Assembly (NCBI GenBank): GCA_032871835.1
Contig: CM065301.1
Span: 76,230,069 to 76,294,068 of the forward strand
Length of the DNA stretch: 64,000 bases
Source of the DNA: Dipteronia dyeriana
Lineage: Eukaryota > Streptophyta > Magnoliopsida > Sapindales > Sapindaceae
Reading direction: 5' to 3'
Shown: positions 1-64,000 of the stretch, piece after piece
Layout of the letters: every line of letters starts with the position of its first letter
Position numbering within the stretch: position 1 is the first letter of the stretch
Made by a program: the position numbers and the translations under genes
Notes under the pieces: generated by a model
The model's input: only the letters and a program-made list of their open reading frames with translations
Told to the model about the DNA's origin: nothing
Database searches by the model: none

Positions 1-1036
1 GCAATACTGCCAATAATCATGGACAAAGCAAGCTATGTATGCCACCGGTGTGTAAAAGCCTGTAACACAGGTACATAAAAAAACAAAAATAAAAACAAAA
101 CAAAGGGTAGAGTCGTAAAAGGAGAGACAAATCATCAGAATAGTTTGGGTTTACATTGTGAATTGATGAGACTTTTCGAATGGTTGATTATCTTCCTACC
201 GATGCTATAACCCGAAAATGATTTCAATTGGTACGTAATTGAAATTAGTATTTAGAAGAGAAGTTAGGATATGAAAAAAAAAAATATATAAAATAGGTGA
301 AAATCAAACAAATTTTAGAAAATAAGTTGATAAAATTTATCTTTAAAAAGAAAATAGGAAATAATTTGTAGTGTGGATGTACTTACAAATTATTTAATCA
401 TTTTAATTAATATAATATTAAAAATTTAAAAATATATTAATTTAAAATATAAATATTATTTTTAAAAAATATAAATATCATCGATCAAAAATAAATAAAT
501 AAAGAGTTTATTGATCTTTATCTCCCTACAAGAAGACAACCTGTGACAAATCCTCTCACACCACTTTTAAATCTCATCTCCAAAACTTAATAAATAAATA
601 AATAAACAAAAATATCGGTCAAGTGCCAGGTCTCACATGCCTTCTAGTTGATGAATTTGGAATTCTCTACAAAATTTTGCGCACGATTATGAAAATCGTC
701 AAAAATAACAGTATAAATTATACAATTTTTTAAAACTATATATAATATTTTAACGGTTAATAATCATATTATAAAATTTCTTTTCAATTCATAGTCATAA
801 ATTACTAAAATACACATATAACAATTTTCTATTTTTATAAAAAAATACTTGAAATATTGAAAAACAATCGTGAAATCTAAGAAAAAACATTGACGTATGT
901 TTCCGTAATTTTCCCTTCATCTTTTTTTTTTTCTTTTCATCTTATTTTTTTACTTCTTTTTTCCTACAGAACACAGAGTCTCCTAAACAATGCATTGCCA
1001 GGGTAGCGCACGATACGCAATTATGCAGTACAATTG

Positions 1037-1041
<5 letters not shown>

Positions 1042-1079
<38 letters not shown>
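1042..1079. repeat. TA dinucleotide microsatellite
   Basis: An uninterrupted TA tract of about 19 units. Nothing suggests a function; it is a likely length-variable marker. Confidence 0.95.
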
Positions 1080-1081
<2 letters not shown>

Positions 1082-1680
1082 GTGAAGCAAGGTAGACACA
1101 TGGCCGACTCTGAGATTTGGTATGCGAAGAAGTATAAAAAAATAAGGACCCTCGATATTTAATGTATGTTTGTTATTATTTTTTTTAATAAATATTTATA
1201 AATATCAATATAATAAGAGTGGTTTTTTTTTTTTATATATATATAAAAGATAATTATTATTGGGATTAGAATTCAAGTATTCAACACTCTAATAATTGAG
1301 TTTTATAATTCATGGACCTCTTAAAATTAAATATGTTTGGTGAGTCTATTTTGAACTCATTTTATAGACTTATTAATTTATATAAAAGTTATACGTAAAA
1401 TCATTTTTTTTAAGCTTTGGTAATCTTTATAGATCAGGTAATCTTAAATGGTCGTCTCACTGGACTCTCCCTAAGACCGGGTCTAGATAAACATTACAAT
1501 AATAATATATATAAAATGTGAAGAAAGATACTCATTACAAATTTACAATAATTTCGCATAAGAAATAATTTACGGCACTAACATCAGTCCATCAGGCAAT
1601 AAAAAATACATATATATTTGAGCTTTTACTTGATTTTTTTTTTTTTTACGTACGGTTAAAAAGTCAAACGGATGGTAATT

Positions 1681-1810
1681 CTAAACAGACCCCTGATAAA
1701 ATTTGGACTGTATAAACACTCGTGTATCAGATGACTTAATATAGATATAAAATATTACCAAACGCCGGATACTAAAATATAAGCATTATAGAATGTTTAA
1801 ATAGTACATG
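1681..1810 (+). repeat. Flank of the purine permease tandem duplication, copy 1
   Basis: This segment aligns with 12246-12370. Both read through a GACCC-TGATA-AATTTGGAC-GTATAAACAC core, then a gap-containing match past AAATATTACC / AAATGTTACC. It shows that the duplicated unit includes DNA well upstream of the main PUP exon, so the two copies arose by genomic duplication, not retroposition. Confidence 0.7.
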
Positions 1811-2162
1811 ATTTCATAGATTCAGATAAAAAATAAATTAGTGTATCAGGTGCTCTATGCCTAACAAACATTATCTAACCTGCATAATTTGTATTAATTA
1901 TGAGCTGTGAACTCATGTGTCTCGGGCTTTGTAACATGTGCATTAAATTAGAAAAGGTTTCACGTTGCTCAATTTGATGTCAACTCAAAGATAGATGTAT
2001 CCATCAATCCTCTCCTTATCTTTGTTTTTCTTTGATATTTTATAAATATAATTAAAACATATGACTGTATGAAAGAAAAATAAAGTGATCAAATCATTAT
2101 AGATGTCATTAGATTATAAAAAATTAAAAAAAAACAAGATAGAGAGATATATATATATATAA

Positions 2163-3108
2163 ATGGCTTGAGGTTTGATATAATTTTGGGAACTTGTTCA
2201 CTCTCGAGATGCGAGAAGCTCAGGAAATCCACATTTGATTAGGCAAATCATTTTTTTTTTCTCTTATGATGATTTGATTTGCTAACAGATTTTATAGTTT
2301 TTCTTATGTGAAAGGAGGGAATTGAAGAGCAAATGGATGGTAACACTATTGCAGTTTGTAGGCTTCCCAATTCTCCTTCTCTACTACTGCATATCCAAAA
2401 ATCCCACCACAAACGATCACCAAGTAGAACCGAGGTCTTGGTTGATTGTTGCAGGAGTTTACGTTTACCTTGGCCTAATCACAGCAGCATTAGGATTTCT
2501 GATTTTAGTTGGGGTACTGCAATACCTTCCTATATCTACTGTGACTCTCATTGCTGCTTCGCAATTGGCCTTCAATGCTTTCTTCTCTTTTCTCATTAAC
2601 TCGCAGAAGTTCACTCCATTGATCATCAACTGTCTAGTCCTTCTCACAATCTCCTCCGTTCTTCATGTGTTTAATAACGACTCTGCCAACCCCACCGGAG
2701 TAGTCTCCAAAGTAAAGTATGTCATTGGTTTCATTTGCACTGTTGGCGCCGGAGCTGCAGTTGGTGGATTGGTGCTTGCTTTAACGCAGCTAGCGTTTCG
2801 CAAAGTTCTAAAGAGAGGTACGTTTAAAGAGAACATGGATTTTATAATCTATCAGGCAATAGTTGCTACCAGTGCAACCCTGGTGGGACTTTTTGCAAGC
2901 GGAGAATGGAAAGGTTTATAGAAAGAGATGGAAGAATATGAACTAGGGAAGGTGTCCTATATCATGACTATAGCTTGGGCTGCTATAGCTTCGCAGATTT
3001 TTTCAATTGGCGCGATTGGATTGATATTTGAGGTGTCTTCACTTTTCTGCAATGCCATTAATATTTTGAGCCTCCCTGTTGTTCCTGTTCTTTCTGTGAT
3101 AGTTTTTC
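2163..3108 (+). pseudogene. Purine permease (PUP) pseudogene, copy 1, main exon
   Basis: This is a remnant of a plant purine permease, a multi-pass plasma-membrane carrier of the drug/metabolite transporter superfamily that moves purine bases and, in some members, cytokinins. The readable part runs from GFPILLLYY through QYLPISTVTLI, KVLKRGTF and WAAIASQIFSIG to SLPVVPVLSVIVF, with several hydrophobic helices. Compared with copy 2 (13627-14643), the start of the exon is mostly lost and only short matches remain near 2163-2190 and 2300. About 5 extra bases near 2320 shift the frame before KSKWM, and an in-frame TAG lies at 2919-2921. Coding similarity stops at about 3108, where copia DNA begins. 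The 3' flank reappears at 8787 after the element. The family assignment is firm; the substrate is unknown. Confidence 0.85.
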
Positions 3109-3132
3109 CGAACCTTCGGATGCACTATTCGT

Positions 3133-3819
3133 GTGTTGACACGAATGCCGTTCCCATTGGACGGTGAGAGTCCAGTTGACCTTTTGTCACTTCCCTAAGT
3201 CAACGTTTTTGTTTTGTGAAGATAAGGAAAACTTTAATTGTTTAGATTCTGATTTCTTACTTGATCATTAAGAATACATAATCAGTTTTAATTAGAAGTA
3301 AATATCTTTGGAGAATATTGTTTAATTAAATTATTTCCTTATTAAATCAAAAACGAATTAACCAAAATAATACCGAATTAATCCCCAAACCCTAGTGCTT
3401 CGGTTTGACTATTTAAAAGCCATAGTATTCCGTTCATAATTTTGATTTTCCATAGAAAAATATACAGTCCATTTATAAAGCAGCCGAATTCTTTCTCTTC
3501 ACTGATTTTCTTGGTAAGTTTAAACTCAGTTGGAGTTCCCTAGTAGTGGATAGTGCTTAGGCCTACCACTGTTGAACCGTTGTATCTTGGGAGACAATCG
3601 CTCAACACATACGGTGTTGCCCGATGAAATTATCTTAAGAACACCGTGTGAAACACGGGCCTCGGTTCTAACACTGTTCATAACGTGAATTTCTTGTGTT
3701 TTTGCTTTCTCGTCTCTAGATAACAACAGGTTTGTTTTGGAATTACGATTTACAATCTTAAGACAATTTCGGTTATTAAATCTTTTACAGGAAAAAAAAC
3801 GTTTTTCAGTTTCAAGCTT
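3133..3819 (+). repeat. Left LTR of the copia element at 3110
   Basis: It matches 8166-8786 over almost its whole length, for example GGTGAGAGTCCAGTTGACC at about 3163 and the shared GGATAGTGCTTAGGCC stretch near 3548 and 8580. Many single-base differences make this an old insertion. It ends just before the primer-binding site at 3822. Its first base is not certain because similarity starts within GACACGAATGC. Confidence 0.8.
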
Positions 3820-4204
3820 TCTGGTATCAGGGTTCTGGTTCAGATCGTAACAAACAATTTTAACTATGGTAATCGGGTTCTTTTAGAACACTGATTACAA
3901 TTTCGTATCTGAGAAAATCGGGTTCTTTGGAACACTGATTTCAATTTTATACATACGTAATCTGTGGAAATCAGGTTTCTCTCAAAAAATGTATTTTAAT
4001 TGATCGTCTGATTTATAACTCTAGAAAATCGGGTCTACTATTAGACACTGATTTCGAAATCAATTGTGATTTCAACTAGGTAATCGGGTCTGTAAAATCA
4101 GACACTGATTGTGATTTCTATCGTGAAATCTGATTTGATATCAAATGATATCTGTGCTATTATTTATGTGATACTTAAACGATTTTGTTTTTGTTTAAGA
4201 TATT

Positions 4205-7200
4205 ATGGTAAACAAATCGAATGTGAACTCTAATGTTCCACTAGAGACTCCGGAAGTTAATCCAAGTATGGGATTAGATACCTCGGTTGTGAAATCAGTG
4301 CTTATGGGCCAAGTACCAGTACTATTACCTAATGTGTCCACAACAACTCCGGCCAACAACTCCAGCCAACAACTCCGGCCAACAACTCTTTCATGAGAAA
4401 CATGCCTGATCCAGTGATGAGCCAGTATATGAGTCAAGGGAATGTTCCCGTGGAAAATCCCTACATGAATTCGGTACCTTTACCGATGAATCATGTTTTA
4501 TCTGACCACACTAAACCTTGGCAGGTTCTTGACTGAAGATGCTCCTAAACCTAATAATGTTGAATAGCGAGGTGTTAAGGTATGAAATGCTATTGATGCA
4601 TGAAATCACTTGGATTTCTTGTGCCGTAATTACATACTGAACGGGCTGTCAGATTCGCTATATATCATCTATTCTTTAAAGAAAACAACCAAAGAACTGT
4701 GGGAATCATTAGACTGAAAATATAAAATTGAGGACGCTGGTTCCTAGAAGTTTATTGTGGGTCGGTTTCTTGATTACAAGATGGGGGATTCCAAGACAGT
4801 TATGAGTCAAGTCCTAGAGCTACAGGTGATTCTGCATGAGATACATGACGAAGGGATGACCCTGAGTGAAACTTTCCAGGTGGTTGCAATCATTGAGAAG
4901 CTTCCTCCTTTATAGAAAGAGTTCAAAAACTATCTCAAACACAAGCGAAAGGAGATGAAGATCGAGGATCTGATTCTCAAGCTTCGTATTCAGGAAGATC
5001 ACATGAAGTATGACAAGAAAGATGTCAATGCGCCTGAAGCGAAGATCAATGTGGTTGAACATGGGCAAAGTTCTAAACTGTAGAAGAACAAGCCTGAGAA
5101 AAGATCCAAATAAGGTCCTAAGGGAGGAGTCTCTAAGAAGCCAAAATTCCAAGGGAAGTGATTCAACTGTGACAAGCTGGGTCACAAATCTTCTGAGTGC
5201 AAGTTGCCAAAGAAGAAGAAGAACCATGAGGCAAACGTGGTTGCTGGGATCTCAAAAGATGTATCCGAGATCAATCTCTCTACAATTGTGATAGAAGCAA
5301 ACCTTGTTGGGTCAAACCCAAATGAGTGGTGGTTGGATACTGCGGCCACTCGTCATATATGCTCTGACAGAGAGATGTTCAATACATTTGAAGAAATGAA
5401 GAATGAATAAAAGTTGTACATGGGCAACTCAGTCACATCTGACGTGAAAGGACGTGGTCAAGTCATTCTCAAGATGACATCTGGTATATCCCTGAGCTTG
5501 AACAATGTGCTCTATGTACCTAATATCCGTAAGAACTTGGTGTCCAGTTCGTTGCTCAATCAGCATGGGTTCAAGATGGTGATTGAATCAGACAAAGTGG
5601 TTTTAACCAAGTAGGGAACTTATGTGGATAAGGGATATGTAACTGAAGGGCTTTTTAAGCTTAATGTATATGTTGTCAAAAGAACAATCAATAAAGATAA
5701 TTCTTCAGTTTTTTTTTCTTGAGTCTTCTAATTTATGGCATGGTAGACTAGGACAAGTTAATTATTATACTTTGAATCATATTCCTGCATTCAATATTGA
5801 TCCTAAACATAAGTGTAAAGTTTACGTTGAAGCAAACCATTTCAAACTATTGAAAGAAAATCTGAACCTCTTGATTTAATTCACACAGATATATGTGATT
5901 TAAAATTTGTTTAAACAAGAGGTGACAACAAATATTTCATCATATTTATAGATGATAACACCAAATACTGCTATGTATATTTGTTGAAAAATAAGGATGA
6001 AGCTATAGAGAAGTTTAGTCTATATAAAACTGAAGTTGAGATTCAACTCAACAAGAAAATCAAGGTACTGAGAAGTGACCGAGGTGGTGAATATGTAGCA
6101 CCGTTTGGTGAATTCTGTGCACAACACGGAATCATACATCAAACCACTGCACCATATTCGCCTCAGCAAAACGTAAAAATCATACCTTGAAGAAGATGAT
6201 GAATGCAATACTGATAAGTTATGGAGTGCCTTAAAACATGTGGGGTGACGCTATATTGTCTAGACATTACCTTTTAAACACGGTACCCCGAAAGAAAGAA
6301 GACAAGACCCCATATGAACTATTGAAAATTAGAAAGCCTTCCTATAAATTCTTACGAATGTGAGGGTGTCTTGCCAAAGTAGCTGTACCTATACCTAAGA
6401 AGGTGAAAATATGTCCAAAAACTGTTGACTGCATTTTCATTGGATATGCACAAAACAGTAGTGCTCATCGATTATTGGTTTATAAATCTGACATATCAGA
6501 TATACATAAAAATATGATAATGAAATCTAGAAATGTAATGTTCTTTGAACATGTATTTCTATGTAAATCCAATGATGAAGCAAGTTCGTCAAAACGAACA
6601 CATGCAGATAGCTGTGAGGACCAAGAACAAGGAAATGAATTAGTGGGTGGACCTAGACGTAGCAAAAGAGCAAGGACGGAAGTGTCTTTTGGTCCAGATT
6701 TTATGACCTGTTTGCTAGAAGATGAACCTCGCACTTTTAAAGAAGCGATAAGCTCTTCAGAATGACTCTCGTGGAAAGAGGCAATTACGAGCGAAATTGA
6801 TTCCATCCTTCAAAATCATACTTGGGAATTAGTGGATCTTCCTCCGGGATGTAAACCGCTAGGATCCAAATGGATTTTTAAAAGAAAAATGAAAGCAGAT
6901 TGATCAATTGATAAGTATAAGGTCATTCTTGTAATTAAATGTTACAATCAACGAGAAGGCCTAGACTACTTTGATACATATTATTCTGTGATGAGAATAA
7001 CCTCCATTAGAATGATACTTGCAATAGCAGCTTTGTGAAATCTTGAAGTACATCAAATAGATGTGAAAACGGCTTTCTTAAATGGAGATTTAGATGAAGA
7101 AATTTACATGGAACAACCTAAGGGTTTTTCTGCTCCAGGACAAGAAAAGAAAGTCTGTAAATTGGTGAAGTCTTTATATGTTTTAAAGCAAGCACCAAAA

Positions 7201-8109
7201 CAATGACATGAGAAATTTGACAATGCTATGATGTCAAATGGATTTAAGATCAACGAATGTGACAAATGTATTTATGTCAAGGACAAAAAAAATGGCTATG
7301 TCATTGTGTGCCTTTACGTTAATGACATGCTCATTGTTGGTAGTGATGATAAAATGGTCAAATCAACCAAGGATATTTTGAAATCAAGATTTGATATGAA
7401 AGATATGTGACCGTCTGATGTAATGCTGGGAATAAAAATCTCAAAGACATTTAACGGACTCATACTAAGTCAATCACACTATATTGACATGATTCTTGAG
7501 AAATTCAACAAAAATGATTTTGGAATTTTCAGAACACTAGTAGATACAAATCTACATATATCCAAGAATAAGGGTGATAACATCTCTCAGCTAGAATATT
7601 CTCGAGTGATAGGAAGTCTGATGTACTTAACAAGTTATACAAGACCAGACATAGCGAATGCAGTCAACAAATTAAGCAGATACACGAGTAATTTAGGAAC
7701 CGATCACTAGAAAGGAATAGTAAGAGTACTGAAGTAATTACGATTCACTCGTAATTATGGACTGTATTATACCAGATATCCAGCTGTCTTAGAAGGATAC
7801 ACTGATGCTAACTGGATATCTGATATAAAGGATTCAAAATCCACTACTGGGTATGTGTTCACACTAGGTGGTGCAATAGTATCTTGGAAATCCTACAAAC
7901 AAACATGTATAGCCAGATCCACTATGAAATCTGAGTTTATAGCATTAGATAAATGTGGCGAGGAGGCTGAATGGCTACACCAATTCTTAGAAAATATTCC
8001 AAGATGGCCAAAGCCTGTGCCAATGATTTGCATTCACTGTGATAGTCAATCAACAATAGGAAGAGTTCAGAGCAACATATATAATGGGAAGTCTAGACAT
8101 ATACGTTGA
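4205..8109 (+). pseudogene. Copia gag-pol remnant (element at 3110)
   Basis: Domains in order are: gag from 4205; a zinc knuckle at about 5164-5203 whose first cysteine position is now TGA; a protease with WWLDTAATRH near 5326; a pre-integrase LWHGRLG box near 5736; an integrase core with RSDRGGEY near 6076; reverse transcriptase from about 6820 with VHQIDVKTAFLNGD near 7050 and YVND in place of YVDD near 7318; and RNase H ending at 8109. The frame is cut by many stops, several at codons expected to be Arg, Gln or Trp, so C-to-T decay of a methylated element is likely. It cannot encode a working polyprotein. Confidence 0.88.
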
Positions 8110-8165
8110 AGACATAATACCATTAGACAACTAATCTCAACTGGGGTTATCACTCTCACGGTCCA

Positions 8166-8786
8166 ATCAGACACGAATGCAGCTCCTATTAGACCGTGAG
8201 AGTCCAGTTAACCTTTTGTCACTTCCCTAAGTCAACGTTTTTGTTTTGTGAAGAATAAGGAAAGTTTTAATTGTTTGGATTCTGATTTCTTATTTGATCA
8301 CTAAGAATACAGAATCGGTTTTAATTAGAAGTAAATATCTTTGGAGAATATTATCTAATTAAATTATTTCCTTATTAAATCAAAAACGAATTAAACAAAA
8401 TAATCCCGAATTAATCCCTAATCCCTAGTGCTTCGGTTTGGCTATTCAAAAACCACAGTATTCCGTTCATAATTTTGATTTTCCACAGAAAAATATACAG
8501 TCCATTTATAGAGCAGCCGAATTCTTTCTCTTCTCTGGTTTTCTTGGTAAGTTTAAACTCGGTTTGAGTTCGTTGGTAGTGGATAGTGCTTAGGCCTACC
8601 ACTGTTTAACCGTTGTATCCTGGGAGACAATCGCTTAACACATACAGTGTTGCTCGGCGAAATTGTCTTAAGGACACCGTATGAAACACGGGCCTCGATT
8701 CTAATACTGTTTCTAACGTGAATTTCTTGTGTTTTTGTTTTCTCGTCTCCAGATAACAACAGATTTGTTTTGGAATTACGATTTAC
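8166..8786 (+). repeat. Right LTR of the copia element at 3110, 3'-truncated
   Basis: It matches the left LTR from GACACGAATGC to the shared TTGGAATTACGATTTACA, then passes directly into PUP 3' flank (TTTCATCCCATAAATTC). The missing terminal bases fit a deletion shared with the host exon. A perfect 11-base inverted repeat (CTCTCACGGTC / GACCGTGAGAG) spans the left LTR edge, at about 8153-8201. Confidence 0.8.
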
Positions 8787-8965
8787 ACTTTCATCCCATA
8801 AATTCATTTGCAGCTGCTTGTAACAAGTTTGCAAGTTTACCTAGCAAAATTAAATGGCCAAATTAGGCCATTTGCATGATAAGTGCTGCCTGAGGCTGAT
8901 GATTGTGAAGTTGCTTATCCTATTGTCAAGAAAGATATAGACATGAAAATTGTAGAGACATCAAA
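8787..8965 (+). pseudogene. 3' flank of PUP copy 1, separated by the copia insertion
   Basis: This stretch aligns with 14730-14900 downstream of PUP copy 2. Both share CATCCCATAAATTC, then AACA-GTTTACAAGTTTACC, GCAAAATTAAATGG, and GATATA-ACATGAAAATTG. It is the displaced 3' untranslated region and flank of copy 1. Weaker similarity continues to the CCATTATTGTCGATAAACAAAATTA stretch near 9111 (14926 in copy 2), so the duplication unit ends beyond that. Confidence 0.8.
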
Positions 8966-9700
8966 TTTAATCATGTTTGGGGGACCAATTAGTAAAAGTT
9001 TCATTTTATATTATGTGAATATAAAATTTTTAAACATAATATGAGGATTAAAATGAATTTTTCAAAAGACTGGAGAGGTAATCCAGACCGATTCATAGCT
9101 TCACCGCCTGCCATTATTGTCGATAAACAAAATTACGTGTTAAATTAGTTTTTCGTTTTCAAAAATAGAATTAATTTTTTCTTCGTTCTTCATCAATTAC
9201 CTCATATTATAAAAATAAAAAAGTGGTGAAACTCTATCAATGGAGATGGACATTGACGGACCTTAATGGGATCCAACCCGGACTATAACCAGACTAGTTC
9301 TTTGCAATTATTTTTTTATTAATAATTTATTATTATTTTAATTGAAATCACCGTACCCATCACCTTATATGCGCCCAAGAAAGAGGTCTCCATCGGCAAT
9401 TGAGACCCCAAGTTCCGAAGGTTTGTGTCTCCATCATTTCAATAGGTCTCCGTCAACGAGATCTTCACGTTTGTTTGTTTGTTTGTTTGTTTTTTTTTTT
9501 TTAATTTGAATCTTTCTATTTAATTTTTAATTCAATTTTTAAATATGTAAGTGTCAGAATTGATGTTACCAGTTGCAAATTTACGTCTCTGTCTCAACAA
9601 TTCTCTTGCACATGTTGCATCATTTGATTTCAATAGAACGTGATCTCTTTTGTTGTCATGTGGCTTGACATTTTGAATCCTCTTCTCGATCACTTTCGAC
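8966..9700. other. Intergenic, upstream of PUP copy 2
   Basis: No coding match was found. The segment holds a TTTG tract near 9471-9491 and should contain the promoter and 5' leader of PUP copy 2 if the exon at 9701 is right. I see no convincing TATA box close to the proposed start. Confidence 0.45.
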
Positions 9701-9740
9701 ATGAGAGACGCTCATCAAGAAGTGCAACCGCTGGTCATCC
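9701..9740 (+). pseudogene. Putative exon 1 of PUP copy 2
   Basis: An ATG at 9701 opens 13 codons (MRDAHQEVQPLVI) plus one base, followed by a GTGAGT donor at 9741. The phase fits the acceptor TTCTTAG at 13621-13626: the joined codon would be CCA, followed by VEETKEAK. A short, hydrophilic, acidic N-terminal exon before the first membrane helix is what plant PUP genes usually have. Only phase, splice signals and family pattern support it, and the intron would be 3.9 kb. The gene it belongs to is broken downstream. Confidence 0.6.
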
Positions 9741-10736
9741 GTGAGTAATAATTAAGCTCAAATTTCTTATACTTATAAATTGCTTTTTAACTTGTTGAAT
9801 GGATAAACATTCATGGTTTCTTTTTTCTCTGTCGTTTTTTTCACCATAAATATGATTTCAATTAGTTGTATAAAGATTTAAGATTCCAGGGCAGTTGTTC
9901 AATGGCTTTCTCTTTTGTTTTTCGAATTACAATGGAAACCACTTCATAGTTAATTCTGCTCAAGTATTTGAGGGTCTTTGGGATAAATTTGGGTGAAGAA
10001 AGAGAGTATGATTTGGGCGAATAATTACCTTTTAGTTGAAGAAATTAGGTGACGGAGATTGTAGAATGTTTGAAGAAATTTATAATTAACATGACAATTT
10101 TTAAGTATAGGGCAAATTGCACAAACGTCTCCCAATTTTAGGTCTAATTGCACGCACAGGCAACTTTTGTCCAAAATATCGCACATATTCCCTGACCACT
10201 AACGGTTATTCTTTAACTCTCTTGGTTATATAAAAGGTCCACATAAAATGTTAAAAAAAAATTCGTGAAAAAAAGTATATATAAAAAAGTATGTTTAGAT
10301 GTTTTTCTCAATTAGTGTTAGATGTTTTTCACAATCAGTGGAAGAGTAACGACGAACATCCCAACTTGAATATCAACCAGTGAGGTGTCAATTTCATTCA
10401 TATGACATATATCAATTGACATACATTATCATTAATATGTATCCATTTATCAATTACCGTTTCAACAGTTTAAATTTAAGTTGAGATATGAGTTGTGATG
10501 TCTAACATTACTCTTACTCTAAAAGACTATTTTCCAATTATATTATGTTTTAAGCTAAAATTAATGAGACTCGACTGAAAACATTGCTAGAACCTGGATC
10601 TGGCTCCATGAGTGCTATTTACCATGGAACCACATTGGGTTGGGTGGTAGTTTATTTCTTATAATTATTGAAAAAAATTAAGAAGAAAAATATAGCGGTA
10701 AAATTAAATAATCAGTCTCAATAAACATATGTACTT

Positions 10737-10759
10737 GAGAGAGAGAGAGAGAGAGAGAG
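10737..10759. repeat. GA dinucleotide microsatellite
   Basis: About 11 GA units within the proposed PUP intron. Confidence 0.9.
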
Positions 10760-11194
10760 TTTTGCATTAATTAACAAAATGGATCTCTTGAATTCATACC
10801 ATCTTATACCTCGAGAAAATTTTGTGTAGGACGGGTTCACCGAATTATAGTATTTATGTTAAAAACATAAAAATATATTTTAAAATTTTAACATACTACA
10901 GTTCTATTGGATGGTCCCATAATGTGGTGGTGTCTGGTGAGTTCGTCTCTTATAAGATTTTCTTATTATACTTCACTCGTTAGTGATACAGGATGTGATA
11001 ATTTTACCCAATTCATGAGAACTCAAACACAATCATAAATCCACATTCGGCAGCGAGCCCACTCTGATACTATTAGTCACAGTCTAGGTCCAACAAGTAC
11101 ACATTTTTCGCTTTCGGATTCATCCACAAATTGTTCACGTTAATAAATTTGTTTTAGATCATCGACTTCACACAAGAAAATAAATAGTCACTGT

Positions 11195-11417
11195 TACCCC
11201 TTGAATTGTTTACAAATTGCTAATTTACTCCCTGAATTCTTAAAAATGTCACTAAACCTCTTGAACTTTTTGAAATTGGAAACAAGTGATACAAGGGGAG
11301 ACGAACGCCTAAGACAAATTGTACTTACGTATCCTGAGTATATGTAAAATTGCATTAAAATTTGAAAAATATAATAATAAACCACACACCGGTACACCCT
11401 TTGAACAGTTGACTAAT

Positions 11418-11466
<49 letters not shown>

Positions 11467-11766
11467 TGAATAATAATAATTATAATAAATAATAAATAAT
11501 TATAATTATAATGGGTGGTGGAGATCCATTCTGTAATTTGAAAATCTAATTTTAATTTTTTGTTTTGTTTTTATTTTTATTTTTCCAGATCTCTTCGAAT
11601 CTGAAAATTTCCATTTTTGAAGAAATTGGTTATTAATATATGTCATGAACCTCCACTATATGTATTACATAAACTACAACCCCAAAACACATGTACTGAC
11701 TAATTGGATGTAATTGGAGTAGTTTTGACTAAATAACTATGACTTTCAAATATTTATTATTATTTC

Positions 11767-11800
<34 letters not shown>

Positions 11801-12065
11801 TATTTATATTTATTATTAATATTATATTTATTTTTATTTATTTTGGATATTAGTCAACTGATCAAAAGGTTTATGGTATTATTATTACATTTTTCCAGTT
11901 ATAATGAAATTGTGTATATAATCAGAATATGTAAGTACAATTTACTCTAGATGTCCGTCTCTCCTTCTATCAATTGTTGTCAATTTCAAAAAGTTTAGGA
12001 GGTTTAACTACCATTCTAAGAATTCAATAAGTATATTAGAAATCCCTGAACAATTCAGGGACAAC
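11195..12065. mobile_element. Fold-back or long-TIR element
   Basis: Left arm 11195-11420 and right arm about 11835-12065 are reverse complements over about 225 bases with scattered mismatches. For example, CTTTTTGAAATTG and AATTGTACTTAC in the left arm pair with CAATTTCAAAAAG and GTAAGTACAATT in the right arm. The inner ends are an AAT tract (11415-11466) and its mirror, a TTA tract (about 11758-11800), so the inverted symmetry runs further in. No transposase is seen. It is a non-autonomous DNA element of the fold-back or Mutator-like type; I could not read a target duplication. Confidence 0.75.
11415..11466. repeat. AAT trinucleotide microsatellite
   Basis: About 17 AAT units at the inner end of the left fold-back arm, mirrored by a TTA tract at about 11758-11800. 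Confidence 0.9.
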
Positions 12066-12245
12066 CATACCATTTACTCTTTTTATATTTGCACATCTTT
12101 TTATTGATGAATAAACAAATAAAGTTCCACTCATATTTCTTATATGACAAAACAAAAACTTTTGTAACACACTATCCGAATAGCAATGGAAAATCCCAAA
12201 ACTTATAAATGATCTTTTTCTGTCATTAAAAGCCAAAAGCAAAAT

Positions 12246-12370
12246 GATTATAAACGGACCCTTGATACAATTTGGACCGTATAAACACTTGTATACCAAA
12301 TGACTTAATTTGAGTATAAAATGTTACCAGACGTATAATATTAATACTAATAGTATTATAAGATGTTTAA
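12246..12370 (+). repeat. Flank of the PUP tandem duplication, copy 2
   Basis: Partner of 1681-1810. It lies within the proposed intron of PUP copy 2 and dates from before the duplication. Confidence 0.7.
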
Positions 12371-13626
12371 ACAATGTGTAATATAATATATTCAATCTTA
12401 GTTAATCGGTGTACACATTTCTCTCGGTATTTATAATGAGAGGTTCAAGTCTTAAAGTACTTATATATCATATTCAGCAAAGAGATTTCAATTTGGTGTT
12501 ATAGGAATAGATTTCCGATCGTATCAGACATATAAATCATGATTTCATATATTCCCATAAACATTTGACCTAATTGGTGTACTTAGGGGTAAAGTCAGAA
12601 TTTTAACTTTATAGGGTAAATAAAAAAATAAATATTCAAGTTGACGGAAGACGAATATTCTAATTTTTTTTTTTTATAATGTAATAATATATAGCCTCAT
12701 ATGTAAATTGTAATAGTACAACAAATAAATTAATAAATAAAATAGACACAGTTATATGAATAAAACAGAATCAAAGACTCTTTTAAATATATAAAATTGT
12801 ATATAATCGAATATATACTAAGTTGTCATGTGTTTTCTATTTCAATATATATGATCAAAGAGTTTTTTAAGAAATTATCTTCCATTTTGTTACGAAACTT
12901 AATCTTGACAATACATATAATTAGAAACGATATCTATGTAGTTGTAGTTGAAAACATTTAAATAACAAACTATATAATAAATGTAGAAAAATCATTTTAA
13001 TAACCTAAAATATTTATTATTTTGTAATCTAGTGCTATAAATTATTCGATAAAGAATAAAAAGAATTTAGTTACAACCGTATAAATAAAATTGTTTAAGT
13101 GAAAAACATAGTTTTTTTTTATTAATTTATAATTTTCAACCTAAAATCTTGAAGAGTGATATAGATAGTGTGAAAAAACAAATTGAATAATTACTAATAA
13201 ACAAACTATTCAGAGTAAAGAATTGTGTTAACATAACATAAGTATTTTAATGAAATTTCTTTTTTTTTTTCATTGAAAATTAAAATTAAGGAAGGAAAAT
13301 AGGTTGACTTTATCTCCTACTTTTATGGCCAATAAAATAGGAAAGATATTAATTAATTAATTTATACTAATAATAGCATAATTTATTACCTACATACTAT
13401 AATATCAGAATTTATGTATAATAAATACATGGCCCCTATGAAGAAATGAAAAAAATGAAAGAAGCAAATATGTTTCTTTTTCCTTTTATGTTTAGATGTC
13501 ACTAGATTAGGAAAATACTATGAAAAAATAACTAGGAAAAATCCTAACTCTAATTAAGATAACCAATTCAATCAATATGGCATCCTTGCACCTACACGTA
13601 ATTTTAGTTTTTCGGTGCATTCTTAG

Positions 13627-14643
13627 CAGTTGAAGAAACAAAAGAAGCAAAATCAGGTCAGGATACCAAGAACACCAATCAATCATCATTGTCTCAACAC
13701 AACCTATATAAATGGTGGCTCTGAATAGCTGTCTATATAATGTTCGTGGCTGTTGGCCAGAGCGTGGCTATAATTTTGGGAAGATTGTACTATGTTAAAG
13801 GAGGGAAGAGCAACTGGATGGTATCACTAATACAGTTTGTAGGCTTCCCAATTCTCCTTGTCTACTACTGCATTTGCAAAAATCTCACCACAAACAGTCA
13901 CCAAATAGAACCGCGGTCTTCGTTGATCGTTGCAGCAGTTTACCTTTCAGTTGGGGAGCAATACCTTCCTGTATCTACTGTGACTCTCATTTCTGCTTCG
14001 CAATTCGCCTTCAATGCTTTCTTCTCTTTTGTCTTCAACTCGCAGAAGTTCACTTCACTGATCATCAATTGTCTAGTCCTTCTCACTATCTCTCCCATTC
14101 TTCTTATGTTTAATAACGACTCTGCCAACTCCTCCGGAGTAGTCTCCAAAGTACAATATGCCATTGGTTTTGTATGCACGGTCGTTGGAGATGCTGTGGG
14201 TGGATTGCTGCTTCCTTTAACACACCTCGCCTTTTGCAAAGTTCTAAAGAGAGGTACGTTTAAAGAGAACATGAATTTGATAATCTGTCAGGCAATAGTC
14301 GTGACTAGTGCAACCATGGTGGGACATTTTGCAAGCGAAGAATGGAAAGGTTTAACGAAAGAGATGGAAGAGTATGAACCAAGGAAGGTGTCTTACTGTC
14401 TTATATTATGCTATTACTTGGGCTGCTATAGCTTCGCAGGTTTGTTCAATTGGCGAAATTGGATTGATATTTGAGGTGTCTTCACTTTTCTGCAATGCCA
14501 TTAGTGTTTTGAGCCTCCCTGTTGTTCCAGCTCTTGCTCTGATAGTTTTCCATGACAAAATGGATGGAGGGAAGGTGATTTCTATGGTGTTGGCCATTTG
14601 GGGCATTGTTTCGTATATCTATATATCTCGAGGACGAACGTAA
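13627..14643 (+). pseudogene. Purine permease (PUP) pseudogene, copy 2, main exon
   Basis: This is a plant purine permease of the drug/metabolite transporter superfamily. After the acceptor at 13626 the frame reads VEETKEAK, then a KWWL-stop-IAVYIMF segment that begins the first membrane helix, GQSVAIILGRLYY, GFPILLVYY, QYLPVSTVTLI, KVLKRGTF, and finally WAAIASQVCSIG to SYIYISRGRT. Three lesions are visible. A TGA at 13722-13724 stands where the family has Arg (CGA to TGA). A 42-base in-frame deletion near 13950 removes 14 residues of a membrane helix relative to copy 1. About 7 extra bases near 14398-14405 shift the frame, so the intact C-terminal helices from about 14415 are read in another frame. 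Starting at the Met at 13740 would skip the first lesion only. Confidence 0.85.
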
Positions 14644-14649
14644 GTCCAA

Positions 14650-15130
14650 GACTAATACGTCGATAACAAATGAGTAAGGCTTCTGCATATTAAGCTGTGA
14701 GCCTGTGATCAATGCGTACATGAATGAAAACTTCCATCCCATAAATTCCTTCTGCTAGTAACATGTTTACAAGTTTACCGAGCAAAATTAAATGGTCAAA
14801 TGAGACTATTTTCACGATGGTGACTGGGGATTGTGAAGCAGCCAATTGTGAATTGTCAGGAAAGATATACACATGAAAATTGACGTGACATGCTATCTCA
14901 ATCTTAAAAAAAATTCATGGACATGCCATCATTGTCTATAAACAAAATTGTGGAAATGGAATTATGTTTGAAAGAGCAAAAGTGTCCCCTCGTTTTTCTT
15001 GCAAACACGTCTGTTTTTAAAGTTTACTTTGCATGGAATAGCCTCTGATGGACTAAAATACCATTTCCACTTAAAAGAACCGTACTGACGAAATTACCCA
15101 CCAAAATTTCTCTTTGACGAAACAACCCTT
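14650..15130. other. 3' flank of PUP copy 2 and spacer
   Basis: 14730-14955 aligns with the displaced flank of copy 1 at 8787-9140. The rest has no coding match. A stretch near 14970-15070 resembles the end of a DNA transposon, without a partner end that I can find. Confidence 0.5.
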
Positions 15131-15259
15131 ACAATCCAATTCATTTTCAGAAGTGGGGATTTTTTTTTCCTCAGACGACCTTCTTCATCGCCATTCCTGT
15201 TCTTGAAAACAAAGACGTATCAATAATAATTTTAAAGAGTGAGTTTCAAGCTTGTTGAA

Positions 15260-15317
15260 ATGGCGTTGTTTGGAAAGTTCTTTTACAGGAAGCCGCCTGA
15301 TGGGCTGCTCGAGATGT
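15260..15317 (+). pseudogene. Type II formin N-terminal exon fragment
   Basis: An ATG at 15260 opens MALFGKFFYRKPPDGLLEM, followed by GTATGA, a possible splice donor. The MALF-KFF-RKPPDGLLEI start is the hallmark of plant class II formins, whose N-terminal PTEN-like domain binds membrane lipids before the actin-nucleating FH1-FH2 part. About 130 bases of upstream leader-like DNA are also present. None of the following formin exons (VYVFDCCF region, FH1, FH2) is found within the window, so this is an orphan piece, either captured by a transposon or left by a rearrangement. Family recognition rests on about 19 residues. Confidence 0.6.
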
Positions 15318-15589
15318 ATGACAGAGATTACTGTTTTTATTCTCTCTACGTTTTTAGTTCAATGTTGATTCATTCAATTTTTGGATTTTGAAATTTTTTC
15401 AATTTTGCTTCTCTACGCTGCGTTTTTGCAGCTAGGAATCGGAAACAATACACTTATTTTTAATTGCCTTTTATATTTAGAATGGACTAGGAATTGAGTT
15501 TCAGTTGTCCAAGCTTTTTATCCGTTGAGTGTCCTTGTCCAAGCATCCATCATCAATGATGCCAGCAAAACTACAAGACAGAATTGAAA

Positions 15590-15760
15590 CTCATTTTTTT
15601 TTTTTAAATCAGAGCACTCTTATTAAAAGAGGCACCAAGCCAGGAAACACAAAACAAGACTCCTTAGAACAGAAAAGCACTGCAGGAGCCAGAACACCCA
15701 GCAGGACAGGGGACAAAACCAAAAAAAAACAACAACCATGAAACACAAACGACATCCAAC
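15590..15760 (-). mobile_element. LINE 3' tail fragment
   Basis: A poly-T run at about 15594-15605 followed by ATAAGAGTGC-like DNA and a reversed CCAGGAAAC-motif is the reverse complement of a plant L1-type 3' end with poly-A. A closely similar reversed tail is at 29605-29790. It lies between the formin and carboxypeptidase fragments. Confidence 0.5.
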
Positions 15761-15851
15761 GGAGGAGTCTGAAGAGAAAACAATAGATAGATGGGGAGCA
15801 AAACCCTTTTATCCGTTTATGGGATTTCGATTTAGCCGTGAAATTTCTGGG

Positions 15852-15959
15852 TTTTGTTCTACTAGAACTGGTATTATTAGTGATAGCTGTCTGTGGTGGA
15901 AACCCTGTGAAAACACTTCCAGGTTATAATGGTGATCTACCCTTCACTCTTGAAACTGG
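15852..15959 (+). pseudogene. Serine carboxypeptidase-like (SCPL) exon 1 fragment
   Basis: The frame reads a hydrophobic LVLLVIAVCGG signal-like segment and then PVKTLPGYNGDLPFTLETG, ending at the donor G-GTAAAT at 15960. The V-LPGF-G-LPF-LETG segment is the conserved mature N terminus of plant SCPL proteins (hydrolases and acyltransferases of the secretory route), and exon 1 of that family typically ends in this glycine codon. There is no in-frame Met upstream before a TAG at about 15783, so the normal start is lost. No SCPL exon 2 (GGPG region) was found on either side of the retroelement that begins at 16174. Confidence 0.65.
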
Positions 15960-16173
15960 GTAAATCTTTAATTTCCAATTTATTGATTATATGTATAGAT
16001 ATGGAGTCATTGTTGGTGGTCTTCCTTCATGCTTTCTAAACTTTAAAAGTATCATATGCCCTAATAATGCTAATTATCATCCCGATACATTTATATATAT
16101 ATGAAAAATTATATATCTATATGACTAAGTGGTGTAATAATTTGCCAGCATTTTACATAATAATAAAAGTATT

Positions 16174-18343
16174 TGAAAGTTTTCTATAGAGTGTGTGTCT
16201 AATAACCTAAAGGGAGTGAATAAGTTATTAATCAAGTCAATTACCAATTTTTCTTGATTAGTCAATATTCAATATTCATCCAACAAAACAAACATATAAT
16301 ATCAAGTGTAAAGTGCAGAAATATAAATAACACAAAATGTATGCGCGGAAACCCTCCAAACGGGAAAAACCCATGGGCTGTTGAGTGAGCCACACTCGAT
16401 CGCAGAAATCCACTATATAAGTAAAAAGTTATACCCTCAAGTGATAATCAGACTCTCACTCTCGATAACCTCAGGTTATGGTCACTACCACTCACCACTC
16501 TTGGTTCAATCCCTAGGATATCCCCTGATCAACTACTCTTGGCAAGAGCACCTCCTACTCTACCCCTCGGGCCTTTTATAGTGGCACCCGATCAATTGCT
16601 TGCCAACCTACCCTTGGCTGTAAGACTTGACTTGCTTGTGCAACTTCACTGAGAAGCCACAAGACTTTGACTCTATGAAGAGTATACGGTCTAAGTGTAT
16701 ATATGACACTATGCTCAAATGCAATAATGTGTAAGACCAAACACAAAATGCTTAACTAGATGTTATAATACAATTCAACATCCTAGTTATCAAATAATAT
16801 ATACATGCCCATATAAAAGGGCTCAATCAGAGGTAGATAAAATCTAACAACCTAATTGTCAATTAAGTCCAATCAACACAAGTTGTCAACATATAATCAA
16901 GGACAATATGTTTGCAATTAATAAATGCAATTAATGAGGCTTACACATAAATGTTCATGAACTAGACTAGATGCACTAGGCAATCCTAATCATCAATTAA
17001 GCATACATGAGCATATATAGATTAGCTATTTAGGTAAAACAGCCTAATTATGCAAGCTATCACAATACAACAACCCAAACATCAACAACAATCTCTACTT
17101 GTAATAAAAATCCTAATCTAGAGGCATACAATTCATACAAGAGATATCTTGTTAAGCTAGAACACAAGAATGATGAATATGGTGTTTTACTTACCAAGTT
17201 ACATGTGTTGATGAAGACCCATGCTAAGAAACATCCTAGATGTAGCTAGATGATGTTTGTTTCATGAAAGGATGATGAGTTTTGGGTTTGGAGAGTTAAA
17301 TAATAACTCTTAGAGCTTCTCTCTCAAAGGAAATACTTTCTCACACTAAAAAATGGTTTAGAATCTCTAAAAAAAGAGTGAGGAAGAAAATGACATATAA
17401 ATATGAGTCATAGAGCAAAACTACATCGTTTTGAAAAATGACTAAAATTTAATCAGTGCGTTGGTCGACAAACGTCACACCAGCACACACCTACTGTCCA
17501 AGAGGCATTGGTGAGGGCTCTTGTGGACTGGCGCAGCCGTAACAGCGCAACAACCCGAGATTCGAGCGACCCAAAACTTGACCAAACGATATTAAAACCT
17601 TTCCTATAATATACCATTGGAAATGTATGGAAGTCTACTTTCTACTTCAATTTATAAAACATGATTTGGATATCTGTAGAAAGGGTTATGGTCATTTAAG
17701 TGACCAAAGTTCAGAAACAGACAACAACAGAGTTGTCATGTTTTTATGGTCACTTTAGAGATTTCAAAACCAATACAAACGGTCATGAAATATTACGAAT
17801 AATATACCGTTGAAAATGTATGGGTGTCTAGTTTGTACAATATTTTTAATACTCATTTTGAATCATTGTATAAAAAGATATGATCACAAGACCATACAAA
17901 TGTCAGTTTTGAAAAACATTTAAATCATTAAAATACACTATTTTGAAACTAGACACCTTACTCCATATAACCAAACCAAGAGAAGAATGAGACCTTCTCA
18001 TATGGTCACTCAACGCGCTAAAACAAGCACACCATTGTGCAAGCGCGAACACAACACAATACAATACTTAAATCTATAAATGAAGTGCAAGTGTGATTGT
18101 GTAGAGATGCACACATATAAACAATATCAACACAAATGCCAGATCAACAAAGTACGCATGAGGTGTGTGTGTGCACCTAAACTCTTCAAGAGAAAAAGTC
18201 AAGTTAATATACATTTTGCTCTTGAAGTCATGGAGATGTTTGGAAGCTTGCCAATGAGGACCTAAGCTACCCATTACACAATCATCCTCAATGTGGTGTG
18301 GTTTGTTATGAAATAATCCAATCATAAAATCGAGGTCCTTACA
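16174..18343 (-). repeat. LTR (left) of the gag-only element
   Basis: 2170 bases, beginning TGAAAGTTTTC and ending GGTCCTTACA, near-identical to 20962-23145 apart from scattered substitutions and small indels. Confidence 0.92.
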
Positions 18344-20961
18344 ATCTCCCCCTTTGACTATTTTATGACAAAACAGCCACTCATAAATAAATCCTCACAA
18401 GACAAATAAAGCTATTGTCCAAGAGATTAATTCTACATTACAAAAGAGATCCTACAATATAAATCTTCAATATCTTCAATCTCTTTGTAGAATTATCATT
18501 GTACAACACACAATAGCAAGAAGTACTTTCCATGAACAAGTGCATGTGAGGTGAACAAACATAAAAAGCAATTGCACTCAATAAAGCAATATAAACAAAT
18601 GCATGTGCAATGCTCCCCCTAAATGGGTTACTCTCTCTCAAAATCTCTCCTCAAAGCATAACCAATGCTCCCCCTATATTTCTCAAGACTTCTCCCTCTT
18701 TTTATCATGAGATAGGCAAAGGAGCTCCCCCTATCGAGTTGCTTTAGAAAAGAGAGCTATTAGCACAAGAACATTGCATAATCATATACACAAACTTTAT
18801 GAAACTTAAATAATTGAGAGAGATTCAAGGAGTTTTATTTAAAGAAAGTGTGTGAAATTGTTGCTTTACAAGCAAGACATGTTGCATTCAAATCCAAAAC
18901 AAGTGGTATTTGGCAAAACAAACATCAAAAGGGTTTCCAAAAGAATTCAAACCAATTTTTACCCCTTTGTCATAAGCAAACAAGATATAGTTTCAAAAAT
19001 TTGACAATAAAGCAACTATATCAATCCTTAAAGGCAAATCAAGACATGAGCGACTATTGCACCCTTTTTGGTTTTTTCGGATAATTATCCATATGATAGT
19101 AGTCTTGTTTCACCATTAAGAAAAGAGAGAAGACTAATTTGGATATAAAATCCTTATTAATTGCATGGATACAAGATCCTTATTGATTAGTCTACTCATT
19201 TGTACTCACACACATTTGCATTAAAGCAATCAAACTCAATTCATGCATGTCATTTTAAGCATGTCATAAAAAGCAAGTTCACATGTCATGGAGATAAATT
19301 ATAGGTCATTCAAATGTACTTTCCCAATTAATTCTCCTAGTCCAAAAATACACTTTTGAACATAAATATGACATGGATTGCAAGTAAAGCAATGGTGCAC
19401 ACTTATTAAAAGAAACATATAAGTATATATGTGCAACCAAGAATCACAAGCAATTAATAAAAGAACATAAAATTAATCAACTTTTTGCTTATAACAAATC
19501 ATGCAAGTTCGTTCTCTTTGCTTGAGCTCCCCAAATGGAATCAAATCCAACCAAGTCAATGGGAGGCATGAGCCCCTAGAGATCTATGGGTGATATGTTA
19601 GCATAATAGCATGCATGTTCATTCTTTTTAATCCAAATCCACCTAGGTGATATATTTTCATTCCTAGTGGTCAAAGACATTTTTCTAAGTTCACTAGGTT
19701 CATACAAGCTAGCCCTCTTTTTCAACTGTTTATCTTTAATGCTCTCTAACCTACACCTCTCAATATATTTAAAGCACTTTGGTCTTAAGTGACCAATCAT
19801 ACCATAAAAATTACAATTAGGTACAAAGGAAGAAATTATACCATTGCATTGTGATCTCATCGAGGCATCGCCATGTTGATGAGGTTGTCTTGATGATACA
19901 CTGGTTGGCTTCTCCTTAGAACTTAAGCTTTGTGGTCTAGCTTGTTGAGGTGGATGAGCCGGTCGATCATGCCTTTTTGGCTGAGGAAGGTTTGGAAGTG
20001 GAGCTCTTGATTGTTGAGATCTAGCTTCATTCTTCATCGGCACCTTCACTTGGCCATTCTTCGATGACTCTCCAAGATCAATCTTCCTCCTAGGATGATA
20101 TGGAGGTGAAGCTCTTCTCTTGCCTTGAGCTTGAGGTTGATTGAACTTGGCCTTCTTTAATTCTTCAAGGCACCTCATCTCTCTTTCCTTGACAATCTTC
20201 AAGAATTTTTCTTTGTTGGTAAGCTCATCCTTCATTGCCTTTATTCATTGGTGGCAATCTTCAATCTCCTTCTCATAAATGGACACATCAATCTTGTCCA
20301 CCATTAAGGAGTCATCAATGGAGGTCTCCATCTTTATGGTCTTCAATTTGGAGATAAGAATGGAGATATCTTCCATTTGCTCATCCATGATCTCTTTGTA
20401 CCGATGAAGTTGATTTTGTCAATTTTGCTTGCTATCTTCAAGAGTACGGATCTTTTCCTCTGAGGAAATCTTCCACATTCTCAAAGTATTATTCTCTTTA
20501 GAGAGCTCTTCATTTTGCTTGAAGACTTTGAGAAGGGTCACTTGACATTCCTCAATCGAGTCAATTCCCTCATCAAGACCTTTGCCTTGGTCACTTGTTA
20601 CCATACCAAAATCTTCCACATAGGAAGCACCCAAGGCCGTGAAGTTAATCACATGCTCTTCACTATTCTTGAGCAAGGTCTTCTTGTTTTCCTCCTTCAC
20701 TTTGGAGGTCATATTCTTCTTATGAGATTTTGTGAATCTCCTAAATCTCTCAACCATGGGAGTCATCTCCTTATCGGAGTCATATTCCTCCCTCTCAACC
20801 TTGGAGGTCAAATCTCCCTCTAACATCTCAATGCCACTCATAGTGTTTAATGAATGAGATGAATAAAAATGAATGCAACAATCAAACGCAAACAAATGCA
20901 AGACACACAAACAAGAGCTTGGATCACCTAAGTATGTCTAGGAACCCCCTCTGATACCAAT
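18344..20961 (-). other. Interior of the gag-only element
   Basis: It holds the gag-like frames at 19576-20910. The remaining part, 18344-19575, has the multiple polypurine tracts and no frame I recognise. No pol domain of any kind is seen on either strand. Confidence 0.75.
19576..20910 (-). pseudogene. Gag-like region of the Sirevirus-like element
   Basis: Two frames, 20910-20419 and 20235-19576, separated by stops. The first contains a polar, glutamate/lysine-rich stretch with heptad-like leucines (VTLLKVFKQNEELSKENN) that fits a coiled coil. The second has a basic, proline/glutamine-rich linker and one zinc-knuckle relic, CNFYGMIGHLRPKC, in which the second cysteine of the CX2CX4HX4C pattern is Tyr. 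Such a knuckle binds retroelement RNA in intact Gag. The reading-frame breaks and the lost cysteine make this copy unlikely to yield working Gag. Confidence 0.75.
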
Positions 20962-23145
20962 TGAAAATTTTCTATAAAGTGTGTGTCTAATAACCTAGAG
21001 AGGGGGTGCATAGGTTATTAATCAAGTCAATTACCAATTTTTCTTGATTAGTTATTAGTCAATATTCAATATTCCCAACAAAACAAACATACAACATCAA
21101 GTGTAAAGTGCGGGAATATAAATAACACAAGATGTATATGTGGAAACCCTTCAAAAGGGAAAAAATCACTGGCTGTTGAGTGAGCCACTCGATCGTAAAA
21201 ATCCACTATATGAGTAAAAAGTTACACCCTCAAGTGATACTCGGACTCCCACTCTCGACAACCTTAGGTTATGGCCACTACCACTCACCACTTTTGGTTC
21301 AGTCCCTAGTGATATCCCCTGATCAACTACTCTTGACATGAGCACCTCCTACTCTACCCCTCGGGCCTTTTACAGTGGCACCCGATCAATTGCTTGCCAA
21401 CCTACCCTTGGTTGCAAGACTTGACTTGCTTGTGCAACTTCATTGAAAAGCCACAAGACTTTGACTCTATGAAGAGTATACGGTCTAAGTTTATATATGA
21501 CACTATGCTCAAATGCAATAATGTATAAGACCAAACACAAAATGCTTAACTAGATGTTATAATACAATTCAACATCCTAGTTATCAAATAATGCCTACAT
21601 GCCCATATATAAGGACTCAATCAGATGTAGATAAAATCTAACAACCTAATTGTCAATTAAGTCCAATCAACACAAGTTGTCACAACATATAATCAAGGAC
21701 AATATATTTGCAATCAATAAATGCAATCAATGAGGCATACACATAAATGTTCATGAACTAGACTAGATGCACTAGGCAATCCTAATCATCAATTAAGCAT
21801 ACATGAACATATATAGATTAGCAATATAGGTAAAACAACCTAATTATGCAAGCTATCACAATACAACAACCCAAACATCAACACCAATCTCTACTTGTAA
21901 TAAAAATCCTAATCTAGAGGCATACAAGTCATACAAGAGATAACTTGTTAAGCTAGAACACAAGAATGATGAATATGATGTTCTACTTACCAAGTTACAT
22001 GTGTTGATGAAGATCCATGCTAAGAAAGATGTAGCTAGATGATGTTTGTTTCATGAAAGGATGATGGGTTTTGGGTTTGGAGAGTTAAATAATAACTCTT
22101 GGAGCTTTTCTCTCAAAGGAAATACTTTCTCACACTAAAAAATGGTTTAGAAACTCTGAAAAACGAGTGAGGAAGAAGATGGCATATTAATATGAGCCCT
22201 AGAGCAAAACTACATCATTTTGAAAAATACCTGAAATTTACTCAGTGCCTTGGTGAGCTGCCCTGGTTGACAAGTGCCACACCAGTGCACACCTATTGTC
22301 CAAGAGGCACTGGTAAGGGCACTTGTGGACTGGGGTATCCATAACAATGCAATAACCCGAGATTCGAGCGATCCAAAACTGGACCAAACGATATTGAAAC
22401 CTTTCCTATAATATACCATTGGAAAGGTCTGGAAGTCTAATTTCCACTTCAATTTATAAAACATGATTTGGATGTATGTAGAAAGAGTTATGGTTATTTA
22501 AGTGACCAAAGCTCCGAAACGGACAACAACAGAGTTGCCCTGTTTTTGTGGTCGTTATGAAGATTTCAAAACCAATCCAAACGGTCATGAAATATTACGA
22601 ATAATATACCATTGGAAATTATGGGTGTCTAGTTTGTATAGAAAGTTTCAAAACTCATTTTGAATAATTGTATAAATATATATGGTTACAAGACCATACA
22701 AAGGTCAGTTTTGAAAAACATTTAAATCATTAAAATACACTCTTTTGAAACTAGACATCTTACTCCATATAACCAAACCAAGAGAAGAATGAGACCTTCT
22801 CATATGGTCACTCAACGAGCTAAAACAAGCACACCATCGTGCAAGCACGAACACAACACAATACCATACTTAAATCTATAAATGAAGTGCAAGTGTGATT
22901 GTGAAGAGATGTACACATATAAACAATATCAACACAAATGGAAGATCAACAAAGTACGCATGAGGTGTGTGTGTGCGCCTAAACTCTTCAAGAGACAAAG
23001 TCAAGTGAATATACCTTTTGCTCTTGAAGTCATGAAGATGCTTGGAAGCTTGCCAATGAGGACCTAAGCTACCCATTACACAATCATCCCCAATGTGGTG
23101 TGGTTTGTCATGAAATAAGTCAATCATAAAATCGAGGTCCTTACA
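20962..23145 (-). repeat. LTR (right) of the gag-only element
   Basis: 2184 bases, partner of 16174-18343. It borders the primer-binding site at about 20948-20961 and the GTATT target copy at 23146-23150. Confidence 0.92.
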
Positions 23146-23150
23146 GTATT

Positions 23151-23725
23151 TAACATTTTCAATGAGTAATAACTCTTGAATTATCATGGTATAATGCGGC
23201 TCGTGGGTATATGATACTTATTTGGCCTAATAATATACATGTTTATATATATAATTTTTTGAATTACTATGCATACCACTACAGTTTGATAATAATTTCT
23301 TAGTTTCGAATAGCCATACTGAATCTATCTTATTGGTATGTAATTTTCTTAATATCAATTATTTTTTTTCTTTTTGGAATCACAAATTAGTGTAGGAAAA
23401 AAGTAAAAAAAAAAAAAACTATACAATTATAATTATTAAGTTTGAACGTTGGATTTTTTTAAAGTGTGAATATTTGATAAACCATTTTCCAATAACTAGT
23501 AATATTTTTAAAAAATATATCATATTATTTTTAAAGTTGAAAGTTGAAACCTGTTGAATATTTTGTTCATAATTTGTCATAAATCCATTTCCATAAAAAA
23601 TAATTATATTAAAAAAATTGTTAATGAAAAACAACAAGGTTCTGATTCTTCTTTAAAACCAAATAAAAAAAAAGTTCCCGTATTTACGAAATTGTGTTTT
23701 TTTTAATTCTTCATAAATTTAATAA
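23151..23725. other. Spacer between the retroelement and the UMP synthase promoter
   Basis: AT-rich DNA with homopolymer runs. No coding match was found, and no continuation of the carboxypeptidase-like gene. Confidence 0.5.
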
Positions 23726-23855
23726 ATAACAAAATAATATATATAAAAAAGAACCCTATTGAGTATTGAGAGCTAGTGTTGTCACTGTATTAGTGTTCAC
23801 TGCTCACATTTCACAACCTTCTTCTTCTTCTTCACTCCAAAAACAATGAGCAATA
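23726..23855 (+). promoter_or_regulatory. UMP synthase core promoter and 5' leader
   Basis: A TATA-like TAATATATATAAAAAAG lies near 23733, about 110 bases before the start codon, followed by a CTT-rich leader (CTTCTTCTTCTTCTTC at about 23820), a common plant 5' UTR feature. An upstream ATG at 23846 is out of frame. Retained promoter and introns show that this locus is not a processed copy. Confidence 0.5.
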
Positions 23856-24156
23856 ATGTCATCAACTGTGATTGAGTCTTTGATTCTGCAACTACACGAG
23901 ATCTCAGCTCTCAAGTTCGGTAACTTCAAGCTCAAATCTGGTATATTCTCTCTGATATACATCGACCTCCGTCTCATCGTCTCCTACCCTTCCCTTCTCC
24001 ACCAAATATCTCAAATCCTAATCTCATCCCTCCATTCCTCCATCAAATACAACGTTGTCTACGTCATCCCCTACACCGCCCTTCGTATCGCCACCTGCGT
24101 ATCCACCTCCAATGACGTCCCTATGCTCATACACCGCAAGGAGATCAAGAACTATG

Positions 24157-24508
24157 TGATGGGTATTAGAGTGTATATTTTGAACATGAACAACAAGAGA
24201 ATTTCTAAACAACTTGGAGTACGTATCTCTTTTTTTGTATTATCTCTGATTGTCGCTTGATGAATAACTAGTTCATCACCTAGCTATTTATACTAGTCCA
24301 TAAACTGTTCTAGAGAGTGCATATTACTAAGCACTTCCTTGATACACATACATACATAGCACTTGGCCTCTTTGGAACTCTCAATACATGGTTCCTATCC
24401 CATACATGAATCTCCCCTACATAGATTCTAGCAATACATGGAATCAACTAATACAAGCATTTAGTAAAACTAGAACACTAAATGCTCCTTGAAAAATTCA
24501 TTAACTTA
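24157..24508 (-). repeat. LTR (left) of the copia element in UMP synthase exon 1
   Basis: Begins TGATGGGTATTAGAG and matches 28424-28771 with few differences. The inner end is uncertain by a few bases. Confidence 0.88.
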
Positions 24509-24599
24509 CTCCTCCTTAATATGTTTTCCAGTAACTCCAAGCATATTTATGAGAAACTGAAATTTGTTCTTTGGGAGTGCTTTTGTGAAAATGTCTACC

Positions 24600-27500
24600 A
24601 ATTATTCTTCTGAGCTGCAAAACATGAGCTGAATTTCACCACTTGCTTCTACTTCACGCAGATAGTGATATTTGATGGCAATGTGCTTAGTTCGATTGTG
24701 GTACACTGGATTTTTTGTAATTGCTATAGCTGACTTGTTATCACAGTATAATTCAACCGAACTTTGCTTATTTTCTCTCATTTCGTCCAAAATTTTCTTC
24801 AGCCAAATTGATTGATTTGCTGCCCTTACTGTTGCCACATACTTAGTTTCTGCAGTAGATTGTGTCACACTAGTTTGCTTCTTTGAACCCTAAGAAAGTA
24901 CGCATGCTAAAACAATATCTTAAGGTGCACCTTATGTCATCCAAAGACCCTTTCCAATAACTATTAGTATAACCAACTAACTTTGCATTAGAACAAGCCT
25001 TGTACCAAATGCCAAAGTCAGTTGTTCCCTGCAAGTATCCGATGACTCTTGTAGTAGATCCAAAATGTACTTGACTTGTACTCTATATAAATCTGGATAG
25101 AAAACTTGTGGCAAACGTAATGTCAGATCTATTGGCAGTTAATTAGAGCAAACTACTAATTAAACTCCTATAAATTCCGGCGTCTACCTTTTTGACTCCA
25201 TCTCCCTTCTTCAACTTTTCACTTGGAGCCAATAGAGTTGCAATTGTCTTGCATCCAAGCATTTTGAACTTTGATGGCATATCTTCTATGTACTTCTTTT
25301 GTGAAATGAAGATGCCTTCTTTTCTTCACAAACTTTCATTCTAAGAAAGTAATGCATGAGCCCTAAATCACTCATCTTAAAGGAACCCACCATCTCATTC
25401 TTGAATTTTTCGATCATGGTTGAGTTGTTTCCTGTAAAAATTTGATCATCCACATACAAGGAAACAATAAGAATGTCAGCTTCTCCTTGGGTTTTCGTGT
25501 AGAGTGTAGGCTCACTCTTACTCTTGACAAACCCTTGTTTTACAAAGTAGTCATCAATTTTCCAATACTAAGCTCTAGGAGCTTTTCTGAGTCCATACAA
25601 GGCTTTTCTTTGCCTCAACACCTTTCCTTTTTCCTCCACGAAACCTTTATATTGATCAACATAGACCCCCTCTTCAAATTCTCCATTGAAGAATACTGAC
25701 TTGACATCAAGCTGGCAAAGTTTCCAGCTTTTTTGAGCTGCAAATGCCACAAGAGTCTGAATGGTGTCTAACTGAACAACTAGAGCAAACACTTCATTGT
25801 AGTCCACTCTATATTGTTGAGCATCGTCCTTGGCTACAAGTCTTGCCTTGTGTTTTTGAATGGACTTGTCATGATTCAACTTGGTTTTGACATCTTTATC
25901 TCCTCTTCCATGGCTTTAATCCACACAGCCTTCTTAGAAGCTTCTGTAAACAATTTAGGCTCAATAGAAGAGAAACTACAGCATTCATAAATCTCACTCA
26001 GAGGTCTTATCCTCTTAGGTGTTGTTTATGGCGAGGAAAACTCTTATTCTTCAATTACTTGAGGAATTCTTTCTTCTACAATAATATGACTGTCTATAGA
26101 ATTTTACTTTGGAATTATGATGCTCGGTCTTGTAACCTGCTCCCCCTCCCAATTCCAGACCGCATGCTCATCAAAGACAACATCTCTGCTTGTAATGAGT
26201 TTCTTTGTTTCAAGATTGTAAGTTCTGTACCCTTTAGAAAAAGTGCTATAGCACAGAAAGATTCCCTTATCTGCTTTCTCCTCTTCTTTGGTTCTCTTCT
26301 GAGATGGCATATGAATGTAGCACACACAACCAAAGACTTTCAGATATCCTGCTGAAGGTTGTCTACCACTCCAAGCTTCAATTGGAGTTTGATTAGGCAC
26401 AACTTTGGTAGGACACCTGTTCAGCAAGTACACCATAGTGTTAACTACTTCTGCCCAGAACATTTTTGGTAAGTTTTTCTCATGAAGCATAGATCTTGCC
26501 ATCTCCATTACAGTTTTGTTCTTCCTCTCAGAAACTCCATTCTGTTGTAAAGTATAAGCCACTGTCAGCTGTCGTTCTACTCCTATCTCTTCACTGAATT
26601 GGTCAAGGTGATGAGAGTTGTACTCAGTCCCTTTATCACTTCAAAGAGTTTTCAGCTTGTGACCACTTTGAGTTTCTACAAACTACTTGAACTTCTTGAA
26701 GAGACCAAAAACTTCATATTCTTCTTTCAAGAAATACACCCATGTCATTCTGGTATAATAATCTATAAAAACATGAAATACATATTTCCATTTTGAGAGG
26801 GTGTCCTCATAGGACCACACACATCAATATGCACAAACTCAAGTGGTTTTGTGGTTCTCTATGTACTACCAGAAGGAAAAGATTGTTTATGTTGTTTGCC
26901 TAGAAATCATCCTTCACAAACAGCATTCTTAGCTTCTATTAGAGGTAAGTAACTGATAATACCTTTCTGATAAAGAAGCCTCAAGACATTGTAGTTGTAA
27001 TGCCCAAATCTTTGATGCTAAAGTGTGGAATCATCAACTGTAGCCGCCATAACTTTAGGACAATGTCAAAGAATAAGAAATTTTCTGCTACTTCCTATAT
27101 TCACCTTGACAATCTCTACATCATGTTTCTTATCAAAGATTCTACACAAATTTCCCTAAAAGTGCAAAGAATACCCATGTTACATCATCTGACCAACAAT
27201 TAGCAGATTTTAGTCTATAGAAGTGACTAGAAGAACATCTTTAATGAATATTGTACCTTTCTTTGTTTGAACAACCACTGTGCCTTTGCCTTTGTACTCC
27301 ACTAGGTCACTATTCCTTATCTTGACCTTAGTTTTGATAGAAAGATCTAAGTCAGTGAAAATGCTCTCCTTAGCTGCCATATGATTGTTACAACCACTAT
27401 CAATGAACCAAGTATCATTGATATCTTCCACTGCAGCTTGGCAAGCAAAGAACAAATGCTCTTGATCTTCTTCGATGCTCTTTCTCCTTGTATCGACAAT

Positions 27501-28400
27501 TCTTTTCTTTATGATCAAACTTCTTACAGTTTGTACATATAGGCTTCCCTTTGTGAAAGCAATCTTTCTTTAAATGATTGGTCATTTTGCAAGTACTACA
27601 CGGTGGATATTTATTTTGTTTAGCTTCCCTTTGTCTTTCTTTTGAGAAGTTTCACCCTTGAACTGGCCTTTATTCTTCTTTTTATCGTCACCTGATTTTG
27701 AATTCTTCAGGTTGACTTTGGATTGGAAGGCATTCTCCAGAGACTATACACTCATTCTACTCAATCTCTGCTCATGTGCTTGTAAAGATCCTATAACTTC
27801 TATAATGGTTAGAGTAGATAAATCATTGGATTCTTCAATGACCACTACCACATGATCATATTTTTCAGTGAGGTTAATCAAGAACTTCTGATCAATCCTT
27901 TGTTCAGGAATATCTTCTCCATTTGCTCTCATCTGATTCACAAGATCAATCACTATGGTGTTATACTCTGTAGCATTCTCAAATTCCTTTATCTTAGGGT
28001 ACTTTATCTCTCTTCTCAAGCTTTGAAGTTTGATGGTCTTAACCTTTGAGTTTCCTTGGAATTCCAACTGTAAATTATTCCATGTCTGCTTGGAAAATGT
28101 GGCCCTAATCAACCTAGGAAAAATGATATCACTCACTGCTAGTTGAAGCACAAACAATGCCTGAGCATCCTTTTGTTTCTCATTTTTTTTTGACGACATT
28201 CATTAGAACTTCCTTCTGCAGGAGCTTTCACCCCTTTTTTCTACCACATCCCAAAGGTCTTGTGATAGAAAAAAGGTCTCCATCTTGATACTCCAGTAAT
28301 CATAGTTCTCACCACCAAATATAGGAATAGATTGAGAAGCATTAAGATTCTCCATATTGATTGCCACCTACTAACACTTGAGTGCTAATGCCTCGATACG
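24600..28400 (-). pseudogene. Copia gag-pol remnant (element at 24157)
   Basis: In element order: gag of the UBN2 type (28199-27744); two well-preserved CX2CX4HX4C zinc knuckles at about 27606-27535; protease with WFIDSGCNNHM (about 27410-27378); integrase with the GVSERKN glutamate (26562-26104); reverse transcriptase with CQLDVKSVFFNGEF (25879-25568) and an intact YVDD near 25450; and RNase H (24868-24602). Several frameshifts and stops separate the pieces, so it is not autonomous now, but the motifs are much fresher than those of the copia element at 3110. Confidence 0.88.
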
Positions 28401-28423
28401 ATCGAACTTGCTCTGATAGAACT

Positions 28424-28771
28424 TGATGGGTATTAGAGTGTATATTTTGAACAAGAATAACAAGAGAATTTCTAAATAACTTGGAGTACATATCTCTTTT
28501 TTTGTATTATATCTGATAGATGAATAACTAGTACATCACCTAGCTATTTATACTAGCCATAGACTTTTCTAGAGAGTGCATATTACTAAGCACTTCCTTG
28601 GTACACACACATACATAGCACTTGGCCTCATTGGAACTCTCAATACATGGTTCCAATCCCATACATGAATCTCCTATACATAGATTCTAGCAATACATGG
28701 AATCAACCAATATATGCATTTAGTAAAACTAGAACACTAAATACTTCTTGGAAAATTCATTAACTTTAATA
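28424..28771 (-). repeat. LTR (right) of the copia element in UMP synthase exon 1
   Basis: Partner of 24157-24508. UMP synthase coding sequence resumes directly after it. Confidence 0.88.
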
Positions 28772-29604
28772 CTACGGCACCTACAAGGCCATCGAAGGAT
28801 CCTTCAATAAAGATGACATTTGTTTGATCACCGATGATCTCGTCACCAGCGACCCTTCGATACTCGAGACCGCTGCACCATTGAAGGTGGCTGGGCTGGT
28901 GGTAAGGGAGGTTATTGTTTTGATTGATAGGGAACATGGCGGGAGGGAGAATCTGAAGGAGAATCGGATTGAGTTGCATTCGATGATCAAACTGAGCGAG
29001 ATGACTAGGGTTTTAAGGGAAAGTGGATGAGGAGATGGAGAAGACGATGATGAAGTTTCTATAGGAGAACAAGAACTTGACCGTACCGTTTTTGGGTGGT
29101 GTGGCTGCTGCTAAGGTTAGGGTTAAGGGTTTGAGGTATAAGGAGATGAGTCAAATGGTCAAGAATGAGACTGAGAGGAAGCCGTTTGAAGTTATGGTCA
29201 ATGAGGAGATGAATTTGTGTCATACTATGGTGCTTGGTATCCATGCCACACAGCGTGGTTTCGAGGTTCGATTAGGGTCTAGATTTTGTGGGACCAGTGA
29301 TGCATTGTATTGGTCCCCATGTTTGTTTCATTGGTGTCCATTATGAGATTTGACCCTGTAGTTAGATGAACCAAAAATGAATTGTGGTTGAATTTCTGAT
29401 ACTTACCTAAGACTAATTGTGGTTGGCTTATGAAATTTGCTATGCATTAATTATGTCTATTTTTAATAGGACTTGGTCTATGCTTTATGCACATTTTAAG
29501 GGGCCAAGGTTTGGGTGATTGATGGAGGCTTGTTGTTTAATTTGGGCATGTCTGCAGTTATTGGCTTGTACTGTCCAATTAGATACCTTTAAATGTCAAC
29601 CAAA

Positions 29605-29790
29605 ATTTTTTTTTAAAGGTAATTATATTAATAAAACTCCAGCCAGGAAACCATAAACAAACAAAAAGCACAAAGAAACAATAAAATGCACCAACCAATA
29701 CAGAGCTAGCAGCTAATCAGCACAAGAAAACAGAGCAGAGCACCAAAAACCAGAACGAAGCACCCCAAAGAGAACCAAACTCTTGATTAA
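29605..29790 (-). mobile_element. LINE 3' tail fragment in UMP synthase intron
   Basis: A poly-T run at 29608-29617, then AAAGGTAATTATATTAATAA and a reversed CCAGGAAACC motif: the reverse complement of a plant LINE 3' end with its poly-A tail. The same arrangement occurs at 15590-15760. Confidence 0.55.
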
Positions 29791-30559
29791 TGCGTTTAAG
29801 TAAAATAGTTTCTTTTAATAGTTGCATACTGTCAGTGCTTTATTGCAGTAACCATTAGCTTTGTATCACCTCTGGAAAAGCTAGCGGATGCCATTTAGCA
29901 GTTGCCATCTTTTGTTCCGTATATGTTACTTATCTATATTGTAATAATTCAACCTTTTTATGTATTGTTGTAGCTTTCTTTGAAGGCATGCTTCAGAAAT
30001 TTTGTTCAAAGATGGTTTAACATTTTGTTTCTCTCTCATTTTGTTGACTAGAATAGTTTTAACTAGTGAGTAGATTTACAAACTCAAAGAGTATGTGAAT
30101 AGACTTTTTGTTTATTTGCAAACTGCTTGTGCCGTTTTGACATATTTTCTCCTACGTAGTGTAGTAACAAATTCATCTGGAAATGCATTCAGGATGAGAT
30201 GTAAGAACATACTAATATAGGAAGAAGAACATAAACTGATAAAAGTAAACAAAACTTTGTGTGTTTTGACAAGGCTAACTACAGTGGATTCATCTCTCTC
30301 TCTCTCTCATAGGTATATTCATATATGGTAAAGATTTAGCCTAATCCCCTTCAGGGGTTGTTATTTATTTATTTATTTATTAAGGGAATGTTTCGGTTGA
30401 GATTGAGTTCTATGTGGACTTGATCCGGTTTAGGATGGCTTGGTGGTTTTAACACCATGGGAGAGTTGGAGCCGATAACCCTTTTGGTTGAGAACTTAGA
30501 GACAATATGCATAGATATCAAACCTCCAAATTGAAATAAAGCCGTGACCTGGTCCTCTC

Positions 30560-31612
30560 CTTGTTTCGATGCTCTAAAATTCAATGTGGATGGGCAGCAA
30601 ATGGTAAGAGAAACAAAGTTGGAATAGGGGAAGCCCTTCGTAACTTTAAAGGAGATGTATTGTGTTCCTTATCTATTTTCGTAGGGGCTCAAGATGCAAT
30701 CATGACAGAAATGATGACCATTCATAAAGCTTGTAGTCTTTGTGTAGCTCAAGGTTCATTTGTGGGAAAGAAATTGATTTTGTGAGTGATTCTAGAGAGA
30801 CAGTGAATTGGGTGAATGAGGAGGGGTTTTGGCAATCTAAATTTGGTAAACTTGATCTATGACAACCGGCAAATGATCGACTCCCTGGGCAATGCAACTG
30901 TGTCTTTCAATTTTAGAAATACTAATGCGTTGGCTGATGGTTTGGAAAAATGTAGGTTGGTGTCGAATGGGGGTACTATTGAGTGGGGTGTGTGGTAGTT
31001 TCCGGTGTCTTCTGTTGTGTTTTTGGTTTGTTGGGTGCTGTCTGGGTGGGCGGTTTTTATGTTCTTGTTCCTTTTACTGTTTGGGTGCTTACTTTATGGC
31101 TTCTCCTGTTTATCAGAGGTATGGAGGCGTGTCATGACTGAATGAGGTGTAACTTGGTGTGCTTAATTCTTTTGTGGAATGAGCAAATGGTTGGCATGGT
31201 CTGTGACAGCTTTCCAATCAAGTTCCAACTCTAGAGCCATCCGGATTTGTTAGCTAAGAAAGACATGAGCAGGGAAGGGGATGCTTTTTCATGGCGAATT
31301 TTATGAGTTTTCTGTTTTGCTCTTCTGTAACTTTGCGTGTTTTCTTTGATTTTTTTGCATTTTCTTTTCTAGTTGCTCTCATGTTTTGGTTGATGTTCTT
31401 TAGGCCTTGTGTTTTTTTTTCGGTTGTCTTCGTTTGGGGCTGGTCTTTTGCTGTCGTTTTTGTTTGTTGTTTCGTGTTTTGTTTGTGGTTTACCTTTGTG
31501 TTGTGGCATGTGCTGCCTGTTTGGCTTTGTTATGGTTGCTCCCTCCCTTTTAAGGTTGCTTTGTTTTTCGTTCTCCATTGTCTAATAAATTTTCCTTTGT
31601 TGTTCAAAAAAA
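30560..31612 (+). mobile_element. LINE C-terminal RNase H and 3' UTR
   Basis: The frame near 30575 reads KFNVDG, then GIGEALRNFKGDVLCSLS, and in shifted frames SDSRETVNWVNEEG and a decayed NTNALADGL-like end by about 30996. This matches the plant RNase H (RVT_3-type) domain at the C terminus of L1-like elements. A long T/G-rich stretch with no frame follows and ends in TTGTTCAAAAAAA at about 31600-31611, a LINE-type poly-A end. Several frameshifts show it is dead; the upstream reverse transcriptase part is missing (5'-truncated, as LINEs usually are). Confidence 0.7.
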
Positions 31613-32383
31613 CAAGTATAGAAGATGCTCAAGCATGAATCTAAAAGAAAAAGTTAGAAGAAGAGAAAATAAGATGTTGGTGTTTTGTCATTTTCTCATT
31701 GCTTTATTGTAGAAGACCTGGAGGTCTTGAAGTTTTCATTTTCACTTATATTATTTATTCATCTTCCCTCATATTTGCCCTTGTGCTCTTGTGGTCCACT
31801 AGGTCCATGATGGAAATAGAGTATAATGCTTTAATTATATGGGGTTTTTATGAGAAAGAAATGGAAATTTATTTCTTATTTTGTTTTTAATTTGAATGTA
31901 GGTTGGACCATAGATCTGCTCATTGAAAACCCATGTTGATATATTGCCTGATTTCACTCCAGAGTTCGGTTCCAAATTCCGATCGGTACATCCCTGAAAT
32001 TTTGCCTGGCCAATAAATTTATCTCATCTATATACCAGTTATGTGGCTTCATATGACCTGTAGGTGAATTGAAGTTATTGGTAAGTTTAAAGCTAAATGT
32101 TAATTATTCTCCTGAAGATTGCAGAAAAAAATAATTTCCTAATTTTTGAAGATCGTAAGTTTGTAGACATTGGTAATACAGTGATTATGTTGTATGAAGG
32201 GTAAGACTCTGTAACCTTCTTCAATTTTCCCAATATCTTAACATGTCCTTGTCCTTGCCTGAGGGGATCTTGGTTTGGTTGTCACAGAGGTATATTCCAT
32301 ATATTGGATTGGGCTGATATTGTTAATGCTCACATAATATCTGGACCGGGAATTGTGGATGAGCTGAAATTGAAGGTTAATAG

Positions 32384-33417
32384 TACACGATATTTGCATC
32401 CCTCAAAAACCGTACGTACACCCTAAATCAGTATGTTTTTGAAAATCCAATAATACCCTTTAATAAAATTACCAATAAGACTAAATAATTTATAAGTATA
32501 CCCACCAACTAATAATTATTAATTAGTTTCCAATTTTAAAATTTTGTTTAGAAAAAAAAATCATTTTAATGATTTGATTTTGATATTATCATATATCATT
32601 AAAAAAAATTCCATTTTTTCAAACCCTAGATTCTCTTTTGAAATATAATATTAAATATATTGTTATTTTCTTTTAAGGAAATACAAATTTAATACTATGT
32701 AATGAATCAAAATCTTCCAAAGTTGATTGTTAAAAAACAACTTTTAAATTAATTTTATTAGAAGAACAAAATCATTCTAAGTTGTTTTATCTATAATATT
32801 TGTAGTTTTTTTCTTTCAAATATGCTTTAGACTTTTTTTTTTTATCAATATTAGTTATTCTTCAATTTCATTAAACACTTTTCTATTACCAAATTAATTG
32901 ATATATGATATCAACCTTGCATCCCTACAACTTTCACAAACGGAAAATGGATCTTCAACTAGAAAAACCTCAAATTGGAGTGATTTTATTGATAGAAAAC
33001 AATTAAGAAGAAATGGAGAGAGCTACTTAACAAGAGGAGAGAGAAATAGAAATAACGAAAAATGGAGTTTGATTTTGTAAAAGGAAGACATGGAAGAGAA
33101 AAGAAGTAAGGGAAAGAAAGATCAATGATAGATTTGTATTTTAAAGAACAATGATAGAATTTTTAATAGTGATAGAATTTAAAGAATTTAAAGATAATAA
33201 CAAAATTTTAAATAATCATAAAGTTGATTAAATAACATAATAATATATGTAGGTGGTGTGTATTTACAGAAATACAATACAATATAATTAATGAAAGGAT
33301 ATTTTTTTACATTAAGTGGGGTTTATTTACAAACTATAATTTTTTTAAAAAAATTGATGGATGTAATTACGAAAGGGGTGTACAAACAGTTTTTAACGGG
33401 TGTCATTATCGCTACCC
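32384..33417. mobile_element. Non-autonomous TIR element in a UMP synthase intron
   Basis: Ends at about 32384-32428 and 33374-33417 are imperfect inverted repeats: the left CCCTCAAAAACCGTACGTACACCC pairs with the reverse complement of the right end over about 40 bases. TTAATA lies just outside both ends, at 32377-32382 and 33419-33424, a possible short target duplication. The 1 kb interior is AT-rich and codes for nothing. It is Mutator-like or another MITE-scale DNA transposon. Confidence 0.6.
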
Positions 33418-33634
33418 TTAATATTAACCTTTCAACATAACTTAGCTGACTTGTAGTAAGAGTTTGAGTAATCCATTTCTAAAGGTTTTCTCACTCTTCC
33501 TGTAATCAGGGTTTGCCTCGTGGGAGGGGTCTGTTGCTGCTTGCTGAAATGAGCTCAGCTGGCAACCTAACAATGGGAGACTACACAGCTTCAACTGTGT
33601 AAATTGATGAGGAACATTCTGATTTTGTCATTGG

Positions 33635-34149
33635 TGTGAAGAATAAAGAAAATGATTGCATCAAACCTAAGCTTAATACAACTAGCAGACAGATTGAAGG
33701 TGTAACCTCACCATTGAAACATACAACTCTGTGTGCTACCAAAGCAAGGTTAGGGTGGACTACATGACTAAATCATCAATCAACCCTTAGACACTATGAT
33801 TATGATTAATAAACTAACAACCTAACTAACCTGACAAGTTTTCTAGAAGGTATGGTTTGGCAGAAAAGTTCACGACTCTCCCACTCATAATTTTCAGCTG
33901 TGTATTTAGTTTGTTACAATTCTGTTATGATCAAAGTATGAGTCAAGATAAGGTTGACTTTATTCTATATATATCGAGCTGAGTCTGTAATTGAATAGTG
34001 GAAGATAAATACAGAGCTACATTAAAAAATGCTTATTATAGTCTTTTAATGGCTTTTTCGACTTTCTTTGCTTTCTAGTTTTTCTTTGTTGTCTCATGCC
34101 TTTTTTCAAACATCTCATGTGCATTTATAAAGTTCTCTAATTTTCTTCA
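33635..34149 (+). repeat. 5' LTR of the copia element at 33635
   Basis: 515 bases, same length as 39344-39858, with a small fraction of differences, so the insertion is fairly recent compared with the copia element at 3110. Confidence 0.93.
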
Positions 34150-34221
34150 TGGTATCAGAGCTTTATGTGACTAAAGTCAATGAATTCAAGTTCATCTGAT
34201 TCCTCAATTAATTGACACGAT

Positions 34222-37200
34222 TTGCATCATTCTTCTGATAGCTCTAAAATGGATTTTGCTTCGCTTACAAAAACTCTGAACATGAGTCTTCCAATAAAGC
34301 TGGATCAAAATAATTTTATTCACTGGAAAGCACAAGTGCCTGCTGCAATCAGAGCTATAGAACTTGAAGAGTTCATTGATGGTTCTCGACTTGAACCTCC
34401 AAAGTTTGTTGAAGTTCTCTCGTCTAATGGAGTTGACAAAGAAGTGATAAAGAATGATGAATACTCTGCTTGGAAGAGATTGGATCAGCTTCTCATCTGC
34501 TGGCTTTATTCAACTTTGAGTGAGAAAAAAATCTGAGAGGTAACTACTTGTACCTCTGCTAAACATGTTTGGGACACCATGTAAGTTCTTTTTACATAGC
34601 AATCTATGGCAAAAGTTCTCCAACTTCGCCATCAATTGTAAAGTATTAAAAAAGGATCAATGAGTGTTGTTGATTTTGCTCTCAAAATAAAAGAAATTGG
34701 AGATGGCTTGGTTACTACAGGTCAAGTAGTTGATGAGAGTGAATTGCTAGGCTGCTTGTTGAATGGTCTTGGACGTGAATATGATCCTGTTGTTTCAGTG
34801 ATTTCATCTCAAAGAGACACAATGAAGTTTCAAGAAGCTCAGTATCTTCTGTTGTCTGTTGATTTATGAACAACATGTAGAACATCTGAACTCAGTTTCA
34901 CAACTTGATATTTTTACTTTATCAGCAAATTTTGCTTCACATAGTGTTAATGACAAGAAGAATTATAGAAGTGATGGAAACAATTTCAACAATAATAGTG
35001 GAGGAAATAACCGGGGTCGAGGCAGAGGTCGTAGTGAAGGTCAAAATAATAAAAGACTCGTCTATCAGGTTTGTGGTAAATATGGTCATATGACTCTTCA
35101 ATGCTACATGCGCTTTGATCAATCTATTCAATATCAGCCAAGTTAGAGTTCTGTCAGTCATGTTTTCAATAATACTAGTCAAGTAAATGGAACAAAAGGT
35201 GGCGGCAATCATTCTATTATGCAAGCAAATTTTCACCAGGCATCTTCTCATCAATATGCTACTCTAGAAACTGTATTAGATCTATCTTGGTACGTAGATA
35301 GCAGAGCTACAAACCACGTCACGTTTGATGTCAACAATCTCTCTCAAAGATCTGAATACAAAGGTAATGAACATCTGATTGTTGGTAATGGTAATATATT
35401 ATCTATCATGCATATAGGAAACTCTGTTGTGCACTCACAAACTAAGCCTCACATGCCATTACAACTGAATCAGAATTTGCATGTACCTAGTGTTACAAAA
35501 AATCTATTGAGTATATCCAAGTTTACTAAAGGTAATGGTGCCTTTGCTGAATTCTGTGCTGATTATTGTGTGGTTAAGGACAAGATTACGAAGAGGGTGC
35601 TAGTTCAAGGTTTTCTTAAAAATGGGTTATATCAAATGCATCTAACTGGAGCTAACTCTATGACATCTTCACCTGAAGTCTACATGTCTGATTTTTTTTT
35701 TACAGTCTGTTATGGATAATAAAGCTGCATCTAGTTATGTTGATGTATCAAAAAAAAAAGCAATAGCAATTCTATTGTAAATAGATTTACTGGGTATATA
35801 CCAACTGCTTTTGCTGCAGCTAGGACTAGTGCAATGGTGTGGCATGCTAAACTGGGTCACCGAGCTTTGCCTGTACTAAAATCTATAATGAATTCAATGC
35901 ATATTGGTTCACATTTATCTGATATTGAGTATTGTACCTATTGCAAACTCGAAAAGTTGCACAAGTTGCCTTATCAAAGGAATAAAATCAGTTCTACAGC
36001 TCCTCTTGAACTGATATCTTCTGTTATTTGGGTACCATTTCCTATTTCTTCACCAGAAGGATACAAGTATTATATCTTGTTTGTTAATTCATTTAGCCGG
36101 TTTACTTGGCTTTTTCCTTATAGAGCCAAGTCTGAAGCTTTACAGGTTTTTCTCCACTTCAAAAAGAATGTTGAACTCGTTTTTAATCTCAAAATTAACG
36201 CCTTCCAGTCTGATATGTGAGCTGAGTTTCAATCTTTCTTGTCTTTTCTTAAAAACTCAGGCATTACACCTAGGTTCTCTTGTGCTTACACTCACCAAAA
36301 AAATGGTATTCCTGAAAGGATACATAGACATGTTGTAGAGACAGGGCTCACTCTCTTAGCTCATGCAAATATGCCCCTTAAATTCTGGTATGATGTTTTT
36401 GCTACAGCTACTGTTCTAATTAACAATCTACCTACTACTTTGTTGAAGTCCAAATCTCCCTATGAAGTTTTATATCACAAAAAGCCCAACTATAGTTTTC
36501 TAAAACCTTTTGGTTGTGCTTGTTTTCCTTATCTTAGAGATGTTAATGAGCACAAGTTTGATTTTCATTCTACAAAGTGTTTGTTTATAAGATATAGTTT
36601 CTTACATCATGGGTATACGTGCTTGTCTCCATCTGGGAAAATTTTTATTTCTAGAAATGTGTTTTTTCATGAACTAGAATTTCCTTATTCAGCTTTATTT
36701 TCTGGCTCTTCACCTATATCTACAAGTCCATCTTTGCCATTGTCCATTTTTCATTGTCTAGATTCACAGCCATCTGTTTTACTTCCTAGGCAAAGCTCTT
36801 CTCCAATATCTTCACCTATTCATACCTTTGGCCTCCCTTCTAATTCCTTAGTTGATTTTGAGCCTACCTCTAATCGCTCGTGTCATTCTTTACCACAACC
36901 TTTACCTACTGTGCCTCATCATCATATGCAAACAAGGTCAAAGTCAGGTATTTTTAAGCCAAAAGTTTATACCTCTTTGCATGCTATGTCTTCTGATGTG
37001 ATAACAGAATCTGAGCCTAGTTCAGTTAAAGTGGCTCTCTTAAATCTTAAATGGAAACAGGCTATGGAGGCTGAGTATGATGCATTAATTGCAAATAAGA
37101 CTTGGAAATTGGTTCCTTTCTTTGATGGAATGAGTGTTGTAGGAAGTGAATGGGTTTTTAGGATAAAGTACAAACCTGATGGATCTGTTTTGAAGTATAA

Positions 37201-38596
37201 GGCAAGATTGGTGGCTAAGGGTTTTCATCAAGTGCCTGGTGTTGATTTTTTGGACACATTTAGCCCGATTGTAAAGGCTTCAACAATCAGGGTTTTGTTT
37301 ACTTTAGCTTTGTCTTTAGGATGGGATGTTCAACAAATAGATATCAATAATGCCTTCTTGAATGGAGATCTTCATGAAATGGTCTATATAGAACAACCAC
37401 AAGGTTTCAAGAACTCAGAATTTCCTTCTCATATGTGTTGTCTTAAAAAAGCTCTCTATGGCTTGAAACAGGGGCCAAGGGCCTGGTTTCACAAGCTTAG
37501 AGATGCTCTTCTTCTTTGGGGTTTTACAAGCAGTACACCTGATGTTTCATTATTTGTTAAAAGGACTGGTAAGGATGTTATGTTTCTATTGGTGTATGTG
37601 GATGACATTTTGGTCACTGGCATCAATGCTTCTCTTGTCTCTCAGGTCATAGCTGATTTGAACTCTCAATTTGCTTTAAAATCTCTTTATTCAGTTAACT
37701 ATTTTTTGGGTTTTGAAGCTTCAAGAACAATAGCTGGTCTTCACTTAACTCAGACAAAATATGTGATGGATCTCTTAAAAAAGACTGGTCTTACTGACTC
37801 TAAGCCTGTTGTTTCTCCTACTTGTTCTGGTTCCAAGCTGTCTTTACATGATGGCAAGCCGTTTAAGGATCCTACCTTGTATCGCAACACCATTGAGGCC
37901 TTGCAATATTTAGTTAACACAAGACCTGACATTTCCTTCATTATTAATAAGTTGAGTCAGTTCTTGGTCAAATCTACAAATGCTCATTGGCAGGCCAACA
38001 AGAGAGTGCTTCGATACAATAGAGAAGCATCTCATTTTGGTATATGGTTCAAGCCTTGTTCACAGCTCACATTTGAAGTCTATGATGATGCTGATTAGGC
38101 GAGTTGTGTGGATGACAGACGATTTACGAGTGGTTGCTCGATTTTCTTAGGTGGGAACTTAATTACTTAGAGTTCTAAAAAGCAACATGTTATGGCAAGG
38201 CCAAGTGCAGAGGCTGAGTACAGGTCTCTTGCACAAGCTTACACTGAAATTATATGGGTTTGTTCTCTGCTTCAGGAACTGGTGTTTGTTGTTGCTCGAA
38301 AACCAGTGTTGTGGTGTGACAATCAAAGTGTCGCTGCTCTTGCTAAAAATCCAGTATTTCATGCTCGAACAAAGCATATTGAGATCGATGTCCACTTTGT
38401 TCGAGAGAAAGTAGCAGTTGGGATCTTTGATATCTGTTATGTTCCAATCGAATTTCAGCTTGCTGATGTTTTTATCAAAAGCTTAGTTATGGATCAATTT
38501 ATGTTATTACGGTCCAAGCTGAACATTGTTTCCTCACCGACGTTCAGTTTGAGGGGGAATGTGAAGAATAAAGAAAATGATTGCATCAAACCTTAG
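34222..38596 (+). pseudogene. Copia gag-pol remnant (element at 33635)
   Basis: Gag from 34222 (LDQNNFIHWKAQV), with a knuckle region near 35065-35110 (VCGKYGHMTLQC). Protease WYVDSRATNH near 35290 has Arg where the family has Gly (DSG). Pre-integrase WHAKLGHR lies near 35838. The integrase has its second Asp at QSD (about 36207), followed by a TGA at 36217-36219, and the catalytic Glu in GIPERIHRH near 36310. One long frame, 36239-38098, carries the rest of integrase and a reverse transcriptase with IDINNAFLNGD and intact YVDDILVTG. RNase H continues in a new frame, 38192-38596. Only a few lesions block the polyprotein. Confidence 0.9.
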
Positions 38597-39343
38597 CTTA
38601 ATACAGATTAAAGGTGTAACCTCACCATTGAAACATACAACTCTGTGTGCTACCAAAGCAAGACTAGGGTGGACAACAGGACTAAATCATCAATCAAGCT
38701 TCAAAGACTATAATTGTGATTAATAAACTAACAACCTAGCTGACCTGACAAGGTTTCTAGAAGATATGGTTTAGCGGGAAAGTTCACGACTCTCCCACTC
38801 ATAATTTTCAACTGTGTATTTAGTTTGTTACAATTCTGTTATGATCAAAGTATGAGTCAAGATAAGGTTGACTTCATTCTATATATATCGAGCTGAGTCT
38901 GTATTTGAATAGTGGATGAGAAATACAGAGATACATTAAAAAATGATTCTTATGAGTTCTTAAAAGCAACATGTAGTGGCAAGGTCAAGTGCAGAGGCTG
39001 AGTACAAGTCTCTTGCACAGGCTTCCACTAAAATTATATGGGTTTGTTCTCTGCTTCAGGAACTTGGGTTTGTTGTTGCTCGAAAACCAGTGTTGTGGTG
39101 TGACAATCAAAGTGTCGTTGCTCTTGCTAAAAATCCAGTATTTCATGCTCGAACAAAGCATATTGAGATCGATGTCCACTTTGTTTGAGAGAAAGTAGCA
39201 GTTGGGATCTTTGATATATGTTATGTTCCAATCGAATTTTAGCTTGATGATGTTTTTATCAAAAGCTTAGTTGTGGATCAATTTATGTTATTACGGTCCA
39301 AGCTAAACATTGTTTCCTCACTGATGTTCAGTTTGAGGGGGAA
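38560..39343 (+). repeat. Extra partial LTR and second RNase H copy
   Basis: A partial LTR (38560 to about 38948) is followed by a repeat of the RNase H end (38976-39188 reads the same as 38192-38400 with few changes) and its own GAGGGGGAA polypurine tract before the final LTR at 39344. The unit of about 785 bases is in direct tandem order. The junction lies at TTCTTATGAGTTCTTAAAAG, beside a TTAGAGTTCTAAAAAG-like sequence in the first copy, pointing to slippage or unequal exchange at short homology. Confidence 0.88.
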
Positions 39344-39858
39344 TGTGAAGAATAAAGAAAATGATTGCATCAAACCTTAGCTTAATACAACTAGCAGACA
39401 GACTAAAGGTGTAACCTCACCATTGAAACATACAACTCTGTGTGCTACCAAAGCAAGGCTAGGGTGGACTACAGGACTAAATCATCAATCAAGCTTCAGA
39501 GACTATGATTGTGATTAGTAAACTAACAACCTAGCTGACCTGACAAGGTTTCTAGAAGATATGGTTTAGCGGAAAAGTTCACGACTCTCCCACTCACAAT
39601 TTTCAACTGTGTATTTAGTTTGTTACAATTCTGTTATGATCAAAGTATGAGTCAAGATAAGGTTGACTTCATTCTATATATATCGAGCTAAGTCTGTATT
39701 TGAATAGTGGAAGAGAAATACAGAGATACATTAAAAAATGCTTCTTATAGTCTTTTAATGGCTTCTTCGACTTTCTTTGCTTTCTAGTTTTTCTTTGTTG
39801 TCTCACGCCTTTTATCAAACATCTCATGTGCATTTATGAAGTTCTCTAATTTTCTTCA
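39344..39858 (+). repeat. 3' LTR of the copia element at 33635
   Basis: Complete 515-base LTR bordered by the ATTGG target copy at 39859-39863. Confidence 0.93.
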
Positions 39859-40589
39859 ATTGGATTCATCTCAGTCGATTCAGCATTTATTCAGGCAACA
39901 CCTGGAATTCAAATGGTAAAGGGCGGTGATAATCTAGGCCTACTGTATAACACTTCATATTCAGTAAGTATTGTTTGTGCTCACCAGTTCTCCATTTGGA
40001 ATTCCTTTATTATATTTCGTAACATTCCATGATTTCCATCTGTCATGCTTTCCTTATTGAATATACATCAAATAAAAAGTTTAAAATTTTGAATATGAGT
40101 GACTATGATGAAGGAAACACGGGGCAGACAGACGATCATGGTACCACTGTGTTTTTGAAATGCTTTTGTTTACTTTTTGCATAAGTCCTCTCCTAACACT
40201 TTTATATGTTGGTCTCTCTTGAGATATATGTTACGAGAATCAATTTTCTTATCAAAATGCATACTCTTCTATTAAGATGATCTTTGCTGGCCAAATAATT
40301 TACATTTTTCACGCACTCAAAATGGATTCTTGAAATATATTCTTGTTGATTGACGGTGTTGCAGTTCATTGACTTGTGAGAAATGATTTTGCAGATCATC
40401 AATGAGAGGGGTAGTGTTATCTTAATTGTGGGTCGTGGTATCATAAAGGCAACAAACCCTACAGAGACAACTCGCGAATACCGCCTTCAAGGTTGGGATG
40501 CATACTTGGCCAGATGCATCCAAGAAAATGATGTAGCGGAAGTTCTGTCGAGAAAAACCTGTAAGAAACAAATTGAATTAACCTACTAA

Positions 40590-41037
40590 AGTTCCGTTGA
40601 TTCGTTTTTGAATACCAGAATTTTAGGTTTCAAATTCGTTGATTCACAAAGAATACCGAAATTTGGGAGATAATAGAGAAACTCTATTTTTTATTGATCA
40701 AAAACTGTATAACCTTTCGGCTGCAAACAAATTCCAATCCTAATCGAATTCCTTACAAAACAAGAAAAACAATGCCTAATACAAAAAATTACCAAACGAG
40801 GTAAAATTGAGATTAACATGAAAACTAATTCTAAAAAAATCCTAAGCAAGCCAGAATTGACGGAAGTCAATTTGGATTTGGAAAGCTAAAGTTATTGCAA
40901 AAACGATATTTTCTAAAATGGCAAAAACGATAAGTTCAGACCATAAATGACAGAATTTGCCAAAAAAAGGGCTTGCCTCAGGACCTTTGGTCATGATTTT
41001 GAAAGATCTTGACTATTCACTTCAACTTATGAAAGTT
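40590..41037. other. Spacer after UMP synthase
   Basis: AT-rich, no coding match. It could contain the decayed 3' LTR of the minus-strand gypsy remnant that starts at 41038, but no second copy was found to prove this. Confidence 0.4.
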
Positions 41038-44000
41038 TCACGTTGTTCCGATTCCGTTGCCCGGACTAGTACGATTGATTTGGTCTTTTTTATTGCCATT
41101 TTTTCTATCCCGCCCCTCCAAGTAATCCAACACCTTATCTTCAACAGTCATTGCATCATTCTCCCCTAGTTGAAAAAAATTCATCCTCGAAATTCCCACA
41201 GTATCATCATCAGGCGAATCACCAGGAAAAGGAATCAAATGCTTGACATTAAACACATCATGAGTTCGAATGTGGCTGGGCAGTTTCTGACGATAAGAAT
41301 TTGTATTAATCTTCTCCAATACTTCAAGTGGCCTTATCTTCTTAGCTGCAAGCTTGTTATATTCCCCCACAACAAACCGGTCCTTTGTAAGGTCTGCCTA
41401 GACAAAATCGCCCACTTCAAACTCCACATGACGCCGCTTTTTATCAGCAGCCAACTTGTATTTCTATGTTGATTTTAACAGATTATCCCGAACCTGCAGA
41501 TGAACCTTTTGTAACCCTCGAATAAAAACTTCAGCTTTTCCATGAATCCTAGTATTGATGGGCAGAGGCAATAAATCTAGCTGGCTACGAGGATTTAAGG
41601 TGTACACGACCTGAAAAGGACTGAAACCCGAACTTCTATTAACTATATGGTTGTGGGCAAATTCAGCTTGGCTAAGTTTTAGATCCCATGACCGGACGTT
41701 ATCCCTAACCAGAAATCTCAACAAATCTCCTAGAGCATGGTTCACCACCTCATTCCTCCTATCCGTTTGGGGTGATAAGCACTACTAAAATCCAACTGTG
41801 TATTGACCATCTTCCAAAGGCTCCGTGAAAGTGGTTGAGGAAACAAGTGTCTCGATCAGAAACGATTGACGTAGGTAATCCATGAAGACAATATACCTCC
41901 CGAAAGAATAATTGGGCAACTTTCACTGTATTAGTGGTTTTCTTGGATGAAATGAAGTGAACCATCTTGGAAAAGCGATCCACAACTATATAAATGGAAT
42001 CAAAATCTCGCTGAGTTTTTGGTAGCCCTAAGACAAAATTTATACTCAAATCTATCCATGGTTGAGTAGGAATGGGCAATGGCATATACAAACCCGTATT
42101 AGTTGCTTTCCCTTTGGACAATTGACAGATTTGACACCTTCCAACATACCTCTCAACTTTCTTATGGATGGTTGGTAAGAAATAAGATGCTTTGACTAAC
42201 TGTAGAGTACGATCACTGTCCACATGGGATGTGGCCCTCCCCATGTAATTCCTTAATAATTTGCATAAGCAAACTACAATCGGGAACACAAAGTTGATTT
42301 CCCCGAAATAGAAAACCATCCACCAATTAAAAATCAGACCTTTCCTCCACTCGTATTATAGCCATAATAACATAAAAATAAGGGTCAGAATCAAATAACG
42401 AAAAAACTCAAAACCTGGCACCTAGACAATCATCGAAGACAACAAATTTACCCGTCGACTCAGAGCATCTGCAACTCAGTTGGTAACACCGACCTTATGC
42501 TTTAAAAAAAAGGTAAACTGTTGTAGGTAGGTAGACCAATAAGCATGTCGGGCAGAAATGTTATCCTGGATGTAAAGATGTCGCAACGCATCATGGTCAG
42601 TATACATAATGAATTCACGATGAAATAAAAAATGTCTCCAATGTTTCACAGCTTGGACCACCGTGTAGAACTCAATATCATAAGTACTGTAACGAATCTG
42701 AGGCCCTGACAGTTTCTCACTAAAATACGCTACCGATCTCCCATTTTGACTTAGAACAACTCCGATGCCTGTCTTGGAGGCATCACTATGTAACTCAAAT
42801 GGTTGGAAAAAGTCAGGTAAGATTAAAATAGGGGTTGATGTCGGTTGCTCTTTTATTCGTTGGAAAGCTTCTTCCGCCTCGGACGACCACTTAAACTTGA
42901 CTCCCTTTATACATTCAATGATATGAGCCATAATACTACTGATGTACGGAATGAACCGGTGATAGAATGAGGCCAATCTACGGAAACTATGAACTTCAGT
43001 AATTATTTTCGATTGGGGCCACTGCCACACTGCCTCAATTTTCAATTCATCTACCTTTAACACTTCTCCAGAGATTACATAACCCAAGAACAACACCTTC
43101 GGTGTCATAAAAACATATATTTTTACTGTTGCCACAAACTTCTCTTTGCGTAGAATACATAAAACCTCCTGAATGTGCAGAAGATGCAGGTCGATGTTCG
43201 CATTGTAAATCAAAATATCATCGAAATACACAACAACAAACTTATAATAAATGGTCGCAGGGCCTGGTTCATTACTCTCATGAAGGTGCTGGGCACGTTT
43301 GACAACCAAAAGGCATAACCAGTCACTAATATAACCCTTCCCGCGTCTTAAACGCTATTTTCCATTCGTCCCCATGCCGAATTCAAATTTGATGGTATCT
43401 ACTCTTCAGGTCCAGCTTGGTAAACACAGTTGCCCCACTAAGTTGATTTATCAAATCATCCAATCTTAGAATAGGAAAACGATACCTCACCGAGATCTTG
43501 TTAATTGTACGACTATCCACACACATCCTAAACGTTCCATTTTTTTAGAATTAAAAGGGCGGGAACCGCACATGGACTAAGGCTCTCCTAAATATTCCCC
43601 TTTGAAAGTAGCTCATTCACTTGTCTCCATAATTTCTCAAGTTCGGTAGGACTCATTCGATAGTGTGGCTTGTTGGGCAACATAGCTCCTGGCTCTAGAT
43701 CAATATGGTGTTGAATATCACATAGGGGTAGAAGTTCTTCCACTAACACTTCTGGGAACACATCAACAAATTTCAAAATCAGAGGAACTGCATCTCTAGG
43801 CACCTCTAATTCATCACTTGTTTCTTTACCAACCAACACATACTTCGTTTCTGATTCCTCCATCTCCAACTCAAATTTCGCGAGTAGGTTAGCATTATCT
43901 CCAGAAAATTTTGACTTTTCAAATGGTTTGCTTGGTAGTAACACAATCTTTGTATCACTAAAACCAAACGAATGAGTATTTTTGAACCCATCATGATACA

Positions 44001-44193
44001 CCTTTCTGTTATATTGCCACGACCTTCCTAACAACAGGTGACACGCATCCATATTCACCACGTCACACCACATTTGATCCTTATAGTGGGAACCAATAGA
44101 AAAAGAAATTAACGCTTGCTGTGACACGGTTACCTCTTCTCCCTTTTGCAACCAAGCAAACCGATATGTCTTGGGATGTTTTTCTGTCTTCAC
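41038..44193 (-). mobile_element. Ty3/gypsy (chromovirus-like) pol remnant
   Basis: On the minus strand: 44193-43588, the protease-to-RT region (MDACHLLLGRSWQYNRK, then DIQHHIDLEPG and PHYRMSPTELE); 43309-42476, reverse transcriptase with VYFDDILIY and RNase H with HSDASKTGIGVVLS; 42319-41759, integrase with the zinc-binding CQICQLSKGK and the VDRFSKMVHF core; 41748-41464 and 41370-41038, the integrase C-terminal part. Order PR-RT-RH-IN is Ty3/gypsy, and the motifs resemble the chromovirus branch; a clear chromodomain is not seen. Frames are broken and no LTR pair is visible, so it is a dead fragment. Confidence 0.88.
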
Positions 44194-44199
44194 CCCTAA

Positions 44200-44366
44200 A
44201 ATTCCTAACCATAACCGAACCGTCGGGAACCGGTTTCCAACTGGTTTTGTAACCGACGGTTTCGGTTACGGTTACGGTTACGGTTTCGGTTACGGTTTTA
44301 AGAGGACGGTTTTGGTTCAGTTTCGGTTCGGTTTCGAACGGTTTAACCGAACCGTGGACACCTCTA
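44200..44366 (-). mobile_element. hAT-like terminal fragment rich in GGTTCGG/GGTTAC repeats
   Basis: On the minus strand it begins CTAGAGGTGTCCACGG at about 44366, then runs through repeats of CGGTTCGG and CCGTAACC type (plus strand: GGTTACGGTTACGG near 44270). CTAGGGGTGTCCACGGTTCGG-like ends with such subterminal repeats are typical of plant hAT non-autonomous elements. It cuts into the gypsy remnant. I did not find a matching second end. Confidence 0.5.
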
Positions 44367-44519
44367 GTGTGTACCAATCCAACATAAGTACCAAAATTTA
44401 GATATTACAACTTTATTAGATTCCAATACAATTTTATATCTGTCTTGGACAAGACAGTATCCACTAATTAATTTCTTCCTGAACTTTGGTACATGTAGCA
44501 TGCCATGCAGAGACATGAC

Positions 44520-45400
44520 CTTACCCCGGAGTCAATTTCAAGTTCACTTGTCCTTGCCCACACACTTGTGCAACAAAAGCATCTCCTTTAGTTACTCTAC
44601 CATCGGATTCCTTATAAGATATAAATATAGACCAATTAGCACAAACATGCACATTAGCATCAGAGTCTATCCACCACTCATCTGATTGATACACCATATT
44701 CACTTCAGGAAAGTGAGATACATCCCCTCCTTCTGAAGCAGTGGAATCGTCGCCTATCATCATATTAACTTGTCCCTCGGTTGATTTCCCCTTCTTTCCC
44801 TTTCGTAGGTAGCACTCTCTTGCATAATTTCCAAGGGCACATATAGCACTCAACTTTGCTCTTATCTTTCTTAAGTTTTTTAGTTAGGTCTAAGGTTGTT
44901 TGATTTTTTCTGAAAGTTTTTATTTTGATCTTTGACTTTTATTCTACCACGACATTAGTCTTAGCCTGAAAATTAGAGGATGATGGTTCAAACATAATGT
45001 CGCTCTCATTGGCTTTCTTTTCGATTTGAAGTGAGACAAGAAAGTCATCAAGGGCAACTGTTTCTCTCTCGTGTTTAAGGTAAATGCCAATTTTTTTCCA
45101 GGAATTAGGATGTTTTTCAATGATTATTGCCACAATAAATTTCACATGTATAGGAATACCTTCTTGATTAAGTTCAAGGACTAAGTGCTGAAGTTCATGG
45201 GTTTGGTCGATAACATATTTTCCCTCAATCATTTTAAAATCAAAGTACTTACCCACATGGTATTTCTCAAGTCCAACTTCTTTTGTACTATACTTCTTCT
45301 CTAAAGCATACCACAGGTCATAAATAGAAGAATTTGATAATAGATATCAAATAAATTATCCTCTATCCGACTACATATTTTTCCAATGCAAATATAGTCT
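44520..45400 (-). mobile_element. Copia gag/protease fragment
   Basis: 45256-44939 reads as copia gag (KYFDFKMIEGKYVIDQTHEL, then a VALDDFLVSLQIEE-like stretch). 44853-44521 holds a relic zinc knuckle and the protease WWIDSDANVHVC, in which the DSGA active site is DSDA. Upstream gag similarity continues to about 45400. No integrase or reverse transcriptase follows, so only the 5' half survives. Confidence 0.8.
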
Positions 45401-46375
45401 TGCTTCTTTTGAACTTTAAAAGCATAAGTGATCGTTTGGAAGAGCTTGTCTACCAGTTAAAAGAGCTTTTTTTTTTAATTAAAAAGTCTCTTTATATTTT
45501 TTTTAGTAGTTGTCACTCATTAGAGCTTTTAGATGATTAAAAAAATTGTTTTATGTCTATTTGAAGAAACTCAAATTTTCGGCTTTTTCAAGTAGATCTT
45601 TTTGAGCTTTCTTTAATAACACTAAAATGTCTAATATAACCCTATCATTTATAATATTTTTTGACTATTTTAGTAATTCTACCATTTAAAAAAGCATTTT
45701 CTAATTGACAACGAAATGACCAACATCTTCCCATTAAAAGCTCTACCTATAGAAGGTGTACTTAAAAATATTACACCTAAAATATCTACATGAAAAATCT
45801 CTTCCAAATGGTGCATAACTGCGACCAAGTTCCTCTTTAGAATCGGGAATAGGGGGAACATCAATAACAGAAAATAACCCAACGTAGTTAACTAAAATTT
45901 CATACACTTGCCATCGTTTGAAAATTTTGCCACTAAACCTTTCAGGGATACAATTATAATTGAATTCTACACTTTACATATTCAAATCTATTGTACAATA
46001 ACAAATAAACAATTAAAACAAATGATTACACCAATCAGATTTAACACTCACCACATACATGCAGTAGTATTTTAGAATGAAATTGCACAAAAAAATTATA
46101 CAAGAAATGTTAAACTATCTTCAAGAAACAGTAATTACTAAAATTCAAAGACACTTAAATATCTATATCAGAGCATTATTATTTTTTAAATCACCGTCAC
46201 AGTTTCAAGGAAAAAAATCTAACTACACAATTTTGTTTTAAAGCAAACCAGTATTAACACTTTCATGTATAGTTTTGTAAAATAAATTAAAAAAATAAAT
46301 TCCGATTGAATATGATAAATCCGTTTATACTATAAAATAAATTATGAATGTAATTTCCTTTAGTATTGTTAGAAA
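45401..46375. other. Spacer without recognised genes
   Basis: AT-rich. 45679-45882 is open on the minus strand but I recognise no family. The rest shows nothing. Confidence 0.4.
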
Positions 46376-46462
46376 TACAGTATAATATATATATAAACAG
46401 TACAAACTTAGAAGATTCATATTTATCAAAACACACTCAATTTCAGATTTTCAAAAACAACA

Positions 46463-46660
46463 ATGAATAAATATCAAGTAGAGATTAGAGAAATGTACTT
46501 GGTCGAAGCACGTAAAATAATGCTTTGTGTAAACAAAATTCACCGTCTTTGTACATTATTTCTAGCGATTCCCTTTCAAGATATGACAACCACTAGACGT
46601 TTTTTATGTTATAGAAAGATTGGCCCACGAATGTCCATGTTCACTCTTTTGATTGATTGA
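46463..46660 (+). CDS. Possible small ORF, unknown
   Basis: A 65-codon frame starting MNKYQVEIREMYLVEARKIM. About 70-80 bases upstream there is a TATA-like ATAATATATATATAAAC (about 46382-46398), and the start context is ACAACAATGA, which suits plant initiation. I recognise no family. It has one moderately hydrophobic stretch (CTLFLAIPF) and an Arg/Lys-rich segment after it. A chance frame in AT-rich DNA is at least as likely as a real small gene. Confidence 0.2.
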   Translation: MNKYQVEIREMYLVEARKIMLCVNKIHRLCTLFLAIPFQDMTTTRRFLCYRKIGPRMSMFTLLID

Positions 46661-47050
46661 TATATCAAAACGAAGTTTTGGAGAGAATTGAGAAATTTGT
46701 TTTTATAGAGAAAGAAAAGAAAAGAACGTTATTATGTTTTTCAAGACAAAAATTATTTTTCTAACAAACAATTTTCTTTTTTTTATAGAGAAATAGTTAA
46801 GAGTTATATCTCTTCAAAACATCCTTAAACAACCCATTATAAAATTTAAAATAATTAATAAATTAATTAAATAAAAATATAAGTAAACTTTTGTATTAAA
46901 CTATAAATAAGTATTTATAACAGTTCATAGTTATTATCTGAATACAATCCTCCTGACGAATTGTACTTATAATGCAGAGGATGTTCAAAACCATAAAATT
47001 ATCATTCCATCATTCCTGTTAAAACTAATCTATACACAATAAGCCTACAA

Positions 47051-50000
47051 TCATCTAGCTACCACTTCTGAAATTGTTGCATTATTAACCGAAAACACTT
47101 CCAAATTCATGGCAGATTTAGTTTGTTCGTTTTCATCTCTTAGTCTCGAAAAAGCAGGTTTCTTCGGAATTGTTATACATGTAGCTTCATTTTTGAGCAT
47201 TGAGAAAACTTCAAGCATGGTCGGTCTATCATTCGGGGTTTCCTGAACACATAGCAGAGCTATCTGCAAGCATGTCATCAATTTGCAACTTGAAAGTGTG
47301 TCGTCCAGTGAAGGATCCATAAAATTCATGCCTTTGCCATCTTTCCACAGCACATATGCCTAGAATTATCAATTGTCAATGATATTAAGATATGCTAGAT
47401 TCTGGTCAAGATTACTTATCAAGATTTATTGAAGAAACTTACATGGTCAAGAAGGCTTATATTATCATTTTCACCATATAATATGGAAACCTTTTTGCCA
47501 CTTATGATTTGCAGAAGTAGAACCCCAAAACTATAGACATCGGATTTGGTCGAGTATATGCCTCTTCTGGTATATTCAGGAGGTACATAACCACTACATC
47601 GTATAATTACAAAAAAATGAACAAGTATAGTTGAACAAATAAAAGCTTCATCATGAAATAGCATTATGAGAATATAAATATATTTACTTACTATGTTCCA
47701 ACAATGCGTTCCGTGTTAGCTTCAAGATCATCTTTTGTGAAAATTCTAGCCATACCGAAATCTGATATTTTAGGTTTCATATTTTCATCCAATAGAACAT
47801 TACTAGCTTTCAAGTCTCGATGAATAATAGTTAATCTTGAATATTCCTGAAGATATAGAAGTCCTTGAGTAACTCCTTCAATAATATCAACGCGTTTTTT
47901 CCAATCCAAAATAAAATGTCTACTAGGATCTGCATTGAGTCCAATTATGAAATTTCAATGAGGTAACAATATGCAACAAACCAAAATAGAAAGTTGCCAA
48001 TAAATGAAGCAGGAAACTATTCATACCAAAAAGATAGTGGTCAAGGCTTTTGTTTGGCATGTATTCATAGACTAACATTTGCTCTTCTCTTTCAATGCAA
48101 AACCCTAAAACCCTAACTAGATTTATATGTTGGAGCTTCGCAGTAAGCATAACCTCATTCTTGAACTCCTCAAATCCCTGTGTGGACGTTTTTGAAAGTT
48201 TTTTCACGGCTATTTCCTGTCCATCTGGTAACACGCCCTAAGAACAAAAACCACAACCATGGTCGATATATACGTACCTTTCAGTACAATACAAACTTGA
48301 AAATATTACCTTGTAAACAGGACCATATCCACCCTCCCCAAGCTTATTTGCAATTGAAAGATTGTCTGTAGCAACCTCAATGTCATTCAAAATATACACT
48401 ATCAAATTAGGAGCATTGCTATTTAAATCTCCAGCAGCAGCAGTAGTATTTATTTTGTTCTTTGAATCCTTAGCTGAGTTCACTTTCCCTATCAATAAAT
48501 AAAATGTCAATTTTTTCAATCCAAGTTGTATATATATATATATATATTTATAATCTTATAACAGAAACAAGTTACCTTTTGATGATTTGAGCATTCTAAA
48601 TCTAATGCAGCAGTAATAAATCAGAATTCCAATTAGAAGAATAACAGCTGCAGTTGTCGTCAAAATGATTACTAATACTCGCTGATTATTCTGTCCATTT
48701 TTATCGTCTTCCTGGGCTGAAAAAATAATCCTCAAACATTGTAAACAAGCTTTTGTTATGTTTCTTTACTTTCAACTCAACAAAAACATGATTTGCCAAG
48801 CTTTTATTGCAGTCTCTTTCTACGGGGCTCTTAAAAATCACTAAGTGCAATGCCCTATAATTCATGGCAGACCCAATTATCTGAAATATTTTCCTTGAAA
48901 CAGACAGCAGAGTGCCCTATGAATTGTGGAATTACTTGTATATGTCACATTCAACGTTACATAAAGGAAAAGTGAATGCTATTAACCCTATAGAATAGTT
49001 TTGGCATTTTGTGCCAGCTAGGCTACAATTATGAAAAATTTATAGATAAACTAGAAGGGTTAATTGCATAAATAACCATATAATTAGGGTAGTTTCAAAA
49101 TTTATCAATTTCCAATAATTTGATTAATTTTATCAAAGCATCCACTTTTTGGACAAAAATATTCCTAATCAAATAAATCTCTAACAACGGATATCTACAC
49201 ACGGACCTCCACCTCTATTGGAAGGAAGAAGAAGAAATACTAAGGATTAAACACGATAGGAGTTAAACTATTTTTTCTTCAAATCGGTGTTGGCTCTGTT
49301 TGGAATCATCTCTACTCTCTATTAATGAGGACTTTGACTTTCTTTTTCCTACTTTTTCCTAGATCTGTCTCTTCCCAATTGAGTCTTTGACCGTATAAAT
49401 TTCAAGATTTACAACTTGCTACGATAAATTTCTATGAAATTTGAAGAAGAAATTTCTGTGAAGAGATCCGTTTACAAGGGTGATAGTTCCATTTCTACAC
49501 TTGGTGTAGCCCCATTTCCTATCACTTTGTGTTCATTTCTCGGGTAAAACCGATATTTAATGGTTTAAATAAACTTGTGCATGTGTTTTAGCTTTCTAGA
49601 GGTGTTTGCGCGATGATTGAAGATGTTCGGGTTGTTTTGAAGATTTAGAAAAGTTGAAGAAAACCATGCGTGGTACACGTGTTAAACTGTATCGCGCATC
49701 AATCGCAAAAACTTCACAGAGATTTGTCACAGTACAATCGTTGAAGTGTACCGCGAAAAAGGTCCAGAGATTTGTCAAGGTTCCTTCGTTGATCTAAACC
49801 CTGCATATTGTGTTGCACATTTTGTCTAGAGATTTGACGCAGTACATGAATTGATCTGAACCATGCCCGTACAGCGAAATTGGCTTGCTAGCTTAGCATT
49901 TCTGTGGGATATGTGCCTTAAATTTGTACACATATATAAGCCTCACCTTCACTCGTTCTCCTCACCTCTCCATGACTCTTGAACTCTAAACACCTTCAAA

Positions 50001-53000
50001 ACTTTACCTTTAAACACTTTCCTCACCAAATCATCAACATCCTTCCATCAAACCTTCACCATACCACCAAATCCATCCCAAATCACTAGCCATCTGCCTA
50101 GATCCATCATCAAGCCACCATCTTGGAGTAAAGGAATTGGAGGAGAGAAGCACGAGAAGAAGATTGTAAGTTTGAAGAAGAGAGAGCTCTCCATCATTAG
50201 TTTTCTTTATATCTCTTTCTCTTTTCATTCTTGTATTGGCTATGTTTAAATTGTTCTTTATATTTTGTTTGGCTTTAAGTTGTAATATGAACTAAATCTC
50301 TTGAGTTAAGTTCGAGATGAAACTCAATTCATGACTATCTAAATACAGACCTCCAATTTTATCTATGCTTGTTTGTATTGTTGAATAAAATTTGCATGTG
50401 CTTAATGCTTTTGAGTTCTTAGCTATCACTTAAATGTTATTTTTGTGGTTGTGTGATGGACTGAGAGGGGAAGCACACCACATGTTCGATAAAATGTTAC
50501 ATACAAGTGTAGTAAGGTAGAGATACATGAGGCTAGCTTGTAGGATTATGTAATTTGGATAATCATCAAGAGATAAGTTATTGGTATGTATGAGTATGGT
50601 TTTTATTGCTTGAGAGAGTGTAGAGATTATTTTATGGTCACACGAATCTACAACATTCACTTGCATAATCACATTTAAACACTTTCTTCGCCAAATAATC
50701 AACATCCTTCCATCAAACCTTCACCATACCACTAAATCCATCCCAAATCACTAGCCATCTGCCTAGATCCATCATCAAGCCACCATCTTGGAGTAAAGGA
50801 ATTGGAGGAGAGAAGCACGAGAAAAAGATTGCAAGTTTGAAGAAGAGAGAGCTCTCCATCATTAGTTCTCTTTATATCTCTCTCTTTTCATTCTTGTATT
50901 GGCTATGTTTAAATTGTTCTTTATATTTTGTTTGGCTTTAAATTGTAATATGAACTAAATCTCTTGAGTTAAGGTCAAGATGAAACTCAATCCATGACTA
51001 TCTAAATACAGACCTCCAATTTTATCTATGCTTGTTTGTATTGTTGAATAAAATTTGCATGTGCTTAATGATTTTGAGTTCTTAGCTATCACTTAAATGT
51101 TATTTTTGTGGTTCTGTGATGGACTAAGAGGGGAAGCACACCACATGTTCGATAAAATGTTACATACAAGTCTAGTAAGGTAGAGATATGCGAGGCTAGC
51201 TTGTAGGATTATGTAATTTGGATAATCATCAAGAGATAAGTTATTGGTATTGGTATGTATGAGTATGGTCTTTATTGCTTGAGAGAGTGTAGAGATTATT
51301 TTAGGGTCACACGAATCTACAACATTCACTTGCATAATTGGGTTTAGTTTGTGGGTCTAGAATAAAGATAGGATTAGTTGGGTGGATTCTAAGCCTTAGG
51401 GATTTTCTCTTATAAGTTACAACTTCTTCTTGCGTTCGTGTGTTTTTAATCTCATAGTTTGCATATTTAGTTGAATTAGAGTAGTCTAGTGTCTAAATTG
51501 GTAAATACAATCTCTTAGTATTGGTCAAATAGTAATTTAGCCAATTAATTTCAGTAATCAACTTTTCAATTCTCGTGGGAACGAATCTTATTTACATTGT
51601 ACTACACTCTACGGCCTCATACGATTGCGCGTGTCCCTATTTTGGAGTGGTCAAAGGGGTCCGTCAAGGGTGATGATCTTGTTTTTCTGCTTTTAATCCT
51701 ATCCTATATTGTACCAAACACAATATTACTCTATTTTTAATCATATTCTATGTTACACCAAACATAGAATAATATTAAAATTAATCAAATCATATCCTAT
51801 CTTTTCTCATAAAAATAATCATATCATATCTCAGTAACCCACATATCAAACGGGGCATTTAGGAAAAAAGTTTACAAAAATAATAAAAACGGTGATGCAT
51901 GACAAAAATAGACCATCCTTTTTTAACAGGCTAAAAAGGGGTGTTTCCTCTAGAGACTTGTAACAATTGGGTAACTAATGCACATCGAATAAACAAACAT
52001 AGAAAACCTGAGCAAATGAATTGTTTAAAAATGCAATTTAAGTTTTGAAGAATTGTTTACCGGCTGCAGCTTGAGAAAGCACCCAATTATCATCATAGGG
52101 GACTTGCCACACAACATAACCAAGCAGATTCCTCTTCTTGGCATATGAAACCTTGATTTTAACAACCTCAAAATCATCGAAACCGATCCAAGATGTCCCA
52201 ATTGAGCAGTAATTCACCACATAAGTCGCGTTGTACGTAACTTTAGCTCCATATCTTGTAATGTAATCCTTGATTTCCTTAAAGCTCATGTTTCCCTCCT
52301 CTGTAATGGCCGGTCCACTTGCTGGTGCACCAATACTATTGTTTGCGGGGTTTACAAGTGTCCACGCATAGCCATAGAAAGGTAACGATAAAACTATCTT
52401 ATCTGCCGATAAGCCTCCATCAATCCATGTCCCAATACCATAATCAGCATTAGTAGTACTGCTTGGATCATACAGAGCTGCTTGAGCTCCTGTAAAGTTT
52501 GACCAAGTAGGCATGTAAAAATCATAAGCCATAACATGAACCCAATTCAAGCAGTGTTGTATAGAGTCAATTGGAAAACTTGCCGAGTCCAGATTTGGTG
52601 AATATTGAACAGCTGCAGTCAAAATCAGTCGCGTTTGGCTAGAGTTTCTTGACTCTAAATCAATAGCACCCTTCCATTCTTGGAAGAGGACACCCATGTT
52701 AGACATATCTGTGCTCGTGTTCGCAGAAACCCAACTGAGGTCTAGGCCTTGAAAGCCATAAAGTCTGGCTAATTTTATAGAAGAGTCTATGAAAGATTTT
52801 CTATAAGAAGAATTGCTCACCATTGAAGAAAGAGTTGAATAGCTTTCATCTCCACCTCCAATGGACAGGAGAGTAGTGACTGATGGGTTCTTTTGTTTGA
52901 CTGTTTGTGTGAAGTGGGAGAAATGTTTTTCATCAGAAGCTGAAGGGGAGAGCTGATAGGAGGTGCTATTGACAGGAGCAAAAGCGCAAACAAGATGAGT

Positions 53001-53153
53001 AAACAGAGCAGAATTTATGTTGGAAACAGGGAACTCGCTTCCTGAAAGCCAGTAACCGGCTTTAATCCAACTTTGACCTTTTGTAAGCCGAAATTCTAGA
53101 CACAGTAGAATATGGAAGACAACGATGAAAATTTTGGACACCATTGAAGACAA
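47051..53153 (-). CDS. CHRK1-like: GH18 (class V chitinase-like) receptor-like kinase, CHRK1 type
   Basis: Seven exons join in frame: 53153-52061, 48716-48576, 48488-48310, 48237-48027, 47929-47692, 47593-47443, 47359-47051, giving a predicted 773 residues. Residues 1-26 are a signal peptide. 27-365 is a GH18 fold with LLSIGGG (96-102) and VMAYD (207-211). The catalytic block DGxDxDxE reads Q135-G-L-D138-L-S140-W-V142, so the acid Glu and two Asp are gone. A membrane helix spans about 378-401. The kinase has GEGGYG (462-467), Lys483, Glu499, HRDLKASN (578-585), DFG (598-600) and PPEY. All splice sites are GT-AG and no lesion is seen. Tobacco CHRK1 has the same architecture and also lacks the catalytic Glu. 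A chitin-related or cell-wall signal receptor is an inference. Confidence 0.93.
48717..52060 (-). other. Intron 1 of the GH18 receptor kinase
   Basis: A 3.3 kb phase-1 intron between donor GTAAAC (52060) and acceptor TTTTCAG (48717), separating the GH18 exon from the membrane-helix exon. It is swollen by repeat DNA: a tandem duplication at 50009-51339 and retroelement-LTR-like sequence at about 49560-49900 and 51400-51660. The other introns of the gene are only about 70-130 bases. It holds no exon I can recognise. Confidence 0.8.
50009..51339. repeat. Tandem duplication of a 665-base unit in the receptor-kinase intron
   Basis: Copy A 50009-50673 and copy B 50674-51339 are almost identical, for example CCATCTTGGAGTAAAGGAAT at about 50121 and 50786 and the TTCTTGTATTGGCTATG stretch in both. 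The few differences include a short TTGGTA insertion in copy B and a duplicated CT in copy A. The high identity suggests a recent event. Confidence 0.92.
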
Positions 53154-53345
53154 ACGGCGGCTTGAACTTGAAGCCTTTGGTGAATTTCAAACAACAAAAC
53201 TATATAGAAACTCATTCACTGCCAAAAGCAAAAAAGAGAATATCACCAATCTTCTTGTTCTTGACGCCTAAAACTTGGGTGCATCATCTCTCGTTCTTGA
53301 CCAACAAAAAAAAACTTTTTTTTTCTGAGGACTATTGATTTGACT
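53154..53345 (-). promoter_or_regulatory. Core promoter of the GH18 receptor kinase
   Basis: On the minus strand a TATA box (CTATATAG) lies at 53207-53200, about 50 bases before the start codon, so the leader would be short. TTGAC cores, the binding site of WRKY factors, occur on the plus strand at 53261 (TTGACG), 53297 (TTGACC) and 53340 (TTGACT); the last two fit the full W-box. WRKY control is common for defence receptors; here it is inferred from motifs only. Confidence 0.5.
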
Positions 53346-54687
53346 AATGCTGCTGACCTCAGTGTTATTTAGAATGCAAATATATTTCATTATCACTTGT
53401 TATTTGAATCTAACGATTGAAATCTAATACTTAGATAATACTAATTAAACCATGTATTGTAAATATAACTTTTGCCTATTAAACTGCTGAGTCTCTACCA
53501 AAACAAAAAATGTCTAACGAACTACTTTCATAATTGTCATATAATTACAGTTGGAAATGAATAAAAATACAATACCACATTTCCGATTGTCAAACGACCG
53601 TCGAAAATAGTTGAATAATTATTCTCATTTTCGACAGTAATTTTGTACTGTTTGAGATGAATAAAAATGTAAAATCACAGTTCCAACAGCCTAATGACCG
53701 TCAGAAAGTAATAAAAAGTAATGGCCGTTGGAAACAGTCCACGGTTCTGACGGCACAAAAGTGCTAACGGAAATAGTCGAATAAGCCGTTAATATTACCT
53801 ATGTTTCTGATGACATAAAAAGTGTTGTCAAAAATACTCAAATTTAAATCGAATTAATTTAAAGGGCTATTATATTGTCGAAAATGTAGCATTATTTTCT
53901 ACATTATTTGTTTTGGTATTTTCATGGAAAAATAATTAATTTATTATTATAATATTAATTAATAAATTATAATAGAATGTACGTGATAATTTATACACTA
54001 CAATGAAAAAAATGTGACTTGTAGATTAATATTTTAAATGTATCAATGTATATGTTACATTTTTTATTTATCACTACATTTTTTAATGAAATCACTATGT
54101 CAAACTTTTTGTCAATTTTTTTGATTTACTTTTGAATTTTTCAAATAATATGTCATAGATAATGTAAAAAAAAAATACTTAAAATTTATGACAATTACTT
54201 TAAGAAAATTATACAATAGGGAGCAGACTTTAGGGACAAAATAATGGTACTAGTCTACTTTAGGATACATCTTACTAAATTAACTAAATAAAAAAATGGT
54301 AAAATTATTGGTAATTACAAGAACATTTAGTTATTTTTAATTATGTTTAGTGACACTATTATATCTGTTTTTTTTTATAAAAAAATCTATTTTTTTTAAT
54401 ATCTTTGTTTATCCTACAAAATAATTATAAATTTTAGTAAAATAAGTTTAAATTACTAATTTATAAAAAATATTATTTTTTTAGTAAAATCTTGATTATA
54501 AAAATCAAATCAATAAGGATATAATCTACATTTCCTATTTAAAGATAAAGTAGTAGTAAAATGTAATTTTCTGTTGGAAAGGAGAAATATTTTAATAAAT
54601 ATTATTTTAAAAAATAATATCAATAGTTATATTTAAATTGTATACAAAATATATGTTTAATTAGATAGTATGTAAACATATCAATAA

Positions 54688-54726
<39 letters not shown>

Positions 54727-55936
54727 CAAAACATATCGGATATAAAATTATAACAAAAAGGTAAGATTAACTTTTACTATCAGGAGTTCGAATTATAGAA
54801 AATGCACGGAGTTTAATGTAGTTCCAATTGGGTCTGTGTGGGCCGTGAGGTGGTGCCTATCAAGTCTATATTATATCATTTTTTTTATATCATTTAACTA
54901 TTACCGAAGATATTTTCATTTTTTCCGACGGCCGAAGATATTTTCAATTTTTCCGACGGCCATGATCGTCGGAAATGGTAGTATTTGTGACGGCTCGATG
55001 GTAAATGGTTAGTTGTGACGAGCGTATTTGTGATGGTCTCTGACAAAGCTGTCGGAAAAGCATATTTACGATGGGAAATCTTATTTTCTAACAGCATTTA
55101 GCCCTCACAAAAGACCATTTTATTATAATATGGTGGGAGTTGCATTCTGATTTTAAAGTCCAATCTCGCTAGGTCTCGGTAAACTTCTGACCGACAATGG
55201 TATCAACTTAAAAAAAAAGTTGGGATATGTGTGTTAAAGTGTTTTATATCATTGTTTGGTCATTTATCATATACCTTAAGCTATTGGGTCTAGTGGTTAC
55301 TGTTGTGAAAATTGTCAAGACACGGATAAAATAGACAAAATAAAAACAAAGCGGAACAAGAGAACTTTACGTGGTTCACAAAAAGACTTATTTTCCAAAA
55401 ATTCTATAACCATATATTTATAATATGGGTAGAGACAAAATAAGAATATAATATCAAATGAGGTTACTGACTAAATTAAGCCAGATATTAACCATTACTA
55501 TTATGCAAGAAAGTAAATATCATTTTCAATAAAAACATCTGGGTCAAAAAATTTAAAACTTGTATGAAACAATTGGAAATATCAACAATATCTTCAAAAT
55601 TGGGAAATTAAAGGATAATTTTTTATATACGTCCACCCAAAATAAGAAAAATATCAGAGACATTTCGGTTAAAGTACCAATATTTACTTCATGGCAAACA
55701 TGGTACTGGAACTTGGTTTGATCCAAGATTTTTTTCGAATCAACCCACATGCATCTATTTCTATATGAGTAATGTCAGATATCACGCCTAAAATCACAAC
55801 ACATATGGCAGTTGAGGTGTCAGTTAGTAAGTGGATACATGTTAATATGATTTATCTCACTTATCTATGTATCCACTCACCAATTGATACCTCAATTGTC
55901 ACATGTATTGTGATAGAAGAGTTGTGATTTTATGTG
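53346..55936. other. Repeat-rich intergenic DNA with GACGG/CCGTC motifs
   Basis: Two blocks, about 53580-53830 and 54905-55080, are rich in GACGGC, CCGTCGGAA and TTTCCGACGG motifs on both strands, as in the subterminal regions of plant CACTA (En/Spm) transposons. The span between them is AT-rich and includes CACTACA at 53997 and 54073. I could not define ends or a target duplication. 55130-55930 has no gene; parts resemble retroelement LTR DNA (ACGTGGTTCACAAAAAG near 55371). Confidence 0.4.
54690..54724. repeat. AT dinucleotide microsatellite
   Basis: About 17 AT units. Confidence 0.92.
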
Positions 55937-56658
55937 TGTTGACGGTGATTTTTGGATCGTGTAGGATTGATCACGCATCTAACAGGTTTTTATAGATTGT
56001 TGAAGAGGTAATGAGAAAGATAGAAAAAGAAGAAAAATATGCACACATAAGTTTACGTGGTAAAACCCCAAGGTGGGGAAACGTCCACAGTTGCCGGTGA
56101 TGGTGAGATAAAATTCACTAAAATGTAATAATTACACACTCAATCTCTCATTCTTTTTCGTATCTCTCTCTCTTGTATATTTTATATGTGTTCTCGTATA
56201 TGTCTCTCGTTATGTATCTTTTACAATGAGATTACGGGTTTATTTATATGTGTATAGAACCCTAAACCTTGCTACACAAATAAGGAAAGGTGATAGTGTT
56301 TAATTAGAACTGGTTACTTGTTGAAGTCGTCTTTATCTTCTTTCCTGTTTTGGAGTTTATCCTTCTGGAAGCTTTGAGTTCTTTCCTGAATAGAATTCTC
56401 TGATACTGAAGAGGAAATAGATATATTTCCTTATTGGAGTACGACTCTAGATTCTTTGTTTAAGTAAAACAATTCTTCTTCGTATTTGAGTCGTAGTTGC
56501 CTTTAATATCTCCCATACGTTATCCAACTGACCTATTGTCTGATTCCGATCAGACTTCTTTTATCCCTATCGGATGGTCCCGACCAAGTCCTCTCTACCC
56601 GATCAGCTAGTTTCCCCGACCAGCTATTTGTGCCCGATCGATTAACTTCCCTATAACA
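55937..56658 (-). repeat. Solo LTR, inverted relative to the neighbouring element
   Basis: 722 bases, read on the minus strand from TGTTATAGGGA to CACCGTCAACA. Perfect ATGTG target duplications lie at 55932-55936 and 56659-56663, so it is a separate insertion reduced to one LTR by recombination. It belongs to the same family as the LTRs at 56716-57545 and 60330-61175, but lacks about 120 bases after its first 11. Confidence 0.9.
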
Positions 56659-56715
56659 ATGTGTAATATCTATCATTACTCTTTCTATATTTATTATATA
56701 ATCTGTATTAGGAAT

Positions 56716-57545
56716 TGTTATGGGGATTTTTTGATAGCATGACAAGTCAGCATGATTAGATATGCTATGTCATGAGATTCAGAAAAGATCAACTCAAGGC
56801 AATTAATAAATAATCTCAAAGCCAAGTAAAGATTACCCAAGATGGTCAGGGAAGCTAACCGATCGGGTACAAATAACCCGGTTGGAAAAACTAGCTGATC
56901 GGATAGAGAGGACTTGGTCGGGACCATCCGATCGGGATAAAAGAAGTCTGATCGGGATCAGACAATTGGTGAGAGATATTAACGGCAACTACGACTCAAA
57001 TACGAAGAAGAATTATCTTACTTAAATAATGAATCTAGAGTCGTACTTCAATAAGGAAATATCCTCTTCAGTAACAGAGAATCTTATTCAAGAAAGAACT
57101 CAAAGCTTCCAAAAGGATAAACTCCAAAACAGGAAAGAAGACAAAGACGACTTCAACAAGTAACCGGTTCTAATTAAACACTATCACATTTCCTTATTTG
57201 TGTAACAATTATTAGGGTTCTATACACATATAAATAGACTCATAATCTCATTGTAAAAGATATATAACGACAGATAGACAACAACACATAGAAAAATATA
57301 CAAAGAAAGAGAGAGAGATACATCAAAAAAGAAGAGATTGAGTGTGTAATCATTATACTACAGTGAATTTCTTCTCGCCGTCACCGGTAACCCTTGGATG
57401 TTTCCCCGCCTTAGGGTTTTACCACGTAAACTTATGTGTGCATGTTTTTCATCTTTTTCTATCTTTCTCATTACCTCTTCAACAATCTATAAAAACTTGT
57501 TAGACACGTGATCAATCCTACATGATCCAAAAATCACCGTCAATA
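56716..57545 (+). repeat. 5' LTR of the gag-only gypsy element
   Basis: Starts TGTTATGGGGATT and ends CACCGTCAATA. Compared with the solo LTR end CACCGTCAACA, the last dinucleotide has decayed from CA to TA. Confidence 0.9.
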
Positions 57546-57743
57546 ACTGACGCTAGAAGAAAGGGGTAGAACTCAACTTTGAGGAACCAACATAAATAGA
57601 AAAAATAACGAGATACTCTAGCAAACCCAAAAAAAAAAGAATGGTGCTAGAGGTGGATTATCTATTTTATCAGTATCAGAGTATACGCAAATGAGCAAAT
57701 TCAAGAACAGAGTTCTAAAAAAAAAAAAATTCAAAGCAGCAAC

Positions 57744-59413
57744 ATGGCAAACAACAGAGATGGAAGCCAGACACCAAATAATACTGATACCCAACATGCA
57801 GGTAACAATCCTAACCCGATAAATGCCAATACTGTTGAAGGAAGCCTACCCTCAGTGACTCCAACTCTAACTGGCCAGTCTACAATGACTTCCATAAACA
57901 CTCATTCAATAATTTCCTTAGATGCATTCCAACATGTCCAAGAGTCCCTATTGAGAGTCATTGAAAGCGCCACTAGATAAGGAATCAATATAACAGCAAC
58001 TGCAAATCTAACATTGTCATATCAGTTGTCCACACCTATAGTGGCTCGAGACTCTAAGATATGTTCTGAAATAATGAACGTGACCCTAGGCACACCCTTT
58101 AAGTCTAGTAGAGAATGAGCAGTCCACCATGGAAATGGGGAGGGGAGCAACCTCAAATGAGAGATGAAGGAATTATCAGACAAGGAAGCAAGATCGATAT
58201 CAAGCGAACCTTGAGTCAGATGAAATCCGTAGAAGTGTTTAGAGGCAGGATCGATCTAACTCTTTAGATGACAACGACCAAACACCTTGTAGAACACATC
58301 GAAGGGCCAAGTCCCCACTAGGATTCCAACATGGGCACACCGACCATCAGCGATCGGGAATGGATAATGAGCCAGGAGATTAGCAAGATCTTCTGATACA
58401 GAAATTAACCCAGAAGGTTGAAGCATTAGAACGTCACCAGGGGCTTAAATATTTACTGGACGATGATTCTGAAAGCCCATTCGTGAACATCATTCTTCAA
58501 ACCCAGTTCCCGAAAAGATTAAGAATGCCTCAGGTCGAATAATTTAAAGCAAACAAAGATCCAAAAGAACACGTGAGACGTTTTCAAAGTGCGATGACAG
58601 AGTATGCTTACAATGACCCATTGTCATGCTTGACGTTCCCTCAAACACTTAGGGATTTAGGGTCTAGGTGGTTTGGAAGGCTCTTTCAGGGAACAATCAA
58701 GAATTTTTGTGAATTAACCCAGGCGTTTTTACGACAGTTCTTGGGGAACATACAAAAAAGGAAGTCGATAGCTCCCCTCGCCACCCTCAAACAAGGAAAG
58801 AATGAATCATTAGAAGATTACTTGGAAAGGTTCTCTCAGAAAGTGTCAGGGATCCATAATCCCAATGATGAGGCTGTAGTGTCCACCTTCACCAACAACC
58901 TACAGAAGGGTCAGCTTTCCTTTGATTTGAAGAGAAAGTGCCCAAATACATACGCCGACCTGATGGATGTGGTAGACAGTTATACGATGGCTAAAGAAGA
59001 TGAGCTAGCTCAAGGGGGTAGTTATGTACTCGGGGTGTCGTCCCGGGAAAAACAACATAAAGAACCAGAAGGGTGATCATCGGGAGAGTGACATGAGCAA
59101 TCATAGAAACAATCGGAACGATAAAAAGTTTCAAGGTCAGTATACTAACTATACTCCCCTCACCAAGAGACAAGAGGAAATCATGGCAATCGTTAAAGAC
59201 CAGAAGCTGGTCAAATATCCTCCTAGACAGTCAGTCTACGCTCGAAGAGACACGATAAAATACTGTAGGTTTCATAAGAAAATTGATCATGACACATCAA
59301 AGTGCTACCAACTAAGAGACCATATCGAAACACTCATCAGGGAGGGTCACCTCAAAGATTTAATTCTCAAAAGGACAGATGATCAGCAGAAGGATCCCCA
59401 TCGGGATAGTTAG
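57744..59413 (+). pseudogene. Gypsy gag of the gag-only element
   Basis: 57744-57980 is an Asn/Thr-rich N-terminal frame (MANNRDGSQTPNN). 58573-59076 is the retrotransposon gag core (LTFPQTLRDLGSRWF, then FLRQFLGNIQKRKS and LKQGKNESLEDYLERF). In a shifted frame ending at 59413 there is a zinc-binding CRFHKKIDHDTSKC (about 59264-59305) followed by YQLRDHIETLIREGHL, as in the Gag of Tat/Athila-type gypsy elements. A frameshift near 59030-59076 and stops before 58573 break the protein. Capsid formation would now need Gag supplied in trans. Confidence 0.82.
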
Positions 59414-59770
59414 CCAATGGAAAATCAGGAAAGAAAGCGAGGTTCAAGCCGAGACAACGATGAAGGGATGGTCAACATTATCAGTTGAGAACCCTACACA
59501 AGCTCAAGGATGACGGAGCTTAGTCTTTAAAAAAAACTTCTCTTGAGAGAGATAGCTTAACTGCTTTCAATTTTTATGACATTTTTAGTTTGTTTTATGT
59601 TATTAGTCTTTCTAATTATTCTTTATTTTGATGTTGTTAATTTTCAGATCAATTAATAAAGAAGTCAATAATGGTGTTCGAATTTTTATAATAAACATAT
59701 TTGTCATCAAAGATAAACTTGTAGCACTAACACCAACCATGGTAGGTGTTAGTGCTCGAAAGGCTGAGAG

Positions 59771-60145
59771 GTCAGAAATTATCCTAGGTAAAAAGTCAGG
59801 ACACTGACCGAATTAAGACAGTAGGGAATTATCCTGAGTAAAGAGCCGGGATACCGACTAGTCCAATAAAAAAGACGGTCAGAAATTATCCTAGACAAAA
59901 AGTCGGGACACCGACTTAATTAAGACAATCGAGAATTATCCTAGGTGAAAAGTCAGGACACTGACCGGAGAATCAAAACTGTCAGGAATTATCATGGGCA
60001 AAGAGTCAGGACACCGACTGATCCAAATTAAGACAGTCAGGAATTATCCTAAGCAAGAAGCCGAGACACCGACTAGTCCAAAAAAATAGGAGTCAGGAAT
60101 TATCATGAGTAGAGAGCAAAGACACCGATTGGTCCAGCTACAAGG
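59771..60145 (+). repeat. Minisatellite, seven units of about 50-58 bases
   Basis: Units start at about 59771, 59821, 59878, 59928, 59981, 60036 and 60092 and share GTCAGGAATTATCCT, then AGTCAGGACACCGACT, with a variable tail. It lies between gag and the 3' LTR, the place where Tat-type gypsy elements often carry tandem repeats. The units differ by substitutions and small indels. Confidence 0.88.
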
Positions 60146-60329
60146 GAGCAAAAAAGAGTCAAAGACTGATCAGTTTAATAAGACACTTGATCAGTAAAAA
60201 AAAGTGATCATTTTAATAAGATACATGATCGAGTTAAAGCGATAAGTTCATAAGCGTCAAAAAATCAAATCTATTCAAATCTCTTTCGTTGAGTCGTTAA
60301 GAGCTTATCTCACGGATTTTAGGGGGTAC

Positions 60330-61175
60330 TGTTATAGGGATTTTTTGATAGCATGACAAGTCAGCATGATTAGATATGCCACTTCATGGGAGTCAGAAAA
60401 GATCAACTCAAGGCAATTAATAGATGATCTCAAGGCCAAGTCAATATTACCCAAGATGGTCGGAAAAACTAACCGATCGAACATAAATAACCTGGTCGGG
60501 AAAACTAGCCAATCGGGTAGAGAGGATTTGGTCAGGACCATCTGATTGGGATAAAAAAAAGTCCGATCGGGATCAGACAATTGGTCAATTGGATAACGCG
60601 TGGGAGATATTAAAGGCAATTACGACTCAAATACGAAGAAGAATTATCTTACTTAGACAATGAATCTAGAGTCGTACTTTAATAAGGAAATTTCTTCTTT
60701 AGTGTCAGAGAATCTTATTCAGGAAAGAACTCAAAGCTTCTAGAAGGATAAACTCCAAAACAGGAAAGAAGACAAAGACAACTTCAACAAGTAACCAGTT
60801 CTAATTAAACACTATCACCTTTCCTTATTTGTATAACAATGATTAGGGTTCTATACACATATAAATAGACCCATAATCTCATTATAAAAGATATATAACG
60901 ACAGATAGACAACAACACATAGAAAAAGATACAAAGAAAAAGAGATAGATACACTAAATAAGGAGAGATTGAGTGTATAATCATTATACTTTAATGAATT
61001 TCTTCTCGCCGTCACCGGCAACCGTGGATGTTTTCCCGCCTTGAGGTTTTACCACGTAAACTTATGTGTGCATGTTTTTCTTCTTTTTCTATCTTTCTCA
61101 TTACCTCTTCAACACTCTACAAAAACCTGTTAGATGCGTGATCAATCCTACACGATCCAAAAATCACCGTTAATA
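60330..61175 (+). repeat. 3' LTR of the gag-only gypsy element
   Basis: Starts TGTTATAGGGATT after the polypurine tract and ends CACCGTTAATA. It keeps the GATCGGG-rich block (about 60476-60580) also seen in the other two LTRs. Confidence 0.9.
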
Positions 61176-61490
61176 GGGATTGATACACATGTCAAGCCTA
61201 TTTGGATACGGTACACTATCAAGATTGCTGGTTCGGTATGTGCGTGTTAGAGAGTTTTATATCATTGTTATGGCCCATACCAAATAACTTTAGCTTTTAG
61301 GTTTAGTGGTTAGTTTGAGCTCTTATATAATGACTTAATTTTTTGGGTCTAATGTTTACTAACATAATAAGATAGTATTCCTGTTATATATTTTTGCTAC
61401 ACTTAGTATTTGTATTTGAGTTTGATCATTGTGTCACGTGGCGATGTAGTGTAGTTGTAACTGTCAGTCCCAACTAAAGTCACAAACGTA

Positions 61491-62356
61491 TTGTTGACGT
61501 CAATTTCTTGATAGGTAAGAAAGTCAACATTTTTTGGTTTAATTATGACCTGTTACAAAAAGAAAGAGAAAGAGAATGCAATTGATATGTTTATGACACG
61601 AGTATAGGTGGTAAAACTCCGGTGACCAGAGAAACATCCACGGGTGGTTGTAATCACAACCAAGCCAAATCCACTATTAAATAAAGAATTACACAACTCA
61701 ATCTCTCTTGCCTCTCTTTTCTAGTGAATATTTTATGTTCCTCTTGTTCTATATATTCTGCCTTTCATATTCAGTGAGATTATAGGTTTATTTATATGTT
61801 GATAGAACTAATCCTTGTTACATATAAGGAAAGGTGATAGTGTTTGATTGGAACTAGTTGCTTGTTGAAATCGTCTTTGTCTTCTTTCTTGTTTCTGAGA
61901 TCTTGTGGATCAAGTTTGAATCTACGTGGGATTCTAGTTGCACAGTCTGTTTAGGACTTATTTTCTAATTGGTGTGCAATCTTCTAGAAGAGTAGAGTTA
62001 TTGCTTAATTTGGACTTGTTTTCTGTTTGATGTTTATCCTTCCGTAAGCTTTTAAGTTTTTTCCTCCTCTGATACAGGGGAATAGAATAAGGATGTTTCC
62101 GTATTAGAGTGCGATTCTAGGTCCCTTCCATGGGCTTATTTACTTGTGTAAATCATATATTTCTTGACAACTTCTTTACTCAAGCTTCTCGTGTTGTCCC
62201 GAGTAAAGCTGAATTCGTCGAATATTCGTATTCGGCTTTACTAGGGTTCTTGTGTCTTATTGATACCACCGTTGGTGTTCTTCAGTTGCTAGATTGGATG
62301 CTTGTCAGACAATCTTTTTGGGTGGCAACCTTATTTGTTAGTGACGTGTATTTTCT

Positions 62357-62388
<32 letters not shown>
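61491..62388 (-). repeat. Diverged LTR-like block of a related family
   Basis: It begins TGTTGACGTCAATTTC (the reverse complement of an LTR end) and shares with the solo LTR the GTGGTAAAAC, ACACAACTCAATCTCTC, GGAAAGGTGATAGTGTTTGA and TTGTTGAAATCGTCTTT stretches. The right edge TATATAACA at 62388 is followed by ATACCCCTTAAAA, a polypurine tract on the minus strand, so it could be the 3' LTR of a minus-strand element whose interior would lie to the right. It contains a TA tract (62361-62388). No second LTR is in the window. Confidence 0.55.
62361..62388. repeat. TA dinucleotide microsatellite
   Basis: About 14 TA units at the outer edge of the LTR-like block. Confidence 0.9.
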
Positions 62389-62389
<1 letters not shown>

Positions 62390-62839
62390 CAATACCCCTT
62401 AAAATACTTTGGCCGAGTAAAATTCATTTTGGCAAAAGTATTTAATCATTGAATCTCCTTCTTGCTTGTTATTTTCTTCATTAATGCCACATTAAAGTAG
62501 GAATAATAATCCTTAAATTAATTCACACCATTAATGATGTGTCTTAATGGCAACCATGTATATGCAATTTGTCTCTTCAGGCCAAATCCCTATGATTGTG
62601 ACGTCATGAAATTTTGACGACTTGATCTGTTTTCTCATGACACGTGTCTTTCTATCGTTTGGTATCTCTGTTGGCATTTTTAAGATACGTCGTCCTGGTT
62701 ATTTGATTCGCCGCTTATGTCATCGAACGTCCCCCATTTTTCAATCTTCTCGCCTTTCCAAACCCTAGAGTTTCATGCTTTAATCATTAAGTAGCTTATT
62801 TAAATTAACGAGGGTTATTTCATCGTTATCTTTACGAAA

Positions 62840-64000
62840 AGAAAACTTAGGCTTGCTTCTATCTTTCTGCTCTTGCACACAGATCTGTTCTTCGTTCTTT
62901 GTTGAAGCTTTTTTCCAGTTTCCCGGGTCTGCTTCAAAGGTCAGTTTCCATGGATCCTATTGCATGACATCGTCTTTTTATTAAGGCCTTTGACACGCTT
63001 GAGCATGGAGATACTTAATTAGTCTCGTGCATTTATAAATTATTGGGGGAACACCCCCTGACTAGCCTTATTTTTTGAATGTTGACGTTTCTGGGCTTTT
63101 CCCTGGTGTTCCTTCTAGCCCTTGCTCTGAATCTTCCTCCAGTTCTGAGTCTTCCATTTCTGATCGCCATAAGTTATTTTCTTTTGTCCAACATCCGGAT
63201 AACTGGATTCCCGAGGGAGTGAAGGTGAGTTGGGGCGTAGAAACTTCCCTGGACGTTGAAAGAAAAGGTTTTATCTGGGGTTTTCCCAGTTTAAACAAAT
63301 ACTGAAAAAACAGTTGGTTTTTCATCGAAGGGAACTGGTGAAACCAGGTCAAGCTTTCAGTCGGTGAAGCTCGGGAAGTACTGAAGATTCCTCGTTACTT
63401 TTACTCTCTCGATCGCTAGAACAAAACGTCGCCCGTTTTCACCGATGCTGAGTTATCTAACCTTGCTAGGGCAGTTGTGCGTACTTTTGGAAAAAAGATG
63501 TAGGTCCTACCTTTTTGATGAGAAGAAAATGATAGATCTTGGCTTCTTTGCTTATACTTCTGCTTGTCCCAGACGATGTAAGTGAGCTTTCCTATTGCTT
63601 TCATTTTGGTGTTTTTTACTATCTGTTCTTCTAATTCCTTACCCCTTTCGGATTTAGTATATGATATGGACATCGTTTGCGACCCTGTCAGGAAAAGGCA
63701 ATTATTCAAGCAAGTCGTAAAAATGCTTCTCTTTAAAGTGAGGAAGGGATTGTTCCGCCTGATGATGAGTCGAATGAGAATTTCGAGGAAACAGATGAGC
63801 AAGTTCCTGAGTATGTTTCTAAAGAGGTCGTTCAACCGACCACGGGGGAATCAAACGGCTCGATTGGCCTTATGGGACCTGATAACGACCAGCGGTATGA
63901 GAATGAAGGCAGTTAATGAGGGCATCCCGGTGGTATAACTTCTGATGAGCCTAGTTTCTATGTTGATGAGGTGCCATCTGAGCAGTTTGTTGATAGAGGT
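62840..64000 (+). pseudogene. Decayed coding-like region, probably retroelement
   Basis: From about 63078 the plus strand reads DVSGLFPGVPSSPCSESSSS, then PDNWIPEGVKVSWGVETSLD and RKGFIWGFPSLNKY before a stop; similar-looking sequence (VGEAREVLKIPRYFYSLDR, then FTDAELSNLARAVVRTFGKK) continues in shifted frames to about 63500. From about 63747 an acidic frame reads GIVPPDDESNENFEETDEQV. The serine-rich start, a single conserved-looking block and an acidic tail recall the N-terminal ORF of large plant gypsy elements, but I do not recognise the family with confidence. It runs off the window edge. Confidence 0.35.

Follow-up and report, generated by a model that had tools for sequence, protein, structure and literature searches.

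The closest described system is CHRK1, a tobacco gene which, according to the available part of PMC10573068, was isolated in the laboratory; it joins a class V-related GH18 ectodomain to a kinase and is described there as being without chitinase activity for lack of the catalytic Glu. Surveys of plant proteins have met the same combination. As far as the accessible portions of these papers go, a lectin review counted 91 plant proteins with GH18 and a kinase and called the ectodomain a predicted enzyme (PMC5485988), a receptor survey recorded 15 chitinase receptor kinases (PMC9603095), a soybean lectin survey named one GH18 kinase a lectin receptor kinase (PMC6272470), a soybean GH18 survey noted a kinase in one class V protein (PMC11855358) and a legume survey gave Glyco_hydro_18 among extra receptor domains (PMC7333395). 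No report of family-wide catalytic loss, or of conflict between GH18 and kinase trees, was found in the accessible portions of the open-licence literature, and the portions consulted gave no ligand for any GH18 receptor. Other proteins bear comparison. RobpsCRA, the Robinia chitinase-related agglutinin, is a class V relative that recognises high-mannose N-glycans and is without chitinase activity, according to an excerpt of PMC6272470. The animal chi-lectins YKL-39 and Ym1 (4ay1, 1e9l) have a non-catalytic GH18 fold, and the titles of their structures show or suggest that they bind sugar. DUF26 receptor kinases usually have seven exons, of which one encodes the ectodomain and one the membrane helix, and exchange between ectodomains and kinases has been reported among them (PMC6368629, available in part).

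The window considered here, that is the whole stretch of 64,000 nucleotides that was analysed, is C7:76230069-76294068 of the 914-Mb genome of Dipteronia dyeriana. It holds a gene on the minus strand, from position 53144 to 47051 of the window, whose seven exons form one open frame of 770 residues, identical throughout to the annotated D. dyeriana protein Ddye_024516. Frame and splice sites were read for this gene, and its six introns are all GT-AG with compatible phases. Exon 1 (52061..53144, minus strand, as are all the exons and the intron below) holds the signal peptide, read by eye at about residues 1-23, and the whole GH18 domain (residues 24-361), as placed by frame, splice sites, Pfam and the AlphaFold model. 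The GT-AG intron that follows (48717..52060; 3.3 kb) includes a tandem duplication, 50006-50669 and 50671-51338, with the two units 95.7% alike. Exon 2 (48576..48716) encodes the transmembrane helix, a hydrophobic stretch judged by eye, exon 3 (48310..48488) the juxtamembrane region and the start of the kinase with its glycine-rich loop, and exon 4 (48027..48237) the kinase N-lobe with the AVKK lysine and helix C. The kinase catalytic loop HRDLKASN and the DFG motif, both present, lie in exon 5 (47692..47929), the last part of the activation segment and the following helices in exon 6 (47443..47593), and the C-lobe, C-terminal tail and stop codon in exon 7 (47051..47359).

The protein thus runs from a signal peptide through a GH18 barrel and a transmembrane helix to an RD kinase, with GH18 ectodomain, helix and kinase in one intact frame as in receptors of the CHRK1 type. 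Pfam PF00704 matches residues 30-351 with 222 bits against a cut-off of 29.6, covering positions 4-317 of the 317 in the profile, a match over the whole domain that assigns the ectodomain to GH18. The protein kinase match covers residues 453-722; an extra ABC1 kinase match falls under the Pfam cut-off. The seven-exon layout is like that of the DUF26 receptor-like kinases, but no DUF26 was matched by Pfam in the window protein, whose ectodomain is GH18 instead, and it is not a DUF26 cysteine-rich receptor kinase.

An AlphaFold model of the ectodomain (mean pLDDT 92.8, 30 sequences in the alignment) has an intact barrel, predicted to be the (beta/alpha)8 barrel of GH18. The closest solved structures were those of the class V enzymes AtChiC (3aqu) and NtChiV (3alf, and 3alg with E115Q and NAG4), all at TM 0.97; identity is 50% to AtChiC and 46% to NtChiV, which as native enzymes carry DxDxE and are without a kinase. 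The next fold neighbour was RobpsCRA (4uri, TM 0.92), which shares the class V fold and, in the available part of PMC6272470, binds glycans instead of cutting them, but keeps DLDWE in a chain without a kinase. The animal chi-lectins also lack a kinase and are distant in sequence, at 28-29% identity. A sequence-only reading of the stretch had held that the seven exons are open, that the kinase core is kept and that the GH18 fold survives, including LLSIGGG (beginning at residue 92) and VMAYD (at residue 204), and in all of this it was borne out.

The catalytic block, on the minus strand at 52728..52751, encodes residues 132-139 and is degenerate: it reads QGLDLSWV (Q132-G-L-D135-L-S137-W-V139), where class V enzymes mostly have HGLDLDWE, and the DxDxE of class V chitinases is absent. 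The codons are 52751-52749 for Q132, 52742-52740 for D135, 52736-52734 for S137 and 52730-52728 for V139. Checked codon by codon, the position of the block given by the sequence-only reading was right, while its residue numbers (135, 138, 140 and 142) were each 3 too high. Its claim that the proton-donor Glu is gone stands, but the claim that two of three Asp are gone does not: position 132 is His in 87 of the 106 kinase-less class V proteins among the matches listed, so Q132 is not a lost catalytic Asp. On this alignment the window protein has lost one catalytic Asp and the Glu, not two Asp and the Glu. Compared with the kinase-less class V proteins it is replaced at D137 and E139 and at their neighbours Y140 and P141. 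Among the matches listed D137 and E139 are each retained in 105/106 kinase-less class V proteins and in 0/76 receptors of the window type, an absence which, judged from these sequences, is not due to chance. In the Dipteronia sinensis protein P0005 even D135 is replaced, by Glu.

Much else of the class V domain has been kept. Class V has 86 positions with conservation of 97% or more, and 60 of them remain at least 90% conserved in the 76 window-type receptors listed. Y31, F55, S94, G97, D135, W138 and W346, which we take to be cleft residues from GH18 structures, are all kept at 90% or more in the same receptors. M205 (30/76) and Y207 (49/76) vary among them and W346 is mostly Phe in 11 rows of a subclade, B, so one sugar ligand common to all is unlikely. 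The cleft loops did not prove to have diversified at the level of the family: the ratio of receptor to enzyme entropy, in a comparison that included the Solanaceae receptor P0147, was 1.05 in the cleft loops and 1.42 in the strands, and the loops are thus no more variable than in the enzymes while the strands are. The figure of 76 excludes P0147, and a count of 77 with it gives the same picture.

How common the loss is was examined with searches of three kinds. The first was a search for homologues, of which the best 120 of 616 matches were listed; these held 145 GH18 matches, of which 12 miss the motif and 5 carry DxDxE, all five in proteins that have at least two GH18 matches and resemble merged models. 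In the second the active NtChiV domain was scored on a receptor-length query (best 120 of 1129 listed), and active receptors would therefore be expected to rank high. For the third, class V domains were made into a profile (best 120 of 1294 listed). The pool came to 322 proteins, of which 69 with several GH18 matches or only partial sequence were omitted and 253 were classed as 106 receptors (one GH18 match and a kinase match of at least 100 residues), 109 kinase-less proteins of up to 430 residues, a limit of our own choosing, and 38 longer kinase-less proteins. Among the matches listed DxDxE was found in 1/106 single-GH18 receptor kinases as against 104/109 short kinase-less GH18 proteins, or in 1/74 as against 81/86 when near copies were removed. 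The sole receptor listed with the motif is P0142 of Rhodamnia argentea; another, P0123, retains the Glu without Asp137. When the 38 longer proteins are included, the motif is present in 108/147 of the kinase-less proteins listed. Of the 39 that lack it, 37 are nearest to receptors by GH18 sequence (33 to the main group, 2 to Solanaceae and 2 to Myrtaceae) and are thus possibly receptor models missing their kinase. The other two, P0190 and P0194, run counter to the pattern: they lie among gymnosperm class V proteins and have neither the Glu nor a kinase, so loss is not restricted to receptors. A caveat to be applied to the kinase-less counts is that much of that set was found by a profile of six active sequences and is biased towards DxDxE. 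The sequence-only reading had presented the window copy as notable by itself; judged by the sampled sequences, catalytic loss is not peculiar to it and is common to its whole clade.

Phylogenetic analysis of the GH18 domains was carried out with the catalytic columns masked. From the first tree 13 near-identical rows were removed, and P0144, P0122 and P0153, which lay outside its limits, were also left out; later trees were chosen subsets of 66, 64, 54, 86 and 61 rows, and part of the 76 window-type receptors were placed in them. The window gene fell in a main eudicot receptor clade with support of 100/99 (38 rows in one tree and 26 in another), within which no row of the GH18 trees has DxDxE. 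Receptors of three plant groups fell elsewhere. In the 86-row tree nine Solanaceae receptor GH18s formed a 19-row clade with 10 Solanaceae class V enzymes (100/100) and three from Linum a six-row clade with three Linum enzymes (100/100); six from Myrtaceae joined five kinase-less Myrtaceae proteins, three of them with DxDxE, in an eleven-row clade (100/100). On the 64-row tree a single clade of all receptor GH18s was rejected (p 0.0006), as was the grouping of the three class-V-like receptor groups together (p 1e-38), of the Solanaceae receptor GH18 with the main clade (p 6e-7) and of the Solanaceae GH18 with asterid main-clade receptors (p 3e-66). The Solanaceae receptor GH18 groups with class V of its own plant group and so looks analogous, not orthologous, to the window ectodomain, which does not share a clade with it. 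CHRK1 itself is outside the trees, no row being named as a tobacco receptor, but as the Solanaceae receptors in them carry a seemingly separate ectodomain lineage, CHRK1 cannot be upheld as the direct precedent that the sequence-only reading had made of it.

The kinases tell a different story. Rooting on SYMRK and BRI1 was abandoned because the branches to these outgroups were very long, and the root was instead placed with seven further receptor kinases from the Dipteronia genome, chosen without identifying their ectodomains. Against these the GH18-receptor kinases in the tree, that of the window gene included, formed one clade (100/100). Linum was nested within a rosid subclade (100/98) and the Solanaceae within a wider subclade (98/87); the Myrtaceae stood next to subclade B kinases from Sapindales and Malvales (98/87). 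From the conflict between the two trees it follows that the ectodomain has apparently been recruited or replaced repeatedly. Most simply read, a single lineage of receptor kinases swapped its exon 1 for the class V chitinase of the plant group it was in, on one occasion at the least and probably on three. The sequences give good but incomplete support for this much: in three other plant groups, receptors with a kinase of this family carry a GH18 related to the group's own class V chitinases and have lost catalysis again. A source of such exons is suggested by locus tags, judged by their numbers alone: the Eucalyptus receptor ACJRO7_013467 is near the chitinases 013474 and 013476, and class V and receptor tags are likewise neighbours in Anisodus (RND71_005530 and 005538) and cacao (SCA6_012240 to 012244), which would fit a tandem supply of chitinase exons.

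The class-V-like receptors also indicate what was lost after capture. At a minimum, the 86-row GH18 tree requires five switches between intact and lost DxDxE, a count which carries no direction and which we read as five losses. Some of these receptors differ little from the enzymes. Of the 86 invariant class V positions P0142 has changed one and P0152 four (D137N, E139V, Y140S and G151E), P0149 of Linum five, E139Q among them, and P0125 six, including D137G, E139Y and Y140P; others are more diverged, up to 14 changes in P0132. Catalytic positions were over-represented among the changed invariants (combined p 2.5e-5 over four lineages), and still so when more changed members stood for three of the four (p 6.5e-4), in a test for which members were picked post hoc, with P0149 representing Linum both times, and which assumed independent lineages and an equal chance of change at every position. 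As far as such a comparison goes, the constraint that was lifted is shown to be that on catalysis; selection for the loss does not follow. Replacement of Glu by Gln was found in Linum, Myrtaceae and Solanaceae receptors, the Solanaceae case being P0122, a partial kinase model, and is by the structure titles the laboratory mutation of the sugar-bound structures 3alg and 4mnm. One of the Gln-bearing proteins, P0143, is from Rhodamnia argentea, the same species as P0142.

The Dipteronia dyeriana genome has at least 34 GH18 matches, of which the best 12 were read. Nine of these loci show the exon order of this receptor: the window gene, a duplicate on C9 (L010 with L018, one copy whose first intron spans about 14 kb) which shares its seven-exon structure in the DNA, and L011 to L017. 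None of the nine has DxDxE. Stops or frame breaks occur in L012, L013, L016 and L017; none was seen in the exon matches of the window gene, C9, L011, L014 and L015, splice sites having been read for the window gene. Pairwise dN/dS between these paralogues was 0.30 for GH18 and 0.16 for the kinase against L011, 0.26 and 0.13 against L014 and 0.32 and 0.17 against L016, values which are rough, with dS up to 1.6 in these deep pairs. Between the window gene and C9 it was 0.88 (0.50-1.52) for GH18 and 0.42 (0.18-1.05) for the kinase, and GH18 values in other pairs ran from 0.37 (L013-L014) to 1.20 (0.72-2.28; L016-L017). By the deep values the ectodomain has been constrained over the long term, about half as strictly as the kinase, and in some recent pairs the constraint is loose; the 0.88 is compatible with relaxation or with diversification. 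The sequence-only reading had proposed selection for binding and signalling, and a dN/dS comparison of the two parts as a check. On the own-genome paralogues the long-term constraint it implies was found, both parts being well under 1 in the deep pairs, but the GH18 value against C9 does not bear out plain purifying selection now. Of 49 GH18 differences between the window gene and C9, 17 lie in cleft-side loops, which make up 77 of 338 positions (permutation p 0.028, a nominal value from one exploratory test with loops assigned by hand).

The window gene is probably a GH18 receptor-like kinase of the CHRK1 kind whose pseudo-chitinase ectodomain serves as a non-cutting receptor for a glycan. 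The protein would pass by secretion to the plasma membrane. There the barrel would hold an uncut ligand in what used to be the substrate cleft, most likely an oligosaccharide or glycan that contains GlcNAc, and signalling would go on through the kinase. With no cutting the ligand would stay bound and the receptor would be spared from destroying its own signal. A sugar is favoured as ligand because putative cleft residues are kept at 90% or more and because glycans are recognised by a class V relative that has no chitinase activity (PMC6272470, in the part available). The GH18 value of 0.88 against C9 and the broken paralogues L012, L013, L016 and L017 count against this reading, as they would also fit relaxation. 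That the ectodomain is without function and drifts, while the kinase works independently of any GH18 ligand or the gene as a whole decays, is nevertheless quite improbable. It would accommodate these values, with the 1.20 of L016-L017, and the stops and frame breaks, but not the 0.26-0.32 of the deep window pairs, the 60 of 86 class V invariants conserved in the 76 receptors listed, the concentration of changes in class-V-like receptors on catalytic positions or the unbroken exon matches of the window gene, C9, L011, L014 and L015. It is unlikely, too, that the ectodomain is a decoy at the cell surface which mimics the class V chitinase that the plant itself secretes, so that the receptor detects molecules with which pathogens bind or inhibit chitinases. 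Catalysis would then be disposable and resemblance would matter, so the ectodomain would be refreshed now and then from the plant's own chitinase gene: one kinase lineage would repeatedly have taken exon 1 from its own class V gene, each time disabling cutting, with the window gene on the old and longest-dead branch and P0142 freshly captured and perhaps still cutting. Such a history would suit the clustering of receptor GH18s with class V chitinases of the same plant group in three groups, the neighbouring locus tags of Eucalyptus, Anisodus and cacao, the window-C9 differences in cleft-side loops and the pathogen secreted proteins predicted to block chitinase active sites (PMC10533508, seen in part). 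The window gene and its clade, however, have an ectodomain that is old and not refreshed (identity to NtChiV and AtChiC about 46-50%), and the enrichment in loops is absent at the level of the family.

As to how the receptors of the other plant groups arose, a possible though doubtful alternative to exchange of exon 1 is that a class V chitinase was joined to closely related kinases independently in each plant group. The AU test gave no rejection when one class-V-like kinase group alone was held outside the main kinases (Myrtaceae 0.10, Linum 0.195, Solanaceae 0.31), and the Solanaceae kinases join the asterid main-clade kinases with support of only 72/85. Against independent fusions, all three groups held outside jointly were rejected (p 0.0006), and the GH18-receptor kinases form one clade at 100/100 with the three groups nested in it. 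Exchange in each single group therefore rests on branch support and the joint test. It is very improbable that gene prediction has merely fused class-V-like GH18 domains to adjoining kinase genes. P0011, P0012, P0013, P0014 and P0047 do look merged, with two or more GH18 matches of which one has DxDxE, but proteins with several GH18 matches were excluded from the receptor counts and trees, and all counted receptors but one depart from the enzymes at catalytic residues. Moreover, the seven-exon structure is the same in the DNA of the window gene and of its C9 copy, and CHRK1, in the available part of PMC10573068, was isolated in the laboratory, without activity.

The window gene is real; it belongs to a known kind and is not out of the ordinary within it, and the pattern of the family is more interesting than the single copy. 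One inactivated chitinase attached to a receptor might have arisen by chance. When several ectodomain lineages carried by a single kinase family have all been inactivated in the same way, the case comes close to a replicated natural experiment, and family-wide loss argues against the predicted-enzyme ectodomains of the lectin review, as worded in the part of PMC5485988 consulted. P0142 with DxDxE and P0143 with Gln for Glu, or the enzyme and receptor of one species, make matched pairs for questions about the ligand. Repeated inactivation on these receptors, while their kinase-less cousins are mostly intact, suggests that cutting is unwanted or useless here and that the barrel does something else.

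The gene for the seven-exon GH18 receptor-like kinase in the window has a second copy on contig C9 of the same genome, which lies in two fetched stretches (L010, 1418-2500, and L018, 6556-8163) and is a recent duplicate. Synonymous divergence between the two copies is low (dS 0.06-0.09 across the kinase and GH18 parts) and their similarity extends into the flanking non-coding DNA. The exons of the C9 copy are open and its intron 1 spans ~14 kb. Intron 1 of the window gene contains a tandem duplication of ~665 bp (50006-50669 and 50671-51338), the copies of which are 95.7% identical.

Two retrotransposon frames identified by domain matches lie beside the window gene at 36221-38095 and 42479-43354; one carries RVT_2 and SH3_retrovirus and is Copia-like, the other carries RNase H and RVT_1 and is Gypsy-like. 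Elsewhere in the window the halves of ~56000-57500 resemble an inverted repeat when judged by eye, and two purine-permease-like open frames (Pfam PUNUT; 2298-2918 and 13725-14471) are spaced ~11 kb apart.

The Dipteronia dyeriana genome also holds a copy of an AtChiC-type class V chitinase on contig C4 (L009, G000:C4:13580500-13590400, at about 1727-2809), with DIDWE retained and with no kinase match found within the fetched stretch. This copy may be non-functional because an in-frame stop interrupts its LLSIGGG block.

Loss of the catalytic Glu is also seen in GH18 proteins that have no kinase, P0190 (462 aa) and P0194 (465 aa), both of which read DxDxV; in the tree P0190 groups with gymnosperm class V proteins. 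In P0005 from the related species Dipteronia sinensis the block reads GLELSWV, with the remaining catalytic Asp also replaced, by Glu. Only one of the 106 GH18 receptor kinases counted, P0142 from Rhodamnia argentea (782 aa), has DxDxE intact. It is changed at 1 of the 86 positions that are at least 97% conserved in class V chitinases, and it may be a still active enzyme on a receptor.
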